Source of the DNA: Desulfamplus sp.
GTDB lineage: Bacteria > Desulfobacterota > Desulfobacteria > Desulfobacterales > Desulfobacteraceae
Reading direction: 5' to 3'
NCBI GenBank assembly: GCA_015232455.1
Contig: JADFZQ010000003.1
Location: 62,001 to 126,000 of the forward strand
DNA: 64,000 nt
Both the position numbers and the translations under genes were made by a program. Below the pieces are notes generated by a model. It did not search any database, was not told where the DNA came from, and was given only the letters and a program-made list of their open reading frames with translations. This document shows positions 1 to 64,000 of this stretch, one piece after another (the first letter of the stretch is position 1; each line of letters starts with the position of its first letter).

Positions 1-1247
1 GAACAGAATGCTGCTGCAAGTGCAATCAAAGCACAGATAAAAAATGGAAAAAATGCGGATTGATACGCAGATATGCTTAAAACTTCACCAACTTTATCAT
101 GTCGTTCTAATAAATACCCAACAAATGGTTGAAAAATACCAGCCCCAATAAAAGGAAAGAGATTTGCAAGACCAGTAACTGTGCCTGCAATTTCAATTGG
201 AAATAGCTCCTTGCACATAGTAAATGCAACCGCACCAACTCCATTTGCACAGACAGTTATCATAAAATATAATAGATATAATCCCCATACAGGTATAGCG
301 TCAGAGAATGCAAGCAGTGCTGTGCAAAAGACCATGCCTATTGAAGTTATTATCAATACTGGCTTTCTCTGGCAAAATACTCTATCAGATAGCCATGTAA
401 TAAAAGGTGCTCCAAATACAAGCCCCAATGCCATCATAGATAGAATATGACCAGCCTCAACTCTACTCATTCCATACACATGTATAAGATATGGTCCTCC
501 CCACAAACCTCCAAATGAAAAAGCTATGGCAAATGCACAGAAAAACCATAAAGCTAAATACCAAAAAGAGAGCGATTTCAAAACAGTTTTGACTGCAACG
601 GTTAAACTCAAATTATTACTCTTATTTATTTTATTACCTTCCTTAATATCTTCTCTATCTAAAATCCAGCCTTTATCTTCAGGGCGGTTACGAACAAATA
701 ACCACACCAATATAGCCAGCAATAGGGTTACAATACCAACTGCAATAAAAGAGTTTCTCCATCCAATAGAGTTATTGAGCCATACTAATGGTGTCGCTGC
801 TATCAATGAACCTAATCCGCCAATACTGAGAAGTATCCCTGTCATGTAGGCATACTCTCTGACAGTAAACCACTGGGATAAAATTTTTAGTGTAGGCACA
901 AATAACATAGATACACCTATGCCAACTAAGGTTCGACCAATAATAGCCCATGTTACATTGGGGGCAAAACCAAATATAACAGAACCTAAAAATGCAACGG
1001 TGAAAAATAGTGTAATTGTCTTACGCGCACCCCATGAATCAGAGAGAAGTCCAGCAGGAAGCTGCATTAAAGCATAGGGATAAAAATAGGCAGAGCCTAA
1101 AATTCCTATTAAAGAGGGACCAGCACTGAAATCTTGCATGAGATCAACTGCAAGCACGGATGTGCAAAGACGGTGGAAATAGACTAAAATATAGCTTGTA
1201 GATAGTAGCCCGAAAATCAGCCAGCGGTAACTTTTGATATTATTCAT
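1..1247 (-). CDS. MFS transporter (C-terminus cut by window edge)
   Basis: Major facilitator superfamily permease of the inner membrane, substrate unknown. The minus-strand frame is open from an ATG at 1247 to base 1 (about 415 codons), so only the extreme C-terminus is missing. It shows about a dozen hydrophobic segments and, after the second, the classic MFS motif A as GLLSDSWGARKT (G...D..G.RK). The two halves are separated by a charged loop (RPEDKGW...DREDIKEGNK) at about residues 190-210, as expected after TM6. It resembles the anion/sugar-phosphate cation symporter-like MFS proteins common in Desulfobacterota, but nothing fixes a substrate. The next gene starts beyond the edge, so operon membership is unknown. 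Confidence 0.85.
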   Translation of the reverse strand, partial: MNNIKSYRWLIFGLLSTSYILVYFHRLCTSVLAVDLMQDFSAGPSLIGILGSAYFYPYALMQLPAGLLSDSWGARKTITLFFTVAFLGSVIFGFAPNVTWAIIGRTLVGIGVSMLFVPTLKILSQWFTVREYAYMTGILLSIGGLGSLIAATPLVWLNNSIGWRNSFIAVGIVTLLLAILVWLFVRNRPEDKGWILDREDIKEGNKINKSNNLSLTVAVKTVLKSLSFWYLALWFFCAFAIAFSFGGLWGGPYLIHVYGMSRVEAGHILSMMALGLVFGAPFITWLSDRVFCQRKPVLIITSIGMVFCTALLAFSDAIPVWGLYLLYFMITVCANGVGAVAFTMCKELFPIEIAGTVTGLANLFPFIGAGIFQPFVGYLLERHDKVGEVLSISAYQSAFFPFFICALIALAAAFC

Positions 1248-1286
1248 TATAAGATAATCAGTTGGATAGGTTAAAGAGATGGGTGA

Positions 1287-2324
1287 TTAAGAAAAAGGAA
1301 ACTCTTGCTCTTGTTCAATATTCATTTTTTTGATCTTTTCAACAAGAGTTGTGCGATTCATTTTCAGGAGGTCTGCTGCCCGTGCCTTTACCCAATGGGT
1401 CTGTTCAAGGGCATAAAGAATAAGGCTTTTTTGGTACTCTTCTACTGCTTCATTAAAACCAATACCGTTCTTAAAGACACTGCACACAGATGGTGTCTCT
1501 GTTGATGGCAAAATATGGTTTGAAATATAATCTGGAAGATCAGATGGCATAACAATATCAGTTTCAACCATTACAGAGAGGCGCTCAACAAGGTTCTCAA
1601 GCTCTCTAATATTTCCGGGCCAACTATAGAGGCTTAAGACAGATATTGCCTCGTCTGAAAATATCTTCTTATTGTATCCATACATTCTCTGAACTATTTT
1701 TTCTTGAAAGTGATCAATAAGAACGGGTAAATCATCAATACGCTCTCTAAGGGGTGGAACTTTTAGTGGAATAACATTTAGTCTGTAAAAAAGGTCTTCC
1801 CTAAATGTTCCCTGTGCAATTGATGCAGCAAGGTCTTTATTGGTTGCAGATAGGATTCTGACATCAATATTAGTCGTTGTGATACCTCCTACTTTCTCGA
1901 TCTTTCGCTCCTGCAAAGCTCTTAGCAGCTTAACTTGAAGATCAGGACTCATATCACCTATTTCGTCAAGAAAAAGGGTTCCCTTATCTGCAAGCTCAAA
2001 CCTTCCAACTCTTGACCTATGTGCCCCTGTAAAAGAACCTTTTTCATGCCCAAATAACTCGCTTTCAAGAAGCTCGCCTGGAATTGCACCACAATTTATT
2101 ACAACCATTGGCTCTTTGCTTCTATAACTGTTGTTGTGTATTGCTCTTGCAACCAACTCTTTTCCTGTTCCGCTTTCACCTGTAATCAATACAGAAGCAT
2201 CAGAAAGAGAGACTTTTCTAATAGTATTTATAACCTGCTTTACAGCATCGCTTACTCCAGCAATCTCTTTACAGGAAAAAGTTCTTGTAGATGATTTTAA
2301 TTCCATAGTTTTCGGGAACATCAC
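1287..2324 (-). CDS. Sigma-54-dependent activator without receiver domain (AAA+ and Fis-type HTH)
   Basis: Bacterial enhancer-binding protein that remodels sigma-54 RNA polymerase using ATP. Visible: Walker A GESGTGKE (residues 49-56), the sigma-54 contact loop as GSFTGA (96-101; usual form GAFTGA), Walker B TLFLDE (116-121), a sensor/R-finger region, the SWPGNIRELENLVER helix, and a Fis-type helix-turn-helix near residues 310-335 (AADLLKMNRTTLVEKIKKM). There is no N-terminal receiver. The preceding cheY-like gene ends in TGA overlapping this GTG start (GTGA), so the two are translationally coupled and may act as a split response regulator. Starts GTG-ATG, so the second codon is an alternative start. 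Flagellar or chemotaxis targets are inferred from the neighbours. Confidence 0.9.
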   Translation of the reverse strand: MMFPKTMELKSSTRTFSCKEIAGVSDAVKQVINTIRKVSLSDASVLITGESGTGKELVARAIHNNSYRSKEPMVVINCGAIPGELLESELFGHEKGSFTGAHRSRVGRFELADKGTLFLDEIGDMSPDLQVKLLRALQERKIEKVGGITTTNIDVRILSATNKDLAASIAQGTFREDLFYRLNVIPLKVPPLRERIDDLPVLIDHFQEKIVQRMYGYNKKIFSDEAISVLSLYSWPGNIRELENLVERLSVMVETDIVMPSDLPDYISNHILPSTETPSVCSVFKNGIGFNEAVEEYQKSLILYALEQTHWVKARAADLLKMNRTTLVEKIKKMNIEQEQEFPFS

Positions 2325-2695
2325 TTTAATATCTTCTTTAACTTCTCTGAGATTGCTTCTGCAGTGAATGGTTTAACAACATAATTTGACACTCCAGCTT
2401 GCACTGCTTCAATAACATTCTGTTTTTGTGCCTCTGCTGTTACCATAAGAAAGGGGGTTTTTGCATATTTCTTGTTTGCTCTAACCCATTTTAAAAGCTC
2501 AAGACCCGTCATTTTGGGCATGTTCCAATCAGAAATCACAAGATCAATATCATTTTTTTCAAGGGTCTCCATTGCAGTTGTGCCATCGTCAGCTTCAAGA
2601 AGATTTTTAAAACCAAGCTGTTTTAAAATATTCTTTAAAATTCTGCGCATGGTTGCAAAATCATCTACAATCAAAACTTTGATGGATGTATTCAT
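2321..2695 (-). CDS. cheY: CheY-type stand-alone receiver
   Basis: Single-domain receiver of 124 residues, typical CheY length. Acidic pocket D11-D12, phosphoacceptor D56 in SDWNMP, switch T86, Y105 and K108 (VKPF) are all present, and the MTGLELL alpha-3 region is CheY-like. It should receive phosphate from a CheA and act on the flagellar motor, or on the sigma-54 activator whose GTG start overlaps its stop codon by four bases. A strong AAGGAGG ribosome binding site precedes the ATG. CheX, the dedicated CheY-P phosphatase, is the next gene upstream (about 100 bases), which supports a chemotaxis role. No cheA, cheW or cheR is in view. Confidence 0.93.
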   Translation of the reverse strand: MNTSIKVLIVDDFATMRRILKNILKQLGFKNLLEADDGTTAMETLEKNDIDLVISDWNMPKMTGLELLKWVRANKKYAKTPFLMVTAEAQKQNVIEAVQAGVSNYVVKPFTAEAISEKLKKILK

Positions 2696-2794
2696 TGTTT
2701 AAAACCTCCTTAAGGCTCTTGTCAGGAAATACCTATTGGTTAATCTCTTTTTCCCTATTTACATATTTTAGCAACAGAAATCTCTATTCTTTAT

Positions 2795-3256
2795 CTACCT
2801 CTCAAAGCAGACCTCTATGGTAAAATCTCCATTATCAGTAGAGAATGGGATGGCAATTCTTGGACCATTTGTATAGTGGGCTATACTGTGCGATCTTCCC
2901 ATGATCACAGAAGGAATTGCAGCTTTGAATACCCTTCCTAACCCTTCTAACTCTTTCCTTGCCTGTCCTGAAACCATGTTAGTAAGCTCTCCTACAGCAT
3001 CGGCAATATCTCCATTTAAGTGCCTCATCTCCTCACCAAGCATATTTGAGACAATAGCCAAAATACACTTTTCCTGAAAAGTAACTGATATAGTTCCATT
3101 GGCAGCTCCGGTCAGTCCAATAACTCCGGTAACATCTCCCTTAGCCACATTATCTTTCTTAAGATATGGCTTTCCCGGACGCACTTTCATAAAAGCCATT
3201 GTTTCTAAAACATGTAATGTAGCATTAATAAAAGGATTGATTAATTTAGCTTCCAT
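2795..3256 (-). CDS. cheX: CheX-family CheY-P phosphatase
   Basis: CheX/CheC/FliY family phosphatase of 153 residues that dephosphorylates CheY-P. The family's catalytic pair is visible as E90 and N93 in the helix VGELTNMVSGQAR (consensus E..N). There is one such helix, as in CheX (CheC has two). The domain begins with the characteristic ...INATLHVLETM helix. It sits directly upstream of cheY on the same strand, so signal and termination protein are made together. Start chosen at the first ATG. The chemotaxis role is well supported by the pairing; whether the activity serves flagella or twitching cannot be read here. Confidence 0.88.
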   Translation of the reverse strand: MEAKLINPFINATLHVLETMAFMKVRPGKPYLKKDNVAKGDVTGVIGLTGAANGTISVTFQEKCILAIVSNMLGEEMRHLNGDIADAVGELTNMVSGQARKELEGLGRVFKAAIPSVIMGRSHSIAHYTNGPRIAIPFSTDNGDFTIEVCFER

Positions 3257-3283
3257 TGTTCAATACCCCAATTTGTTTCAATT

Positions 3284-3634
3284 TCAGTCGATATCTGTAG
3301 TGTTATATTGCACAATATTTTTTAGATGGGTGTATGTCTCTAAATCCATTGCATCAAATACGATACCCATTCCATCTTTATCAATTCTGGCCACTCTGGC
3401 TTGGATAAGAAGTTCAGGTGCATCAACTCCGCCAGATAGGATAATTTTGACCTTGCACTCCATTCCTTGAGAGACCTTCTTGTCTGTTTTTACAAAAAGT
3501 CCCTTAATACTCAAATTAGTTGAACTACCTGTTACATCAACCTCATGGTCATTGTCATTATATATCACAATGATACGGGTAGAAAATGCTACTCTCGTAT
3601 AATGCCTTCGCCCACTATTTTCAATTTCTGTCAT
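3284..3634 (-). CDS. PilZ domain protein, c-di-GMP receptor
   Basis: Single PilZ domain of 116 residues. Both nucleotide-binding signatures are present: the Arg-rich loop RRHYTR (residues 9-14) and N.S..G as NLSIKG (40-45), so c-di-GMP binding is likely. Between the chemotaxis phosphatase gene (28 bases downstream) and an HD-GYP phosphodiesterase gene (about 55 bases upstream), it probably relays c-di-GMP level to motility or the chemotaxis apparatus. No membrane segment or partner domain is fused to it. Expression with its neighbours is inferred from tight same-strand spacing. Confidence 0.88.
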   Translation of the reverse strand: MTEIENSGRRHYTRVAFSTRIIVIYNDNDHEVDVTGSSTNLSIKGLFVKTDKKVSQGMECKVKIILSGGVDAPELLIQARVARIDKDGMGIVFDAMDLETYTHLKNIVQYNTTDID

Positions 3635-3690
3635 GGAAAAAACCTTTTTATAAGAAATTTCTATTGATGCAGATTATTTTCTTCAAGATT

Positions 3691-5298
3691 CTAAGAGTCG
3701 TGTGGCCACACATCGTCAACAACGTTTAGGAAAGCTGTAACAACTTCTGGATCAAACTGTGTGCCTGAACAATTTTCTATAATTGATATAACTTTGTTCT
3801 TCTCCATCTTTTTTCGATAAGCCCTGTCTGATGCCATAGCATCAAAAGCATCAGCTACAGATAGTATTCTTGCAAGTTTTGGAATCTCATAACCTTTCAA
3901 ACCGTCAGGATAGCCTCTGCCATCAAAATATTCATGGTGATGTCTAATAATATCTTGTTCCCTGTCCCATAAACCAAGTTTCCCCACAATATCTGCACCA
4001 ATTGACGGATGCTCTTTTATCTTTTCAAACTCTTCATCTGTAAGCCTACCAGGTTTTAAGAGAATGTCATCTCTTATACCAATTTTTCCTATATCATGAA
4101 GCTGTCCAGCAAAACTTAAAACATCAAGCTCCTCTTCAGAGCAACCCATTATTCTACCAACAATATATGCAACATCAGCAACACGAGTTGAGTGTTTACG
4201 TGTATAAGAATCTCTTGCCTCAAGTGCAGCAACAAAGGCATATAATGTAGAGAAGAGATTATCATAAATATTTTCATAAAGAGCTATATTTTCAATAGCA
4301 GAAGCTGCTTTTCGAGTAATATAACTCATGTAGTATATATCTTTTTCTGAGAAGAGGCGAGGGGTATATTGGCATCTACCACTATTAACACACTTATCTT
4401 TATCGGTAGAAACTCTATTATTGGTATTAAAACAGTCGTCTCCATTACCTATCTGGCTATTAACAACAATAGATGCTGTAACAACTCCAAATGGTTTTTC
4501 TCTGATTTTAACAGGCACAACCATAAATGATTGTATATTATTTGTAAGACCAACAACCCCTGAATTTTTTGAAATCAAACATGGCTGATCATCTGAAATA
4601 ACATCTAAAAAAAACTGTGCAAGCTCAGGTGTAATTCCCTCTTGTACACTCTCATCAAGATCAGTAGATGCTATTGGAACAAAAGACGATACATGCTCAG
4701 CATGTATGTAAAAATTTACTTTATCTGCTTTTACTACCTCCATACCAAGTGATACGACCCTGTTAAATATTCCGTAAGTTGAGTCAGAGCCAGAAAAATC
4801 CTCCATAATACGGTTTAGAACATTGAGTTCATCTACACGAGAGAGTAACTCATTATTTAAGGCTTTTAAACGTTCTCTACGCTCAATCTCTTCTCGCAGT
4901 ATAAGGTTCTCAACAAAAAGCCCCCTCTCTCTCATTATACGTCTTAAACTTAACTCCATCTGCTCTAAATTAACAGGCTTTACAAGATAGTCAACAACCC
5001 CATTCTTTAATGTTCTTATTGTATTTTCTAATGATGGATAACCTGTCATAACTATGACTGGCAAAGTGTTGTCAATTTTTCTTATCTGTTCTGCAAGTTC
5101 AAGACCGTCCATTTCAGGCATATTTATATCTGTAAAGCAACACCCAATTTTTACAGATTCTATTATTTTAATAGCTTCAATACCATTGTTGGCGGTATAT
5201 ACCTCATACCCCTTACGCTCAAAATACTCTTGTGTAATTTCAAGAATACCCTCTTCGTCATCTACTACCAGTATAGTATTTCTGCTGCTATCTATCAT
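3691..5298 (-). CDS. Response regulator: REC, GAF, HD-GYP c-di-GMP phosphodiesterase
   Basis: 535-residue regulator. Residues 1-125: receiver with D13-D14, phosphoacceptor D57 (FTDINMPEMDG) and K107. Residues 130-160: charged coiled linker. Residues 155-345: GAF-like sensor with a Cys-containing insert (C289, C303, C309). Residues 350-535: HD-GYP hydrolase with HDIGK (401-405), HH..DGRGYP (about 453-464) and DAFDAM. The HD and GYP motifs are intact, so hydrolysis of c-di-GMP to GMP is expected, gated by phosphorylation and the GAF ligand. It is the first gene of the minus-strand block ending at 1287 and pairs functionally with the PilZ receptor. Confidence 0.92.
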   Translation of the reverse strand: MIDSSRNTILVVDDEEGILEITQEYFERKGYEVYTANNGIEAIKIIESVKIGCCFTDINMPEMDGLELAEQIRKIDNTLPVIVMTGYPSLENTIRTLKNGVVDYLVKPVNLEQMELSLRRIMRERGLFVENLILREEIERRERLKALNNELLSRVDELNVLNRIMEDFSGSDSTYGIFNRVVSLGMEVVKADKVNFYIHAEHVSSFVPIASTDLDESVQEGITPELAQFFLDVISDDQPCLISKNSGVVGLTNNIQSFMVVPVKIREKPFGVVTASIVVNSQIGNGDDCFNTNNRVSTDKDKCVNSGRCQYTPRLFSEKDIYYMSYITRKAASAIENIALYENIYDNLFSTLYAFVAALEARDSYTRKHSTRVADVAYIVGRIMGCSEEELDVLSFAGQLHDIGKIGIRDDILLKPGRLTDEEFEKIKEHPSIGADIVGKLGLWDREQDIIRHHHEYFDGRGYPDGLKGYEIPKLARILSVADAFDAMASDRAYRKKMEKNKVISIIENCSGTQFDPEVVTAFLNVVDDVWPHDS

Positions 5299-5787
5299 TC
5301 CTTATTTTCCAAAATGCCTTTAAAAAAAGCAATGCTATTTAAAATATACACACATATTTATCACACCAAATCTTTTCTATACCAAACATTTTCTTTTTTC
5401 AATTGAAAATAGATCATCAAAGAAATTTGAAACCATTTTTAAGTCTAATTTTGGCTTATATTTTTTCTCTATTTTGCTTATAAAATTTTATGCAATAGCA
5501 AACTATGAATTTTTATCGTAAAAAAGTATATAATAAAGAATTATATACTTGACATAATTATTTTTAAAGAATAAAAATCTTAAAAAAATACTAAACAGAG
5601 ATTAAGAGTAGAAGTTTAATAATATCAGTAATTACTCAAAGCCAAAATAAATTAAGCTTTTTTTCTGGTAGTGTTTAAGAATGCTTAAACACTACAATTT
5701 ATCACCTTGCTGAATATAATTTAGGGCATTGTTAAATTTTTATTCCTAAGTTTTACAGGGACATTAACCTTAGGTAGAACAACCAAT
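5299..5787. other. Intergenic region between divergent HD-GYP and lrp genes
   Basis: 489 bases, very AT-rich, with no convincing open frame. It must hold the promoters for both divergent transcripts. A TTGACA at 5549-5554 with a TAAAAA 17 bases on is a possible plus-strand sigma-70 site, but it lies over 200 bases from the lrp start. The strongest structure is the palindrome at 5668-5695. No RNA gene was recognised. Confidence 0.6.
5668..5695. promoter_or_regulatory. Perfect 12-bp inverted repeat upstream of lrp, possible operator
   Basis: GTAGTGTTTAAG (5668-5679), loop AATG, then the exact complement CTTAAACACTAC (5684-5695). It lies 92 bases upstream of the Lrp/AsnC start. There is no T-run after the stem on either strand, so an intrinsic terminator is unlikely. 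A binding site for the adjacent autoregulating Lrp-type protein is an inference only. Confidence 0.45.
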
Positions 5788-6255
5788 ATGGATGATACAG
5801 ATTTAAGAATATTGAAAATTTTGCAAGAAAAAGCAAGAATCCCAAACGTAGAAATCTCACGAACTATAGGCATGGCTCCATCAGCAGTGCTTGAGAGAAT
5901 CAAAAAACTTGAATCAAAGGGGATTATATCAGGCTATGAAATAAGGCTTAATCCAGAATGCTTTAACCACTCAATGGTTGCATTCATACAAGTTAGGCTT
6001 ATTTTGCCAGCTCACATAGAACAAATAGCAAAACAACTTTCTTGCCATGAGGAGATTCAGGAGATTCACTATATTTCAGGCGAAGACTCTATTTTATTAA
6101 AAGCTCGTATCAGTAACGGAGCAGAGCTTCAGGCAATTATTAATGAGAAGATTGCTACAATCAAAGGTGTGCAATCAACTAACAGTTTTATTGCCCTCTC
6201 AACATACAAGGAGAGTGCAAGATTTCCTATTCCTAATCCTGAAAGACAAGTCTGA
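5788..6255 (+). CDS. Lrp/AsnC family transcriptional regulator
   Basis: 155 residues, the usual Lrp/AsnC length. An AsnC-type winged helix-turn-helix occupies residues 1-60 (LDTDLRILKIL-like opening; recognition helix around MAPSAVLERIKKLE), followed by a RAM/ActD ligand-binding domain (about 68-150). These proteins bind amino acids and usually control amino-acid metabolism and their own gene. The next gene, 73 bases on in the same direction, is a LysA-type decarboxylase, so lysine or diaminopimelate responsiveness is plausible but unproven. A palindrome lies upstream at 5668-5695. Confidence 0.93.
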   Translation: MDDTDLRILKILQEKARIPNVEISRTIGMAPSAVLERIKKLESKGIISGYEIRLNPECFNHSMVAFIQVRLILPAHIEQIAKQLSCHEEIQEIHYISGEDSILLKARISNGAELQAIINEKIATIKGVQSTNSFIALSTYKESARFPIPNPERQV

Positions 6256-6328
6256 AAAACTTTAGAGACAATAAATTAATGTCCTAATGTGCAAACTAAA
6301 AATAAAACTAAAAGGAGATGTGTATAAA

Positions 6329-7585
6329 ATGCCGATGTCAGATGGATTTAAAACACGATTGTCAAATGTAGTTGAAAAAGCAGTAAAACACTTTGGAACA
6401 CCTTTTCATATTTATGATGAAGCAGGAATTATCGAGACTGCAAATTTGCTTAAAAAAGCATTTTCAGGCAAATCTGGATTTAAAGAGTTTTTTGCGGTTA
6501 AGGCTCTTCCAAATCCATCAATAATGAAAATTATGAAAGACCAGGGATTTGGTTTTGATTGTAGCTCTTCTCCTGAAATTTTACTTGCTCGTTCAATTGG
6601 TAGCACAGGTGATGAAATAATGTTTACATCAAATAATACGAGTATGGAGCAGTTTGAGACAGCAGCCATTGATGGTGGTTCTGTTCTAAATCTTGACGAT
6701 ATATCTTTAATCCCCAAAGTGCCTATTATGCCTGAACTTATTTGTTTTAGGTATAACCCAGGACCAAGACGCAGAGGTAACAAGATCATTGGAAATCCTG
6801 TAGAATCAAAGTATGGAGTGAGCCACGAACAGATAACAGAGGCTTATCGCCAAGCAATTAAACGTGGTGCAAAGCGTTTTGGTATGCACACTATGCTTGC
6901 ATCAAACGAATTAAATTATGAATATATGGTTGAAACAACTCAAATGTTGCTCTCAATTGTGGAGCAGGTTTCAAATGCTTTGGATATAAAATTTGAGTTT
7001 ATAAATATTGGCGGAGGGCTTGGAATACCTTATAAACCAGAGCAAAATACAATGAATGTGGATGCTCTTGGAGCTGAAACGACAGATATGTTAAACCAAT
7101 TTGAACATAAACATGGCTGGTATCCAAAACTTTTTATGGAGAGTGGGCGATATATAACTGGTCCTCACGGTGTTTTGGTTACCACAGTGATAAATCATAA
7201 AAATATTTATAGAAAATATGTTGGAGTTGATGCCTCAATGTCAGCTCTTATGCGTCCTGGAATGTATGAGGCATATCACCATATTCATATTCATGGAAAA
7301 GAATCGTATTCAGAATATGAAACGGTTGACGTTGTGGGGTCTTTGTGCGAAAATATTGATAAATTTGCAATTCAGCGTCAATTACCTGTAACAGAAGTGG
7401 GAGATATTTTGGTTATTCACGACACGGGTGCCCACGGACATGCTATGGGATTTAATTATAATGCTAACCTTCGCCCCAAAGAGCTTCTTTTGAAAATTGA
7501 TGGAACTATTGAGCTTATTAGAAGGGCAGAGACGGTAAAAGATTATTTTTCAACACTTAATTTTGAAAAAGATATTTGTATTTAA
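6329..7585 (+). CDS. lysA: Diaminopimelate decarboxylase-like PLP enzyme
   Basis: Fold-type III (alanine racemase-like) decarboxylase, group IV, probably meso-diaminopimelate to lysine. Seen: PLP-lysine motif FFAVKALPNP, phosphate-binding GGGLGIPY, ESGRYI, and the substrate/dimer motif SLCENIDKFA followed by DTGAHGHAMGFNYN, all typical of LysA rather than of carboxynorspermidine decarboxylase. An in-frame ATG at 6287 exists, but AAAGGAG at 6311-6317 points to the ATG at 6329, giving 418 residues, the family length. It follows an Lrp/AsnC gene. An ornithine/arginine-type decarboxylase is the main alternative. Confidence 0.85.
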   Translation: MPMSDGFKTRLSNVVEKAVKHFGTPFHIYDEAGIIETANLLKKAFSGKSGFKEFFAVKALPNPSIMKIMKDQGFGFDCSSSPEILLARSIGSTGDEIMFTSNNTSMEQFETAAIDGGSVLNLDDISLIPKVPIMPELICFRYNPGPRRRGNKIIGNPVESKYGVSHEQITEAYRQAIKRGAKRFGMHTMLASNELNYEYMVETTQMLLSIVEQVSNALDIKFEFINIGGGLGIPYKPEQNTMNVDALGAETTDMLNQFEHKHGWYPKLFMESGRYITGPHGVLVTTVINHKNIYRKYVGVDASMSALMRPGMYEAYHHIHIHGKESYSEYETVDVVGSLCENIDKFAIQRQLPVTEVGDILVIHDTGAHGHAMGFNYNANLRPKELLLKIDGTIELIRRAETVKDYFSTLNFEKDICI

Positions 7586-7687
7586 AGTTTCTGTTTAACA
7601 ACTTAAGGAGTTCTGCTAAAAAGAAATTTATATTTTCGCAAAAGAAGGACATTTTCCATTAACACTTAGATTTAAAGGAAGAGAACT

Positions 7688-8035
7688 ATGATTAAAATAG
7701 GTACCGTAACTTGCACACCTGAAGCGGCTGATATGGTTGCACAATGCTACTCATCATTTCCTACACCAACAGAGGGTAGAATAAGATTTGTTGATACCTA
7801 TGTATCTACCGAAGGAGTTACAAAGGGAGAGACAGAGTATAAAGCATTTTCTATATTTGAGTATGACGATGCTGACGAAAGTCTTATACAAGAGTATCTT
7901 GAAAAGAGATTCGCGGCTTTTTCAAAAATACCGGGTGTTAAATATAAAATTGAAGATTGGGTAAGAGTTGCAGAGGCGTTAAAGATGTTAGCTGATGGCG
8001 AGTTTAATACTGATTTTGCAAATACAAGTTTTTAG
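7688..8035 (+). CDS. Conserved-looking hypothetical protein, 115 aa
   Basis: Family not recognised. 115 soluble residues, no signal peptide or membrane segment. It looks like a small alpha/beta domain: an N-terminal beta-type segment (IKIGTVTCTPEAADMV), a central YKAFSIFEYDDADESLIQ stretch and a C-terminal helix (WVRVAEALKMLADGEF). A good GGAAGAG ribosome binding site (from 7678) and normal codon use argue that it is real. It is 103 bases downstream of the lysA-like gene on the same strand and is followed by a strong hairpin, so it is probably the last gene of the lrp-lysA transcript. Confidence 0.7.
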   Translation: MIKIGTVTCTPEAADMVAQCYSSFPTPTEGRIRFVDTYVSTEGVTKGETEYKAFSIFEYDDADESLIQEYLEKRFAAFSKIPGVKYKIEDWVRVAEALKMLADGEFNTDFANTSF

Positions 8036-8044
8036 TTGTTTTAT

Positions 8045-8109
8045 GTCAAATCTAAAATTTGACAACAGACTTTAAGATTTGACAACTTTTTGAAAGTTGT
8101 CAAATCTTA
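8045..8109. repeat. Palindromic element, family core AGATTTGACAACTTTT (copy 1)
   Basis: A 17-bp perfect inverted repeat (8073-8089 with 8093-8109, three-base loop) of TAAGATTTGACAACTTT. It is preceded by a half-site pair GTCAAAT/ATTTGAC (8045-8051/8057-8063). It lies between the 3' ends of convergent genes, so it probably also works as a bidirectional terminator. The same core recurs at 41305, 48418, 50051 and 53067 and, degenerate, at 36963. Confidence 0.85.
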
Positions 8110-8130
8110 GATTTTGTATCATTAGTGATA

Positions 8131-10308
8131 TTACAGTTGCCCAGATGAACTTAACGCAAATATAACCATCTTCTGCATCATACGTTCCTGAACTGTTTTG
8201 GGATTAGCAAGATCCATTCTCTCAAGATATGGAATGGCTTTTTCAGGTATCCCTCCGATACTCTTGCTGATAAGTCCATTCATAACGGCAAACTTGTTTC
8301 GAGCTGCAAGCTCTTTAAAGCCTCTCAATGCCTTTCCAAGAATAATCTCTTCTTTGGTGAAAGCTGTTCCAAACGGGAACGCTGAGAAAAACCCCTGCAT
8401 CCTGTAAGGTCCAATCTTTGCCTCAAGAATTTCAGGCAGATTATCCCTGAACTGCTGTGGAATTTGCCAATCAGCCTCTATTGCTCCCGATTTTTTTGCC
8501 TTTTCAAGAAGCTCTTCCTGAAATCTTGAATCAGCAATACAAAGCAGCCGTTTCATAACCTCACTGTATGTCCTGCCTCTCAAATCTGCTATACCATATT
8601 CTGTAACTACAATATCTTTCAAATGTCTCGGGATTGTAGTATGACCATACTCCCACACAATATTTGAAACTGCTTGCTGCCCTTCGCCTCTATAGCTTCT
8701 TATCATGGTTATAGCTCGACCATCTTCTAATTCATTTGCCATGGAGATAAAATTGTATTGTCCACCAGGTCCGCTTATGATCCTGTTATCGTCAAGTCCA
8801 TCAGCTACGGTTGCACCCGTAAGTGTTACCATAAGGGCGGCATTTATAAATCTACCATGCAACCTTTGAAGTCTTTTGATCTCTTCGTTGCCGTAAAGAT
8901 GATTTACATAATCAACACTTCGCATGTCAATTAGTTTGAGGCGATCCTCGCTAAGATTACGCAAATCCTCATAAAAACTATGTGGACCTATAAAGAAACT
9001 TGCGTAAAGTACAATTCCGTTTTTCAAGATATTTCCAAGACACGAAGAGGCAACTGCTTCAAGGTTTTCACTAATAGACATATCAAGAGGATAGGATTTC
9101 CCACCTAAAACTGCACACCCATCCTCATAAACAAGCTCTGATTTGAAGATTCCGAATTTCTGGAAAAAGTCAAATTCGCTTTTCTTGATTCTTGTATGAA
9201 CTAACTTTCTTTTTACAATTTCCCTGAATATCTCTTCTACCTGATTTTCTTTAAATTCGTTATCATTAATTACTTTCTGAAGTCTCACATCTTCATATAC
9301 TTTTCTTTTAAGAATGTCGTTTTTAAAAAGTTCAAGAAGGCTGTCAACAAACATTTCAGACGATCCTAAAAGTCCTTTTTCAAAAATATCAGTGCCACCT
9401 ACAGAGTCAATCAAATCCTTAAATTTTGTATAGATACCTGAACTGTTAAGAAATTTCTTGTATATCTCGTTGTTTTTATGACGCATCTCAACACCAGCAA
9501 CAATAGCATCTCCAAGTGAGCCGATACCAACTTGAATAGTACCACCATCTTTTACGAGGGTGCTTGCGTGCATTCCAATCATCCAGTCAACTGTATTCAC
9601 AGATTCTTTAGGTGCCCCAAAGAGTTTAAAATGATAAGCTGGATTATCAATTACCATATCGTAGAAATCAGGTTTTACTACAGCATCTCCATACATGAAT
9701 GGCATATCTTTGTGAATTTGGGCAATTACAGCCACTTTTTTACCTTTTGCCTCAAGTTTTCTAAGAAACTTAGCTCCGTCAAGGTGAGTATCAGGATTTG
9801 AACTCATACTGAACATGATTTCGCCATCTATCTCTTTTCTTGCCACAAGCTGTGAAACCACATTGCACTCATTAATAAAAGCGTCTCGTATAGCGTAAGT
9901 GTAATTAGAACCAAGATAGTTACGTGTAGCATGTGCATTGCCCATCCAGCCGCCAGCTTTATTAAAAAATTCTATTAGGGTAAAATTGGGTGGAATCTGT
10001 TTTTTTCTCATGTCAAGAACATATTCAAAATCAACAAAATCTTCCCAGATACGCTCAACTAATGGTTTCATAAACCGTCTTTCAAGCTCACTCGACCATG
10101 TTGGCTTTTCTAAAGCTATTGCTGTAACCAAGGTGAAATGAAGAGTTGGATCAACTTTAACTCTTCTGTATAGAGCATTAATAAGGTGATTTGGCTTTGC
10201 AAGAGCCAAGGGAGCAGCAAATACAATCTTTTTTCCGACTTTTGCAATCAGATCATCAACACATTGTTCAACATCAGAATAATATTGAGGAGCTTTATTT
10301 TCTAACAC
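8131..10308 (-). CDS. Acetyl-CoA hydrolase/CoA-transferase family protein
   Basis: 725 residues, much longer than the ~430-510 residues of 4-hydroxybutyrate or acetate CoA-transferases, but with the family marks: GIGSLGDAIVAG in the N-terminal half, SGPGGQYNFISMA, and the C-terminal signature VTEYGIADLRGRT. It should move CoA between acyl groups, or hydrolyse an acyl-CoA, in the cytoplasm. The excess length lies mainly in an N-terminal extension and a charged mid-region (about residues 290-400). Starts with GTG at 10308 behind a G-rich ribosome binding site. An enoyl-CoA hydratase-like gene lies upstream on the same strand, suggesting acyl-CoA metabolism. The substrate is not deducible. Confidence 0.85.
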   Translation of the reverse strand: MLENKAPQYYSDVEQCVDDLIAKVGKKIVFAAPLALAKPNHLINALYRRVKVDPTLHFTLVTAIALEKPTWSSELERRFMKPLVERIWEDFVDFEYVLDMRKKQIPPNFTLIEFFNKAGGWMGNAHATRNYLGSNYTYAIRDAFINECNVVSQLVARKEIDGEIMFSMSSNPDTHLDGAKFLRKLEAKGKKVAVIAQIHKDMPFMYGDAVVKPDFYDMVIDNPAYHFKLFGAPKESVNTVDWMIGMHASTLVKDGGTIQVGIGSLGDAIVAGVEMRHKNNEIYKKFLNSSGIYTKFKDLIDSVGGTDIFEKGLLGSSEMFVDSLLELFKNDILKRKVYEDVRLQKVINDNEFKENQVEEIFREIVKRKLVHTRIKKSEFDFFQKFGIFKSELVYEDGCAVLGGKSYPLDMSISENLEAVASSCLGNILKNGIVLYASFFIGPHSFYEDLRNLSEDRLKLIDMRSVDYVNHLYGNEEIKRLQRLHGRFINAALMVTLTGATVADGLDDNRIISGPGGQYNFISMANELEDGRAITMIRSYRGEGQQAVSNIVWEYGHTTIPRHLKDIVVTEYGIADLRGRTYSEVMKRLLCIADSRFQEELLEKAKKSGAIEADWQIPQQFRDNLPEILEAKIGPYRMQGFFSAFPFGTAFTKEEIILGKALRGFKELAARNKFAVMNGLISKSIGGIPEKAIPYLERMDLANPKTVQERMMQKMVIFALSSSGQL

Positions 10309-10551
10309 TGTTCCGATCCCCCTTTGTTTTTTTAAAAAAGTTAATTTGGTTAAAAGAAATTAATTTGGGTAGTTGACATTATCTTAAGTAAGGTAAAGTT
10401 TTGTTTGATAATTAAAGTTTGATAATTAAAATTAATTTAGAAGTTTGGAAAAATATTAATTAATCGGCGTGAAAACCTTTTTTGTTCTAAAATATTCGTT
10501 ACGGAAAATCAACATTTAAAATTATTAGAGTGATTATAATTAGGGCATCGA

Positions 10552-11274
10552 TCAACCCTCAACAAAAAGTTTGAGTGAATCTATAAACTCAGGGTCTTCA
10601 TTCTCAATTATAGAGACAATAGCTTTGTGCATTCTTCTCTTATGTTCTCCAAATATGCCACGTTTTTTTTGCAATGTTTTAGCAAATGCCATTGTATCGC
10701 TACTAAGTTCTGCTAAGTTATCACTTGCCTTTTGAATAATGTGATGCTCTGCAAGCTCATCTGCCCCAACTCTTTTACCAGTAAGTTTAAGCTCATTGAA
10801 TTTATATTCAGGGATAGCTTTGCGAACAAATGCAATCATTCCCGGTAAAAATGGTATATTAATATCAACTTCAGGAAAGCAAAAAAAACCTCTATCTTTT
10901 CGCATAAATCTGAAATCACAAGCACACGAAATTATAGCACCATTGCCAAAAGCATGACCATTTATTGAAGCAATAACAGGAAGCGGCATGGTGAGGAGTC
11001 GCTTAAATACAGTGTTCATTTCATACATAAATTGCTTAATACTATCAAAATCTTTTGCTGCAAATCTTCCAAGTAACCAATCAATATCAACGCCTTGCGA
11101 GAAATTTTTTTCATCTGATGATGTTAGAATTAAGGAGAAGATCGATTCATCTGAAAGTATCTCATCAAATATACGATTCATAGTTTTTCCAAATTCAAGA
11201 TTTTGGCGATTTGCACCATTACACATAGTAATTATTGCTACTGATTCATCTTTTTTCCATTCTATCACAGACAA
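10552..11274 (-). CDS. Enoyl-CoA hydratase/isomerase family protein
   Basis: 240-residue crotonase-fold protein. Seen: N-terminal VAIITM strand, the oxyanion-hole stretch ASINGHAFGNGAIISCACDFRF (residues about 103-124), and FPEVDINIPFLPGM. The catalytic glutamates of true hydratases are not clearly present, so it may be an isomerase, deacylase-type or divergent member. Translation probably begins at TTG 11274, preceded by AAAGGAG. It is upstream of, and codirectional with, the CoA-transferase family gene, separated by a 243-base AT-rich gap in which no gene was seen. Confidence 0.85.
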   Translation of the reverse strand: MSVIEWKKDESVAIITMCNGANRQNLEFGKTMNRIFDEILSDESIFSLILTSSDEKNFSQGVDIDWLLGRFAAKDFDSIKQFMYEMNTVFKRLLTMPLPVIASINGHAFGNGAIISCACDFRFMRKDRGFFCFPEVDINIPFLPGMIAFVRKAIPEYKFNELKLTGKRVGADELAEHHIIQKASDNLAELSSDTMAFAKTLQKKRGIFGEHKRRMHKAIVSIIENEDPEFIDSLKLFVEG

Positions 11275-11598
11275 GGGGTAACTCCTTTCAATTGATTTAA
11301 TTTATTAAAATTTTACGTAATTCTCATCTAAATATTTTAGTTTATTAAATGCTATCAATGTTTCACTACTACACACTTGGCTTTTAATCAAGAACGTTTC
11401 TCTCATTTTTGCACTATATTTCTCTTATCAAAATATGATTGACATAGTTTCTTATTTCTGATTATCTCAAAAAATATTATCATATTTTGATACGATTCTT
11501 TTATTACAATTACAACATCATAATTTGCATTGAGTTTATTCCATTTTGCAAATAATAAAATATAAAATATGAGTTAAAAAGATAGAAAGAGGGGTTTT
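11275..11598. other. Intergenic region between divergent genes
   Basis: 324 bases, strongly AT-rich, between the enoyl-CoA hydratase-like gene (minus) and the methyltransferase gene (plus). It should contain both promoters. A TTGACA at 11439-11444 is present, but the region 17 bases on (TTATCT) is a poor -10 box. No RNA, repeat or gene was recognised. Confidence 0.5.
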
Positions 11599-12204
11599 AT
11601 GAAAATGTTTCTTCATGTGGGTTGTGGTCAAAAGCAAAAAGATAAGACTACAAAGGGCTTTAACACTCCTGAGTGGAAAGAGCTGCGTCTTGATATAGAC
11701 AAAAATGTTTCCCCTGACGTAGTTGGAACGATGACAGATATGTCGCAATTGCCTGATAAATCCGTTGATGCTCTCTTTTCAAGCCATAACATAGAACACC
11801 TTTATCCACATGAAATCCCCACGGCATTGTCAGAGTTTAGAAGAGTTATCAAACCTGATGGGTTTGCAGTAATAACTTGCCCAGATTTACAGTCTGTCTG
11901 CGAGCTAATAGCAAATGATAAATTGACAGAGCCAGCTTATACATCTCCAGCAGGTCCAATTGCTCCGCTTGATATTCTTTACGGTCATCGTCTCTCTATG
12001 GCACGAGGTAATCTTTTTATGGCACATAAATGTGGTTTCACCCAAAAGGTGCTAACAGGAACTCTACAGTCAGCGGGTTTTATGATGATCGCAACCAAAA
12101 GAAGACCACACCCTTTTTACGATCTCTGGGCATTAGCAACCATGAACCCAATGGAAGAGAATCTTTTACGAAAACTTGCAGATGATTTTCTCTATCCTTT
12201 ATGA
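11599..12204 (+). CDS. Class I SAM-dependent methyltransferase
   Basis: 201 residues. Motif I is LHVGCGQK near the N-terminus; the 'SSHNIEHLYPHEI' and 'LSEFRRVIKPDGFAVITCPDL' segments match the methyltransferase type 11 fold (post-I and IV/V motifs). Predicted cytoplasmic, substrate unknown. A good GAAAGAGGGG ribosome binding site precedes the ATG. It opens a codirectional run with a hydantoinase-like ATPase (75 bases downstream) and an HDAC-like hydrolase, suggesting one transcript, but no shared pathway is evident. Confidence 0.88.
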   Translation: MKMFLHVGCGQKQKDKTTKGFNTPEWKELRLDIDKNVSPDVVGTMTDMSQLPDKSVDALFSSHNIEHLYPHEIPTALSEFRRVIKPDGFAVITCPDLQSVCELIANDKLTEPAYTSPAGPIAPLDILYGHRLSMARGNLFMAHKCGFTQKVLTGTLQSAGFMMIATKRRPHPFYDLWALATMNPMEENLLRKLADDFLYPL

Positions 12205-12279
12205 CTATAGTTCTTGCAAAAGAAAATTGGAATCTCCCGTTTTTTAATCTATTAATTTAATAAGTTACAGGAAAACGCC

Positions 12280-14052
12280 ATGATAATTGGACTTGATGTT
12301 GGCGGAACCCACACTGACGCCGTTCTGTTAAGCGAAAATGGACTTGAGAGACATGTAAAAGTCCCGACCGATACCTCAAACCTTTTTAATACAGTTCTTT
12401 CAGGATTTGACCTACTACTTGATGGAATTGACTCTTTTAAGGTCAAAAGAGTTGTTATAAGCACAACACTTACTACTAACAGCGTTGTGCAAAAACAGTT
12501 AAATCCTGTAGGCATAATTGTTTCATCAGGACCTGGCATTGATCCCAAACTTTTTCGTAGAGGCGAACATTTTTATACAGTATCTGGTTCAATAGACCAT
12601 CGGGGCAGGGAGCGATCTCCTATTAACAGGGCTGAAATTGAACAAATCTCAGAGACAATAAAAAATGCTGGAATTGAATATGTCGGTGTTATTGGCAAAT
12701 TTTCCCCAAGAAATCCTGCACATGAACTTGAAATAAGGGATATTCTTAAGAAAAATTTTCACACCATATTCCTTGGGCACAAAGTGTCAGGAAACCTAAA
12801 TTTTCCTCGAAGAATTGCAACAGTTCATCTTAATACTGCTGTTTACAGTATGCACAAAAACTTTTTCAACGCTGTGAATGATACTCTCAAGCAAAAAGGT
12901 TTAAAAGCCCCAATTCAGATATTAAAAGCAGATGGCGGAACAATGAATTTAGCTACCTCAATGGAGTTTCCGGGGCAGACAATTCTATCAGGACCTGCTG
13001 CAAGTGTTATGGGAGCTATTCACCACGCACCAGCAGACAAAGATGTTTTGGTTCTTGACATTGGCGGAACCACAACTGATATTGCTATTCTTGTCAACAA
13101 AGCCCCTCTTTTAGAACCAGTTGGAGTTGGACGTGGAAAATATAAAAGTCTTATTCGGGCACTCCATACAACATCAAGAGGAATTGGTGGTGACAGCCAA
13201 GTTACAGCTATAGAGCGATATATTGATAAAACAGATGGAGTTTGTGACAAAAGAGGTAGAGATATTGATATTGCAGGTAATGCAAAAAGTGATAACTTAA
13301 TAAACTCTCGTCAAAAAATCAAAGCCTTACAGATAGGACCAGGAAGGCAAGGACCAGCTTTAGCATTTGGAGGACCTGCTCTTACCCCCACTGATGCAAT
13401 GATCTGGCTTGGCATTATGGAGGGTGGTAATAAAAAATTAGCAGAAGAGGGTTTAGCACTTCTTGCAGAGACACTTGGAATATCTATTCGTGAAACTGCT
13501 GAGAAGATATTTCATCAAACTTGTGAAACTATTGTTAGTGTCGCCAACATTATGGTTGACCAAATAAACAAAAAACCTGTTTATACTGTCCATGAATTTC
13601 TTGAAGGTTACAAAATCAGACCTCAGCAGATATTGCTGCTTGGTGGACCAGCTCCTTACTTTGCATCTAAAATCGAAGAGATTTCTGGCATAAAAACTAC
13701 GGTTTTACCTAATAGCTCCGTTGCTAATGCAATTGGAGCTGCTCTTGCACGAACAACTTGCGAGGTATCTTTGCTCGTTGATACCGAAAGAGGAGTTGCA
13801 ACAGCACCAGAAGAGAATTTCACAGCCTCAGTTTCAAACTCATATCGTAAAGATGATGCCATTAAAACTGCAATTGCCCTTTTAGAGAAAAAGGCTGTAA
13901 ATGCAGGGGCAGATTTAAAGAATTTTGAGGCAGAGACAACAGAATTTCAATCTTTTAATGTTGTGCGTCAATTTGCTTTACGCGGAAAGATATTTAGAAT
14001 CAAAATGCAGGTAAAACCTGGACTTATTAAGGGATTTTCTCATGGGTTTTAA
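12280..14052 (+). CDS. Hydantoinase/oxoprolinase family (HyuA-like) ASKHA protein
   Basis: 590 residues. The ATP-binding core of the ASKHA fold is clear: phosphate-1 GLDVGGTHTDAVL at the N-terminus, phosphate-2 LDIGGTTTDIAIL near residue 260, and an adenosine-type LLGGPAPY near 455. This matches the HyuA subunit of ATP-dependent hydantoinase/5-oxoprolinase enzymes. No HyuB-type subunit is adjacent, so a different ATP-dependent amide hydrolysis, carboxylase-type or methyltransferase-activating role is possible. It lies 29 bases before the HDAC-like gene and is probably cotranscribed with it. Confidence 0.88.
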   Translation: MIIGLDVGGTHTDAVLLSENGLERHVKVPTDTSNLFNTVLSGFDLLLDGIDSFKVKRVVISTTLTTNSVVQKQLNPVGIIVSSGPGIDPKLFRRGEHFYTVSGSIDHRGRERSPINRAEIEQISETIKNAGIEYVGVIGKFSPRNPAHELEIRDILKKNFHTIFLGHKVSGNLNFPRRIATVHLNTAVYSMHKNFFNAVNDTLKQKGLKAPIQILKADGGTMNLATSMEFPGQTILSGPAASVMGAIHHAPADKDVLVLDIGGTTTDIAILVNKAPLLEPVGVGRGKYKSLIRALHTTSRGIGGDSQVTAIERYIDKTDGVCDKRGRDIDIAGNAKSDNLINSRQKIKALQIGPGRQGPALAFGGPALTPTDAMIWLGIMEGGNKKLAEEGLALLAETLGISIRETAEKIFHQTCETIVSVANIMVDQINKKPVYTVHEFLEGYKIRPQQILLLGGPAPYFASKIEEISGIKTTVLPNSSVANAIGAALARTTCEVSLLVDTERGVATAPEENFTASVSNSYRKDDAIKTAIALLEKKAVNAGADLKNFEAETTEFQSFNVVRQFALRGKIFRIKMQVKPGLIKGFSHGF

Positions 14053-14081
14053 TCAACCATATTAAAATAATATTAGAGGTT

Positions 14082-15401
14082 ATGATGCTCAAATCATCTA
14101 AAAAAACAGGTCTTGTATTCTTTCCAGCATTTGACTGGGCAATTGATCCTACCCACCCTGAGAGAGAAGAGAGGCTTTTATATACTCAAGATCAAGTAGC
14201 AGAAGAGGGAATTTTTGATATTAGCGGCATTGTAGAATATAAGCCCGACCTTGTTACAGCAAATGAGATAAGACGTACCCACTTTTGTGTTCCTGACGAA
14301 GCTGCTATTACCACTCAATCACATCTAATAAGTGCTGGTGGTGCAACTGTTATTGCCCGTGCTGTTATGGAGAAAAAAATCGACAATGGTTTTGCTCTTG
14401 TAAGACCTCCTGGACACCATGCGATGCGAATAAGCCACGGAGGAAGAGGCTTTTGCCATATTAATATTGAGGCAATAATGGTTGAGATGATTCGCCAGCA
14501 ATATGGAGTCAGAAAGGTAGCGATTATTGATACAGACTGTCATCACGGTGATGGCACAAACGATATTTATTGGCATGATCCAGATACGCTGTTTATCTCT
14601 TTGCATCAAGATGGAAGAACTCTCTATCCGGGTTCAGGATTTACAGGAGAGTTAGGTGGTCCTAATGCTAAAGGCAGTAACCTTAATATTCCGCTTCCGC
14701 CAGCAACATCAACAGAGGGCTATCTTTATGTGATAAGAAATAGCGTTCTCCCAGCATTAGAAGAGTTTAAACCTGAAATTATTGTAAACTCAGCGGGTCA
14801 AGACAACCACTACACAGACCCATTAACAAACATGAAATTTTCAGCCCAAGGATATGCAGAGCTTACAACTTTGTTAAAGCCAGATATTGCAGTTCTTGAA
14901 GGTGGTTACTCAATTGAGGGTGCATTGCCCTATGTTAATTTAGGAATTATCCTTGCTCTTGCTGCTATGGATTACTCAAAAGTTATTGAGCCAGACTATG
15001 ATGAGGAGCGTTTAAAACAGGCATCTCATGTTACTGATAGCATTAAAAGGACATCAGATGTTATTAACGATTATTGGAAAAGACGTTATGAGTTAAGAGA
15101 AAAAGCTGGTAATCATGGAGAGATTCAAGAGCGGCATCGCGAGATATTCTACGATACAGACAACATATTTGAACGCCAAAAAGAGCGAGTAAGAATATGC
15201 AGAGATTGTGCAGGTGCACTTGAGATTGATTCAAAAGCATCTCCTGGACTTCATATACTTGCGGTTCATATACCTTTAAATGCTTGCAATGTATGCAAAG
15301 AGACTGGTTATGAAATGTTTGATAGAGCTATCCATAGCAATAAAAAGTATGATAAAATTTTTCTCCAAGATAGACCTAAAGACTCATATATTGTCAGGTA
15401 A
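14082..15401 (+). CDS. Class II histone-deacetylase/acetylpolyamine-amidohydrolase family protein with Cys-rich tail
   Basis: Zinc-dependent deacetylase fold. Seen: RPPGHHA (active-site His pair), GFCHINIEA, and the Zn-ligand motif DTDCHHGDGT, then SAGQD and LEGGY. Expected to hydrolyse an acetyl-amide (acetylpolyamine or acetyl-lysine). At 439 residues it is longer than usual: residues about 325-439 form an extension with two Cys pairs (CRDC and CNVC) 37 residues apart, which could bind a metal like a zinc ribbon. Translation probably starts at the first ATG of a double ATG. Twenty bases after the stop begins a structured repeat. Confidence 0.9.
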   Translation: MMLKSSKKTGLVFFPAFDWAIDPTHPEREERLLYTQDQVAEEGIFDISGIVEYKPDLVTANEIRRTHFCVPDEAAITTQSHLISAGGATVIARAVMEKKIDNGFALVRPPGHHAMRISHGGRGFCHINIEAIMVEMIRQQYGVRKVAIIDTDCHHGDGTNDIYWHDPDTLFISLHQDGRTLYPGSGFTGELGGPNAKGSNLNIPLPPATSTEGYLYVIRNSVLPALEEFKPEIIVNSAGQDNHYTDPLTNMKFSAQGYAELTTLLKPDIAVLEGGYSIEGALPYVNLGIILALAAMDYSKVIEPDYDEERLKQASHVTDSIKRTSDVINDYWKRRYELREKAGNHGEIQERHREIFYDTDNIFERQKERVRICRDCAGALEIDSKASPGLHILAVHIPLNACNVCKETGYEMFDRAIHSNKKYDKIFLQDRPKDSYIVR

Positions 15402-15420
15402 TTGATTATAATTTTTATTC

Positions 15421-15513
15421 AATCTTTCAGCCGATGGTTAAAACCATCGGCTAAGTTAAAAAAGTCCTCTTAAGAGGACTTGGACAATTCAGCCCTGAAC
15501 TTTAGCTCTGGGC
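15421..15513 (+). repeat. ~93-bp triple-hairpin repeat (copy 1)
   Basis: Contains three consecutive inverted repeats: AGCCGATGGTT with its complement (15429-15439/15442-15452), the 20-bp perfect palindrome AAGTCCTCTTAAGAGGACTT (15462-15481), and a GCCC...GGGC stem around CTTTAGCTCT (15492-15513). An almost identical element lies at 43615-43702 in opposite orientation. Both begin within 20 bases or so after a stop codon. No coding potential was seen. Confidence 0.9.
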
Positions 15514-15605
15514 AAGCAACACTTGTTCAACATAACTATACAGAACAACATCTGCATCAATAAATTATCAATTCCACCAACTATAAAATAATAATCAGGT
15601 CAAAT

Positions 15606-16733
15606 ATGTTAAAGCAACTTGTAAAACGTGCGGAGATGATCCGTGCAATAAGAGAGTTTTTCTATAATAATGGTTATCTTGAGGTAGAGACCCCTCTTAG
15701 AGTTCCAAACCCAATTCCAGAAGAGCATATTGAGCCATTTGAATCAGAAGGTTGGTATCTTCAATCTTCTCCTGAAATATGCATGAAAAGGCTTGCTGCC
15801 CAAGGTTATGGTAAGATATTTCAGATATGCAAATGTTTTAGAAAAGATGAGCGAGGTGATCGTCATCTTACAGAGCTTACAATGGTTGAATGGTATAGAA
15901 AAGATTACTCATACATTGAGCTTATGCAAGAGTGCAAAGAGATGATAAGATATGTTGCTCGTAAGTTATTAGTTAGTCCTGTTGCCTCACCTCCTGACCC
16001 CTCCCCAGTGGAGAGGGGAAATAATTACTCCCTCCCCTTGGGGAGGGCTGAGGAGGGGCAAAATAGTTATCTGGAAAGCTATGTAGAACAAATTAAGCCA
16101 GAAAATGTAGATGAGTTAAAAAAAGAGCTATTTATTGAATATGGAAATCACACTATATCTATTAACTCTCCTTGGCAATATATTACAGTTAGTGAGGCGT
16201 TTGAAAAATATGGTAGTATGACAATGGAGGAGGCAGAGAAAAGAGGCTCTTTTGATGAGATAATGTCGTTTGAGATTGAACCCAACCTTGGCTTAGAAGT
16301 GCCAACATTTATATACGATTATCCTTCTTCAATGGCATCGTTGGCAAAGCTAAAATCTAACAATATTAATTTGGATAAGAATGAGAATGGTAGTCTAAAC
16401 TCTAACAATATCAATTTTAATAAGGATAATAATCTTCTGCCAGAAAAAAAGAGCCTTGCGGAACGTTTTGAGTTATATATTGCAGGTATTGAACTTGCTA
16501 ACGGATTTTCAGAACTCAACGATCCTGTTGAGCAAAGAGAAAGGCTTTTAAAAGTAATCAAAAACAGAGCTAAAGATAAAAAAAATATGGAACTGCCTGA
16601 AAAGTTTCTCCAAGATTTGGCAAAGCTGCCAAAAACTGCTGGCATAGCACTTGGAGTTGACAGGCTTGCTATGGTATTTACTAACTCATCATCAATTGAT
16701 GACGTAGTAGCGTTTACATCAGAGGAGCTTTAG
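15606..16733 (+). CDS. epmA: EF-P lysine ligase EpmA (GenX/PoxA) with internal inserts
   Basis: Class II lysyl-tRNA-synthetase-like enzyme that attaches beta-lysine to elongation factor P. Seen: the N-terminal helix into EVETPLRVPNPIPEEHI, motif 2 as CFRKDERGDRHLTELTMVEW, and motif 3 as GIALGVDRLAM near the C-terminus. It lacks an anticodon-binding domain, as expected. At 375 residues it is about 50 longer than usual. One insert (about residues 126-152) is encoded by a GC-rich palindrome at 15984-16060. A second, Asn-rich insert (about residues 250-280) precedes ERFELYIAGIELANGF. EpmB and EF-P are not in the window. Confidence 0.9.
   Translation: MLKQLVKRAEMIRAIREFFYNNGYLEVETPLRVPNPIPEEHIEPFESEGWYLQSSPEICMKRLAAQGYGKIFQICKCFRKDERGDRHLTELTMVEWYRKDYSYIELMQECKEMIRYVARKLLVSPVASPPDPSPVERGNNYSLPLGRAEEGQNSYLESYVEQIKPENVDELKKELFIEYGNHTISINSPWQYITVSEAFEKYGSMTMEEAEKRGSFDEIMSFEIEPNLGLEVPTFIYDYPSSMASLAKLKSNNINLDKNENGSLNSNNINFNKDNNLLPEKKSLAERFELYIAGIELANGFSELNDPVEQRERLLKVIKNRAKDKKNMELPEKFLQDLAKLPKTAGIALGVDRLAMVFTNSSSIDDVVAFTSEEL
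15984..16060. repeat. GC-rich palindromic repeat inserted in frame in epmA
   Basis: A GC-rich island inside an AT-rich gene. It contains the perfect inverted repeat CCCTCCCC/GGGGAGGG (16030-16037/16040-16047) and an outer imperfect pair CCTCACCTCC (from 15985) with GAGGAGGGGC (up to 16059). It encodes a Pro/Arg/Glu-rich peptide of about 26 residues where the EpmA family has none. A related half-element in opposite orientation lies at 58083-58121. Confidence 0.8.
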
Positions 16734-16839
16734 TGTAGATTTAGTCTAAAAGAGGGTTCAACACTTAAATATTAACTGTTGAAAGTATATATTACGATGC
16801 ACAAATTAAAAATAAACAAGAGGTTGAAATATTAAAATT

Positions 16840-17337
16840 TTGAAAAAAAGCAGTAAAGAATCAAACCTTACTAATTATGGGATTAATCAAGTTCATAACA
16901 AGTTAATTGAGCATGATAGGGGATTTACATTAATAGAGTTAATGGTTGTGGTCGTCATACTTGGGATTTTAGCAAGTCTTATTGTGCCAAGATTGATGGG
17001 CAGAACAGACGAAGCAAGAGTTGTAAAGGCAAAAGTTGATATTTCTGCTATTGCAACCGGGTTAAAACTTTATAGACTTGATAATGGTAACTATCCGACT
17101 ACCGAACAAGGATTGCTTGCACTTATTGAAGAGCCTAAAACAGAACCTTTACCACGTAAATGGCATAAAGATGGCTATCTTGACATGAAGCAAATACCTA
17201 AAGACCCTTGGGATAAAGAGTATATCTATTTAAGCCCGGGTCTTCATAACGAGTATGATATTATCTCCTATGGTGCTGACGGAGTTCCTGAAGGTGAAGG
17301 TAATGACGCTGACATCAAAAGCTGGGAACTTGAATAG
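16840..17337 (+). CDS. gspG: Type II secretion major pseudopilin GspG
   Basis: Major pseudopilin of the general secretion pathway. The prepilin peptidase site is G28|[14 protein letters not shown], followed by the hydrophobic helix, [16 protein letters not shown] and the calcium-loop/C-terminal region ...[21 protein letters not shown], all diagnostic of GspG. The leader is unusually long (about 28 residues), because the only usable start appears to be TTG at 16840. Its ribosome binding site is weak, so the start is uncertain. It heads the gspGHIJKLMN run; gspC, D, E and F are not in view. Confidence 0.93.
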
Positions 17338-17956
17338 ATTTGCTAATTCTGGATTTACTCTGATTGAACTGATTGTTGTGCTTGCTATAATGGGAAGCGT
17401 GCTTTTTATCACATTGCCCAAATTCAGGACTCTTACATTTGATGATACCAGCGAGAGAGGGCTTAATATTTTGCTCAATACTGTTAAAGACCTAAAAAAA
17501 AAAGCCCTTTCTGATGGTATGGATTACATACTCCATCTTGATGTTGTTAAATCTGTGATGTGGGTTACCTCTGCTTCTATTATGTCGGAAGTTGGGAATG
17601 CGAAGTCTGTAAATAGAGTAGGGCAGCAAAAGATGTCTAATCATACTAAATCGTACAAGATTATGGGGAATTCTAAATCTGATCAGCTTGATAGTATAGA
17701 TAGTAAAAAGGCTAAAGAAAATGCGACACCTCTGCCAGAATCTGTTTATATCACAGGGGTTGAAATTTATGGGTTGTCTAATCGTCAACCTCAAGACGAG
17801 TATCAAATCAGATTTAGCGGGCAAGGGTATTGTGATATGGCAATTATTCACCTAAAAGAGCGTGAAAGTTCAGAAGAGATAGATGTGGTTATTGAGCCTT
17901 TTTTATATAGTGCAAAAATTAGCAACAAACCCATCTCTTTTGATCAATGCAGGTAA
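17303..17956 (+). CDS. gspH: Type II secretion minor pseudopilin GspH
   Basis: Minor pseudopilin: prepilin site [16 protein letters not shown] at residues 16-17, then a beta-rich domain with [10 protein letters not shown]-like C-terminal half. An upstream in-frame ATG at 17255 exists, but GAAGG before ATG 17303 gives a normal 17-residue leader, so that start is used. It overlaps gspG by 35 bases, indicating coupling. A charged, low-complexity stretch (about residues 95-155; [10 protein letters not shown]...[10 protein letters not shown]) enlarges it beyond the usual ~170 residues. Confidence 0.85.
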
Positions 17957-17982
17957 TCATTAGATAGTTGCAACTTACATAC

Positions 17983-18016
17983 AGCTATCCTAAATGATTT
18001 TTGAAAATATAAATAA
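17983..18016 (+). repeat. 34-bp dispersed repeat (copy 1)
   Basis: AGCTATCCTAAATGATTTTT followed by GAAAATATAAATAA. It matches 57088-57121 in the same orientation at 32 of 34 positions. It lies in the gspH-gspI gap. No function is apparent. Confidence 0.75.
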
Positions 18017-18029
18017 TCAATATTTACGA

Positions 18030-18057
18030 GTAGAGACGCATGTCCTTGCGTATCTAC
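18030..18057. repeat. Inverted repeat between gspH and gspI
   Basis: GTAGAGACGCA (18030-18040) and TGCGTATCTAC (18047-18057), complementary at 10 of 11 positions with a six-base loop. It sits in the 152-base gap, the only sizeable gap inside the gspG-L run. It is probably a mobile palindromic repeat rather than a terminator, since no T-run follows. Confidence 0.6.
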
Positions 18058-18108
18058 AGTTTAGGCTGAACTCAATTTATGACCTTGAACGGTATATATA
18101 TTAAATAG

Positions 18109-18543
18109 ATGCAAAAATATCATAAAATCAAAGGGTTTACACTTCTTGAAATTATGGTCAGTATATCTATTCTTGCCCTTGTAGTTGTCTCGGTCTTTAA
18201 AATCCAATCATCTATAATCCGCCTCTCTATTGCAGGAGAGTTTTACTCTACAGCATCACATCTTGCCCGCCAAAAACTTGCTGATATTGAGCAAGAGATT
18301 CGTGATCCCTCTATGGTAAATGAAATTTCCACAAAAGAGCTTTCAGGAGATTTTGGAGATAATTTCCCAGATTATAACTGGAAATGTGCGATTAATAACC
18401 TTGATCTATCAAATTCAGAGATTCCAGAAGAGGTTATCAAAAAGGGAGACCTACAAAAATTAAAAAAGATAAAAATTGAAATCTCATATAAAGATGAATT
18501 CTCCTTTAATATCTCATCTTGGAGATTTGTCCAAAATGATTGA
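18109..18543 (+). CDS. gspI: Type II secretion minor pseudopilin GspI
   Basis: 144 residues. A short leader MQKYHKIKG|FTLLEIMVSISILALVVV shows the prepilin peptidase cut and hydrophobic helix, and the domain continues with the GspI-typical HLARQKLADIE segment. It forms the tip complex with GspJ and GspK. Its stop codon lies eight bases inside the gspJ gene, indicating translational coupling. Confidence 0.9.
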   Translation: MQKYHKIKGFTLLEIMVSISILALVVVSVFKIQSSIIRLSIAGEFYSTASHLARQKLADIEQEIRDPSMVNEISTKELSGDFGDNFPDYNWKCAINNLDLSNSEIPEEVIKKGDLQKLKKIKIEISYKDEFSFNISSWRFVQND

Positions 18544-19396
18544 AACAGAAGAAGTAAAACCAACTGGTTTTACCCTTTTTGAGATTCTTGTGGCAGTGAT
18601 GATTTTCGGAATCATCATGCTTACCATATTTTCTTCATTTCGCTCATTTATAAAATCGTCATACTTTATAAAAGATAAGATTGCTGCATCAGAAGTAATT
18701 GCATCTATTTCCAATGTTGTGGTTAGGGATTTTATCTCTTTGCGAATATCTCTACCTCCAGAATATTCAAAAAAGCTCTCCTCAAATTCTACATCTTCAA
18801 CTTCAGGTGATTTTAAAAATTCTACATCAGTTAATGGAACTTCAGATTCTACTTCAGATTCAATATCTCCATCATCACTGTTTGATAATAGTGATGATAA
18901 AGATAAGTTTAGATTTTTTGGAGATGAAACAACCATTGAAGGAGAGTTGTTTTCAAGAGTAAGATTTGCCTCTCTTGCTCATGTTGCATTTGGCATTAGG
19001 ACAACTCCAAATGAATTATCTATATCTGAATCTAAATCTTCAAAGACTGAGTCTAAACAATCTGCTGGAGTTGCTCGTATTCTCTATTATGTCCGCCCAA
19101 ACGATGAAGATGGGTTTGATCTTTGCCGTTCTGACACTCTTAACCAATTTGACGACACTGAAGGAACAAGTTGTGATCCTATAATTTGCCAAAATATAAC
19201 TAAATTTAAGTTAACTTATATGGACATTAAAGGAGATGAACATACAGAGTGGGATTCTGAATCAGATGAATTTGAATATTCCACGCCTGTTTCGGTTAGA
19301 GTTGAAATAGAGTTTAAGGTAATGGATTCGGTTCATAAGTTTTTAACTCAAATATCTATGCCTCTTTTTAGAACCACTTTAAAAAATTACAAATAA
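18536..19396 (+). CDS. gspJ: Type II secretion minor pseudopilin GspJ
   Basis: Leader MIETEEVKPTG|FTLFEILVAVMIFG with the prepilin site at residues 11-12. The later region (RILYYVRP...FDLCRSDT and the C-terminal VRVEIEFKVMD) is GspJ-like. The ATG at 18536, after GGAGA and overlapping the end of gspI, is preferred to an in-frame ATG at 18476. An insert of about 45 residues made almost only of Ser, Thr, Asn, Asp and Gly (about residues 82-125) interrupts the fold. It is one of several low-complexity inserts in this window. Confidence 0.88.
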   Translation: MIETEEVKPTGFTLFEILVAVMIFGIIMLTIFSSFRSFIKSSYFIKDKIAASEVIASISNVVVRDFISLRISLPPEYSKKLSSNSTSSTSGDFKNSTSVNGTSDSTSDSISPSSLFDNSDDKDKFRFFGDETTIEGELFSRVRFASLAHVAFGIRTTPNELSISESKSSKTESKQSAGVARILYYVRPNDEDGFDLCRSDTLNQFDDTEGTSCDPIICQNITKFKLTYMDIKGDEHTEWDSESDEFEYSTPVSVRVEIEFKVMDSVHKFLTQISMPLFRTTLKNYK

Positions 19397-19399
19397 TTT

Positions 19400-20623
19400 A
19401 TGGTAATATTAAATAATAAAGGTATGGCTCTGTTAATTACACTTGCCTTGATTGCGGTTTTGATGACGGCTGCTCTTGAGCTTGTTCGTAACTCAAGTGA
19501 TTCATCAGAGCTTGAAAGAAAGACAGCATATCTCCTACAAGCTCAAGAGATGGCAAGATCGGGTATTGAACTTGCCATGTTTATTCTAACCCGTGATGCT
19601 GAACAAAATGATATTGACTCTTTACAAGAGATGTGGGCTTCTCCTGATATGCTCGCATCTGCTGTTGAACTTTTGGGATTTGATCAAAATCAAGGGTCTC
19701 TTGATGTTGTAATTACCGATGAGCTTGGTAAAATTCAAGTAAACGCTCTTTTAGAGCAGTTTCCCGGCAATATCGCTAACAATGACCAGATAGCTTTATG
19801 GGAACGATTTTTAAATATTGCCATTTCAAGCGATAAATCTCTTGATCTGCGTGACCCTGCTGAAATTATAAACTCTTTAAAAGATTGGCTCGACTCTGGT
19901 GATGATGATGCAATAAGCGGTCTATCTGGTGCAGAATCTAACTATTATGAAGCTCTTGATCCGCAAATTTTTTGCAGCAATGGTCCACTAAATAGTGTAG
20001 AAGAGCTTTTTATGATCAAAGGAATTCCTGAGAATATTACATCAGTTCCTGCAAAATTAATTGAGGAGTCTATAGTGAATCTTCCTGATTCAGCAACTTA
20101 TAAACCTTTTGGGCTAAATAATAGTTCCACCAAAAATTCAAATATAGAGTCAAAATCTGATATGATTGCAAAGAACTTTTCAGAAGAGTATTTAACTTTA
20201 GAACCAGATAGAATTTTCACTGTTTATGGAATAGACTCTAATAAAAAAGAGGGGTCAAAATTCACATATTCAGGAAAAATTAACATAAATACCGCAGATG
20301 TTGCTGTTCTTGCTGCAATGTTACCTATTGGTATGGAAGATCAGGCATCTGAGCTTGCAAATTTTAGACTTGAGAAAGGTGAGAATAGGGATATATTTAC
20401 AAACAGCCTTGACAGTGGGTGGTATAAAAAGGTTATATCTCTCTCCCCAAAGGATGTTAAGGAGTTTGAGAAGATAGTAAGATATTCAAGCGATCTGTTC
20501 AGAGTTGACGCTACAGCCAACTTTAATGGTGTTGATGTATCTTTGACAGGATTCATTAAAAGAGAAAAAAGAGAAGATAGTGGTAAATGGGGCTGCACCA
20601 TTATTCAGCTAACAGGAAATTGA
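19400..20623 (+). CDS. gspK: Type II secretion minor pseudopilin GspK
   Basis: 407 residues. Short leader MVILNNKG|MALLITLALIAVLMT; the non-Phe residue after the cleavage Gly is usual in GspK. The domain has ARSGIELAMFIL, DELGKIQVNAL, and helix-hairpin-helix-like SAM segments (SLKDWLDSGDDDAISGLSGAE; SGKININTADVAVLAAM). It caps the pseudopilus. A charged, Ser/Lys-rich spacer occupies about residues 245-275. It starts three bases after gspJ ends and four bases before gspL. Confidence 0.92.
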   Translation: MVILNNKGMALLITLALIAVLMTAALELVRNSSDSSELERKTAYLLQAQEMARSGIELAMFILTRDAEQNDIDSLQEMWASPDMLASAVELLGFDQNQGSLDVVITDELGKIQVNALLEQFPGNIANNDQIALWERFLNIAISSDKSLDLRDPAEIINSLKDWLDSGDDDAISGLSGAESNYYEALDPQIFCSNGPLNSVEELFMIKGIPENITSVPAKLIEESIVNLPDSATYKPFGLNNSSTKNSNIESKSDMIAKNFSEEYLTLEPDRIFTVYGIDSNKKEGSKFTYSGKININTADVAVLAAMLPIGMEDQASELANFRLEKGENRDIFTNSLDSGWYKKVISLSPKDVKEFEKIVRYSSDLFRVDATANFNGVDVSLTGFIKREKREDSGKWGCTIIQLTGN

Positions 20624-20627
20624 TTTA

Positions 20628-22331
20628 ATGAGTGAAAAAATTTTAGGGCTTGAACTCTCTTCAGATTCATTGACAGCGGTTGTTATAAAAAGGTCTTTGA
20701 ATAAATACACTATTGCTGACTCTGCTTGGACACAATATGATTTAAAAACAGAGAAAAAAAATTCTCAAGAAGAGTCAAATTCTATTCCAAATTCTATTTG
20801 GAGATGTTTGAAATGGGATAGTGAATCGTTTGAAGATGCCCTTAAAACTCTTATATCAGAACTTGACTTAAAAGGATGTTCTAAATCTGCTTTGTGCCTA
20901 CCAGCTTATTTATTCTCATTTAGGACATTGAATATACCTTTTACCTCAGATAGTAAAATTCGCCAAATTCTCTCTTATGAGCTAGCATCTCACCTTCCTA
21001 TTAGCTATGCTGGCTATGTTTCTGATTTTATCCTATTAAAAGAATCTGATTTTATTGACCTCAACAATATTGATAATTCAACAAAAAAATCATCAAATAA
21101 ACCCTTCATCTTTACTGCATCTCTTCCTATTAATGTGATAGATACTTTGTTTTCTATCCTGAAACAATATGGGATAGAGCCTGAGCTTGTAACATCACAA
21201 GGGATTGTTGCAGCAAATTTCATTAATAATAATGTAATCAACAAAGAGAATAATAATTTAGTAAAAGATAGGACTAATTTAATAAAAGATAGAAATAATC
21301 TAATAAGCAAAATTTTAGATACTCAATTTAAAAAGAGAATTAATCAAAAGAGCGATAATGCTCTTAATGTTTTAATTGAAAGGAGAGTATCTGATACTGC
21401 CCTATCATTTATTTTAAATGGGAATATTGTAGCTATTCGCTCTTTTATTGGGGAGAAAGAGGACTCTTTTGTTGAAAAAACAGTGCAGCAGACAATAGTA
21501 GGTTTAAGCCAGAGATATAATATTGAAATAGCTAAAGTTAATAAAATTGATCTCTCTGATTATGGGGCATCTGTTAATCTTCTCAATGACCTTCATTTAG
21601 ATAATTTAGGTTATTTTACATCAAAGAATCTTCACTCAGATAATTTTCAAGCAAAAAATCTTCAATTAGGTAATTTTAATCAATCAAATGTTATTGAACA
21701 ATTAAATAATCTCCACTGGTTCAATGCTATAGCTGCTGCTTTTTGCTCAATTAAAAGAGAAAAGACAATCAATTTATGTCAGGATAAATATGCTAAAAGC
21801 TCTTTTTTTAATAAATTCAAAGATAGTATTATTAGCTTATCCATTTTTTCAGCAGCTCTTTTTATCTGCCTATTTATAAATATTGAATTTGATATTTTAA
21901 CTCTTAAAAAAGAGGTAAAAATTCTTGATAAAGCAATTACAGAGAGTTTCATAAAAACGTTTCCTGATGTGAAAAATGTGGTAGAGCCACTGATGCAGAT
22001 GCAAGTGAAAATAAGAGAACTTGAGCAGAGTGGTTTTGTAAAGGGAGGGCAGGGGAGTAATAATTCTCGTTCCAAGATAAGGGCTATTGAAATTCTGTAT
22101 GAGCTTTCAAACCGAATACCTAAAAATATTGATATTGAAGTTACCCGTTTTCTTTTGAGTGAAGGAAGATTGGTAATTGCAGGAAATACTGATAATTTTA
22201 ACACTATTGATAAGATCAAAACATTGCTTGAACAATATGATAGATTCAAAAGCGTTACCATAAATAGTGCAAATGCCGATAAAACAGGAAATAGGATTTT
22301 GTTTAATTTTATCGTTGAGTTTAAGGAGTAA
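20628..22331 (+). CDS. gspL: Type II secretion inner-membrane assembly protein GspL
   Basis: 567 residues. N-terminal actin-like (ASKHA) cytoplasmic domain opening ILGLELSSDSLTAVVIK, one transmembrane helix near residues 400-422 (IISLSIFSAALFICLFINI), and a periplasmic ferredoxin-like domain near the C-terminus. It links the GspE ATPase to GspM. Two low-complexity inserts, Asn-rich (about 203-230) and an LDN/KNL-type degenerate repeat (about 325-355), make it longer than usual. Normally gspM follows directly; here the next gsp gene lies 6 kb downstream beyond accessory DNA. Confidence 0.88.
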   Translation: MSEKILGLELSSDSLTAVVIKRSLNKYTIADSAWTQYDLKTEKKNSQEESNSIPNSIWRCLKWDSESFEDALKTLISELDLKGCSKSALCLPAYLFSFRTLNIPFTSDSKIRQILSYELASHLPISYAGYVSDFILLKESDFIDLNNIDNSTKKSSNKPFIFTASLPINVIDTLFSILKQYGIEPELVTSQGIVAANFINNNVINKENNNLVKDRTNLIKDRNNLISKILDTQFKKRINQKSDNALNVLIERRVSDTALSFILNGNIVAIRSFIGEKEDSFVEKTVQQTIVGLSQRYNIEIAKVNKIDLSDYGASVNLLNDLHLDNLGYFTSKNLHSDNFQAKNLQLGNFNQSNVIEQLNNLHWFNAIAAAFCSIKREKTINLCQDKYAKSSFFNKFKDSIISLSIFSAALFICLFINIEFDILTLKKEVKILDKAITESFIKTFPDVKNVVEPLMQMQVKIRELEQSGFVKGGQGSNNSRSKIRAIEILYELSNRIPKNIDIEVTRFLLSEGRLVIAGNTDNFNTIDKIKTLLEQYDRFKSVTINSANADKTGNRILFNFIVEFKE

Positions 22332-22335
22332 TATT

Positions 22336-22632
22336 ATGAATATAAAAAAACATACAGATTTAGTAAAAGAGATAGTAGAAATAGCAAATTTTATACCATT
22401 AGAGCAGACCCTACAGCTTTATAAATTTGCTCTTATTCTAAAGAGCCAAGCATCTTCTCATGAAGAAGTTTCTGATAATATAAATATAGATGAAGAACTT
22501 TGGAAAGCTCAATTTGCAAAAACTTCTGATGACAAGTTAGCTAATTTGGTAAAATTGGTTGAAACCGAGATAGATAAAGGTGCCACTATGCCAATGTTTA
22601 ATAAAAATGGCGACTTTATTGAATGCCAATAA
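22336..22632 (+). CDS. Small protein resembling DUF2281-like antitoxins (uncertain)
   Basis: 99 residues from the ATG at 22336, which has a good AAGGAG site; a longer in-frame start at 22267 lies inside gspL. The N-terminal helix (LVKEIVEIANFIPLEQTLQLYKFALILKSQ) resembles the LP-E-x-x-x-v-x-DFxxFLxxQ helix of small antitoxin-like proteins, and the C-terminus is a short charged tail. The next gene overlaps it by 10 bases, a layout typical of toxin-antitoxin pairs. It begins four bases after gspL, at the left edge of the accessory block. Function unproven. Confidence 0.55.
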   Translation: MNIKKHTDLVKEIVEIANFIPLEQTLQLYKFALILKSQASSHEEVSDNINIDEELWKAQFAKTSDDKLANLVKLVETEIDKGATMPMFNKNGDFIECQ

Positions 22633-22892
22633 ATTCTCGAACAACATCCCCGTCAATTTATTGGCAAGAGATTATCTGTTTTGCCGATAAGTTTTACTCA
22701 AAAAAGCCAAAATATGCAGGTGTTGAAAAAAGTTTAGATAAGATTGTGGAGGAGATTAGAAAACTTGATCAACAAAATTCTTCTCATTTACCTATTTGGA
22801 ATAATAACTCTCACCTTGATAAAAAATCTGATTATAATAACAAAACCCACTCTGAAAGGTTTTCAAGCTGGGTAAAGAAGTTCTTAATATAG
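22623..22892 (+). CDS. Small hypothetical protein, possible partner of the preceding gene
   Basis: 89 residues, not assigned to a family. Opening PSIYWQEIICFADKFYSKKP suggests a helical domain, followed by a charged helix (EKSLDKIVEEIRKLDQQ) and a low-complexity Asn/Ser/His stretch. No signal peptide or membrane segment. Start ATG 22623 lies within the last codons of the preceding gene (10-base overlap), so the two are probably translated together. The pair could be a further toxin-antitoxin module or merely two cotranscribed proteins. Confidence 0.5.
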   Translation: MPINSRTTSPSIYWQEIICFADKFYSKKPKYAGVEKSLDKIVEEIRKLDQQNSSHLPIWNNNSHLDKKSDYNNKTHSERFSSWVKKFLI

Positions 22893-22943
22893 TCAATTGT
22901 AAAGAGATAGTTAATAAATGAAATTTTTACTACGGAGATAATA

Positions 22944-25280
22944 ATGAAAAAGTCTGTTGTTGTATGTTTAACAGTAATTAGTATTGTATGTTCGTATTTT
23001 GTAAATGCAGAAGCTTTTAATGGATTTAATAATTGTATTGAAAAGGAAATTTCAAATGCGTCAATCTCTATTGATGGCAATTTTAATGATTGGAATGCAG
23101 TTACATCTTTTATTTCTGATCCATCAGGTGATAGTGATAATACAATGACAGGAGACGATATAAAAGCTGTATATTTTGCAAAAGACGATAGTAACATTTT
23201 TATTAAAGTTGATTTATGGGAGAATTTGAATACCTCTTTTTGGAACTATCCGCCCCCAAATGATGGTAGATATAATGTTTCTATTAATAATATCTATGTG
23301 GGAATAGCATATAACTCCTCCTCTGGAAAATGGGAAATAGGTTATAATGGTTCAGGTGGTCCCTCAGGATTGAAGGGTTCATCTTATGTAGTCACATCAT
23401 CACAATCCATTGAATTAAAAATCCCATTTAGTTATCTTGATACATCAAGTGAATTTAAAGTAGTAGTAAATTCATCGAAAAATTATCCCACTGGAACGAC
23501 ATTGGATGAATCTCAATGTGTTCTGATAGGCGATGGAACCCAAAATTCCGCAACTGTCGTAACCGGCACCCCCGCCACCTCAATCACATCAACCACAGCG
23601 ACACTGAACGGCACGGTAAACCCTAACGGATCAGCAACAACATATTATTTTGATTATGGCACAACCACAAACTACGGCTCTAAAACTACCAGCCAAAATG
23701 CAGGTTCAGGGACAAGCAATGTATCTGTAACAGCAGATTTAACAGGGCTTGTTGCCAATACCACATACCATTTCCGTCTTGTTGCAACAAACAGCAAAGG
23801 TACAACCTACGGCAGCGATTATACTTTTAAAACTACTGAGCAAATAGTCCTTGGTCGTTTGCAAGTAACCCTTTCTCCAACAGACGCAATAACTGCTGGT
23901 GCTAAATGGCGAGTTGACTCGGGTGAATGGCAAAATAGCGGTGCTACTGTTTCCAATTTGACCGCTGGCACTCACACTGTAGATTTCAAAGATATTACTG
24001 GCTGGACAAAACCTGACAAGACAACCATTGATATTCAAGCTGGACAAACCGCAACTCTTACAAAAGAGTATATTTATATTGAGTGTTCAAAGTTGCAACC
24101 CCCAAGTGGCATTACAACGATTGAGATGACCTCCAATCCTACTGATGCACCTGTTTATATGGGCAGTGTAGTAACTGGCGGCAATCAGATGGAGTTATCC
24201 ATCAATTTTCCTGCTTACAGTAAACCAGTTGATATATGGATAGCGATTCGACTTCCTGATGGCAGTTATTACGTGGTTGATGAATCTGGGAAATTCCTGC
24301 CTTCCACATCTGCTTTTGCTCCAGTCGCCTCGGGTGTAGCCTGTGTTAATATAACAAAACAGCTTGTTCCACCGTTTGAAACCAGTACATTGGGAACTGC
24401 ATTTAATGGACTATGGTTTGTCTATTGGCTAATCGCTCCTGAGAGCAATGGTGACTTTGCTAAGGCTATGGGAAACGGCAAGTTTGTCTATGGTTCTTAT
24501 TCTTTTGAAGTAGCGGTGAAAGCAAAAACCTTCACCAACTCCCTTAAAATGACCTTCAATCTTATTCCAGCAGGAACATTTATGATGGGTTCGCCGGCAG
24601 ATGAGCTGGGTAGATTCTTAAACAGTATTACATCTGGTATAACGTCACATGAATCCCCCCAGCATAAGGTTACATTGACCAAAGCCTATTACATGCAGAC
24701 CACAGAGGTAACTCAGGGTCAGTGGAAAGCTATAATGGGGAGCAATCCTTCACGTTTCAGCAGTTGCGGTGATAACTGTCCGGTTGAGCAGGTGTCGTGG
24801 GATGATATTCAGGAATTTATCACCAAACTAAATGCGATGGGACAGGAAACATATGAGTTACCGACCGAAGCACAGTGGGAATATGCGGCTCGTGCAGGTT
24901 CAACAACTGCGTTTTCAAATGGAGGTATGACTGACCCTGAATGTGATGATGCCAATTTAGATGCAATAGGTTGGTATTGTGGAAATTCTCTATATGAAAC
25001 TAAACAAGTAGCTCAGAAGATTCCTAATGCCTGGGGGTTGTATGACATGCATGGTAACGTGATGGAGTTCTGTCAAGATTGGTATGCAAGTTATTCTACA
25101 TTTGACGCTATTGACCCTGTTGGTCCGGCTTGGTCAATGGGCTTAGGCACGGTTATTCGCGGCGGTAGCTGGATCGCCGACGCTATCTACTGCCGTTCTG
25201 CGCTTCGCGCCAACATCTACTCGTCTAACCGTAGCAACGGTGTCGGTTTCCGGCTCGTTTGCTCCGCAGGTCATCAGTAG
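22944..25280 (+). CDS. Secreted multidomain protein with FGE/C-type-lectin-fold domain, probable DGR target
   Basis: 778 residues. A signal peptide at 1-25 implies export. Order: a DOMON/CBM9-like beta domain (about 30-195; IDGNFNDWNAV), an Ig/fibronectin-like domain (about 200-298; TATLNGTVNPNGSATTYYF), a PEGA-like beta domain (about 303-378), a linker domain, and a formylglycine-generating-enzyme/sulfatase-modifying-factor domain (about 535-775; PAGTFMMGSP, PTEAQWEYAARAG, WGLYDMHGNVMEFCQDWY). The end, RGGSWIADAIYCRSALRAN...GVGFRLV, has the frame of diversity-generating-retroelement variable proteins, with NNC codons at exposed positions. Base composition changes from AT-rich (first ~600 bases) to GC-richer, suggesting mosaic origin. 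A display or ligand-binding role is inferred. Confidence 0.85.
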   Translation: MKKSVVVCLTVISIVCSYFVNAEAFNGFNNCIEKEISNASISIDGNFNDWNAVTSFISDPSGDSDNTMTGDDIKAVYFAKDDSNIFIKVDLWENLNTSFWNYPPPNDGRYNVSINNIYVGIAYNSSSGKWEIGYNGSGGPSGLKGSSYVVTSSQSIELKIPFSYLDTSSEFKVVVNSSKNYPTGTTLDESQCVLIGDGTQNSATVVTGTPATSITSTTATLNGTVNPNGSATTYYFDYGTTTNYGSKTTSQNAGSGTSNVSVTADLTGLVANTTYHFRLVATNSKGTTYGSDYTFKTTEQIVLGRLQVTLSPTDAITAGAKWRVDSGEWQNSGATVSNLTAGTHTVDFKDITGWTKPDKTTIDIQAGQTATLTKEYIYIECSKLQPPSGITTIEMTSNPTDAPVYMGSVVTGGNQMELSINFPAYSKPVDIWIAIRLPDGSYYVVDESGKFLPSTSAFAPVASGVACVNITKQLVPPFETSTLGTAFNGLWFVYWLIAPESNGDFAKAMGNGKFVYGSYSFEVAVKAKTFTNSLKMTFNLIPAGTFMMGSPADELGRFLNSITSGITSHESPQHKVTLTKAYYMQTTEVTQGQWKAIMGSNPSRFSSCGDNCPVEQVSWDDIQEFITKLNAMGQETYELPTEAQWEYAARAGSTTAFSNGGMTDPECDDANLDAIGWYCGNSLYETKQVAQKIPNAWGLYDMHGNVMEFCQDWYASYSTFDAIDPVGPAWSMGLGTVIRGGSWIADAIYCRSALRANIYSSNRSNGVGFRLVCSAGHQ
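25151..25270 (+). other. Candidate DGR variable region (VR)
   Basis: Encodes residues ~737-776. Constant scaffold codons (RGGSW; CRSA; R; GFRLV) alternate with codons ATC GCC GAC, ATC TAC, GCC AAC ATC TAC, AAC, AGC AAC. All of these are NNC, as expected when the adenines of AAC codons in a template repeat are randomised. It lies at the extreme 3' end of the gene, the usual VR position, and ends in a GC-rich stretch (GGTTTCCGGCTCGTTTGCTC) suitable as the initiation-of-mutagenic-homology segment. No template repeat or reverse transcriptase was found in the window. Confidence 0.75.
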
Positions 25281-25299
25281 GCAGGCTCTTTGGAAGGTG

Positions 25300-25430
25300 T
25301 CTGAATCACGGATTGGCAGAGGATTTAAGGGATTTCACGGATTGGAAAATCAGTGGAATTGGTGTAATCAGGTTAATCGGTGATTCTGAATCAGGATTTG
25401 CAGGATAAAAGAATAAGGCTAATCCTGAAA
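25300..25430 (+). repeat. Cassette-flanking repeat R1
   Basis: Opens CTGAATCACGGATTGGCA and contains GGGATTTCACGGATT, then AATCGGTGATTCTGAATCAG and GGATTTGCAGGAT...AATCCTGAAAAT. AATCACGGATT and AATCGGTGATT form inverted termini of a unit of about 90 bases. Related repeats lie at 26021, 26851 and 27509. It starts 20 bases after the DGR-like gene and runs to the ribosome binding site of the next antitoxin. Confidence 0.75.
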
Positions 25431-25462
25431 ATTTTATGATTTTTATAAATAAGGAGGGTTTC

Positions 25463-25717
25463 ATGCAAAAAGCAAGAATGAATCTAACTATTGATGCTGA
25501 TTTGATTCAGTTTATCAATGAATATGCAGAAAGCCAGCGTACTACTGTGTCTGAGGTCTTTACCCAATTTGCCTTGAGACTGAAGCTCCTTAAGGAGAAT
25601 GACGTGACGGAGAAAATTATAGCTGACAAAGACTTTTATGACGCACTCTTGGTAACTATGGAAAAAATCAAGTCTGGTACAATGAGATGGCATACTTATG
25701 ATGAGGTCTTTGAATGA
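25463..25717 (+). CDS. Ribbon-helix-helix type antitoxin
   Basis: 84 residues from the ATG at 25463, chosen because AAGGAGGG lies just upstream; an in-frame ATG at 25436 has no such site. The MNLTIDADLIQFINEYAESQ opening is a beta strand plus helix of the ribbon-helix-helix (DUF6364-like) class, and the C-terminal half is an acidic helical tail that would neutralise the toxin. Its stop overlaps the toxin start (ATGA at 25714). DNA binding and autoregulation are inferred from the family. Confidence 0.75.
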   Translation: MQKARMNLTIDADLIQFINEYAESQRTTVSEVFTQFALRLKLLKENDVTEKIIADKDFYDALLVTMEKIKSGTMRWHTYDEVFE

Positions 25718-26025
25718 ACCTCATATTCAGCGACTGCTTTGTTACTTCCCTCAAAAAATATAGTGCAATAAAGGAATCTGTGCGGAAAAAAGTTGATATG
25801 ATTGCAGATGCTCCTATTTCATTGGGCGAACCACTTAAAGGTAACTTTCAAGGTTACTACACTTGTTCGGTTAGATGTAATTTTTTAATCATTTTTCTTT
25901 ACTGTTCTATTTGCCGCAAAAAAGGGGATAACCTCATAGTTCTATGTTCAGACTGCTTGGATTGTGCTGACGATACTATCAAGTTTATTGATATAGGTCC
26001 ACATGATAAAATATATGGTATCTGA
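25714..26025 (+). CDS. RelE/ParE-superfamily (YafQ-like) toxin
   Basis: 103 residues. The pattern SLKKYSAIKESVRKKVDMI...PLKGNFQGYYTCSVRCNFLIIF and a C-terminal IKFIDIGPHDKIYG match mRNA-interferase toxins of the RelE/YafQ group (helical hairpin, then the beta sheet carrying 'L.G.....SVR..YRIIF' and 'GTHDEVY'). The G-H-D-x-V-Y end is retained as GPHDKIYG. Coupled to the upstream antitoxin by a four-base overlap. Its TGA stop lies within the first bases of repeat R2, so the repeat forms the gene's 3' end. An internal Cys-rich run (CSICRKKG...CSDCLDC) is unusual. Confidence 0.75.
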   Translation: MNLIFSDCFVTSLKKYSAIKESVRKKVDMIADAPISLGEPLKGNFQGYYTCSVRCNFLIIFLYCSICRKKGDNLIVLCSDCLDCADDTIKFIDIGPHDKIYGI

Positions 26026-26190
26026 ATCACGGATTGGCATGAATTAAGGGATTTCACGGAAAGAGTCGTGGCATTCGGGGAATCAGGTTATAATCTGTGA
26101 TTCTGAATCAGGATTTAAAGGATAGCGGGATAAAGCAAAATCCTGAAAATCCTTTCATCTTGGGTATCCTGATTCTGACGATTTATATAC
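26021..26190 (+). repeat. Cassette-flanking repeat R2
   Basis: Two linked units. The first runs from TCTGAATCACGGATTGGCA to ATAATCTGTGATTCTGA; the second is GATTCTGAATCAGGATTT...AAATCC...GTATCCTGATTCTGA, with GAATCAGGAT and ATCCTGATTC as inverted ends (26103-26175 approx.). It supplies the stop codon of the preceding toxin. Confidence 0.78.
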
Positions 26191-26208
26191 ATTAAGGAGG
26201 AAACTATT

Positions 26209-26436
26209 ATGCAGACAGTTGAATTTGAAAGCAAATCATATAATGGAATTATTGAAATTCCTGTAATCCATAAAGAATGGTATGACATACCTGTAAAAGT
26301 TATTCTTCTTGCAGACACCAAATTAAAGAACAGCAGCAAAGATACTGATAAATCAGAATTAATACGTTTTTTTGACAAGTTCAATGCAGATTTGAAAGGT
26401 TATCGGTTCAATCGGGATGAGGCAAATGAACGATAG
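26209..26436 (+). CDS. Antitoxin of a VapBC-type pair
   Basis: 75 residues with a good AAGGAGG site. The N-terminal part (VEFESKSYNGIIEIPVIHKEW...IPVKVILL) looks like a small beta domain, not a standard AbrB/RHH VapB, while the C-terminal tail (SELIRFFDKFNADLKGYRFNRDEANER) is a charged helix suited to toxin binding. Identified mainly by position: its last 11 bases overlap a PIN-domain toxin gene. Confidence 0.65.
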   Translation: MQTVEFESKSYNGIIEIPVIHKEWYDIPVKVILLADTKLKNSSKDTDKSELIRFFDKFNADLKGYRFNRDEANER

Positions 26437-26842
26437 ATATTTTTTAGATACCAATATCCTGATTTACAGCATAGGCAATATCATACCCAAGAAAACAACA
26501 GCTGTTAATCTGATAGGCAAAGATGCTGTTATTTCTACACAAATCATTACTGAATCTGCAAATGTAATGTCTCGTAAACTTAAATATGGTTATCTTGAAA
26601 TACGTGTCATAACCAACAGGTTTGCAGAGGAGATGAATTTACATATTATCACTCATCATACTATAAGAACGGCTTTTGATATTGCAGAGAAATACGGTTT
26701 TTCTTATTATGACAGTCAGGTTATTGCCTGTGCTTTAGAATCTGACTGTGCTGTTCTTTATTCAGAAGATTTGCAGCATAATCAGTTAATTGGAAATAGT
26801 GTCAGAATTATAAATCCGTTTCAGGCTTTTGCGAATATATAG
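26426..26842 (+). CDS. PIN-domain ribonuclease toxin, VapC-like
   Basis: About 138 residues. The PIN acidic residues are present: D in YFLDTNILIY, E in IITESANV, D in YYDSQVIACAL and D/E in LYSEDLQ. These should chelate Mg2+ for tRNA or rRNA cleavage. Start at ATG 26426 (preceded by GATGAGG) is preferred over 26417. It overlaps its antitoxin gene and is followed within 10 bases by repeat R3. Confidence 0.85.
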   Translation: MNDRYFLDTNILIYSIGNIIPKKTTAVNLIGKDAVISTQIITESANVMSRKLKYGYLEIRVITNRFAEEMNLHIITHHTIRTAFDIAEKYGFSYYDSQVIACALESDCAVLYSEDLQHNQLIGNSVRIINPFQAFANI

Positions 26843-26850
26843 GGCAAACT

Positions 26851-26993
26851 CAGATTAATCAGTGATTCAGAATCAGGATTTACAGGATAGAAGGATAGCG
26901 GGATAAAGCAAAATCCTGAAAATCATTTAATCTTGGGTATCCTGATTCTGATAATAATTCGGTATTGACACGGATTAAGGGATTTCACGGATA
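26851..26993 (+). repeat. Cassette-flanking repeat R3
   Basis: Same components as R2 in rearranged order: first the GATTCAGAATCAGGATTT...GTATCCTGATTCTGAT unit, then CACGGATTAAGGGATTTCACGGAT. The middle stretch AGCGGGATAAAGCAAAATCC is identical to R2, so the two copies are recently related. Confidence 0.78.
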
Positions 26994-27017
26994 ATTGCAA
27001 ATAAAGGAGATTCTAAA

Positions 27018-27260
27018 ATGCTATTGGAATACATTCATGCGGGACTTGGTTGTGTAAAATATCAAATATTACAAGATGACGGCAGTTATTATGGAGAAAT
27101 TCCACAATGCAATGGAGCTTACGCAAATGCAGATACACTTGAAAAATGCAGGAATGAACTAAGAGAAGTGCTTGAAGAATGGGTATTATTAAGAATTCAC
27201 AGAAATTTCAATCTGCCGACCATTCATGGTGTGGAGTTACTTATCAAAGAGGTTGCCTGA
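27018..27260 (+). CDS. hicB: HicB-family antitoxin (orphaned)
   Basis: 80 residues. Partial RNase-H-like HicB fold: DGSYYGEIPQCNGAYANADTLEKCRNELREVLEEWVL is the diagnostic strand-helix segment, and a short C-terminus IHGVELL follows in place of a DNA-binding domain. A GGAGA site precedes ATG 27018. Its stop overlaps the start of a hicA gene (TGATG), but that gene carries frameshifts, so this antitoxin probably has no cognate toxin here. Confidence 0.83.
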   Translation: MLLEYIHAGLGCVKYQILQDDGSYYGEIPQCNGAYANADTLEKCRNELREVLEEWVLLRIHRNFNLPTIHGVELLIKEVA

Positions 27261-27486
27261 TGCCTCCATTTGCTCCTGTAAAAAGAAAAGATATGATCCG
27301 ATATTTTGGACAAGTTGGGATTTGAGGGTCCTTACTCAGGCGGTAAGCATCAATTTATGATTAAAGATGATATTACTTACCATAAGACTTCCAAATCCTC
27401 ACCAGTCAGACATAGGAAAAGAGCTTTTAAGCCGAATTTTACGTCAAGCTGGAATCAGCAAAGATGAGTGGAGTGAGCAGCTTTAG
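27260..27486 (+). pseudogene. hicA: hicA toxin, frameshifted
   Basis: HicA can be read only across three frames: MPPFAPVKRKDMIRYF in the first; KLGFEGPYSGGKHQFMIKDD in the next after one extra T in the TATTTTGG run near 27300; and RLPNPHQSDIGKELLSRILR..DEW, ending at TAG 27484-27486, after a second break near 27387. The catalytic GGKHQF histidine survives, but no continuous protein is possible. The intact mRNA-interferase would have been about 75 residues. Confidence 0.85.
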
Positions 27487-27508
27487 CTCTGGCTGTTGAT
27501 GATTAAAA

Positions 27509-27594
27509 TCACGGGTTGGCAAAGGATTTAAGGGGGGATTTCACGGATTAAAAAATCAGTGGGATTTTTGGAATCGGGTAAATCCGTGATTCTG
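27509..27594 (+). repeat. Cassette-flanking repeat R4
   Basis: Single unit bounded by AATCACGGGTT (from 27507) and AATCCGTGATTCTG (to 27594), containing GGGGATTTCACGGATT and AAATCAGTGG as in R1. It separates the broken hicA from the next antitoxin gene. Confidence 0.75.
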
Positions 27595-27632
27595 ATATTA
27601 ATTAAATTTTATAATAAATTATCAAGGGTGCA

Positions 27633-27839
27633 ATGATGAAAGCCTATGAATGCTATGCCTCTATTTTGGCAGACGGTCAATTATTCATTCCAACGGAAAT
27701 AAAAAACAAATTAAAAGCTCCATCAAGAATAAGGTTAATGATTTTGGTCGATGAAGACGACACTGAATGGAATGATTTTACTATGAACCAATTTCTTAAT
27801 GGATACTCTGAGGAAGATGCAATCTATGACAACTTATAA
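27633..27839 (+). CDS. Antitoxin of a MazF/PemK-like pair
   Basis: 68 residues. The N-terminal YASILADGQLFIPTEIKNKL resembles a swapped-hairpin AbrB/MazE-like DNA-binding strand pair (the 'G.L.IP..I...L' pattern); the C-terminal acidic helix (DDTEWNDFTMNQFLNGYSEEDAIYD) would mask the toxin. Double ATG start behind AAGGG. It overlaps the toxin gene by 14 bases. Confidence 0.75.
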   Translation: MMKAYECYASILADGQLFIPTEIKNKLKAPSRIRLMILVDEDDTEWNDFTMNQFLNGYSEEDAIYDNL

Positions 27840-28146
27840 GTTTGGAGATGTTATTTTGATTGGCTTTCCTCACACAGATTTTCACAATCTTTCAAAAAGA
27901 CCCGCTGTGATTCTTTATGATTCAGGTGACAAGGATATTCTTGTTGCAAGAATAACAACTCAAAAATATACAACAGAATCAGATTATAAAATTGAAAATT
28001 GGAAAGAATCTGGTTTGATTACAGAGTCATATATACGGCTTGGCAAGATGGCTACAATAGAAAAATGCCATATTTTAAAACTGTTAGGGAGATTAAATGA
28101 GGTGGAACAGCTAAAAGCAATATTAAAAAAAGTTTTTAAATTATAA
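27826..28146 (+). CDS. MazF/PemK-like endoribonuclease toxin
   Basis: 106 residues from ATG 27826 (GAGGAAG upstream); a longer in-frame start at 27799 lies deep inside the antitoxin gene. Seen: the SH3-like opening KFGDVILIGFPHTD, LSKRPAVILYDSG (the MazF 'KRPALVLS' strand with the conserved Arg-Pro), ITTQ, and TESYIRLGKMATIEKCHI, matching 'S.v....i.tl....i'. Expected to cleave RNA. It is the last intact module of the array. Confidence 0.83.
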   Translation: MTTYKFGDVILIGFPHTDFHNLSKRPAVILYDSGDKDILVARITTQKYTTESDYKIENWKESGLITESYIRLGKMATIEKCHILKLLGRLNEVEQLKAILKKVFKL

Positions 28147-28157
28147 CCTCTGATTGC

Positions 28158-28325
28158 AAAAAAAAAATTGAAGAGAGTCATACCAGCAAACCGAAGGCTC
28201 AGGCGTTATATTCAGTGCGTATTGGGCTATCATATAGGGCGTTAGGGCTATTCAAAGCAGATACTGTAACATGGTTTTGGATAGGCGATCACGATTCTTA
28301 CGAATATCTTATTAATGAGCTTTGA
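28158..28325 (+). pseudogene. C-terminal remnant of a RelE/ParE-type toxin
   Basis: In-frame reading KPKAQALYSVRIGLSYRALG, then FKADTVTWFWIGDHDSYEYL, ending TGA at 28323-28325, is the C-terminal half of a RelE/HigB-type toxin ('SVRI...YRALG...WFWIG.H..Y'). No start or N-terminal half is present; it follows an A-run. It ends 14 bases before gspM and leaves gspM its ribosome binding site, so it marks the right edge of the accessory block. Confidence 0.8.
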
Positions 28326-28338
28326 AAAGGATCATGCA

Positions 28339-28872
28339 ATGTTTTCAAGTCTTTCTCGCCGTGAACAAGATGTGGTGTTAATTGGGAGCGTGGCAATCAT
28401 AGTGTTTATTTTGATTCAGTTTATCCTATTACCCACTATTGATAAGCGTCAATCATTTATCAATAAGGTTAATGCAAAAAAAGATGCTCTAAAACAGATG
28501 GTAGAGCTTCAAAGCCATTATCAAGAGATACAAAGCTCTGTTATGGCAGAAAAGATATTAGTTATGAAAAGAGATAAATTATTTACACTGTTTTCATTTT
28601 TAGACAGGCTTGCACAAGAGAGCAATGTTAAAGATAATGTCTCATACATGAAGCCGTTTAAAAGGCAATCAGAGGATAGCGAGGTTACTTTCTCAAGTGT
28701 TAAAGTAAAATTAGATGAAGTTGTAATAAGACAGGTTGTTGATTTTATCTATAAAATAGAGAGTTCTGAAAATCTTGTATATATATCATCTTTATCTCTT
28801 TCACGAACAGGAGAAAATGGTCAATTAAGTGCCATAATTGAAGCTGAAACTATCGTTGCACCAGAAAATTAA
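28339..28872 (+). CDS. gspM: Type II secretion inner-membrane protein GspM
   Basis: About 177 residues: N-terminal LSRREQDVVLIGSVAIIVFILIQFIL (short cytoplasmic tail plus one transmembrane helix), a long coiled region, and a ferredoxin-like periplasmic domain. This is the GspM layout (partner of GspL). ATG 28339 has AAAAGGA upstream and is preferred over ATG 28315, which lies in the toxin remnant and lacks such a site. It is separated from gspL by the 6-kb accessory block, so it needs read-through or a new promoter. Confidence 0.85.
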   Translation: MFSSLSRREQDVVLIGSVAIIVFILIQFILLPTIDKRQSFINKVNAKKDALKQMVELQSHYQEIQSSVMAEKILVMKRDKLFTLFSFLDRLAQESNVKDNVSYMKPFKRQSEDSEVTFSSVKVKLDEVVIRQVVDFIYKIESSENLVYISSLSLSRTGENGQLSAIIEAETIVAPEN

Positions 28873-28951
28873 AATCTCCAAATAAAATAATAATTTCTAT
28901 ACAAACAATATATTGGACTGCGAATATGCGAATAAAAGAGGGTTCTTAAAT

Positions 28952-29878
28952 ATGAGAGTTAAACATATTTTATTTTACGCTGTTTATAGTTTTGCAGCGT
29001 TTTTTATTTTTTTAATTCTCCTTTTTCCAAAAGAGAAGGTGGCAGATATTGTATGTGAAAAACTAAACTCAAAATTTCCGGGTGGACAGATTGCTATTCA
29101 ATCGATTGCTCCTTCATTTCCGTTAAGCCTTAAGGCTATTAATACATCTATTCTTTTTAATGACGGCAATGAAGTAAAATTAGACTCTATTATTCTTGCC
29201 CCCCAAATCTTATCTCTATACAAATCTATTAAAAAAATAGGTGTAAAAGCAGAAGCATACAGTGGAAAGATTGACGGAGTTATTGATTTAGAAAAAATTA
29301 AGGAGGATAGCAAAGTTAGAGATTTAGCAAAACCATCGTCAAGTTATGATGTTAATTTATCAATGGTATTTGAAAATTTAAACATTAAAAATTTAAAACA
29401 TAATGTAGAACAATTTGATATTGCTTCTTCATTCATAATGAGTGGTAAGTTAAACTACAGCACATTGAAAGCTGAAATGGGTGGAAATGGTAATGGTATA
29501 ATAGCCCTATCTAAGTGTATCGTACAATCAAATAATATATTGCTCAAGCAGATTGGTATTGAGAAGGTAAGTTTTACAGATATTAATATTGAATGGAGTA
29601 AAGGTGGAGATATATTTAATATTGCTGTTCTTGATGCAAAAGGTTCTGATATTAAAATAAAATTAGCAGGAAAAATTCTGCTTAACAAACCCGTAGATAT
29701 AAGCACTCTTGATTTAAAAGGGGAATTTGAACCAACATCTGCTAATATAACTTCTATTATTGCTGGGCTTTCTGGTTTATCATCTTTAACTAAGATATTG
29801 TCTGGGTCTGCAAAAAAAGGGATTTCGTTCAAGATAACTGGAACTTTGCAAAGACCAAGAGTTACACCGCTTATTTAA
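28952..29878 (+). CDS. gspN: Type II secretion protein GspN
   Basis: About 308 residues from ATG 28952 (AGAGGGTTCT upstream; an earlier in-frame ATG at 28913 is less likely). One N-terminal transmembrane helix (ILFYAVYSFAAFFIFLILLF), then a beta-rich periplasmic AsmA-like repeat region (IDGVIDL; LKGEFEPTSANI), ending GTLQRPRVTPLI, typical of the GspN family in Desulfobacterota. It closes the gsp operon. A short duplicate of the 3' end (AGACCAAAAATTACACC near 29907) follows the stop. Confidence 0.82.
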   Translation: MRVKHILFYAVYSFAAFFIFLILLFPKEKVADIVCEKLNSKFPGGQIAIQSIAPSFPLSLKAINTSILFNDGNEVKLDSIILAPQILSLYKSIKKIGVKAEAYSGKIDGVIDLEKIKEDSKVRDLAKPSSSYDVNLSMVFENLNIKNLKHNVEQFDIASSFIMSGKLNYSTLKAEMGGNGNGIIALSKCIVQSNNILLKQIGIEKVSFTDINIEWSKGGDIFNIAVLDAKGSDIKIKLAGKILLNKPVDISTLDLKGEFEPTSANITSIIAGLSGLSSLTKILSGSAKKGISFKITGTLQRPRVTPLI

Positions 29879-29927
29879 TCTGCATTTTTAACAAAACAAA
29901 GCGAAGACCAAAAATTACACCATTTAT

Positions 29928-30692
29928 CTAATCTCTATTTTTGATGAAATATAGAACTAAACTCTTGCCAATTATAGGGTTTAGCAATTTTTCTATAAAT
30001 CTTGTGATAAACGGCTTTTCCATAATATCCCACACTAACAACTTGTGATAAAGGTTAATAAGGTTAAAATTAGAGTTTGAAATACTTTGATTGGGGCAAC
30101 CCATAAAACATTTAAGCCACCAAAATGGGGTGTGGAGACTGTGAGCATAATGGCTGCTCTGAAACTTAAATCCTAATGGAGTAACTTTTTCAAGCAGCTC
30201 TTTTTTTTTGTATATACGAATATGCCCGCCTTTTGTATTGCAATACTCTTTAGATAGCTTCCAACATATTTTTTCAGGTAAATATCGTGGCACCGATAAT
30301 GCAAGCTGTCCATTTGGTTTTAAGACCCGTTTTAACTCTTCAAGGGCTTTTTGCTCTTGATGAATATGCTCCATAACTTCAGAGCAGATAACTACGTCAA
30401 AAGTGTTATTAGCAAATGGAAGAAGGTTAATATCGCTGTTACAAAGCACCCATTCAGATGCAGAATTTTCTAATTGAGGTTTCTGCGATTCCAAATAGCT
30501 ATTTATAAATTCTTCATGTATTTCTATTTTTTCTTTTGCTACCGCCAAATCTTTATAACACATATCAGCACCCACACAGAATGTGTTTTCAAATTCCCAC
30601 GCTTTTGCAGTGTGCCTTCCTTCACCACAACCAATATCAAGAATTTTATATCCAGATTTCAAATTAATACGGTTAAAGTCAATTGTAATCAT
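29928..30692 (-). CDS. Class I SAM-dependent methyltransferase
   Basis: 254 residues. Motif I KILDIGCGEGRHTA (residues about 16-29), acidic loop GADMCYKDL, motif IV FDVVICSEVMEHI and post-motif LKRVLKPNGQLALSVPR: a methyltransferase-11 type enzyme. No membrane segment is obvious, although the C-terminal region is aromatic-rich. It lies downstream of a glycosyltransferase gene on the same strand (78 bases), so modification of a glycan or lipid carrier is possible. It faces gspN tail to tail. Confidence 0.88.
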   Translation of the reverse strand: MITIDFNRINLKSGYKILDIGCGEGRHTAKAWEFENTFCVGADMCYKDLAVAKEKIEIHEEFINSYLESQKPQLENSASEWVLCNSDINLLPFANNTFDVVICSEVMEHIHQEQKALEELKRVLKPNGQLALSVPRYLPEKICWKLSKEYCNTKGGHIRIYKKKELLEKVTPLGFKFQSSHYAHSLHTPFWWLKCFMGCPNQSISNSNFNLINLYHKLLVWDIMEKPFITRFIEKLLNPIIGKSLVLYFIKNRD

Positions 30693-30770
30693 TGTAGTTA
30701 TTATAGTTCCATTCTCTATATAATAATGTTTAAACTGTTGCCAGATTTGGGAACGATGGTTTGACTTATT

Positions 30771-32012
30771 CTAACGGTAAGCACTGATTATCTCCCTGTA
30801 TGCCTGAACAGTTTTGATAGCAGTTGTCTCCCAAGTGTAGTTTTTCATAACTCTCTCATAACCAGCTTGAGCCATTTTTTCGCGTTGAGAAGGATTATCA
30901 AGAAGAGAGATAATAGCATCTTTTAATGCGTTTGCGTCAGCCGGCGGAACAATTTGGGCAGCATCTCCTGCAACTTCTGGAAGTGCCCCTCCAGCAGTGC
31001 AAATTACAGGTATTCTACAAGCCATAGCTTCCCCAACTGGGAGACCAAACCCCTCATAAAGCGATGGCACAACCGCAATCGTTGCCTTTGCATACTCTTC
31101 AATAAATCGCCTATCGTCTATTCTTCCTGTAAATTCAACTATATCTTTAAGCTCAAGATTTTTGACAACCTTCTCAACACCACCATCTTTTCTTGGTGAA
31201 CCAATAACAATTAACTTGATTGGTCTTAAATTTGAGATACTTTTTACTGCATGAAGAAGATAATATAGACCTTTAAGTGGAGTGTCCGCACTGTTAGTAA
31301 CAATAATACGATTTGACTCTCTTTTAATGTGATCTAAAGGGCGAAATAGCTCAGTATTAATACCATTTGGGATAGTAATAAATCTATTTTCAGGAATAGA
31401 AAATTCGCGAGAAATATCTTGTTTAGAAAAATCCGAAACAGTTATGATTTTTGAGAGTCGCCGTGCAACATATTTTTGCATTCCAATAAATGAATACCAT
31501 CTTAACTGTTTGAATTTCTGGTATGTAGATTTTGTGCTTTTAACAGCAATTCGTCTGTCAACAGTCATTGGGTGGTGAATTGTTGCTGTTACAGGCAGAC
31601 GCTTTGATAGTGATAATATGCCATAGGCAAGAGATTGGTTATCATGGATAATGTCATATCCTTTGAACTTATTATTCTCTTTAATATATCTTTTAGCTCT
31701 CATGCCAAATGTAAGAGGTTCAGGGTATCCCATGCTTGAGACTCCTAACCACTCAATTAAATTGATAGGATCAACAAGCTCGTGAAGTTTTGGAGTTCTG
31801 AAAAGATCATTAGGATTATATAGATCAAGGGTTTGAAGCATGGTGAGTTTTGCATCACCAATAAGCAAAGGATCAGGCGGTCCAGCAATCACTTCAACGT
31901 GGTGCCCAAAGTCTGTCAAAGCACGGCTTAAATTTCTTACATAAACACCTTGACCACCGCAATGGGGATTGCTCCTATAGCTTATAAGTCCTATTTTAAG
32001 TCTGCTTTGCAT
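30771..32012 (-). CDS. Glycosyltransferase family 4 (GT-B)
   Basis: 413 residues. N-terminal donor-side Rossmann domain IGLISYRSNPHCGGQGVYVRNL (glycine-rich loop), linker, and C-terminal nucleotide-sugar domain with SLYEGFGLPVGEAMACRIPVI carrying the E-x7-E motif, plus AGGALPEVAGDAA. Expected retaining transferase of glycans or glycolipids at the cytoplasmic face. Probably cotranscribed with the downstream methyltransferase. Confidence 0.9.
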   Translation of the reverse strand: MQSRLKIGLISYRSNPHCGGQGVYVRNLSRALTDFGHHVEVIAGPPDPLLIGDAKLTMLQTLDLYNPNDLFRTPKLHELVDPINLIEWLGVSSMGYPEPLTFGMRAKRYIKENNKFKGYDIIHDNQSLAYGILSLSKRLPVTATIHHPMTVDRRIAVKSTKSTYQKFKQLRWYSFIGMQKYVARRLSKIITVSDFSKQDISREFSIPENRFITIPNGINTELFRPLDHIKRESNRIIVTNSADTPLKGLYYLLHAVKSISNLRPIKLIVIGSPRKDGGVEKVVKNLELKDIVEFTGRIDDRRFIEEYAKATIAVVPSLYEGFGLPVGEAMACRIPVICTAGGALPEVAGDAAQIVPPADANALKDAIISLLDNPSQREKMAQAGYERVMKNYTWETTAIKTVQAYREIISAYR

Positions 32013-32205
32013 TTTAGAGTAATTTTCACCTTATTTTATTTCAACTTATTGTAATAGTAATAGTTTATATTCATATACTTGGTATTATAAATGTTCTTCC
32101 ACAAAACCCATTTTATATCTAATAAACTCAAGGGAACAATTAAAGATTTGCAGGAAATCTGAAGAGTTAATTTCTATTTGGCAGGCTTTATAGATAGGAT
32201 TTAGG

Positions 32206-32281
32206 TGGTACGCCCGACTGGAATCGAACCAGCGATTTTCAGCTTCGGAGGCTGATGCCTTATCCACTGGGCTACGGGCGC
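32206..32281 (-). tRNA. tRNA-Arg (anticodon CCG)
   Basis: 76 nt on the minus strand including encoded CCA. Acceptor GCGCCCG pairs with CGGGCGT (one G-T), the D-arm contains AGTGGATAA, the anticodon stem CAGC/GCTG encloses CTCCGAA (anticodon CCG), and the T-arm is CTGG-TTCGATT-CCAG. Reads CGG codons. No attachment-site duplication or integrase gene was seen beside it. Confidence 0.95.
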
Positions 32282-32337
32282 ATAATTTATTTAAATACAT
32301 TTTATGTTGGAAAGAATCAAGATTTGAGAACATAAAA

Positions 32338-33702
32338 TCATTTTGGAGTATAAAAATCACTTAAAATTTTATCCCTTGCTTCTCCAGCAACATACAAAGA
32401 GCCTGCAATACATATACACTCATTTTCTGTGGCATTGTTAATAGCATATTCAACAGCTTTACCAACATCTTCAATTACCGTAGTTTTAACATTGCTTATG
32501 GTTGTTGCAAAATCTTTCAAAATTATTGGAGCAAGGCTTCTGTCAATGTTTGCCCGTGTAAATATAATCTGATCAGCAACTGGCAATAGATATTTTAACA
32601 TCTCTTTGTAAGGTTTATCGCTGAGAATGCCAATTATCATTGTAAGTTTTGAAGGATTATTTGCAGGGGTTAAAGAGTGGTGTTTTGCAAGGTATTTACT
32701 TAAGTTTTCTGCTGCATCAAGATTGTGGGCACCATCAATTATAACTAAAGGTTTCTTTAAAATATATTCAAGCCTTCCTGCCCATTTTGTCAATAAAAGC
32801 CCTTTTCTAATGCTCTCTTGAGTCAACCGCTTACTTTTATCTATACTATGAATATCTTTATTTATTTGCTGATTTTGTTTGTCCATTAAAATTTCGCAAA
32901 CAGCAAGGGCAATAGAAGAATTTTGAATCTGATGTTCTCCAAGAAGCTGAGTCTCCATGTTTTCCCAAACTACATTCATACCATTATAGGTAAATTTTGT
33001 TCCTAACTCAACTTCACAACTTTTAATTGCTGTAAAATTGCTGCCATATCTATAAATAGGCGATGACTCTTTTTGGGCAATATTTTTAAGTACTTCTATT
33101 GCAGTCTCTTGAGTTACACCAGTAATTAATGGGGTTTTATATTTTATTATTCCACCTTTTTCTGCTGCAATCTTTTCAAGAGTATCTCCAAGATATTCAG
33201 TGTGTTCCATTGATAGATTAGAAATAACAGTAATCTCAGGTTTTAGCACATTAGTTGCGTCTAATCTGCCTCCCATTCCAGTCTCAATAACTGCCCATTC
33301 AACATTTTCTTTAGCAAATAGATAAAATGCCATTGCTGTTGATATTTCAAAAAAGGTTGCTTTTCTCTCTCCAATATCTGCTTGTTTTACAGCAAGATAT
33401 GCTTCAACAACATCTTCGTTGGATACCATATTGCCATTTATGCAAAATCGCTCATTGAATTTTATTAGGTGGGGAGATGTGTATAACCCTACCTTAAATC
33501 CTGAACAACTAAGAATTGAGGCAATATATGAGGCAATAGAGCCTTTGCCATTTGTCCCTGCAATGTGAATTGATTGGAATTTTTTTTCAGGCTCTCCGAG
33601 TCTTGTAAGAATATCAGCAATAGTTTCTAACTCTAACTTAATTCCAAAACGTCCAAGGGCAAACATCTCTTTTAAACATTCTGCGTACGAAATTGTTTCC
33701 AT
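32338..33702 (-). CDS. folC: Bifunctional dihydrofolate/folylpolyglutamate synthase
   Basis: 454 residues, Mur-ligase fold. P-loop IAGTNGKGSIAS (residues about 47-58), TSPHLIKFNERF, ETGMGGRLDATN and DGAHNLDA are the FolC signatures. It joins glutamate to dihydropteroate or tetrahydrofolate in the cytoplasm. A charged, low-complexity insert (about residues 272-298; NQQINKDIHSIDKSKRL) is longer than usual. It lies between tRNA-Arg and rpsU on the same strand; an rpsU terminator separates it from rpsU. Confidence 0.93.
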   Translation of the reverse strand: METISYAECLKEMFALGRFGIKLELETIADILTRLGEPEKKFQSIHIAGTNGKGSIASYIASILSCSGFKVGLYTSPHLIKFNERFCINGNMVSNEDVVEAYLAVKQADIGERKATFFEISTAMAFYLFAKENVEWAVIETGMGGRLDATNVLKPEITVISNLSMEHTEYLGDTLEKIAAEKGGIIKYKTPLITGVTQETAIEVLKNIAQKESSPIYRYGSNFTAIKSCEVELGTKFTYNGMNVVWENMETQLLGEHQIQNSSIALAVCEILMDKQNQQINKDIHSIDKSKRLTQESIRKGLLLTKWAGRLEYILKKPLVIIDGAHNLDAAENLSKYLAKHHSLTPANNPSKLTMIIGILSDKPYKEMLKYLLPVADQIIFTRANIDRSLAPIILKDFATTISNVKTTVIEDVGKAVEYAINNATENECICIAGSLYVAGEARDKILSDFYTPK

Positions 33703-33720
33703 ATTTTAAATTATTTCCAA

Positions 33721-33765
33721 ATAAAAACGGCAGAAATTGTCAAAATATATGACTAAAATCTGCCG
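33721..33765 (-). terminator. Intrinsic terminator downstream of rpsU
   Basis: On the minus strand, CGGCAGA (33765-33759) pairs with TCTGCCG (33734-33728), with a nested GTCA/TGAC pair, followed by TTTTTAT (33727-33721). It lies 29 bases after the rpsU stop. Confidence 0.75.
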
Positions 33766-33793
33766 AATTTACATTTAAAATAGACTTCTAAGG

Positions 33794-33997
33794 TTATTTT
33801 CTTCGAGATGCTGCTATTCTTTGTCTTCTCATAGCTTCTCTCATCTTACGGCGTCTATACTGACTTGGTTTTTCAAAATTCTTCTTCAACTTTAAACGTT
33901 TAAAAAGCCCATCATTTTGAATCTTTTTTTTCAAAATTTTCATGGCTCTTTCAACATCATTGTCAATAACCTTGACAGAGATTTCCTTCAAATTCAT
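33794..33997 (-). CDS. rpsU: 30S ribosomal protein S21
   Basis: 67 residues, very basic, with the S21 pattern: VERAMKILKKKIQNDGLFKRLK then FEKPSQYRRRKMREAMRRQR. It helps the 30S subunit engage mRNA. A strong AAAGGGGCG site precedes the ATG and a terminator hairpin follows at 33721-33765, so it is probably a short, highly expressed transcript. Confidence 0.97.
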   Translation of the reverse strand: MNLKEISVKVIDNDVERAMKILKKKIQNDGLFKRLKLKKNFEKPSQYRRRKMREAMRRQRIAASRRK

Positions 33998-34126
33998 CGC
34001 CCCTTTCTTGCCCGACAGTTTTTAATTGACGGTTAATTTGTGTTTTATATTAATAAAAATCTATAACATGATTACAAATATGGGGCAAGTAAAAAATATA
34101 TGAAACCGTATGACACATAGAGAGCA

Positions 34127-34801
34127 TTATATTTTTGAAAGCAATTCGTTGGTAACAGACTTTAAATCTTTCTCCCCCTGAAGAGTAACATATTTAATAG
34201 ATGCATCTTTTTCTGTCAAATCACGAAAATAGTATGCAGATGCTAATGTGCCTGTTGTAGTATCGTAGTAGATTGAATGACGTTTATCTATCGCAGCTTC
34301 GTCTTGATCGTCTGCTCTTGTAGTCAATGAACCACCGCACACTCTACATTTATCTCCATTTGGCTTAATAGCATCAATAAAGATATTGTTAGGATGGTTA
34401 TTATCGTTTTCGCAAAGGCGGCGACCCATAATTCTATCTTTTGCAATCTTTCTGTCAAGAATCATCTCAATAACATAATTGAGTTTAATACCCTCTGCCT
34501 TAAGTGAGGCATCAAGTTTTTCAGCCTGAACTTTGTTTCTTGGGAATCCGTCAAGCAGCCAGCCTTTTTTGCAATCATCTTTTTTTAGTCTATCAAGGAT
34601 CATTGGAATAGTAATCTCATCAGGCACAAGGTCTCCTCTATCAATATAGGCTTTTGCCTGTTTTCCAAGCTCTGTTCCACCTTTTATATTGTCACGGAAT
34701 ATAGCACCTGATTCAATATGAGCTATATTATATTTATCTTTAAGAATTGCACCCTGTGTACCTTTACCGCTTCCATTTGGACCAAAGAAAATAATGTTCA
34801 T
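34127..34801 (-). CDS. adk: Adenylate kinase family enzyme
   Basis: About 224 residues from ATG 34801, which has AAAGGAG upstream; an in-frame ATG 21 bases earlier is less likely. P-loop GPNGSGKGT (residues 7-15), ESGAIFRDNI for the AMP-binding helix, GWLLDGFPRN and a LID region with CRVCGG and RADDQDEAAIDKR. Converts AMP + ATP to 2 ADP. The LID keeps one Cys pair, but the second pair of a zinc LID is not evident. The substitution of FFGPNGSGKGTQG for the common LGPPGAGKGTQ is seen in deltaproteobacterial homologues. Confidence 0.93.
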   Translation of the reverse strand: MNIIFFGPNGSGKGTQGAILKDKYNIAHIESGAIFRDNIKGGTELGKQAKAYIDRGDLVPDEITIPMILDRLKKDDCKKGWLLDGFPRNKVQAEKLDASLKAEGIKLNYVIEMILDRKIAKDRIMGRRLCENDNNHPNNIFIDAIKPNGDKCRVCGGSLTTRADDQDEAAIDKRHSIYYDTTTGTLASAYYFRDLTEKDASIKYVTLQGEKDLKSVTNELLSKI

Positions 34802-35182
34802 TAAAAGACTCCTTTTTATCAATGTTGTTTGAATATAGTTCGCTTTTTTAATAGTGCTATGAGTAATGCCAATTAACAGCTTAATTACTATGGATAATAA
34901 TTATAATATTTTTTATGTGAAAGCAACCCCTCAGTTTATCAATATGAACAGGGAGTTCCATTAATAATCGTGATATTTGATCATAAGCTCATCACTCTCT
35001 GTCCATTTGCATCTTTCAATATTTCCGTCAAAATGATAATATTTAATAAGTGTTTAGCCTTTAAATTAAGCATTCTAAATAATAATAGTTAGTTAAGGGC
35101 TTAACTAATAGTAGTTACTTAAGGGCTTACTAATAGTATTGAATTTAAGCATTCCAAATAATAGTAGTTAGGATAGATTTTA
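34802..35182. other. Intergenic region between divergent adk and panP genes
   Basis: About 380 bases, AT-rich, with no coding frame. The 3' part (35066-35171) is built from duplications: TTAAGCATTCTAAATAATAA-type 27-mers at 35066-35092 and 35145-35171 (25 of 27 identical), and between them two TTAAGGGCTTA(A)CTAATAGTA copies (35093 and 35119), the first inside the palindrome GTTAAG-GG-CTTAAC (35092-35105). It ends just before the panP ribosome binding site and may hold its operators. Confidence 0.6.
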
Positions 35183-36970
35183 ATGAATAGACCTAAACAA
35201 TCAAAATTAGTTGCAGATTGGGAACGCCTTGAGCGAATATTTATAAGACCTGAAGACGATGATTGCAAAGAGGTTCTTGTAAAATATATGGAGCAGATTC
35301 TTTTTGGTTTGCACGAATTTATAAACAAAAATGTTGGAGTTACTGAAGAGATAAGTCTTAAAGAGCTTACATCAAGTTTTAATGAGACTCTTATAAGTCC
35401 TGAACCAGAAAAAAGGCTTGCAGATGTAATCTCAGATATTATTTACCAAATAGCACCAAAAGCCGTGAATGTTGCTTCTCCCTATTTTGTGGGACACATG
35501 ACCGCTGCAATCCCATTTTTTATGGTTCATCTTAAAGCTATTGTTGCAGCACTTAACCAAAATGTTATCAAACTTGAAACTTCAAAAGTTCTATCAGTTT
35601 TAGAAAAACAGGTCTTAGCAAAAATTCATAGGCTGATATATGGATCAAATAGTGAAATTAATAAAAATTTAGAATTGAGTAAAAACTCAGATTTGATTGA
35701 AAATGAAAAATTTAGCAAGAATTTAAGATTTACCGAAGAGTTTTACAATACACATGTTCAAAATGTAGATACATCACTTGGCTCTTTTACAACTGGCGGA
35801 ACAACAGCAAATTTGACAGCTTTGTGGGTTGCAAGAAATCGTTTTTTTAAACCTTTTGACAATCTGTCTGAATCTCAATCTGGTGATTTAGCTTTCCATA
35901 GTTTTAATGATCTGTCTAAAAAAGTTGATAGGGTTGAAAAATTTGATGGTATTGAGTCAGAAGGTTTTGCTCAAGCACTCAGGGCATATTCGCTTGATAA
36001 TGCAGTATTGTTAGTGTCAAAAAGAGGACACTTTTCACTTAGAAAGGCTGGAGGAATTCTTGGTATTGGTAATAAAAATGTTATTCCTATTGATGTAAAT
36101 GCTCAGTGTCGCTTAGATGTAAGAAAGTTAAGATCAACCATTAGAGATATAAAACAAGGAGGTAGAACAGGAATTATCGCAGTTGTTGGTGTTGCTGGTG
36201 CAACTGAAACAGGCATAATTGATCCTCTTGATGATATAGCAGATATTTGTGAAGGATACGGAATACACTTTCATGTTGACGCAGCATGGGGAGGACCTGT
36301 CATGTTATCAGAAAAGTATGGCTATAAACTTAAAGGTATTGAGAGGGCAGATTCAGTTACTATTGATGGGCACAAACAGTTTTTTATGCCAATGACCTGC
36401 GGAATGGTCTTTTTTCGCGATCCACTTGCTATGAACCACATAGCATACCATTCAAATTACGTAAATCGTCAGGGAAGCGTTGATCTTGGAATAAAGACGC
36501 TTGAGGGCTCAAGAGAGGCAAATTCACTTATTCTTGACAGCTCCCTTAAAATAATGGGAACAAGAGGATATGCCTTGATGATTGATCATGGAATAGAGAC
36601 AGCCAAGCAGTTTGCTGATGAGATCAAAAGAAGGGAGCTGTTTGAGCTTATTACAGAGCCAGAGCTTAATATTCTTACTTACCGAATGGTGCCAAAAGAG
36701 ATAAAAAAACACCTTAAAACAGCAGATCCAGCTCAAATAAAGATTCTTAACCAGCAGCTTGATAATATAAATATCGCTATACAGAGGAAACAAAGAGAAG
36801 CTGGTAAAAGTTTTGTCTCAAGAACAAGAATGACCTATAGACCAAGCAGTGATGAGGTTGTGGTATTACGCAGCGTCATTATGAATCCAATGACAAACAT
36901 AACCATATTAAATGAGGTTTTAGACGAACAAGAGAGACTTTTGCAATCGCTCTCTGACGTTAAAATTTGA
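35183..36970 (+). CDS. panP: PLP-dependent decarboxylase, PanP (aspartate 1-decarboxylase) type
   Basis: 595 residues, group II decarboxylase fold. PLP-lysine motif IDGHKQFFMPMTCG; HVDAAWGG (aspartate over the pyridine ring); GSFTTGGTTANLTALWVARN; ASPYFVGHMTAAIPFFM at the N-terminal substrate side. The N-terminal layout matches the Vibrio-type PanP that makes beta-alanine for coenzyme A; glutamate decarboxylase is the main alternative. A low-complexity insert (SEINKNLELSKNSDLIENEK) lies near residue 155-180. The gene ends ...KI-TGA in a degenerate copy of the palindromic element. Confidence 0.85.
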   Translation: MNRPKQSKLVADWERLERIFIRPEDDDCKEVLVKYMEQILFGLHEFINKNVGVTEEISLKELTSSFNETLISPEPEKRLADVISDIIYQIAPKAVNVASPYFVGHMTAAIPFFMVHLKAIVAALNQNVIKLETSKVLSVLEKQVLAKIHRLIYGSNSEINKNLELSKNSDLIENEKFSKNLRFTEEFYNTHVQNVDTSLGSFTTGGTTANLTALWVARNRFFKPFDNLSESQSGDLAFHSFNDLSKKVDRVEKFDGIESEGFAQALRAYSLDNAVLLVSKRGHFSLRKAGGILGIGNKNVIPIDVNAQCRLDVRKLRSTIRDIKQGGRTGIIAVVGVAGATETGIIDPLDDIADICEGYGIHFHVDAAWGGPVMLSEKYGYKLKGIERADSVTIDGHKQFFMPMTCGMVFFRDPLAMNHIAYHSNYVNRQGSVDLGIKTLEGSREANSLILDSSLKIMGTRGYALMIDHGIETAKQFADEIKRRELFELITEPELNILTYRMVPKEIKKHLKTADPAQIKILNQQLDNINIAIQRKQREAGKSFVSRTRMTYRPSSDEVVVLRSVIMNPMTNITILNEVLDEQERLLQSLSDVKI

Positions 36971-36992
36971 TAACTTTTAAAAATTATTGAGG
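36963..36992. repeat. Degenerate palindromic element (AGATTTGACAACTTTT family)
   Basis: AAATTTGATAACTTTTAAAA then ATTATTGAGG resembles the family core with several changes. It spans the panP stop codon (36968-36970) and the gap to the convergent chemoreceptor gene, where it could help terminate transcription. Confidence 0.5.
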
Positions 36993-36999
36993 TCTATTC

Positions 37000-39054
37000 T
37001 CAAACCTTAAACTCACCAACAATTAGACTTAGTTTTTCTGCCATATTTTTCAACCCTTCAGCACTTGATTTTATGTTGCTGCTATTGGTTGCCATCTGTT
37101 TAGCTTCACTGTTCACATTCTCAATATCTTTGGTGATCTCTTTGGCAACTTTGGTTGTTTTAATTACTGTGATATTAATATTTTCAATGCCATCTGCTGT
37201 ATGGGAGATATTTTCTGCGATCTGTTTTGTGGTTAAAGCCTGTTCTTCAATTGAGATAGCAATAGTTGATGCAATTTCATTGACTCCACTTATAACTTCT
37301 GAAATATGGTTGATCTCTTCTACAGTTGAGGCTGTTGAGGTTTGAACCTCTTGAATCTGTTCTTTTATTGTTAAAGTCGCCTCTGCTGTCTGTTTTGCAA
37401 GATTTTTAATTTCACCCGCAACAACTGCAAACCCTTTTCCACTTTCCCCAGCTCTTGCTGCCTCAATTGTGGCATTAAGTGCCAAAAGATTTGTCTGTGC
37501 GGAGATCTCTGTGATTGTCTCTACCACCTTAGTTATCTCTTGAGTTGCTCTACCCAACTTGGTCATTTTATTAGCAGCATCTCTGCTTTGAGATACAGCA
37601 TTATCAGAGATAGATTTTGATTTTTGCGTATTTTGTGTAATTTCGTTTATTGTTGCAGCCATCTCTTCAGCCATTGAAGCAACTGCTGCAACACTTGAAG
37701 AAGATATTTCCATAGTTGATGCCACGTTATTAAGATTTTCACTCATAACTTGTGTAGATGTAGAAACATTGCCAGCCATATATGAAGTATGATCAATGCC
37801 AGCATAAAGGTGGGTTGCAATATCAAGAAGTTTGTCTGATGAACTATCCATTATCTTTGAGTGCTGGCTTATCTGTTTTATGATGTTTTGAAGGTTATCA
37901 ACAAATTTGTTAAATTGAACTGCTAACTCTCCAATCTCATCTTCACTTTTGACTTTAAGTCTTATAGTTAGATCGCCTTTGGCAGTCTCTCCAATCTGTT
38001 TAATCGCAGAGTTTATGGGTTTAATGATAGTTCCAGAAAATAGAGCAATAACAATACCAGTAATAAACATTGATATAATACCAATTATGATACACCAGAT
38101 AGTAATTTCATGAGTATCTTCAAGAACCTTTTTTATAGGTATATTTACGACAAAAGACCATGGAGCATCACTATTGGTTATCTTAATTGGAACAAAGATG
38201 CTTTGAACTTGACTCTTTAATGTATCTGAATAGTTGAGCATACTAAAAAGCGAACCTGATTTAATAGCTTCAATAGCATTTTCCCAATCCTTAGAAGATT
38301 GTTGTCCATCAGATGTTTTACCTTCTTTCTCTATAATATCCGCACCAATTTTGTTTTTATCTGTATGAGCAACATATTTACCACTATTAGATATAACACT
38401 TACATCTCCTGTTCCAAATGGGTGGAGTTCCATAACCATGTTGTTTATATCTTCAAGAGTTATATCAATTCCTATAACTCCAATACATCTGCCATTATCT
38501 ATAACAGGCACACAAGCACTTGTCATCAAAATCTTTAAATCTTCATCTTCGTAAGGTTCAATTAGAACGGCTTTTTTTGAATTTTTAGGTAATAAATAGT
38601 AGTCATTTTCCATATAGCTACTATACTGATCTTGAGTAAAAGATGTGTCTGCTACAATAGTATCCCCATCTCTGTAATACCATGAGTAGTAAGATAGCTC
38701 TTTATAAAGAGTATCAGGGTCTATCATAACCCATATACCGTGAAAATTACTATTTTTCTCAAGAACCTGTTTTACCATATTATCTAAAATTAATGGGTCA
38801 GGTTTTAGATTGCTATTTTTGATTCCTTCAATGGTTTGGGTCAAAATTATAGTTGAATCCATAGCATTATCTATCTTTGATTTAACAAAATTGCTATATT
38901 TGTAAGCCATTTCAACAGCTTTATCCAAAGCATTTTTTTTAGCCATATTGCCAGATTTTACAGCAATAAATGTAATAGTAAGAGCAAAAGCTATAAAAAC
39001 TACGGAACAGAGTGTCAAAAGCATCTTTGCTTTTAGTTTTAGGTTTGTAAACAT
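37000..39054 (-). CDS. Methyl-accepting chemotaxis protein with dCache sensor
   Basis: 684 residues. TM1 at about 12-34, a periplasmic double-Cache sensor (about 40-320; [35 protein letters not shown]), TM2 about 325-350, a HAMP domain, then a long cytoplasmic signalling coiled coil. The hairpin tip [20 protein letters not shown] is followed by [20 protein letters not shown]. dCache domains often bind amino acids or other small metabolites; the ligand here is unknown. No C-terminal CheR-tether pentapeptide is evident. Confidence 0.93.
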
Positions 39055-39129
39055 AAGTTATCCTTACAGACTATTTTGAAAGTTTTATTTATAAATTTTT
39101 AAGACTAAATATTGGTTAGATTAACATCA

Positions 39130-39534
39130 TTAGCTATCCCATAAAGAGCTATCATGCCAAGTTATAACTGGAATCCAAAATAGCCCATCAGCGTCAATTA
39201 AAATAGTTAGAACTGCAAGCAATCCAACAACATCATTTCCAAATGCCGTAACGCACCCAAATACTTGCAACATAGTTCCAAATATTGGAAGTCCAGATAT
39301 AAATTTATAGCCTTCTATAGTCTTATGTTTGTGTTTGTATAAACGTGGCTTTATAGACAATAAATTAATATTAAGCAACCCGACTAAAATAGATAGGACA
39401 ATAAGAATCAAACCAGTTGCATAGCTTGTATTAGACACCTCTTTATCCCACAATATAGAAGATATAGCCAAAACTACTGGCAAAGAACAAATTATCACGC
39501 CTATAGTGCGTCTAACATAATTGCGTTTTTTCAT
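39130..39534 (-). CDS. Small membrane protein, unknown
   Basis: 134 residues with about four hydrophobic segments (IGVIICSLPVVLAISSIL; GLILIVLSILVGLLNI; GTMLQVFGCVTAFG; GLLAVLTILIDADGLFWIPV) separated by a basic loop KPRLYKHKHKTIEG. No family recognised. It lies 75 bases upstream of the chemoreceptor gene on the same strand. Expression as one unit with it is possible but no functional link is visible. Confidence 0.6.
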   Translation of the reverse strand: MKKRNYVRRTIGVIICSLPVVLAISSILWDKEVSNTSYATGLILIVLSILVGLLNINLLSIKPRLYKHKHKTIEGYKFISGLPIFGTMLQVFGCVTAFGNDVVGLLAVLTILIDADGLFWIPVITWHDSSLWDS

Positions 39535-39679
39535 ACTTGAAAAATCCTTAGGAAAATGTCAGCAATTCTAATATTAAAATAGCTGAGGAAAGTGTTGAAC
39601 TAAATGCAATTTTATAACTATATATAATTTTCTAAATAACCACAAATTATGATCAATAGCAATATTTAAGGAGTACTAA

Positions 39680-41278
39680 ATGGAATATAGATATTTTATA
39701 AAACAGATTGATGTTAATGAACCAGTAGAAAAAATTTTTGATTGGCATGAAAAAGTCGGAGCTTTTGAACGATTAACACCTCCTTGGATGAGGCTTAAAA
39801 ATATACAAAAAAGCGGTAATGGTATTGAAAGAGGGGCAAAAGTTAGTATGGATATATCTTTTGCAGGCATTCCATTTCCAATAAGGGCAGAACACATTGA
39901 GTATGAGAAAAATAATTTTTTTAAAGATAGGCTTTATGGTGGAATATTTTCAAAATGGGAACATACTCATAAATTTTTACCTCTTGGCATCTTTAATATT
40001 GGAGAGAAATCTACCTCATCTAATAGCAGAACTCTTCCTTCAAATAACTTTGGGCTTTCAAGACTTGAAGATAGAATTGATTATGCTTTGCCTTTTCATA
40101 TTCCAGATAATTGGCATAATTTCATAAAAGAAGAGCTTTATCGTCTATTTAATTATAGACATACTGTGATGGTCAATGACCTTGAACGTCATAAAATTTT
40201 TGAACAAAGCTACAAAACACCTCGATTCATAAACAATTCTGAAGCGGATCACAAAATAGATAGCCAAATCCAAAGAACCTCACAAAGACCAAAAACATTA
40301 ACAATACTAATATCTGGAGCAAGCGGACCTGTTGGAAATGCTCTTATCCCGTTTTTAACTACTGGCGGTCATAGAGTTATTAAATTAGTTAGGCGTAATC
40401 CTCAAAACAGCGATGAGATATTTTGGAATCCATATAAAGGCGAACTTGATTTTGAAACATATTTAAAGGCAAATGATAAAGCTAAAGAGGGTAGGGCAGT
40501 AGATAATAATGTTGAGAAGAGCAAAATTGATGTAGTGATAAACTTAAATGGTTATCACATTGGTTCGAGTAGATGGACAGAGCAGACAAAAGATATAATT
40601 ATTAAAAGCAGAAATTTATCTACAACGCTTCTTGCAGAAAAGATAGCATCATTGCCTCAAAATCTTAGACCTGATTTATTTATCTCAGCCTCTGCTACAG
40701 GTTTTTACGGTGATTGTGGAGACTCGTGCCTTGATGAAAATAGTTGTAGCGGCGATCTTTTTATATCTCAAGTCTGCCGTGAATGGGAAAATTGTGCTAA
40801 AAAAGCTGAAGATGCGGGAGTTACAACGGTTTTTGCCCGCATGGGTATTGTGCTAACTCCAGCAGGCGGAGCATTAGAGAGATTATTGCCGGGTTTTATG
40901 GCAGGATTTGGAGCAAAAATTGGAAGCGGAAAACAGTATATGAGCTGGATTAGCATGGACGATCTTATTTACTCTTTACACCACATAATAATTAGCGGTT
41001 CAATTTCCAATAACTCTATTAATGGGGCAGTCAATTTGATCTCGCCAAACCCAGTAACAAACCAAGAGTTTACACAAACTCTTGCAAAAGTGTTGTCAAG
41101 ACACGCACCTTTCACACTGCCTGCTTCGCTTATCAAAATGGTATGGGGTGAAATGGGGCAGGAGGTTCTGCTTTCAAGCACAAGAGTGATGCCAGAAAGA
41201 CTTTTAGATTCTGGTTTTAAATTTTCTTACCCAACACTTGAAGAGGCGTTAAGGCATCTTGTTGGAAAAAAAGCGTAA
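39680..41278 (+). CDS. SRPBCC domain fused to TIGR01777 epimerase-like SDR protein
   Basis: 532 residues. Residues 1-165: an SRPBCC/START-like domain (YFIKQIDVNEPVEKIFDWH, LTPPWMRL, WEHTHKF...LEDRIDYALPF). Residues 215-532: an atypical extended SDR with ILISGASGPVGNALIPFL (NAD(P) loop), SASATGFYG, and C-terminal MPERLLDSGFKFSYPTLEEAL, typical of TIGR01777 proteins. This fusion is known in the family. The ligand and reaction are unknown. AAGGAG precedes the ATG. Asn/Ser-rich linkers appear around residues 110-125 and 195-215. Confidence 0.88.
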   Translation: MEYRYFIKQIDVNEPVEKIFDWHEKVGAFERLTPPWMRLKNIQKSGNGIERGAKVSMDISFAGIPFPIRAEHIEYEKNNFFKDRLYGGIFSKWEHTHKFLPLGIFNIGEKSTSSNSRTLPSNNFGLSRLEDRIDYALPFHIPDNWHNFIKEELYRLFNYRHTVMVNDLERHKIFEQSYKTPRFINNSEADHKIDSQIQRTSQRPKTLTILISGASGPVGNALIPFLTTGGHRVIKLVRRNPQNSDEIFWNPYKGELDFETYLKANDKAKEGRAVDNNVEKSKIDVVINLNGYHIGSSRWTEQTKDIIIKSRNLSTTLLAEKIASLPQNLRPDLFISASATGFYGDCGDSCLDENSCSGDLFISQVCREWENCAKKAEDAGVTTVFARMGIVLTPAGGALERLLPGFMAGFGAKIGSGKQYMSWISMDDLIYSLHHIIISGSISNNSINGAVNLISPNPVTNQEFTQTLAKVLSRHAPFTLPASLIKMVWGEMGQEVLLSSTRVMPERLLDSGFKFSYPTLEEALRHLVGKKA

Positions 41279-41304
41279 TTTTTCAACAAAACATATTAAG
41301 CCAT

Positions 41305-41336
41305 AGATTTGACAACTTTTTTAAATTTGTCAAATA
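41305..41336. repeat. Palindromic element, AGATTTGACAACTTTT family (imperfect copy)
   Basis: AGATTTGACAACTTTT at 41305-41320 followed by AAATTTGTCAAATAT: the left arm is exact and the right arm diverged. It lies 26 bases after the TIGR01777 gene stop, the family's usual position. Confidence 0.7.
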
Positions 41337-41414
41337 TTATACATCGCCTACGATTGAAGGATTTAATAATAACGAAATATATGATAATTGAGATTATAAA
41401 AGGAGATATTTTTG

Positions 41415-42596
41415 ATGAACAAAAATTTAAAATTTTTTTTTAGCATAATGATGATAGTTGCTCTCTGCTTTGGTTATGCTGCTATCTATTTTCCGCTTGA
41501 AACTTACGATTTTGAGCGACTTCACATCTTTCTATTTAACCTTTGCACAGGAGGAACAATTATACTCTACTTTACAGAGGGGATAGGGTCTCTCTCTATA
41601 AGAACAGGCTTATTTTTAGCTTTGTCTCTATGTTATGCTCTATCTGCATTTTTTAAGATATATCCAATAACAATATTTTTATCTTTAGGTTTAGCCTCAA
41701 TCGTCGAAAGTTTAAGAATTGAGCGATTTTCAATATTTCCATCAAATTTTTTCACAATGAAAGAGAGTGTTTCAGCAAAATTTCATCAAGCATCTCTTTT
41801 GTGCCTATCAATTGGACTTCTTATGTCAAGTGCAGTGATAATAAACAATGAGTATATTCATGTATTAACAATGGACAAATTAGTGTTAAACACCTTTTTT
41901 CTTGGCTTTTCATTTCCACTTTCGCTTATCACGCTCTCTGTTATTTTCTCAATGATAAGATTAAATGGAGATTTTTCTCAAAAGAGTTTAAGCCCACAAT
42001 CTTTCCCCTACACATTAAAACATGGTGAGATTTTACCTTACATTAAAAATATTTTTTCAAACCGCGTCATCTCAGTAATATGCTTTTGGACAATAAATCT
42101 TGGAGTTATAATTTTCTTTATATTTATTCTTTTTGAAAAATTTTATCCACAACTTGTCGTTACATCGCTTCTTTTCATTGCAGTTATTACAGTCTTTAGA
42201 CTTTACCGAAAGTTTGGGCAAAAGATGCAGCAAAAGCAGTTTCTTTCTTCTGGTATTGGATTTTTAATTGCAACTGCAATATCAGGAATCGCCTATATAT
42301 TTTACCAAATGTCGCCTGATTACAATCCAGTTGACACAAAATGGCTTCTTAGAATTCATACATTTGCATCGCTTTATGGGTGGAACTTATGCGGTCTTGC
42401 TGTAATTTGTCGTTTTAACGATTTTCCTATTAAATTACACTCTGGTATTGTGATAGCTATCCATTGGCTAACCGCCCTTTTGCTTGCCCCACTTGGAGCA
42501 AATTTCCCATTTGTCGCTTTAATGGCTGTGGCTGGTTATATTTTTATTGTTCTTACACTCTTTTTTAGTAATATAAATAAAGGAGAGAGAATATGA
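41415..42596 (+). CDS. Polytopic membrane protein, unknown
   Basis: About 393 residues with roughly 10 hydrophobic helices, including FFFSIMMIVALCFGYAAIYF at the N-terminus and VALMAVAGYIFIVLTLFF at the C-terminus. Conserved-looking polar residues in or near helices (ERLHIFLFNLCTGG; LLRIHTFASLYGWNLCGL with its histidine; GIVIAIHWLTALLL) suggest a haem or metal site as in NnrS/cytochrome-like membrane proteins, but the family was not identified. ATG 41415 follows AGGAG. Its last four bases overlap the DHH phosphoesterase start, so the two are coupled. Confidence 0.7.
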   Translation: MNKNLKFFFSIMMIVALCFGYAAIYFPLETYDFERLHIFLFNLCTGGTIILYFTEGIGSLSIRTGLFLALSLCYALSAFFKIYPITIFLSLGLASIVESLRIERFSIFPSNFFTMKESVSAKFHQASLLCLSIGLLMSSAVIINNEYIHVLTMDKLVLNTFFLGFSFPLSLITLSVIFSMIRLNGDFSQKSLSPQSFPYTLKHGEILPYIKNIFSNRVISVICFWTINLGVIIFFIFILFEKFYPQLVVTSLLFIAVITVFRLYRKFGQKMQQKQFLSSGIGFLIATAISGIAYIFYQMSPDYNPVDTKWLLRIHTFASLYGWNLCGLAVICRFNDFPIKLHSGIVIAIHWLTALLLAPLGANFPFVALMAVAGYIFIVLTLFFSNINKGERI

Positions 42597-43600
42597 GCCA
42601 AATACATAGACTTGAGAAGTTCCTCTCTCTATTTTCGTCAGATAACAAAGTTCTTGTTGTTATAAATGCTGACCCTGACGCAATTGCCAGTGCAACAGCA
42701 GTAAAACGTCTTTTATGGAGAAAGGTAAACGAAGTTAAAGTTACCTACTTTAATGAAATAATAAGACCAGATAACCTGACAATGTTGCGAGTCCTTGATA
42801 TAGATATGATTCCAATCAAAAAAATTGATGAGAGAAAATTTGATAAGTTTGTGGTTGTGGACTCCCAGCCTGATCACCACGAATGTTTTGCAATGTTTAA
42901 GTATGACGCAATTATTGATCACCACCCATTCTCATGCGACTGTGCAGATTTTAACGATATTCGTCCAGAATATGGTGCATGTTCAACAATGATGACTGAA
43001 TACATAAAAGCTGCCGATATTAAACCATCGGAACATTTAGCAACTGCTTTGATAATGGGAATAAAGACCGATACAAAAGGCTTTTTGCGTCATGCGGCAA
43101 TGGAAGATGTAAGAGCTTTTCAGTTTCTCTACAGATACGCAAACCCATCTTTGATTGCAAAAATTGAGAACGCTGAATTAAGAGAAAAAGACCTTGATTT
43201 TCTTGCAAAAGCTATCAGGCGAAAAAAGATTAGTAACCACAGAGTCTATTCATTTGTTGGCAAAATTGAAAATCCCGATCAATGCGTTATTACAGCAGAT
43301 TTTTTTATGAAAATCGACACTGCAAATTGGAGTGTTGTCTCTGGTATTTATGATAAAAAGTTGGTGATTATAGTAAGAAATGATGGTTTACGTAAAAGTG
43401 CGGGTAAAGCTGTAAAAGAGGCTTTTGATTTTATTGGTTCTGCTGGTGGACATCGCAGCATGGCAAGGGTTGAGATTAAAATGGAAGACCTTGCAAAAGA
43501 GTTTGAAACAGAGAAAGTAGATGAATCTGTAAATGATTCTGTTATTTCAGATTGGATAATTGAAAAAATAGAGATGCACGCGGGTATTAAAACTGCATAA
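42593..43600 (+). CDS. DHH/DHHA1 family phosphoesterase
   Basis: 335 residues. DHH motifs: NADPDAIAS (I), VVDSQPD (II), IIDHHPF (III), and a DHHA1 domain with GSAGGHRSMARVEI. This matches NrnA-like nanoRNase/pAp phosphatase or c-di-nucleotide phosphodiesterases. The substrate (oligoribonucleotides, pAp, or cyclic dinucleotides) cannot be fixed by eye. Start ATG overlaps the end of the membrane-protein gene (ATGA). A structured repeat with a T-run begins 14 bases after the stop and probably terminates transcription. Confidence 0.9.
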   Translation: MSQIHRLEKFLSLFSSDNKVLVVINADPDAIASATAVKRLLWRKVNEVKVTYFNEIIRPDNLTMLRVLDIDMIPIKKIDERKFDKFVVVDSQPDHHECFAMFKYDAIIDHHPFSCDCADFNDIRPEYGACSTMMTEYIKAADIKPSEHLATALIMGIKTDTKGFLRHAAMEDVRAFQFLYRYANPSLIAKIENAELREKDLDFLAKAIRRKKISNHRVYSFVGKIENPDQCVITADFFMKIDTANWSVVSGIYDKKLVIIVRNDGLRKSAGKAVKEAFDFIGSAGGHRSMARVEIKMEDLAKEFETEKVDESVNDSVISDWIIEKIEMHAGIKTA

Positions 43601-43614
43601 ATATTTGTTTTGCA

Positions 43615-43702
43615 GCCCAGAGCTAAAGGGCTGAATTGTTCAAGTCCTCTTAAGAGGACTTTTTTAACTTAGCCGATGGTTTTAACCATCGGCTGAGAGA
43701 TT
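43615..43702 (-). repeat. ~90-bp triple-hairpin repeat (copy 2, inverted)
   Basis: Reverse complement of the element at 15421-15513, differing at few positions and missing a short stretch in the third stem. Stems: GCCC...GGGC, AAGTCCTCTT/AAGAGGACTT (43642-43661), AGCCGATGGTT/AACCATCGGCT. Here the central stem is followed on the plus strand by TTTT, so it can act as a terminator for the DHH gene. Confidence 0.9.
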
Positions 43703-43722
43703 AAAAAGAGGAGATAGTTAAT

Positions 43723-45858
43723 ATGGTTGCAGATAGTAAAAATTTTGCTAAACAGGTTATTGAAGTGCTTGAAAGCTCAGAGTTTACTGATACTCCTTTT
43801 GTCCTTATTGTTGAGGATAGCCCAACTATTGCTGGAATACTTAAAAGGGCTTTTCAATCCAAAGGGTATCGTGCAAATATTGCTCTAAATGCTCGTGATG
43901 CTGCAAAATATTTTTCAAACACTAAATACGATGTTGCAATTATTGACTACCGCCTTCCAGATAACATGGGCGACACTCTTCTTGACTCATTTCACAACCA
44001 AAATAAAGATTGTGTATATCTGATGATGACAACTGATCCAAAGCCAGAGTTAGCATTAGATTGGATAAAACGGGGGGCTTATGCGTATATCCGAAAACCT
44101 TTTGAACCTGAATATTTAATTGATTTATGCACAAAGGCAAGGCGTGAACGCTCGTTATTGCTTGTTGAAGATTTATTAGAGCTAAGAACTCAAGAGCTTA
44201 AAGCAAGTGAAAAAAAATATAGAGCTTTATTTGATAATGTTCCAGTTGGACTATATCAAGTTACAATAGAAGGAAAAATTATTGCCGCAAATAAAGTATG
44301 TTTAGAGATTGCAAAATGTAATAGCCCTCTTGAGCAAGAACGTTGGTTTAATCAAGATACTCGTAAATCTTATGTAAATCCAGAAGATGGGGTAAAGTTT
44401 AGAGAGCTATTAAAGAAATATGGATATGTAAAAAATTTTGAAACAGCTTTACGCCGTTTTGATAGCTCTATTGTATGGCTAAGTAATACAGCTCAACTTG
44501 TCGAAGATGAAACAGGTGAATTTAGACTTATTAATGGCTCATTTATTGATATAACAGCTCGTAAAGAGGCAGAAGCTGAAAAAGAGAGACTGCAAACCCA
44601 ATTGACTCAATCTCAAAAATTAGAGTCAATTGGTCGGCTTGCTGGTGGTGTTGCCCATGATCTAAATAATATGTTGAGCGTAATACTTGGCAACACAGAT
44701 ATTGCTATGGATAAGATTGACGCTTTTGCTCCTCTATTTGATGAGCTAAAAGAGATAAAAGATGCTGCTCAAAGGTCTGCAAATCTTACCCGCCAGCTTC
44801 TTGCATTTGCAAGAAAACAGAACATTATCCCTAAAGTTCTTGATCTTAACCAAACAGTAGAAGAGATGCTAAAGATGCTAAGACGCATCATTGGAGAAAA
44901 TATTGATCTTAGGTGGCAGCCACAAAACGGTCTATGGTCAACTAAGATGGATCCTTCTCAAATTGACCAGATATTGGCAAATCTGTGTGTAAATGCTCGT
45001 GATGCTATAAATGGTGTTGGAAATCTAACCATAAAAACTCAAAATGTTGTTTTAAATCAAAATGGCTGCACAGGAAATAGCTGTTGTAGAGACCCAAAAG
45101 AGAGCTGTTATCCAATTTGCTACATAGATAACCCGATAGATAATCCGATAAATAACCCGATAGATATCTCAATAGATAATCCAGAGATTTTTAATACCCA
45201 TTATGTTTTGTTATCTGTAAGCGATGATGGCTGCGGTATGGATAGCAACACGTTAAAAAATATATTTGAACCTTTTTTTACAACAAAAGAGCTTGGTAAA
45301 GGAACTGGTTTAGGTCTTGCAACAGTTTATGGGATTGTAAAACAAAACAGAGGTTTTATAGATGTCCAAAGTGAATTGGGTAAAGGCACAACATTTAATA
45401 TTTATCTGCCCCGATATATTGAAGATGAAAAAGATGATGAGACGTTCCGACTCTCTTTAGTTGAACTTGAAAACAAACCCTCTAATCAAATTTTAACAGC
45501 TCTTCTTGTGGAAGATGAGCAAGCAATCTTAAAACTTACAAAACTTATGATTGAAAAAGAGGGCTATAACGTTCTTGCTGCAAATTCGCCTTTAGAGGCA
45601 ATTGAGGCTGCAACAAAATATAATGGCAGGATAGACCTTCTTATAAGCGATATTGTTATGCCTCAAATGAATGGTTATGAGCTTGCTAAAAATATCATTT
45701 CAAAATATCCTGATGTAAAGTTGTTGTTTATGTCTGGATACACAGCAGATATTATTTCGGGTCAGGAGAGAGTGTCTAATAAAGAGATTAATTTTATTCA
45801 AAAGCCATTTTCAACAAAAGAGTTATCAGCAAAACTTAAAGATGTACTTTTAGTTTAA
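43723..45858 (+). CDS. Hybrid histidine kinase: REC, PAS, HisKA, HATPase, REC
   Basis: 711 residues, no transmembrane segment. Receiver 1 (about 25-145; D75 in IIDYRLPD), PAS (about 160-290; YRALFDNVPVGLYQV), HisKA with phosphoacceptor H312 in LAGGVAHDLNNML, HATPase with N-box NLCVNARDAI and [13 protein letters not shown], receiver 2 (about 590-711; SDIVMPQMNGY). A low-complexity insert of repeated DNPI(D/N)NP units, from a ~12-base tandem repeat at 45124-45183, sits inside the HATPase domain. The next gene encodes a paralogue with near-identical HisKA/HATPase/REC modules. Signal and output are unknown. Confidence 0.92.
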   Translation: MVADSKNFAKQVIEVLESSEFTDTPFVLIVEDSPTIAGILKRAFQSKGYRANIALNARDAAKYFSNTKYDVAIIDYRLPDNMGDTLLDSFHNQNKDCVYLMMTTDPKPELALDWIKRGAYAYIRKPFEPEYLIDLCTKARRERSLLLVEDLLELRTQELKASEKKYRALFDNVPVGLYQVTIEGKIIAANKVCLEIAKCNSPLEQERWFNQDTRKSYVNPEDGVKFRELLKKYGYVKNFETALRRFDSSIVWLSNTAQLVEDETGEFRLINGSFIDITARKEAEAEKERLQTQLTQSQKLESIGRLAGGVAHDLNNMLSVILGNTDIAMDKIDAFAPLFDELKEIKDAAQRSANLTRQLLAFARKQNIIPKVLDLNQTVEEMLKMLRRIIGENIDLRWQPQNGLWSTKMDPSQIDQILANLCVNARDAINGVGNLTIKTQNVVLNQNGCTGNSCCRDPKESCYPICYIDNPIDNPINNPIDISIDNPEIFNTHYVLLSVSDDGCGMDSNTLKNIFEPFFTTKELGKGTGLGLATVYGIVKQNRGFIDVQSELGKGTTFNIYLPRYIEDEKDDETFRLSLVELENKPSNQILTALLVEDEQAILKLTKLMIEKEGYNVLAANSPLEAIEAATKYNGRIDLLISDIVMPQMNGYELAKNIISKYPDVKLLFMSGYTADIISGQERVSNKEINFIQKPFSTKELSAKLKDVLLV

Positions 45859-45875
45859 AGGAGAGAGCATAAATT

Positions 45876-48425
45876 ATGGAAGCAGCTTTACAAGTGTCCT
45901 CTTATGAAGAGATATTGATGAATATAGTGAGGTTATTGCCCGCTGAACGTGTAATTAAAATTGTGGATTATGCTCGCTATATACAGTCGCAAACTTATAC
46001 ATGTGAACTCGAACATCGTAATGAATCCAAAAATTATAGTGAACTCCAAAATAGTAAAGCACTTCTTAATTCTCTTCTTAATTCAATGTATGACATAGTT
46101 TTTTTCAAAGATATAAATGGCGTATATTTAGGTTGCAACAAGTCATTTGCAGATCACGTTGGGCGTTCAGTTGAAGATATAGTTGGAAAGACAGATTACG
46201 ATCTCTACACCAAAGAGGAGGCAGATGCTTTTAGGTTAAATGACAAAAAGATGTTAGAAAGTATGACTCCGCGTCATAATGAAGAGTGGATAAGCTATCC
46301 TGATGGCAGAAGAATAATGATTGACACTCTTAAAACTCCTCTTTTTGATTCAAAAGGAAAATTAATCGGGATAACAGGGGTAAGTCGGGATATAACTGAA
46401 CATGGTCGGATAAAAGAAATTCAAGAGTTTTTAGCACAAACCAACAGCGGGACGACATCAGAGTCATTTTTTGAAACCCTTGCAATCTATCTTGCAAAGA
46501 CTTTGGATATGGATTTTGTCTGTATTGATAGACTTGAAGGTGATGGGTTAAACGCTACAACTCTTGCTGTTTGGTCTTACGGCAAATTTGAGGACAATAT
46601 AACTTATGCCTTAAAAGATACACCATGCGGTGAAGTTGTCGGAAAAACAGTATGTTGTTTTCCAACAAGCGTTACTCAATTTTTCCCAAAAGATCAGGTG
46701 CTTCAAGAGCTTAAAGCTGAAAGTTATGTCGGAGTAACTCTGTTTAGCCATACAGGCAAACCAATTGGGCTTATTGCTGTTATTGGCAGCAAACCACTTA
46801 AAGATAAAAATATTGCTGAATCTGTATTAAAGATGGTTGCTGTTCGGGCATCAGGAGAGCTTGAGAGGTTAGAAGCTGAAGCTGCACTTATAGAGAGTGA
46901 AAGAAACTATCGTCAAGTAATAAACACCATGCAAGAATCTTTGTCTGTTATTGATAGTAACGGTAATTTTCTTTTTGCAAGCCAAAAAGCAGCAAAAAGA
47001 ATTGCACAAGGATTACCAGAGGATATGGTTGGAAAGAGTATTCGAGATTTTGTACCACCAGAACAGGCAGAAAAGCTAATTGAGCAATATAAAAAAGTTA
47101 TTTCTGATAAAGAACCTATTCAACAAGAAGTTATGCTCTCTATAGGTGAAAAAAATAGGTGGTTTATAAATACGCTTCAACCAATTGAGTTTGGTTCTAA
47201 AAAAAAGAGTGCCGTGTTGTCCATGTCTTTAGAGATAACCAGGCACAAGCAGGCAGAAGCAGATAAAGAGCAGCTCCAACAGCAGCTTTTTCAAGCTCAA
47301 AAATTGGAGTCAATTGGTCGTCTTGCTGGCGGTGTTGCACATGATCTAAACAATATGTTGAGTGTTATCATTGGTAATGTTGAGATGGCTATAGATGAGC
47401 TTGAACCTTATGAGCCAGCTTTTAATGAGCTTCAAGAGATACGAAAAGCAGCAGAGAGATCAGCAAACCTAACCCGCCAACTCCTTGCATTTGCAAGAAA
47501 GCAGATAGTAGCTCCTAAAATCCTTGATTTAAACGCCACTATTGCAGATATGCTAAAGATGCTAACAAGAATAATTGGTGAAGATATAGACCTAAAGTGG
47601 CAGCCGCAAGATAATCTATGGCAGATCAAGATAGATCCGTCTCAAATTGATCAGATATTGGCAAATCTCTGCGTAAATGCTCGTGATGCTATCTCTGATG
47701 TTGGAAAGATAACAATAGAGACTGGAATGAAAACCTTTGATAAGGCTTATTGCGATCAACATGCAGGTTTTTTGATTGGAGAATATGCAATGCTTGCTGT
47801 CAGCGATAATGGTTGCGGTATGGATAAAGAGACCATGAAAAATATATTTGAGCCTTTTTTTACAACAAAAGAGAGTGGCAAAGGAACTGGTCTTGGGCTT
47901 GCTATGGTATATGGAATTATTAAGCAAAATAAAGGGTTTATTAATGTTTATAGCGAACTAAATAAAGGAACAACATTTAAGATATACTTCCCACGATATA
48001 AAGATGAATCAACTCCACTGATTAAGGAAAATATTAAAGATGTGGTTGAATATCGTAGCGAAACAATACTGCTTGTTGAAGATGAAGCACCTATTCTAAC
48101 CTTAACAAAAATGATGCTTGAAAAAATAGGATATAAGGTTCTTGCGTCATCAACGCCAAAAGAGGCGATAAAATTAGCACAGACATACTCTGACAAAATA
48201 GACTTACTTATAACAGATGTTGTTATGCCAGATATGAACGGCAAAGACCTTGCAAAAAATATTCTTTCAATCTATCCAGATATAAAAGTTCTCTTTATGT
48301 CTGGATACACGGCTAATGTAATTGCCCATCACGGAGTTTTAGATAGTGGTGTAAATTTTATCCAAAAACCATTCTCCAAGCAGGATTTATCAGAAAAAAT
48401 AAGAAACGCACTCGCAAAGATTTGA
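45876..48425 (+). CDS. Hybrid histidine kinase: PAS, GAF, PAS, HisKA, HATPase, REC
   Basis: 849 residues, soluble. Opens with a helix LLPAERVIKIVDYARYIQSQ resembling antitoxin-like helices, then PAS (about 60-180; SMYDIVFFKDINGVYLGCNK), GAF (about 190-340), PAS (about 345-465), HisKA with H489 in LAGGVAHDLNNML, HATPase ([25 protein letters not shown]), receiver (about 730-849; DVVMPDMNGK). It is 17 bases downstream of its paralogue, so they arose by duplication of the kinase core with different sensors. The gene ends ...AKI-TGA inside a palindromic element. Confidence 0.92.
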   Translation: MEAALQVSSYEEILMNIVRLLPAERVIKIVDYARYIQSQTYTCELEHRNESKNYSELQNSKALLNSLLNSMYDIVFFKDINGVYLGCNKSFADHVGRSVEDIVGKTDYDLYTKEEADAFRLNDKKMLESMTPRHNEEWISYPDGRRIMIDTLKTPLFDSKGKLIGITGVSRDITEHGRIKEIQEFLAQTNSGTTSESFFETLAIYLAKTLDMDFVCIDRLEGDGLNATTLAVWSYGKFEDNITYALKDTPCGEVVGKTVCCFPTSVTQFFPKDQVLQELKAESYVGVTLFSHTGKPIGLIAVIGSKPLKDKNIAESVLKMVAVRASGELERLEAEAALIESERNYRQVINTMQESLSVIDSNGNFLFASQKAAKRIAQGLPEDMVGKSIRDFVPPEQAEKLIEQYKKVISDKEPIQQEVMLSIGEKNRWFINTLQPIEFGSKKKSAVLSMSLEITRHKQAEADKEQLQQQLFQAQKLESIGRLAGGVAHDLNNMLSVIIGNVEMAIDELEPYEPAFNELQEIRKAAERSANLTRQLLAFARKQIVAPKILDLNATIADMLKMLTRIIGEDIDLKWQPQDNLWQIKIDPSQIDQILANLCVNARDAISDVGKITIETGMKTFDKAYCDQHAGFLIGEYAMLAVSDNGCGMDKETMKNIFEPFFTTKESGKGTGLGLAMVYGIIKQNKGFINVYSELNKGTTFKIYFPRYKDESTPLIKENIKDVVEYRSETILLVEDEAPILTLTKMMLEKIGYKVLASSTPKEAIKLAQTYSDKIDLLITDVVMPDMNGKDLAKNILSIYPDIKVLFMSGYTANVIAHHGVLDSGVNFIQKPFSKQDLSEKIRNALAKI

Positions 48426-48450
48426 CAACTTTTCAGAAGTTATCAAATCT
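48418..48450. repeat. Palindromic element, AGATTTGACAACTTTT family (copy at kinase end)
   Basis: Arms AGATTTGACAACTT (48418-48431) and AAGTTATCAAATCT (48437-48450), one mismatch, five-base loop. The TGA within the left arm (48423-48425) is the stop codon of the upstream kinase. Confidence 0.85.
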
Positions 48451-48484
48451 ACAGCTTTCTCCTGTAAATAAAATAAGGATAGCA

Positions 48485-50059
48485 ATGATTAAAAATTTTG
48501 TGCAATACATTGAATTGCCACAACCTACGCTTGGTAATAATACAGCAGATGTCGAAAGGCTAAAAAATGCCATTAAACAGAAGATTGAGTTTAATGGTAA
48601 CAAAAAAAATATTGGAAAATCGCCTATATTTTTCCCTACAAAACTTGCAACTCACCTTCCATCTAAACTTAGAAAGTGGAATCATAAATTAAAGGTTGTT
48701 ATTTTTAAAAATTCGATTGGTTGGCAGATTATTGATATAGTTGAACCTGATAGAGATAAACCATGTTTTGGTATTGCGGCAGACCTTGGAACTACCCGTA
48801 TTGTTTTGCGTCTTATAAACCTTGAGACTCTAGAAACCTGTGGTGAAGTTGGCTTTGATAACCCTCAAGCCTCAATTGCACCTGACATTTTGGCACGTAT
48901 CCACCACACCCGAACAGATAGAGGTTTGAATGAGCTACAAGAGCTTGTTATCTCTGCATTTAATGAGAATATAAAGATTCTTTGTAATTATAAAATTGAC
49001 CCTGAATCTATCTATATTCTTATTGTTGCTGGAAATAGTGCAATGACGCATCTATTTCTTGGAATTGATCCATCATTTTTAATCCGCGAACCCTATATTC
49101 CAGCAGTAAATGCTCCTGAACCTCTTGAGGCTCAAGAGCTTGGAGTTGATATAAATAGATGTGGTATGGTCTATCTTTTTCCAAATATTGGATCATATTT
49201 TGGCGGCGATCTTATCTCTGGAATACTTTTTTCAGAGCTTCATAAAAAAGATGCTCCTTGCATAATGGTTGATGTTGGGACAAATGCTGAAGTCGTTGTT
49301 GGATACAAAGATTGGCTCATTGCCTGTGCTGGTGCAGCAGGTCCAGCTCTTGAAGGCGGTATAAGCGATATGGGTATGACTGCAAAACCAGGTGTTATTG
49401 ATAAAGTAAAGATAGACCCTATAACAGGCAAGATTGATATTCATACAATCGAAGATAAACCACCAATTGGTATTTGCGGTTCAGGTATGATCGATCTTGC
49501 TTCTCAGCTTTTTCTCTCAGGTATGATTGATATTAGAGGTAAATTTGTCCCTGAAAAATGTGGTAAAAGATTTTTTGAAAAAGATGGTGGGGTAGGGCAT
49601 TTAATAGTTGCAGAGTCAGAAGATGGAATTGGCTCTCATATTGTTATAAGTCAAGTTGAGATGAACTCACTAACAAGCTCTAAAGCTGCGATGTATTCTA
49701 TCTTGCAGGTAATTATTGAAAAGACAGCAGGATTACAGTTCAGTAATCTTGAAAAATTTTATGTAGCAGGCACTTTTGGCTCTTTTATAGACCCTAAATC
49801 TGCAATATCAATTGGTATGTTGCCAGATATTAACCTTGAAAAATTTGAGGTTCTTGGTAACTCTTCTCTTGAAGGGGCATCTAAACTTCTTACAAATCCA
49901 TATCTATTTGATGAAATTGATAAGATAAGAGAGGGAATAACCTATATTGAACTTAATGTTAATCAAGAGTTTATGAATATCTTTAGTGGAGCAAAGTTTT
50001 ATCCACATACTGATATTTCAAGATTTCCATCTGTTTTGCTTTATGGTGCAAAGATTTGA
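48485..50059 (+). CDS. ASKHA-type corrinoid activator-like protein (RACo/DUF4445-like) without ferredoxin domain
   Basis: About 524 residues from ATG 48485 (AAGGA at 48475); an in-frame TTG at 48422 lies in the repeat and is rejected. The core matches RACo-type reductive activators of corrinoid proteins: AADLGTTRIVLRLI, VAGNSAMTHLFLGID, NIGSYFGGDLISGI, VDVGTNAEVVVG, GICGSGMIDL and AGTFGSFIDP. Canonical RACo has an N-terminal 2Fe-2S ferredoxin domain; none is seen here, only a poorly conserved N-terminal ~110 residues. It converges on the metV-metF-hdrA operon, consistent with methyl-corrinoid metabolism (inference). The stop lies in a palindromic element. Confidence 0.85.
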   Translation: MIKNFVQYIELPQPTLGNNTADVERLKNAIKQKIEFNGNKKNIGKSPIFFPTKLATHLPSKLRKWNHKLKVVIFKNSIGWQIIDIVEPDRDKPCFGIAADLGTTRIVLRLINLETLETCGEVGFDNPQASIAPDILARIHHTRTDRGLNELQELVISAFNENIKILCNYKIDPESIYILIVAGNSAMTHLFLGIDPSFLIREPYIPAVNAPEPLEAQELGVDINRCGMVYLFPNIGSYFGGDLISGILFSELHKKDAPCIMVDVGTNAEVVVGYKDWLIACAGAAGPALEGGISDMGMTAKPGVIDKVKIDPITGKIDIHTIEDKPPIGICGSGMIDLASQLFLSGMIDIRGKFVPEKCGKRFFEKDGGVGHLIVAESEDGIGSHIVISQVEMNSLTSSKAAMYSILQVIIEKTAGLQFSNLEKFYVAGTFGSFIDPKSAISIGMLPDINLEKFEVLGNSSLEGASKLLTNPYLFDEIDKIREGITYIELNVNQEFMNIFSGAKFYPHTDISRFPSVLLYGAKI

Positions 50060-50085
50060 CAACTTTTCAAAAGTTGTCAAATCTT
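50051..50085. repeat. Palindromic element, AGATTTGACAACTTTT family (perfect copy)
   Basis: 17-bp perfect arms AAGATTTGACAACTTTT (50051-50067) and their complement (50069-50085) around one central base. It contains the TGA stop (50057-50059) of the RACo-like gene and lies between convergent genes, so it probably terminates both. Confidence 0.9.
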
Positions 50086-50140
50086 TACTTCATTACTTCA
50101 ATTCAATAATTGTTCATTGCAACTTAATTAATAACTTTTA

Positions 50141-51814
50141 CTACTTAATTGCAGCTGCAAAAGCATTAACCTTGCCAGCAAACTCTTTTGCCATATTTGA
50201 GGCAATTGTTGTAAAAATAAGGCGATTCTTTTCCAGCCCCATTTTTTCCAGCCTCTTTTGGATCTCATTTACACGCCATTTTGCATAGATGTTTCCACGT
50301 TCAGCCTTGCAGTTTCCTTCGTGGCAAGCAGCAACCATAACGCCGTCAGCACCTTCAACAAATGCTTTCATAATAAATTCAACATCAACTTTACCAGCAC
50401 AAGGCACTTTTACCATTCTAAAACCTTGTGGCATCTCATGTCCAAATTTTGTTGCAGCTTCACAAGCCTCAAGAGCAGAGTTTTTGCAGCAAAAAGCAAC
50501 AATAAGAGGTTGTCCATCTTTTTGATTATCTTTTGCAGAGACTACAGCATCTTTTATACTTGTTCTTAGTGAATCATCTGTGAAATCACCAAGCTGAATT
50601 GCATCCATTGGACACTCGCTTGCACATATACCACAGCCTTGACATGCAGCAGGAGATATAGCAGCTGCACCATTTTGCCAGAAAATAGCACCATGTGGAC
50701 AAGAACGATAACAGGTAAGACAGATTACACAACGATCTTCGTCAACTTTTGCCTTGTTTGCTGCAACTCTCTTTATACCGTTGCCAATAAGCTCTTTGAG
50801 TTTCAATGCAGCATTTGCAGCATCTAATGAATTGTTTACTACAAAGATTCCATCTCTGTTTGATTTAGCTGGAAATCTGTGAACATTATTGCTTGGTAAA
50901 AATCCATAAAGGTCTGTGTCAATTCTAAGAGTTGAAGCAATATCAAGATTTTGCTGACCAACAACAACAGCCTCTTCAACAACAACGTAATCAGGAGTTA
51001 GCTCAACATCCGTTCTTACAACAGGGTCTTTAATGGTAATTTTTACTGTATTAACACCATCATTCAAGTTTTGTTCAATGGTTGGCATTTGAGAAGGTTT
51101 AAAGCAGACCACTCCAGCATGACGTCCTTGAGTAAAAAGCCTTTCTAATCCTTTTGCACCAACTTTAACATTACCTGCATAGATGTAGGCGTTGCAGTTT
51201 TCCATATTCTGAACAGCAAGTGCAGATGTTAAAACTCTGCTTGTTGAAGTTGGATCGCCCTCTTGAGCAAATCCAGTTAGAAACGCAACTGTTGATCCAT
51301 TGCCATTAACGCCATTTAAAATCTTCTTCTGGCTTTCAGGATCAGCAATCATGGCTTCAAACTGGCTTTGGCTTACCACTTTATCATTTAAAGTCAGACC
51401 ATATTTTTTATTAAGCGTAGAGTATGAGTATTGAGGAGCAACAACAATAGCACCAAATACCTTTTCTACTTTTTCGCTATATTCTGCTCCATTGCCAGCA
51501 TTTTTAATTAAAGTCGCTCTAAAATCTCCTGTAACACCAGCAAGTGAATCAATAGCTACATCTTGCATAATATTCACTTTGCCAGTTTCAAGCATCTTTG
51601 ATGTGCAGCCAGATTGACGAGCACAAGCAGTTTTTACTCCAATAACAGAGACACTATAACCTTGAGCCGCAATTTTACCAGCAGCTTCAAGTCCAAAAGA
51701 GCCAGCCCCAATAACAAGAACATCTTTACTTATAGATATATCAACCATATTATCGCAGTTTTCTTTTGTGTCTGCACACTTTTCTGTTACGTTGGTGCAT
51801 TTATCAGTTGTCAT
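50141..51814 (-). CDS. HdrA/QmoB-like flavoprotein with two 4Fe-4S motifs and C-terminal MvhD domain
   Basis: 557 residues. FAD-binding DVLVIGAGSFGLEAAGKIAA, a central HdrA-like oxidoreductase part, two ferredoxin motifs CVICLTCYRSCP and CQGCGICASECP (about 370-415), then an MvhD/FrhD iron-sulfur domain (LIVAFCCKNSALEACEAA; VPCAGKVDVEFIMKAF; VAACHEGNCKAERG). The order is that of QmoB and of HdrA-MvhD fusions that route electrons in heterodisulfide-reductase-type complexes. Start overlaps the end of the upstream HdrA-like gene (ATGA), so the two form a pair; metF and metV upstream suggest electron transfer to or from methylene-tetrahydrofolate reductase. Confidence 0.88.
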   Translation of the reverse strand: MTTDKCTNVTEKCADTKENCDNMVDISISKDVLVIGAGSFGLEAAGKIAAQGYSVSVIGVKTACARQSGCTSKMLETGKVNIMQDVAIDSLAGVTGDFRATLIKNAGNGAEYSEKVEKVFGAIVVAPQYSYSTLNKKYGLTLNDKVVSQSQFEAMIADPESQKKILNGVNGNGSTVAFLTGFAQEGDPTSTSRVLTSALAVQNMENCNAYIYAGNVKVGAKGLERLFTQGRHAGVVCFKPSQMPTIEQNLNDGVNTVKITIKDPVVRTDVELTPDYVVVEEAVVVGQQNLDIASTLRIDTDLYGFLPSNNVHRFPAKSNRDGIFVVNNSLDAANAALKLKELIGNGIKRVAANKAKVDEDRCVICLTCYRSCPHGAIFWQNGAAAISPAACQGCGICASECPMDAIQLGDFTDDSLRTSIKDAVVSAKDNQKDGQPLIVAFCCKNSALEACEAATKFGHEMPQGFRMVKVPCAGKVDVEFIMKAFVEGADGVMVAACHEGNCKAERGNIYAKWRVNEIQKRLEKMGLEKNRLIFTTIASNMAKEFAGKVNAFAAAIK

Positions 51815-53025
51815 TTCATCACCCCCAGATATTTCATTGCCTCAAAGGCAGTTTTTCCTGCATCTGCCATAGATGAGGCAATGCCTGCTGGTCCTTTAGC
51901 AGTTCCAGCTACAAACAATCCTGCAATAGAAGAGGCAGATTGGGACGATGTGATTGGTTGAGAGGTTTGAGTTGATTTAGCAGAGGAACTACATGAGCAG
52001 CAAGTAATTTCGTTATCAAGAAAACCGTCTTGATTAACAGGGATACCTGTAATTGCAGAGAGTTTGCTGCTATCTTTTCCAGGCATAATGCCAACTGAAA
52101 GGACAACTAAATCAAAAGATTCAGAAGATGGAGAACCCTCCTCTTCTGCCATGTGCCGCAACTCTAATCCATTGTTCTCAAGAGGGTATATGTCAACTGG
52201 AATGGTTCTGACAAATCTGATATTTTGTTTAATCTTTTCGTAAAAAACAGGGAACTCTTTGCCGCTGTTTTGAATATCTATATAAAACATTGTAATCTCA
52301 GCATTTGGGTTGTCGTGCTTTACAGTCCCAGCCATTCTCATGGCATAAGGACAACACACCTCAGAACACCAAAGATTTCCAAGTCTCTCATCTCTTGAGC
52401 CAACACACTGGATAAATGCTACCTTTTGAGGTTTTTGACCATCAGAAGGTCTTACAAGTGAGCCGTTTTCTCTGATTATATTTTCAAGGTCAAGACCTGT
52501 GATTACATTTTTCCACTTTCCATAACCATAAGTTGATTTGCGATTTGGATCAAATGGTGAATATCCTGTAGCAACAATAACTGCATCTGCTGTTATTTCA
52601 CAACTGCTTCCCATTTTATCTTTATCAGACTCAGTAACATATAGAGGGTTGTTATATTTAGAAAATCCCTTTGCAGCTTTACCAGAAGGGAGATTTTTGA
52701 TTTGACTATCAGGCAGTTCAATATCACTCTTTGTAAGTGTAATATTGAACTGAGAAGATTTTTTCAGCTCTTTTATTTCAGTTCTAAGATGAACATTAAT
52801 AAGTGGTTCATTCACAACATTTTTGAGCATATCTTCAACACTGCAGGCACCGCATTGCTGACATTTATCAGTTGCCTTGCATGTAAAACCAATAGCGTGT
52901 CCTCCAAGGAAACAGCTTTTTTCAACAAGTTCAACACTGATATTCTGACGGGAAAGCTCCCATGCAGCAGTGAGACCAGCGATACCGCCTCCAAGTATTA
53001 ACACTTTTTTAGTTTGATTATTCAA
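51811..53025 (-). CDS. HdrA/QmoA-like FAD oxidoreductase
   Basis: 404 residues. FAD motif VLILGGGIAGLTAAWELS, an N-terminal Cys cluster CKATDKCQQCGACSVEDM, AFIQCVGSRDERLGNLWCSEVCC (HdrA-type cysteine motif) and a C-terminal FAD site GLFVAGTAKGPAGIASSMADA. Without the ferredoxin domains of full HdrA it resembles QmoA. A Ser/Thr-rich loop (about 347-368) precedes the last motif. TTG start with AAGGAG upstream. It overlaps the downstream QmoB/HdrA-MvhD-like gene by four bases. No qmoC or apr genes are adjacent. Confidence 0.87.
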   Translation of the reverse strand: MNNQTKKVLILGGGIAGLTAAWELSRQNISVELVEKSCFLGGHAIGFTCKATDKCQQCGACSVEDMLKNVVNEPLINVHLRTEIKELKKSSQFNITLTKSDIELPDSQIKNLPSGKAAKGFSKYNNPLYVTESDKDKMGSSCEITADAVIVATGYSPFDPNRKSTYGYGKWKNVITGLDLENIIRENGSLVRPSDGQKPQKVAFIQCVGSRDERLGNLWCSEVCCPYAMRMAGTVKHDNPNAEITMFYIDIQNSGKEFPVFYEKIKQNIRFVRTIPVDIYPLENNGLELRHMAEEEGSPSSESFDLVVLSVGIMPGKDSSKLSAITGIPVNQDGFLDNEITCCSCSSSAKSTQTSQPITSSQSASSIAGLFVAGTAKGPAGIASSMADAGKTAFEAMKYLGVMK

Positions 53026-53066
53026 TTTATTAAGACTCCTTATATCTTCAGCAATTTTAATATTTG

Positions 53067-53099
53067 AGATTTGACAACTTTTTAAAAGTTATCAAATCT
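53067..53099. repeat. Palindromic element, AGATTTGACAACTTTT family
   Basis: Arms AGATTTGACAACTTTT (53067-53082) and AAAAGTTATCAAATCT (53084-53099), one mismatch. It lies between the metF-like stop and the hdrA-like start, inside the presumed operon, where it may tune read-through. Confidence 0.85.
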
Positions 53100-53187
53100 A
53101 TTTTTTTATCTACTAACAAAATCCTCATCACAAAACTCTCAAATTAAATTGCTGTTATATTTATTCGGAAAAAATAATTCCATAACC

Positions 53188-54111
53188 TTATACTTCTGGT
53201 CTTGGTAAGACACCTGCTCTTTCAGCTATCTCTGGAACCATGTGTTCCCACTCAATTGGCATGAGGTGGACACCAGCAACGCCTTTCATCTCTTTAAATT
53301 CTGCAATCTGCTCACAGGCAATTTTGATTCCTTCATCAGCAACCTTTTTCTTATCAACACCTTGAAGGCGTTTAATAATTTCATCTGGCACGTCCATACC
53401 CGGAACTTTGCTCTGCATGTACTTTGCCATACCTATGCTCTTCATAGGAGTTACACCCGGAAGAATATAGACCTTTTCAGTAAGCCCCATATCATTTGCC
53501 TGACGTATCCACTCACGAATTTTGGGCATGTTATAAACACATTGGGTCTGAATGAAATCAGCACCAGCAGCAACTTTTTTTGCAAGGCGATGAACTCTCC
53601 ACTCAAATGGTTCAGCAAATGGGTTTGCAGCAGCACCAATAAAAATCTCTGGTTTAACATCAATATCAGCACCGCTCAAGAATTTGCCCTCATCTCTCAT
53701 CTTTTTGACCATCATAATGAGCTGCATTGAGTCAAGGTCAAATACACCTTTAGATTGTGGATGATCTCCAAACATCTGATGATCCCCAGATAGGCAGAGC
53801 ATATTTCTAATTCCATGTGCATAAGCACCCAAAATATCTGCCTGCATTGCAATACGGTTTCTGTCACGGCATACCATCTGGAAATTTGGCTCAACACCCT
53901 CTTGAATGCAGATAATCGAAGCTGCCCAGCTTGACATTCTAACCATTGCTGTCTGGTTATCTGTAACGTTGACCATGTCAACATTACCTTTAAGGTGTTT
54001 CAGTTTCTCCCTAATACTGTTGACATTTGCACCGCGGGGAGGTCCTACCTCTCCTGTAAAGGCAAAATGTCCAGCTTTTAGTACTCTCTCCAATTTACTT
54101 CCTGCTTTCAT
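53188..54111 (-). CDS. metF: Methylenetetrahydrofolate reductase (MetF)
   Basis: 307 residues, TIM-barrel flavoprotein reducing 5,10-methylene- to 5,10-methyl-tetrahydrofolate (or the reverse). Seen: FTGEVGPPRGAN (catalytic Glu strand), DNQTAMVRMSS, LCLSGDH (the LTGDP-type motif), FIGAAANPF and ADFIQTQCVYNM (substrate strand). It lacks the regulatory C-terminal domain of animal enzymes. Immediately upstream is metV, the zinc/iron-sulfur subunit of acetogen-type enzymes, so it should work without direct NADH. AGGAG precedes the ATG. Confidence 0.93.
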   Translation of the reverse strand: MKAGSKLERVLKAGHFAFTGEVGPPRGANVNSIREKLKHLKGNVDMVNVTDNQTAMVRMSSWAASIICIQEGVEPNFQMVCRDRNRIAMQADILGAYAHGIRNMLCLSGDHQMFGDHPQSKGVFDLDSMQLIMMVKKMRDEGKFLSGADIDVKPEIFIGAAANPFAEPFEWRVHRLAKKVAAGADFIQTQCVYNMPKIREWIRQANDMGLTEKVYILPGVTPMKSIGMAKYMQSKVPGMDVPDEIIKRLQGVDKKKVADEGIKIACEQIAEFKEMKGVAGVHLMPIEWEHMVPEIAERAGVLPRPEV

Positions 54112-54341
54112 AGCTTAATCTCTCCTGAAATTATCTCTTAAGCGGTTGCGTCCGCATATCATTAAAATCTGAATCTTATAACCACTAAATATATATTGCG
54201 TTTCCCTTTTGGTTTCACCACATGAATGGTTAGCAAAACTTTTGAATAAAAAGGTGAAGGTTTGATTTTGTTATTCGTTCAAACGGAAAACGCTATATAA
54301 TTAAACCTAATCTAAGTATTTAGCCAATATTATATATCTTG

Positions 54342-55016
54342 CTAAGAGTGCATAGCTTTAATGCGTTCTTCATATCCGGGCTGAATAACCTTTCTTGGTT
54401 TTTGGTTACTCCAGTCATTTGGTGGGGAAACTGTCATTATCTGAGCCAAACGTCCTTGTCCAGAAAGTCTTTCGTATATTTTGAACCATGCACATGGCTG
54501 ATCAGTATGGATTTCACAGCTTGTCTTATTTGTTCCACCGCAAGGTCCATTGAAAAGGCTTTTTGCACACATTGTAACAGGACAAACTCCGCCTGTCATT
54601 GCAAGTACGCATTGACCACAGGCACGACACTTCTCTTCATACCAGCCAACATCAAGATTAACACCAATAAAAGATGTATTTACTGCTGGAAGAACAGGTT
54701 TATTGGGGAATCTCTCTGCAAGAAACTGTATTCCAGCACCGCAAGCCATTGAGAGAAGACAATCATATTGGTCAACTTTATTATCAAGCTCTGCTAAAAA
54801 CTCCATATCACATTGACGCTCAAGGGTCTCTGCACCAAATTCAATTCCATCTTTTTTAAATGCAAGATTTAACTCAGCATTAAGGGTTTCAACCTCTTTT
54901 GAACCGCCTGCTAAACATACGGCAACACAAGTTCCGCATCCTACTGTTAAAACCTTCTTATAGTTTGAAACCATATTCCTGATTTCATCAAAGGGTTTTC
55001 TCTCTGCAACAATCAT
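54342..55016 (-). CDS. metV: MetV-type methylenetetrahydrofolate reductase partner subunit
   Basis: 224 residues, Cys-rich. N-terminal VGCGTCVAVCLAGG and C-terminal CRACGQCVLAMTGGVCPVTMCAKSLFNGPCGG are the MetV (MTHFR C-terminal) signatures that bind Fe-S and zinc. MetV joins MetF to Hdr-type electron carriers in acetogens and sulfate reducers. First gene of the minus-strand operon metV-metF-hdrA-hdrA/mvhD; AGGAGGA precedes the ATG. A 230-base gap separates it from metF. Confidence 0.9.
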   Translation of the reverse strand: MIVAERKPFDEIRNMVSNYKKVLTVGCGTCVAVCLAGGSKEVETLNAELNLAFKKDGIEFGAETLERQCDMEFLAELDNKVDQYDCLLSMACGAGIQFLAERFPNKPVLPAVNTSFIGVNLDVGWYEEKCRACGQCVLAMTGGVCPVTMCAKSLFNGPCGGTNKTSCEIHTDQPCAWFKIYERLSGQGRLAQIMTVSPPNDWSNQKPRKVIQPGYEERIKAMHS

Positions 55017-55383
55017 AATTCCTCCTGCTATCGTTTATTGCTTTCAATCCCATTTCTAAGGTTAATATTTTTTAAAATATCTAAAATGATGATCGAAGTT
55101 AAAATTAAAATAACTGTTTTTTTAAGCCTTGCCACATTTCCAAATTAATGGATAAATGTCAAGGATATTGAATCTTTATCAGCAAAAAGGTGTTTATAAA
55201 ATGAATGTAAGTTATATTCTGTATTTAAATAAATAAGTATCAGTTGTTATCTCTTTTGACTCTTGACATGCCCAATTAGATACCCTATAGGTATTTCAAT
55301 CTTATTGGCATGTATCTTAAAAAAGTTTCCTTTTCTGTCAGTCTCGACAACCATTCAACAAATCTTTGGGAAGGTGTTAAATT
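55017..55383. other. Intergenic region between divergent metV and PAS kinase genes
   Basis: 367 bases without coding frame. It must hold the metV-operon promoter, not identified with confidence, and the kinase promoter (see 55263-55294). No riboswitch-like conserved structure was recognised. Confidence 0.6.
55263..55294 (+). promoter_or_regulatory. Sigma-70-type promoter with overlapping inverted repeat
   Basis: TTGACA (55263-55268), an exact 17-base spacer, then TATAGG (55286-55291), about 90 bases before the kinase ATG. ATACC (55280-55284) and GGTAT (55290-55294) form an inverted repeat over the -10 box, a plausible repressor site. Confidence 0.5.
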
Positions 55384-57042
55384 ATGATTTACGGCAATGA
55401 AGTTGAGAACCATTATCTGCTAAAGGCAATTGAGACAATCAAAAGACAGATCATTATTATCTCCCATGACTACAAAATTCTTGCATCAAACTGCAATCCA
55501 GATAGGCAGTATTTTCTAAATAGAGATAGCAAAGAGGGAGAAATCTGTTATCGTGCTTTATTCAACTTTGATTCTCCATGTAGAAACTGCCCTGCTACTG
55601 AAGTAAAAAGAACTGGTAAGCCATCTCTAAAACGCATTGTAATAGATTATGATACCAATGGTGGTGATACCAATAGCGATGACGATGTTAAGAGCAGACT
55701 ATGCTCATGTCTATATGCTTATCCAATGGCTGCATCTAATGAACTATCTCCTGATCAAAAAAGAGATGAAGATGCCATTGTTGTCCTTGATTTTGATCTC
55801 CCCTCTCTTTTTAAATGCGATGAAAAGAGAATAACTTCAAATGCTTTTTTACGTAATCTTATCAACAGTGCAGCAGACGGAGTTATTGCCGCAGACATGA
55901 CTGGAAAAATAATAATATTTAATAAAGCGGCTACAGAAATATCTGGATATTCTCGTAAAGAGGCAATTGATAGCTTAAACATCAAAGAGCTATATCCTCC
56001 AGGAGATGCTCAGAAAATAATGAAGAAAATGAGAAGCGATGATTATGGAGGAAAAGGCATCTTAAAAGGTCATAAACAGGTGGCTATTAGAAAAGATGGC
56101 AGCTCAACCCCGATCATCCTTAACTCTTCTATTGTATATGAAGGTGGTAAAGAGGTGGCAAGTATTGGTTTTTTCCATGATTTAAGAGAGGCAAAACGCC
56201 TTGAAGCTGAACTTGAAAAGATGCAGATTCAGCTACTTCAAGCTGAAAAGATGTCATCTCTTGGTAAACTTGCTGCTGGTGTGGCTCATCAGTTAAATAA
56301 TCCACTTGGTGGTATTACCTTGTTTACTCAGTTGATGCTTGAAGAGTATGATTTAATTGATGATGCTAAAAATGATCTTCTAAAGATTCAAAGAGATGCT
56401 GAAAGATGCAGCTCTATTGTCAAAGAGCTTCTTGAATTTGCACGCCAGACTAAAAGAGAGCTTAAACTGCAAAATATAAATAAGATAGTAGGCAGAACAC
56501 TGTTCCTTCTTCGCAATCAAGCAATTTTTCAAAATATTGCAATAGTTGAACATTATGATCCCTCAATTCCTGAGATACCCGTAGATGTTCAGCAGTTAAA
56601 CCATGTTTTTATGAATATTATATTAAATGCAGCAGATGCTATGGAAGGAAGCGGTGTGCTTGAGATAAAGACATTTCTTAAGAAAAATGAGAGTGTTAAA
56701 AGTACTGAAGGTGGTATACCAAATAATAATGAATGTAATCCTTTTCCTGATACTAATATGAGTATCTCAGATATTAATAACCAACTAACAGAGAATCCAG
56801 ATAATGATGGTATGGCATACATCACAATTTCAGACACTGGTCCAGGAATCCCAGAGTCAATATTACCAAATATTTTTGAGCCTTTTTTTACAACTAAAGA
56901 GGAGGGCAAAGGTACTGGTCTTGGTTTAAGCATGGCTTATGGAATTGTTGAGAGCCATCATGGTAAACTTACAGTCCAAAATAGACCAGAAGGTGGTTCT
57001 ATTTTTTTGATAGCTTTGCCCTTGAAACAGAAAAACAAGTAA
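55384..57042 (+). CDS. PAS-domain sensor histidine kinase
   Basis: 552 residues, soluble. N-terminal Cys-containing PAS-like domain ([17 protein letters not shown], a form that may bind iron-sulfur or redox ligand), a Gly/Asp/Asn-rich loop, a second PAS (about 155-275; [15 protein letters not shown]), HisKA with H302 in [15 protein letters not shown], and HATPase ([26 protein letters not shown]) interrupted by an Asn/Pro/Asp-rich insert (about 440-475). There is no receiver, and no partner regulator gene is next to it. It is divergent from the metV operon, so redox-linked control of that operon is a testable guess. Confidence 0.9.
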
Positions 57043-57072
57043 ATTCTTATACTGACAAATTCTTATACTGAC
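57041..57072 (+). repeat. Perfect 16-bp tandem duplication
   Basis: AAATTCTTATACTGAC occurs twice head to tail (57041-57056, 57057-57072), the first copy overlapping the kinase stop codon. Simple local duplication. Confidence 0.8.
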
Positions 57073-57087
57073 TTGCTTTGAATATAT

Positions 57088-57121
57088 AGCTATCATAAAT
57101 GATTTGTGAAAATATAAATAA
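57088..57121 (+). repeat. 34-bp dispersed repeat (copy 2)
   Basis: AGCTATCATAAATGATTTGT then GAAAATATAAATAA, matching 17983-18016 at 32 of 34 positions. It lies between the kinase and arginase 3' ends. Confidence 0.75.
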
Positions 57122-57131
57122 GAAATAATAA

Positions 57132-58046
57132 TTAATAAATACTCTTTCCCAACGCTGAAACTGTAAGATTAACTGCAAGTTTTGCAGTCTTGTTTGCCTG
57201 ATCTAAAATAGGATTTATCTCAACCAAATCCATAGAAGAGAGTTTTCCAGAATCAGCAATTATCTCCATACAAAGATGAGCTTCTCGATATGTTAAGCCT
57301 CCCGGAACAGGAGTCCCGACCCCTGGGGCTTCGACAGGATCAATAGCATCCATGTCAAGGCTTACATGAATTCTCTTAATGTGCATAAATTTCATTAGTG
57401 CCTTATTAATTATTGTGCTAATACCCTGTTCATCAATATCTCTCATGGTATATACAGTTACACCACTTCTCTTAAGCCGCTCTTTCTCCTTTAAATCTAA
57501 GTCTCTGATACCAATTAGCACTACATTCTCAGGATCAACTTTCATGCCTATTCTACCAATATCTACAAGAGCTTGAGAACCATCTCCAGTGAGTGCCGCA
57601 AGCGGCATTCCATGAACATTACCACTTGGTGAGGTCTCATAAGTATTGAAATCTCCATGGGCATCAATCCAGATAACACCAATTTGATTATCATGCGAAA
57701 CGCCACCAATTGTTCCGATTGCAATTGAGTGATCCCCACCAAGAAACAGAGGAAATGAACCTTCTTGAACAGCTTTTTTGGCTACATCATAAACTTGAGA
57801 GCAGACATACGTAATTGCTTCAAGATAGTTAGCACTTTTATTATCTTTTCTAACTTTAGATTCGGTCTCTTCTCCTCTGTCTCTGACTGGGACTCTAACA
57901 TCTCCTGAATCTTCAACAATATAGCCAAGTTTTCTCAATTCAGAGACAAGACCTGTATATCTTAATGCTGCTGGACCCATATCAACCCCTCTGTGAAGTT
58001 GACCAAAATCCATTGGAACGCCAATAATTTTAATTTTTTTATCCAT
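57132..58046 (-). CDS. rocF: Arginase
   Basis: 304 residues, ureohydrolase fold, hydrolyses arginine to ornithine and urea. Manganese ligand motifs: GGDHS (His), DAHGDFN (Asp-His-Asp), SLDMDAIDP (two Asp). The GVDMGPAALRYTGL opening and GNVHGMPLA loop are typical of arginase rather than agmatinase. Cytoplasmic. No other arginine genes are adjacent. The upstream gap to pepN contains a GC-rich palindromic repeat piece. Confidence 0.92.
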   Translation of the reverse strand: MDKKIKIIGVPMDFGQLHRGVDMGPAALRYTGLVSELRKLGYIVEDSGDVRVPVRDRGEETESKVRKDNKSANYLEAITYVCSQVYDVAKKAVQEGSFPLFLGGDHSIAIGTIGGVSHDNQIGVIWIDAHGDFNTYETSPSGNVHGMPLAALTGDGSQALVDIGRIGMKVDPENVVLIGIRDLDLKEKERLKRSGVTVYTMRDIDEQGISTIINKALMKFMHIKRIHVSLDMDAIDPVEAPGVGTPVPGGLTYREAHLCMEIIADSGKLSSMDLVEINPILDQANKTAKLAVNLTVSALGKSIY

Positions 58047-58082
58047 ACATTTGCCTTTATTGAATGCTATATTTCAAACTAT

Positions 58083-58121
58083 CCCCCTCTCCATTGGGTG
58101 GGGAGGGGGCGGGAGGTGGGG
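58083..58121. repeat. GC-rich repeat piece related to the epmA insert
   Basis: A C/G-rich block (CCCCCTCTCC, then GGGTGGGGAGGGGGCGGGAG). Its reverse complement aligns with CCTCACCTCCTGACCCCTCC...GGAGAGGGG inside epmA (15985-16018). Intergenic, between pepN and rocF. Confidence 0.7.
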
Positions 58122-58162
58122 CTAATAGGATTTGCCAATTTATTTATCTGGAATACTATATT

Positions 58163-61027
58163 TTACTCCAAAGCTCTTGATACGATTTCATAGACATCGC
58201 GGGATAAATTGGGCACAGAAATAATCTTTTCTAATTCTATTTTCATCATATTTTGACGGTTTAAATCATATTTTTTCCACAAATTGAATGCAGAGACCAT
58301 TCTTGCTGCAATTTGTGAATTTATTTTATCTAATTCAATTACCTTTTGTGCAAAAAATCTATAACCTTCTCCGTCTATCTTATGAAAAATCACAGGGTTT
58401 GTGCCAAGCACAGACAATACAGACCTTACTCTATTTGGGTTTTTCCAAGAAAATTCAGGATATTTTACAAGCTCTTTTATCCTATTTAAAGTTTCAGGGC
58501 GTGTTGAGCCAGCTTGAACTGAAAACCACTTATCCATCACAAGCGGGTGTTTTTGCCATTTTTCACGAAATTTATTAAGAGCTTGTTCCATCTTAGCATC
58601 TTCAACACCTACTTCACTGCAAATAATCGTAAGCGAAGCAATCTCATCTGTCATATTTTGTGCATTGTTGTAATGACTTAAAATTGTTTTATTTGACTCT
58701 TCAGTATTTAAAACACCTATATAGTAAAGAGCCATATTCTTTAAACTTCTGTCAGCCATAGCACTGTTTGAAATATCAGAAGGTAGGGATTTAGAGCAGA
58801 TGGAGATAATCTCTTTAAACCCATCTTCACACTCTTTTGCAAGGTACTTTGCTAAAAAAGAGCGAGCCTGATGTATAGCATCAACATCAATTGGGTCATA
58901 TTTTTGACCAATTTCAGTTTCATCAGGCAAAGTTATTATTTTTGCGGTTAATGCTCGATCCAATAATTGACTACTCTCATTTGGCTTATATGTATAGGAG
59001 ACAGAATCAGAAACAGCCTTTTTAAATGCCTCAACAAGATGAGAAGAGACTGAAAGAGTTCTGCTTTTTTGAACCATAGCAATTATATTATCAATTTCCA
59101 TAAAATATAGTTGTTGTGCAGCGTCCCAACGGTTAAACTCATCAGTGTCATTTGCCATTAAGAACGCAAGCTCTTGAGGCTTAAAATCTGTTTGAATCTT
59201 TACTGGTGCTGAAAATCCTCTAAACAAAGAGGGTAGGGTGTTTGGGGGAATATCTTTAAAGACAAAAGTTTCTTGTTCTTTTTTTAGATGTAGAATCTGT
59301 TGACCATTATTTTGATTATTATTGAGGTTATCTTGAATATAACACCTGTTAAGCTCTTTTCCGTCATGAGAAATAAGAGCAAATTTTACAGGAATGTGCA
59401 TCGGCAGTTTAATAGATTGATTTCTATCTGGTTTTATCTCTTGGCTCAAATCTATTGATAGAGATTTAGATGCCTCATCATAGCTTCGTTTTACAGTAAT
59501 TATCGGCGTCCCAGATTGAGAATACCATAACCTAAATTGTGAAAGATCGATCTTTGATAGATTATTAGAATTTGGGCTTTTATTTGTTGTATTAATTATC
59601 TCAGAAGATATATCCATTTTAGCTGCATCTTCCATTGTTTGGACAAAATCTTCTGTTGTTACTGCTTGACCATCAAATCTTTCAAAGTATAAATCCATTC
59701 CTTTTCTAAATAGCTCTCTGCCAAGAATTGTATAAATCATGCGGATAACTTCAGAGCCTTTTTCATAGACAGTCATTGTATAAAAGTTGTTCATTTCAAT
59801 ATATGATTCTGGTCTTACAGGATGTGCCATTGGTCCTGAATCTTCAGGAAACTGCAAAGTTCTAAGTTTCTTTACATCTGAAATTCTTTGAACTGCTCTT
59901 GAATTTAAGTCAGATGAAAATTCTTGATCTCTAAATACAGTAAGACCTTCTTTAAGACTTAACTGAAACCAATTTTTTAAAGTGATTCTGTTGCCCGTCC
60001 AGTTGTGAAAATATTCATGTGCGATGACACGCTCAATATTAATAAAATCTGTGTCTGTTGCTATTTGGGTGTCTGCAAGGACAAATTTAGAGTTAAAAAC
60101 ATTAAGCCCTTTGTTCTCCATTGCACCCATATTAAAATCATTGACCGCAACAATTTGGTAAAGATCAAGATCATACTCTCTGCCAAAACGCTCTTCGTCC
60201 CATTTCATAGCTCTTTTAAGTGATTGCATTGCATGACTGCACTTATCTTTATTTTCATGTTCAACATAGATATGAAGAGTGATTTTACGTCCTGAGCATG
60301 TTATGAAATGATCTTCAATAAGGGCAAGATCGCCTGCAACAAGGGCGAATAGATAACAAGGTTTTTTAAATGGATCATCCCATTTTGCAAAGTGCCTTTT
60401 GTTAGCCTTTTTTGGGTTGGCAATATTACCAGAATTATTCAAAGTTCTTATTTGCGGCATATCTCCCTTTTCTATAAGGTTCCCATTTGAAAGCAAAATA
60501 GGATATTTTTCCTTATCAGCGGTAATTGTGCATGAGAAATGAGTCATAACATCAGGGCGGTCTGGAAAGCAGGTGATACGCCTAAATCCTTCAGCTTCGC
60601 ACTGTGTGCAAAATGTTCCGCCTGTTTTATACTCTCCGTCTCCACCTGATTTATAAAGCCCCTCTAATGCCGTATTTTTATGTGGTTTCAGTCGATTTTT
60701 TATTTCAAGCGTAAATTCTTCAGGAACTCTTGGTAGTCTAAAAAAATCATTTCCACTGCTAAAATTCTTTCCAAGCTCATAATCTCTTGAACATAAAACA
60801 ATATCATTTGCCACGACAGATATAATATCAAGATATTTGCAGTCAAATATTAAAGGAGTATTTTCATCTGCAATCTCTCTGTTTCTTCTGATTTTCATAG
60901 TTGATGTTACAATGGTCTCTTGTTCGTCCAAATCAAATTGGAGATCAATCTTGTCAATCCAATATGATGGGGGGCTATAATCTTTAAGGTATTTTGTTTT
61001 ATGCTTATTGATTTGGTTATTATCCAC
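58163..61027 (-). CDS. pepN: Aminopeptidase N (M1 family)
   Basis: About 954 residues from GTG 61027 (AAAAGGAG ten bases upstream); an in-frame ATG at 61093 lacks such a site, and homologues begin near YLKDYSPPSYWIDKIDLQFDLD. M1 signature: GAMEN (substrate), zinc motif HEYFHNW followed 18 residues later by the third ligand in LKEGLTVF. The E. coli PepN-type domains (DUF3458 Ig-like and helical C-terminal domains) follow. Removes N-terminal residues from peptides. Low-complexity inserts (NTTNKSPNSNNLS about 505; NLNNNQNNGQQ about 600) lengthen it. Confidence 0.93.
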   Translation of the reverse strand: MDNNQINKHKTKYLKDYSPPSYWIDKIDLQFDLDEQETIVTSTMKIRRNREIADENTPLIFDCKYLDIISVVANDIVLCSRDYELGKNFSSGNDFFRLPRVPEEFTLEIKNRLKPHKNTALEGLYKSGGDGEYKTGGTFCTQCEAEGFRRITCFPDRPDVMTHFSCTITADKEKYPILLSNGNLIEKGDMPQIRTLNNSGNIANPKKANKRHFAKWDDPFKKPCYLFALVAGDLALIEDHFITCSGRKITLHIYVEHENKDKCSHAMQSLKRAMKWDEERFGREYDLDLYQIVAVNDFNMGAMENKGLNVFNSKFVLADTQIATDTDFINIERVIAHEYFHNWTGNRITLKNWFQLSLKEGLTVFRDQEFSSDLNSRAVQRISDVKKLRTLQFPEDSGPMAHPVRPESYIEMNNFYTMTVYEKGSEVIRMIYTILGRELFRKGMDLYFERFDGQAVTTEDFVQTMEDAAKMDISSEIINTTNKSPNSNNLSKIDLSQFRLWYSQSGTPIITVKRSYDEASKSLSIDLSQEIKPDRNQSIKLPMHIPVKFALISHDGKELNRCYIQDNLNNNQNNGQQILHLKKEQETFVFKDIPPNTLPSLFRGFSAPVKIQTDFKPQELAFLMANDTDEFNRWDAAQQLYFMEIDNIIAMVQKSRTLSVSSHLVEAFKKAVSDSVSYTYKPNESSQLLDRALTAKIITLPDETEIGQKYDPIDVDAIHQARSFLAKYLAKECEDGFKEIISICSKSLPSDISNSAMADRSLKNMALYYIGVLNTEESNKTILSHYNNAQNMTDEIASLTIICSEVGVEDAKMEQALNKFREKWQKHPLVMDKWFSVQAGSTRPETLNRIKELVKYPEFSWKNPNRVRSVLSVLGTNPVIFHKIDGEGYRFFAQKVIELDKINSQIAARMVSAFNLWKKYDLNRQNMMKIELEKIISVPNLSRDVYEIVSRALE

Positions 61028-61140
61028 CGTTTTAAATCTCCTTTTAATTGTTGAGTTTTTGCCTGTTTTATGTAAGATAGTTTTAATATACATCTATTTA
61101 TAAAATGCTGGTAACTAATTATTAGTGAAGGGATATTTCT

Positions 61141-62355
61141 ATGGATATTTTTGTGGGGCGGCAGCCTATTTTAAATCAAAATAAAAAAACCTATGCCTAT
61201 GAGCTTCTTTTCAGAGATAGTCTTAAAAATTCATTTCCAGGGATTGACGGCAATACTGGAACCTCACGATTATTAGCAAACACTTTTTTTTCAATGGGAA
61301 TAAGCGAAATTACAGGCAATCATCCTGGATTTATCAATTTCACCAAAGAGCTTATTTTAAATAGAACCCCTCTTCTGTTCCCAAAAGAGAGCATTGTTAT
61401 TGAGATTCTCGAAGATGTTGAACCTGATAAAGCTGTGGAAGATGCCATTAAAGAGTTCAGAAAAAAGGGATATAAAGTTGCTCTTGATGATTTTATTTTT
61501 GACAAAAAATATACAAACTTAATCAAACTTTCAAACATCATAAAGTTTGATCTCATGGCAACTCCTTTAGATACCATTGCTGGACTTGTGAAGGCACTTA
61601 AAGCAAAATTCAATATCACACTTTTAGCAGAAAAAGTTGAGACACATGAGGAGTTTGAGCAAGCAAAGGAGATGGGTTTTACACTGTTTCAGGGGTATTT
61701 TTTCTCAAAACCAGAGGTTATAACTAAAACGGATATTCCATCAAGTAAAATGACGCTTCTAAACCTTATCTCTGAAATTGGCAAAGGTAGCATGAGTTTT
61801 GATAAACTTGCTCAAATGATAAAAAATGATATATCAGTCTCATATAAACTTATGAAATTTATAAATTCACCGTATTTTAGGAGAACTAACGAGATAAGTT
61901 CTGTAAAAGATGCTGTCTCATTTCTTGGAGAAGATACAATAAAGCAGTTTGTTAGAGTTCTTGCTGCCGCTGGACTCAATGATAACAAACCAGACGAACT
62001 TATGAGGCTCTCAATTGTTAGGGCAAGAATGTGTGAGTTGATTGGAAAACATATAAAAACTCCTTTTTCTGGCGAAGAGCTTTTTACTATGGGTCTTTTC
62101 TCAACTATTGACGCTATGCTTGATAAAGATATGAAGACGATTTTAACAGAAATATCATTTTCAAAAAAGGTGAGTGATGGATTGTTGGGTAATAATCAAA
62201 CTTTTAATGACTTACTCTGTCTTTGCACTTGCTTTGAAAATGGGGCGTGGGCTGCTTGCAGTCTGCCTGAAGAGGAAAATAAAGAGTTAACTGTGCATTT
62301 ACCATCAATTTATATGGATGCACTGAAAATGGCTGATAATTTTTTAAAAATGTAG
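61141..62355 (+). CDS. EAL-HDOD (YuxH-type) signalling protein
   Basis: 404 residues. N-terminal EAL-related domain with VGRQPILNQNKKTYAYELLFR: the EAL tripeptide is ELL and several catalytic acids are missing, though ALDDFIFDKKY and the QGYFFSKP end remain. So it is probably not a c-di-GMP phosphodiesterase. C-terminal HDOD domain (about 200-400; ISVSYKLMKFINSPYF, VKDAVSFLGEDTIKQFV). These proteins usually couple c-di-GMP to motility or pili. Divergent from pepN with a ~110-base shared regulatory region. Confidence 0.9.
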   Translation: MDIFVGRQPILNQNKKTYAYELLFRDSLKNSFPGIDGNTGTSRLLANTFFSMGISEITGNHPGFINFTKELILNRTPLLFPKESIVIEILEDVEPDKAVEDAIKEFRKKGYKVALDDFIFDKKYTNLIKLSNIIKFDLMATPLDTIAGLVKALKAKFNITLLAEKVETHEEFEQAKEMGFTLFQGYFFSKPEVITKTDIPSSKMTLLNLISEIGKGSMSFDKLAQMIKNDISVSYKLMKFINSPYFRRTNEISSVKDAVSFLGEDTIKQFVRVLAAAGLNDNKPDELMRLSIVRARMCELIGKHIKTPFSGEELFTMGLFSTIDAMLDKDMKTILTEISFSKKVSDGLLGNNQTFNDLLCLCTCFENGAWAACSLPEEENKELTVHLPSIYMDALKMADNFLKM

Positions 62356-62479
62356 TTTAATTGACCTAATTTAATTGTTCTAATGCAAAACTTTGATTTT
62401 ATCATTAATTTTATTGGATAAAAAATTTAGTTCTGCATGAAATCTAAAGTAACTCTAAAATTAAAATAAGGATAACAAG

Positions 62480-63034
62480 ATGTTAAATAAAGAAGATGTA
62501 ACTCTTTTTAGCGGCGGTCATAAAGGTGCTGAGGCAGAGTTTGGAAAACTTGCACAGCAATTTGGAATTAATGAGGTAAACTTCACATTTGAAGGTCATG
62601 TCATAGAGCGTAATGTGGGTCTTAAAGTTTTATCATCAGAAGAGCTGCAAAAAGGCGATGTGAGTATGGATATTGTATCTGCACGCATGGGACGTAATTT
62701 TTCAAAAGTAGATACAATACGTAAAGTTATTCAATCAATTTTTCACATGGTAAACAGCGGGTATCAGGTTTTTGTTATTGGTTGGATACTTCCTGATAAC
62801 ACAGTTAAAGGTGGAACTGGTTGGGGTGTTGAACTTGCAAGGCTTTTTAACAGACCAGTCTTTGTATATGAACAAGATAGAAAACAGTGGTTTTCTTGGG
62901 TCAACAACAATTGGATCGAAGTAACACCTATAATCAGCCACAAGACTTTTGCTGGCACAGGTACTCGTAATCTTTCTGATGATGCAAAAGAGGCAATGAA
63001 AGCATTATTTGAAAGATCGTTTGGCAATAACTAA
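62480..63034 (+). CDS. SLOG/LOG-like Rossmann-fold protein
   Basis: 184 residues. FSGGHKGAEAEFGKLAQQFG at the N-terminus, GYQVFVIGWILPD and GGTGWGVELARLFNRPVFVYEQ are reminiscent of SLOG-superfamily nucleotide-binding proteins (YpsA/LOG/molybdenum-cofactor-carrier-like): a glycine-rich phosphate loop and the 'GGTGWGVELA' helix. No enzyme activity can be assigned. AAGGAT site before the ATG. It lies 80 bases upstream of the sugar-nucleotide gene. Confidence 0.65.
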   Translation: MLNKEDVTLFSGGHKGAEAEFGKLAQQFGINEVNFTFEGHVIERNVGLKVLSSEELQKGDVSMDIVSARMGRNFSKVDTIRKVIQSIFHMVNSGYQVFVIGWILPDNTVKGGTGWGVELARLFNRPVFVYEQDRKQWFSWVNNNWIEVTPIISHKTFAGTGTRNLSDDAKEAMKALFERSFGNN

Positions 63035-63114
63035 CTTATTCTAAGTAGTTGATAACCAAAAAGAAATGAAATTTTAATTCAATAGTAATAGATTATAATT
63101 GTGGATATAAATAA

Positions 63115-64000
63115 ATGCAAAACCTTTTGGTAACTGGTGGGTGCGGTTTCATAGGGTCAAATTTTATTAGGTATCTATTAAAGGAGTCATCGTTTTTAGG
63201 AGATGACTCCTCTTGTTTTATAGATACTGATTCTCATAAGGAGACCCCTTATTTTGACGACAAAATAGTTAATAAAGTCGATCCTTTTACAGGACGGATT
63301 ATTAATGTTGATAAATTAACTTATGCTGGAAACCCTGAAAGTCTTGAAGATATTGAAGAGGAGTTTGGCAAAAAAGAGCAATATAAAAACAGATGCTCCA
63401 CAGCAAGATATGTTTTTGAGAAAGCAGATATTTGCAACATAAAAGAGATGGAACGAATTTTTGATCAATATGAGATTGATTCTGTTTGCCATTTTGCAGC
63501 AGAGTCTCATGTTGATCGATCAATTGCATCCCCTGAAATTTTTATTGAGACAAATGTAAAGGGAACTTTTAATCTGCTTGAGTGTGCAAAAAAAAATTAT
63601 GATTTATCGTTAATCAAAGGTTCAGGAAAAAAATTTTTTCTTTTTCACCATATAAGCACAGACGAAGTTTATGGCACTTTGGGAAAAACAGGTTATTTTA
63701 CGGAAGAGACTCCATATTCCCCAAACAGCCCATATTCAGCGTCAAAAGCAGCTTCAGATCATTTGGTTAGGGCATGGCATGAAACATATAGCCTTCCCGT
63801 TACAATATCTAATTGCTCAAATAACTACGGACCTTTTCAATTTCCTGAAAAACTCATTCCGCTTATGATTCTCAATGCAATTGAAGGCAGAGAGCTTCCC
63901 ATTTATGGAGATGGTAAAAACATAAGAGATTGGCTTTATGTAAAAGATCACTGCTCTGCAATATGGCTTATAATGCAAAAGGGAGTAAGAGGACATACCT
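63115..64000 (+). CDS. rfbB: dTDP-glucose 4,6-dehydratase (3' end cut by window edge)
   Basis: Extended SDR enzyme making dTDP-4-keto-6-deoxyglucose for rhamnose-type sugars. The frame is open from ATG 63115 to the window edge (295 codons). Seen: LVTGGCGFIGSNFIRY (NAD loop), DKLTYAGN, FAAESHVDRSI, STDEVYG, the catalytic YSASKAASDHLVRAW and NNYGPFQFPEKLIPL, with IYGDGKNIRDWL following. An insert of about 38 residues (SSFLGDD...VDPFTG) separates the first strand from the DKLTYAGN motif. No ribosome binding site is evident before the ATG. Confidence 0.92.
   Translation, partial: MQNLLVTGGCGFIGSNFIRYLLKESSFLGDDSSCFIDTDSHKETPYFDDKIVNKVDPFTGRIINVDKLTYAGNPESLEDIEEEFGKKEQYKNRCSTARYVFEKADICNIKEMERIFDQYEIDSVCHFAAESHVDRSIASPEIFIETNVKGTFNLLECAKKNYDLSLIKGSGKKFFLFHHISTDEVYGTLGKTGYFTEETPYSPNSPYSASKAASDHLVRAWHETYSLPVTISNCSNNYGPFQFPEKLIPLMILNAIEGRELPIYGDGKNIRDWLYVKDHCSAIWLIMQKGVRGHT

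Follow-up and report, generated by a model that had tools for sequence, protein, structure and literature searches.

The 3′-terminal part of a 778-codon gene is very probably a variable region (VR) written by a diversity-generating retroelement (DGR); its present state as an orphan is put forward with more reserve. Most likely the gene is a remote DGR target of the orphan kind, and it is probably frozen as a single variant. It lies in a stretch of 64 kb (G000:C33:62001-126000, where G000 is the genome of the studied stretch), called the window below, and all positions without a contig label are those of this window. The G000 assembly comprises 4.35 Mb in 82 contigs, with a completeness of 98.47%.

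Results

The target gene and its protein

The target gene occupies 22944..25280 on the + strand and is an open reading frame encoding 778 amino acids. Judged by eye, the N-terminus of the protein looks like a Sec signal peptide. Residues 540-772 (24561..25259, + strand) form an FGE-sulfatase domain (PF03781, E 2.4e-40), while the Pfam profile search gave a weak fn3-like part under the cut-off and found no kinase domain in the protein. Among solved structures, the top sequence match was 2y3c, the Treponema denticola variable protein 1 (E 1.5e-34), which we take to be TvpA; PvdO (1.5e-19) and FGE (9.2e-14) ranked lower. The alignment with 2y3c extends through the RGGSW...GFRL segment, and a fold of the CLec/FGE type would, from this sequence relationship, bear the VR. 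The C-terminal tail of the protein is RGGSWIADAIYCRSALRANIYSSNRSNGVGFRLVCSAGHQ, followed by the stop codon, and reproduces the pattern RGGSW-x6-CRSA...GVGFRLV that the sequence-only reading had described. A PF03781 search of G000 returned seven FGE genes.

Codon signature of the variable region

The VR core, from RGGSW to GFRL, spans 25158..25256 (+ strand), RGGSW beginning with codon 739 at base 25158. It contains 14 template-type codons (744-746, 748-749, 754, 756-759, 762 and 764-766). Twelve of these (744-746, 748-749, 756-759, 762 and 764-765) had been named beforehand as exposed positions using NNC codons, and all 12 do; the other two, 754 (CTT) and 766 (GGT), are AAY-type in real templates and end in T here. 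Codons ending in C thus make up 12/14 of the template-type codons, against a fraction of 0.167 among the 738 codons before RGGSW (P = 3e-8). A mask of the 14 codons, drawn after the gene had been seen and with real templates as a guide, was slid over both strands of the window, and a score of 12 was reached once in about 127,800 positions; the single score-12 position within the 778-codon gene is the VR. The segment had also been described as GC-rich, which agrees with a GC fraction of 0.60 in 25159-25280 versus 0.41 in the preceding part of the gene and 0.45 in the FGE part.

The core is followed by a 24-base 3′ tail that includes the stop codon (25257..25280, + strand). This tail is conserved and common to the VRs of other genes of the genus, with no difference in C127a and C140 of the sister genome G005, one in C127b of the same genome and two in G004. 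It is a candidate homing-end homology. No second copy of the 20-base 3′ homology stretch was found in the 64-kb window at ≤3 mismatches.

Template-type codons were also counted in other FGE tails of G000, the count taking in five of the seven genes, with C22 and C13 left out. Besides the window VR, C-ending codons numbered 12/14 in the gene at 185k of C33, 6/14 in C67, 4/14 in the gene at 180k of C33 and 1/14 in C66. The signature is kept in two of the five counted tails, those of the window and of C33 185k. The tails of C67 and C33 180k may be old, drifted targets, or may never have been targets. The C66 gene has the protein motif without the NNC codon pattern and is not DGR-target-like.

Differences at adenine columns and codon positions

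Adenine columns were defined from 15 templates of 13 genomes that belong to other families of the same order (Desulfobacterales). Left out of this set were the second copies in G191 and G059 and the templates of G001, G005 and G012. At thresholds of ≥80% A and ≤20% A, the alignment gave 23 adenine and 64 non-adenine columns, with 9 mixed ones; this column set is not fully blind, because a query derived from the window VR had served to find the 15 templates. The window VR differed from G005 C140 at 17/23 adenine columns and 9/64 others (Fisher P 2.9e-7), and from G005 C127a at 16/23 and 9/64, respectively (P 1.7e-6). The corresponding values were 13/23 and 11/64 for the 185k gene of its own genome (P 0.0007) and 12/23 and 11/64 for G004 (P about 0.002, that is 0.0021). 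Five VRs, the G004 C51 sequence being kept as one of them, were compared pairwise, and 10/10 pairs showed an excess of differences at adenine columns; 15 of the 18 varying non-adenine columns were third codon positions. The signal was weaker against the majority template of the order (13/23 vs 15/64, P 0.008). With columns taken from 15 foreign templates, the sequence comparison thus points to a 3′-terminal VR that differs at template adenines.

Third codon positions were least identical upstream of the VR and most identical within it, rising from 0.56 to 0.78 for G005 C140 and from 0.47 to 0.78 for C127a. For C140, the VR core had 25/32 and the tail 8/9 identical third positions, versus 105/188 upstream (P 0.004); for C127a, 25/32 and 8/9 were identical versus 81/172 (P 1e-4). 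Codon positions 1 and 2, compared with C140, showed an identity of 40/64 in the VR, lower than the 315/373 found upstream (P 1e-4), and the same test was not significant with C127a (P 0.29). Against the 185k paralogue of G000 itself, neither codon-position test reached significance (P 0.12 and 0.67).

Searches for a reverse transcriptase and a template

The RVT_1 profile gave no match in G000, with 3 of 14 control genomes positive, and the DGR reverse transcriptase (RT) of G005 as a query gave no match in G000 at E≤0.001. RVT_1 matches were present in 36 of the 58 genomes of the relatives set, which includes G000, and G005 RT matches in 6/10 genus genomes. The 96%-complete G004 was without a G005 RT match, though it has a VR-like fragment.

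At E≤0.001, queries with the VR and with an inferred template retrieved from G000 the window VR and two other FGE tails only. Four further matches of the inferred template in this genome, of 14-23 bases and with E above 1, are at chance level. No VR:TR pair was found within G000, nor a template matching the window VR in the 10 genus genomes, G000 included. The search for a template beside a DGR-type RT throughout the genome, as proposed by the sequence-only reading, therefore found neither in the G000 assembly.

A comparison of the inferred template with 389 order genomes, in which the two best candidates of each genome were scored, yielded 20 matches outside the genus. Eighteen of these were N-rich templates, a class favoured in this search because AAC runs had been built into the inferred template, and 16 had a G005-RT match in the fetched flank. 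The loci without an N-rich template were L143 and L146, and those without a flanking RT match L137, L143, L146 and L149; a DGR-type RT motif was present in 12 of the 18 extra-genus loci examined. One exact 21-base pattern had no match in IMG/VR, and the template query had none in phage sequences at E≤1e-3. The inferred template query also matched seven plasmid records, six of them cyanobacterial by name, which are perhaps DGR templates.

A complete-looking retroelement in a sister genome

G005 belongs to the same genus, its glycerol kinase being 97% identical to that of G000, and its sequence contains a complete-looking DGR. Contig C114 holds, beside glpK, a target gene of the FGE type together with a template and the genes for an HRDC protein of 166 aa and an RT of 334 aa; the RT bears the motif IGNLISQ, presumably the DGR form of this RT motif. 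The cognate VR departs from the template at 20/29 adenines and at 0/70 other core sites. For the remote VRs, the count is 18/29 adenines in C127b and 19/29 in C120, each again with 0/70 other core sites. Sequence comparison thus gives good support for diversification of the G005 remote targets in trans from a distant template. Among the 16 non-adenine sites in the 18 tail bases beyond the core, the cognate VR differs at 2, C127b at 7 and C120 at 6, and C127b has a core that matches the G005 template with a tail nearly of the window type. Two other genomes of the genus gave comparable figures against their own templates: 15/28, 12/28 and 17/28 adenines with 0, 0 and 5 of 68 other sites in G001, and 20/32 and 21/32 adenines with 0/64 others in both VRs of G012.

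In the G005 assembly, the VRs of the cognate C114 gene (L092 9880-10728) and of C140 (L095 5592-8873) are out of frame with the FGE part, which may be real decay or an assembly error.

The G005 template was considered as the source of the window VR and rejected: 19/29 adenines differ between the two, but so do 19/70 other core sites, which shows that it is not the template of this VR. A full match to the window VR at non-adenine sites was absent in the G005 template and in the majority sequence of the 15 order templates. The match on G004 C51 was likewise discarded as a template, as its codons are not N-rich and its frame holds no ORF of at least 150 aa; its DNA match to the FGE gene is limited to the last ~137 bases. 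The VR-like fragment of G004 (L094 7752-8306) lies, by eye, inside an insertion-sequence-like ORF, in another frame and with no FGE frame ahead.

The flanks of the G005 C114 site align with G000 C55 at 92-98% on both sides. Between them, G005 has ~3.6 kb with the DGR, whereas G000 has ~0.3 kb of other sequence, on a single contig and with no N. The DGR at the glpK site may have been either lost in G000 or gained in G005.

An insertion in the type II secretion operon

The target gene is part of a ~5.5-kb segment (22647..28206, no strand assigned) that is missing from the syntenic G005 locus and separates gspL from gspM. Profile search and tblastn identified a gspL-type gene with a PilN domain upstream of the insertion (20628..22331, + strand) and a gspM-type gene (T2SSM) downstream (28315..28872, + strand). 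Besides the target gene, the segment contains a DUF6364-like gene (below the Pfam cut-off) and PIN, UPF0150 and PemK genes. Measured between tblastn ends, the gspL-gspM gap is 48-133 bp in G004, G003, G001 and G002; in G005 it is 560 bp and holds one small ORF. The two genes are therefore close in 5/5 relatives with both on the fetched stretch, a count that takes in neither G009, whose contig stops short of gspM, nor G006-G008. In G000 they are ~6 kb apart, and the simplest reading is that the interrupted state is the derived one. Contig C115 of G005 holds, among other genes, relatives of the first small ORF of the segment (76% identical) and of its PemK (96%), and pieces of the segment therefore move. 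The target protein has a single 143-residue match (29%) on C115, to the part before the FGE domain, and no FGE part there. The location of the gene within a secretion operon suggests that the protein may be exported by the type II system.

A dispersed palindromic repeat

A dispersed palindromic repeat of ~90 bp starts 20 bp past the stop codon of the target gene (25300..25390, + strand). Further copies lie at 26021-26107 and 27505-27595, with a partial one at 26961-26994, and all copies found in the 64-kb window are within the 5.5-kb insertion. The palindrome follows the stop codon by 14-20 bp in four VR genes (window, G005 C127a, C127b and C120) and by 75-136 bp in the 180k and 185k VR genes; it was not found after G005 C114, C140 and C119, nor after the VR of G004. 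This gives 6/10 VR genes searched, a count that omits C67, whose VR is internal, and the association with VRs is unproven because the repeat is also common elsewhere in the genus. The hairpins described for phage DGRs are short, GC-rich and of the GRNA-loop type (PMC3240598), and the ~90-bp palindrome is not of that type. We regard it as improbable that the palindrome is a mobile target-site cruciform, by which FGE genes gaining a VR tail together with a palindrome become trans targets of a resident DGR. If this were true, orphan targets would persist and could be diversified again once a DGR enters.

Discussion

Origin and present state of the variable region

The sequence-only reading had placed a DGR variable region at the end of an FGE/C-lectin-type gene, and the NNC codons, the adenine columns and the 2y3c match bear this out. 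It had further proposed a remote VR diversified in trans; the DGR origin stands, whereas no RT or template acting in trans was found in G000. Against its own proposal it had set the combination of a genome free of RT and template with strain differences spread evenly over all bases. The absence is what we observed in the assembly, but the differences from related VRs are biased towards adenine columns.

We propose that the VR would have been written at the 3′ end of the gene through error-prone reverse transcription, with an AAC-rich template whose adenines gave random bases, and integration of the product beside the constant 3′ stretch. The protein would be exported and, by analogy with its family, would show a changeable ligand-binding surface as in the Treponema protein. 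A segment that also bears toxin-antitoxin-like genes probably brought the gene into the type II secretion operon. The template and RT may have been lost, may never have come along or, less likely, may lie in the unassembled part.

That last case leads to the one competing reading to which we give appreciable, if low, probability: the gene could be an active remote target, still diversified in trans by a DGR that sits in the unassembled part or on an element that dropped out of the assembly. The window and C33 185k VRs keep 12/14 NNC codons and thus show no drift towards the AT-rich codon usage of G000, the remote targets of G005 are written from a distant template, and an assembly of 82 contigs is 98.47% complete; these points agree with continuing activity. 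G000, however, is without an RT at E≤0.001 and without a template, and the site of the G005 DGR is assembled on one contig in G000 and holds no DGR. On balance, we clearly prefer the orphan state to an active target.

Readings that dispense with a DGR appear far less probable. The RGGSW...CRSA...GFRLV end could be the conserved end of an ordinary FGE fold, with codons due to compositional chance or to transfer from a GC-rich donor, given that the motif is partly common to FGE-fold proteins not known as DGR targets (FGE, PvdO) and that the C66 gene of G000 has it without the codon pattern. This is very unlikely, since the differences cluster where other templates have adenine and spare the third codon positions; nor would transfer from a GC-rich donor be expected to keep synonymous sites across non-orthologous genes while altering amino acids. 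We give equally little credence to gene conversion among paralogous FGE tails, with surface residues varied by selection alone and no reverse transcription. It would explain why scaffold and tail are common to non-orthologous genes, but it would copy variable and fixed sites together, whereas here mainly template-adenine columns differ, and within the genus this pattern goes together with a template and an RT.

G005 and G000 form a presence/absence pair, the former with a complete-looking DGR and trans-written targets, the latter with targets but an equivalent site that holds no DGR. Pairs of this kind permit dating of DGR loss or gain, and tests of how long an orphan target retains template codons. 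Surveys keyed to VRs that adjoin a reverse transcriptase overlook orphan targets like this gene. In our literature search, no DGR paper was found under 'without reverse transcriptase', and 'orphan' with variable repeat had another meaning.

Comparison with known systems

Remote variable proteins of cyanobacteria are reported to be CLec domains alone or fused to Ser/Thr kinases (PMC7517822). The fusions resemble the kinase-FGE proteins with VR-like tails encoded at C33 180-187k of G000, unlike the window protein, which is of the secreted type and in which no kinase domain was found. Genes for Ser/Thr kinases and kinase-FGE proteins cluster in G000:C33:170000-187500 (L004), together with genes that look, by eye, FHA-like and phosphatase-like. 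This region is largely syntenic with G005:C127 (L098), with blocks rearranged between the two genomes.

Thiohalocapsa PB-PSB1 is reported to have incomplete DGR loci and remote targets, as in the present case, and some of its targets agree with a distant template at every non-adenine site, like those of G005 (PMC10907252). RTs and templates are present elsewhere in its genome, whereas none were seen in G000.

A close parallel comes from T. denticola. Isolates without RT and template are reported to keep target genes, with differences mostly at adenine sites, and these leftover targets were read as remains of DGR loss (PMC4891356). The likeness comprises an FGE/CLec-type domain by sequence, a 3′-terminal VR, several remote targets, an HRDC-type accessory as in the sister genome G005, and target genes remaining in genomes without RT or template (PMC4891356). 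The host is another one, and the orphan gene lies here in a toxin-antitoxin-like segment within a type II secretion operon, unlike the T. denticola targets. Since orphan targets have already been reported in T. denticola (PMC4891356), the window gene belongs to a known type of case.
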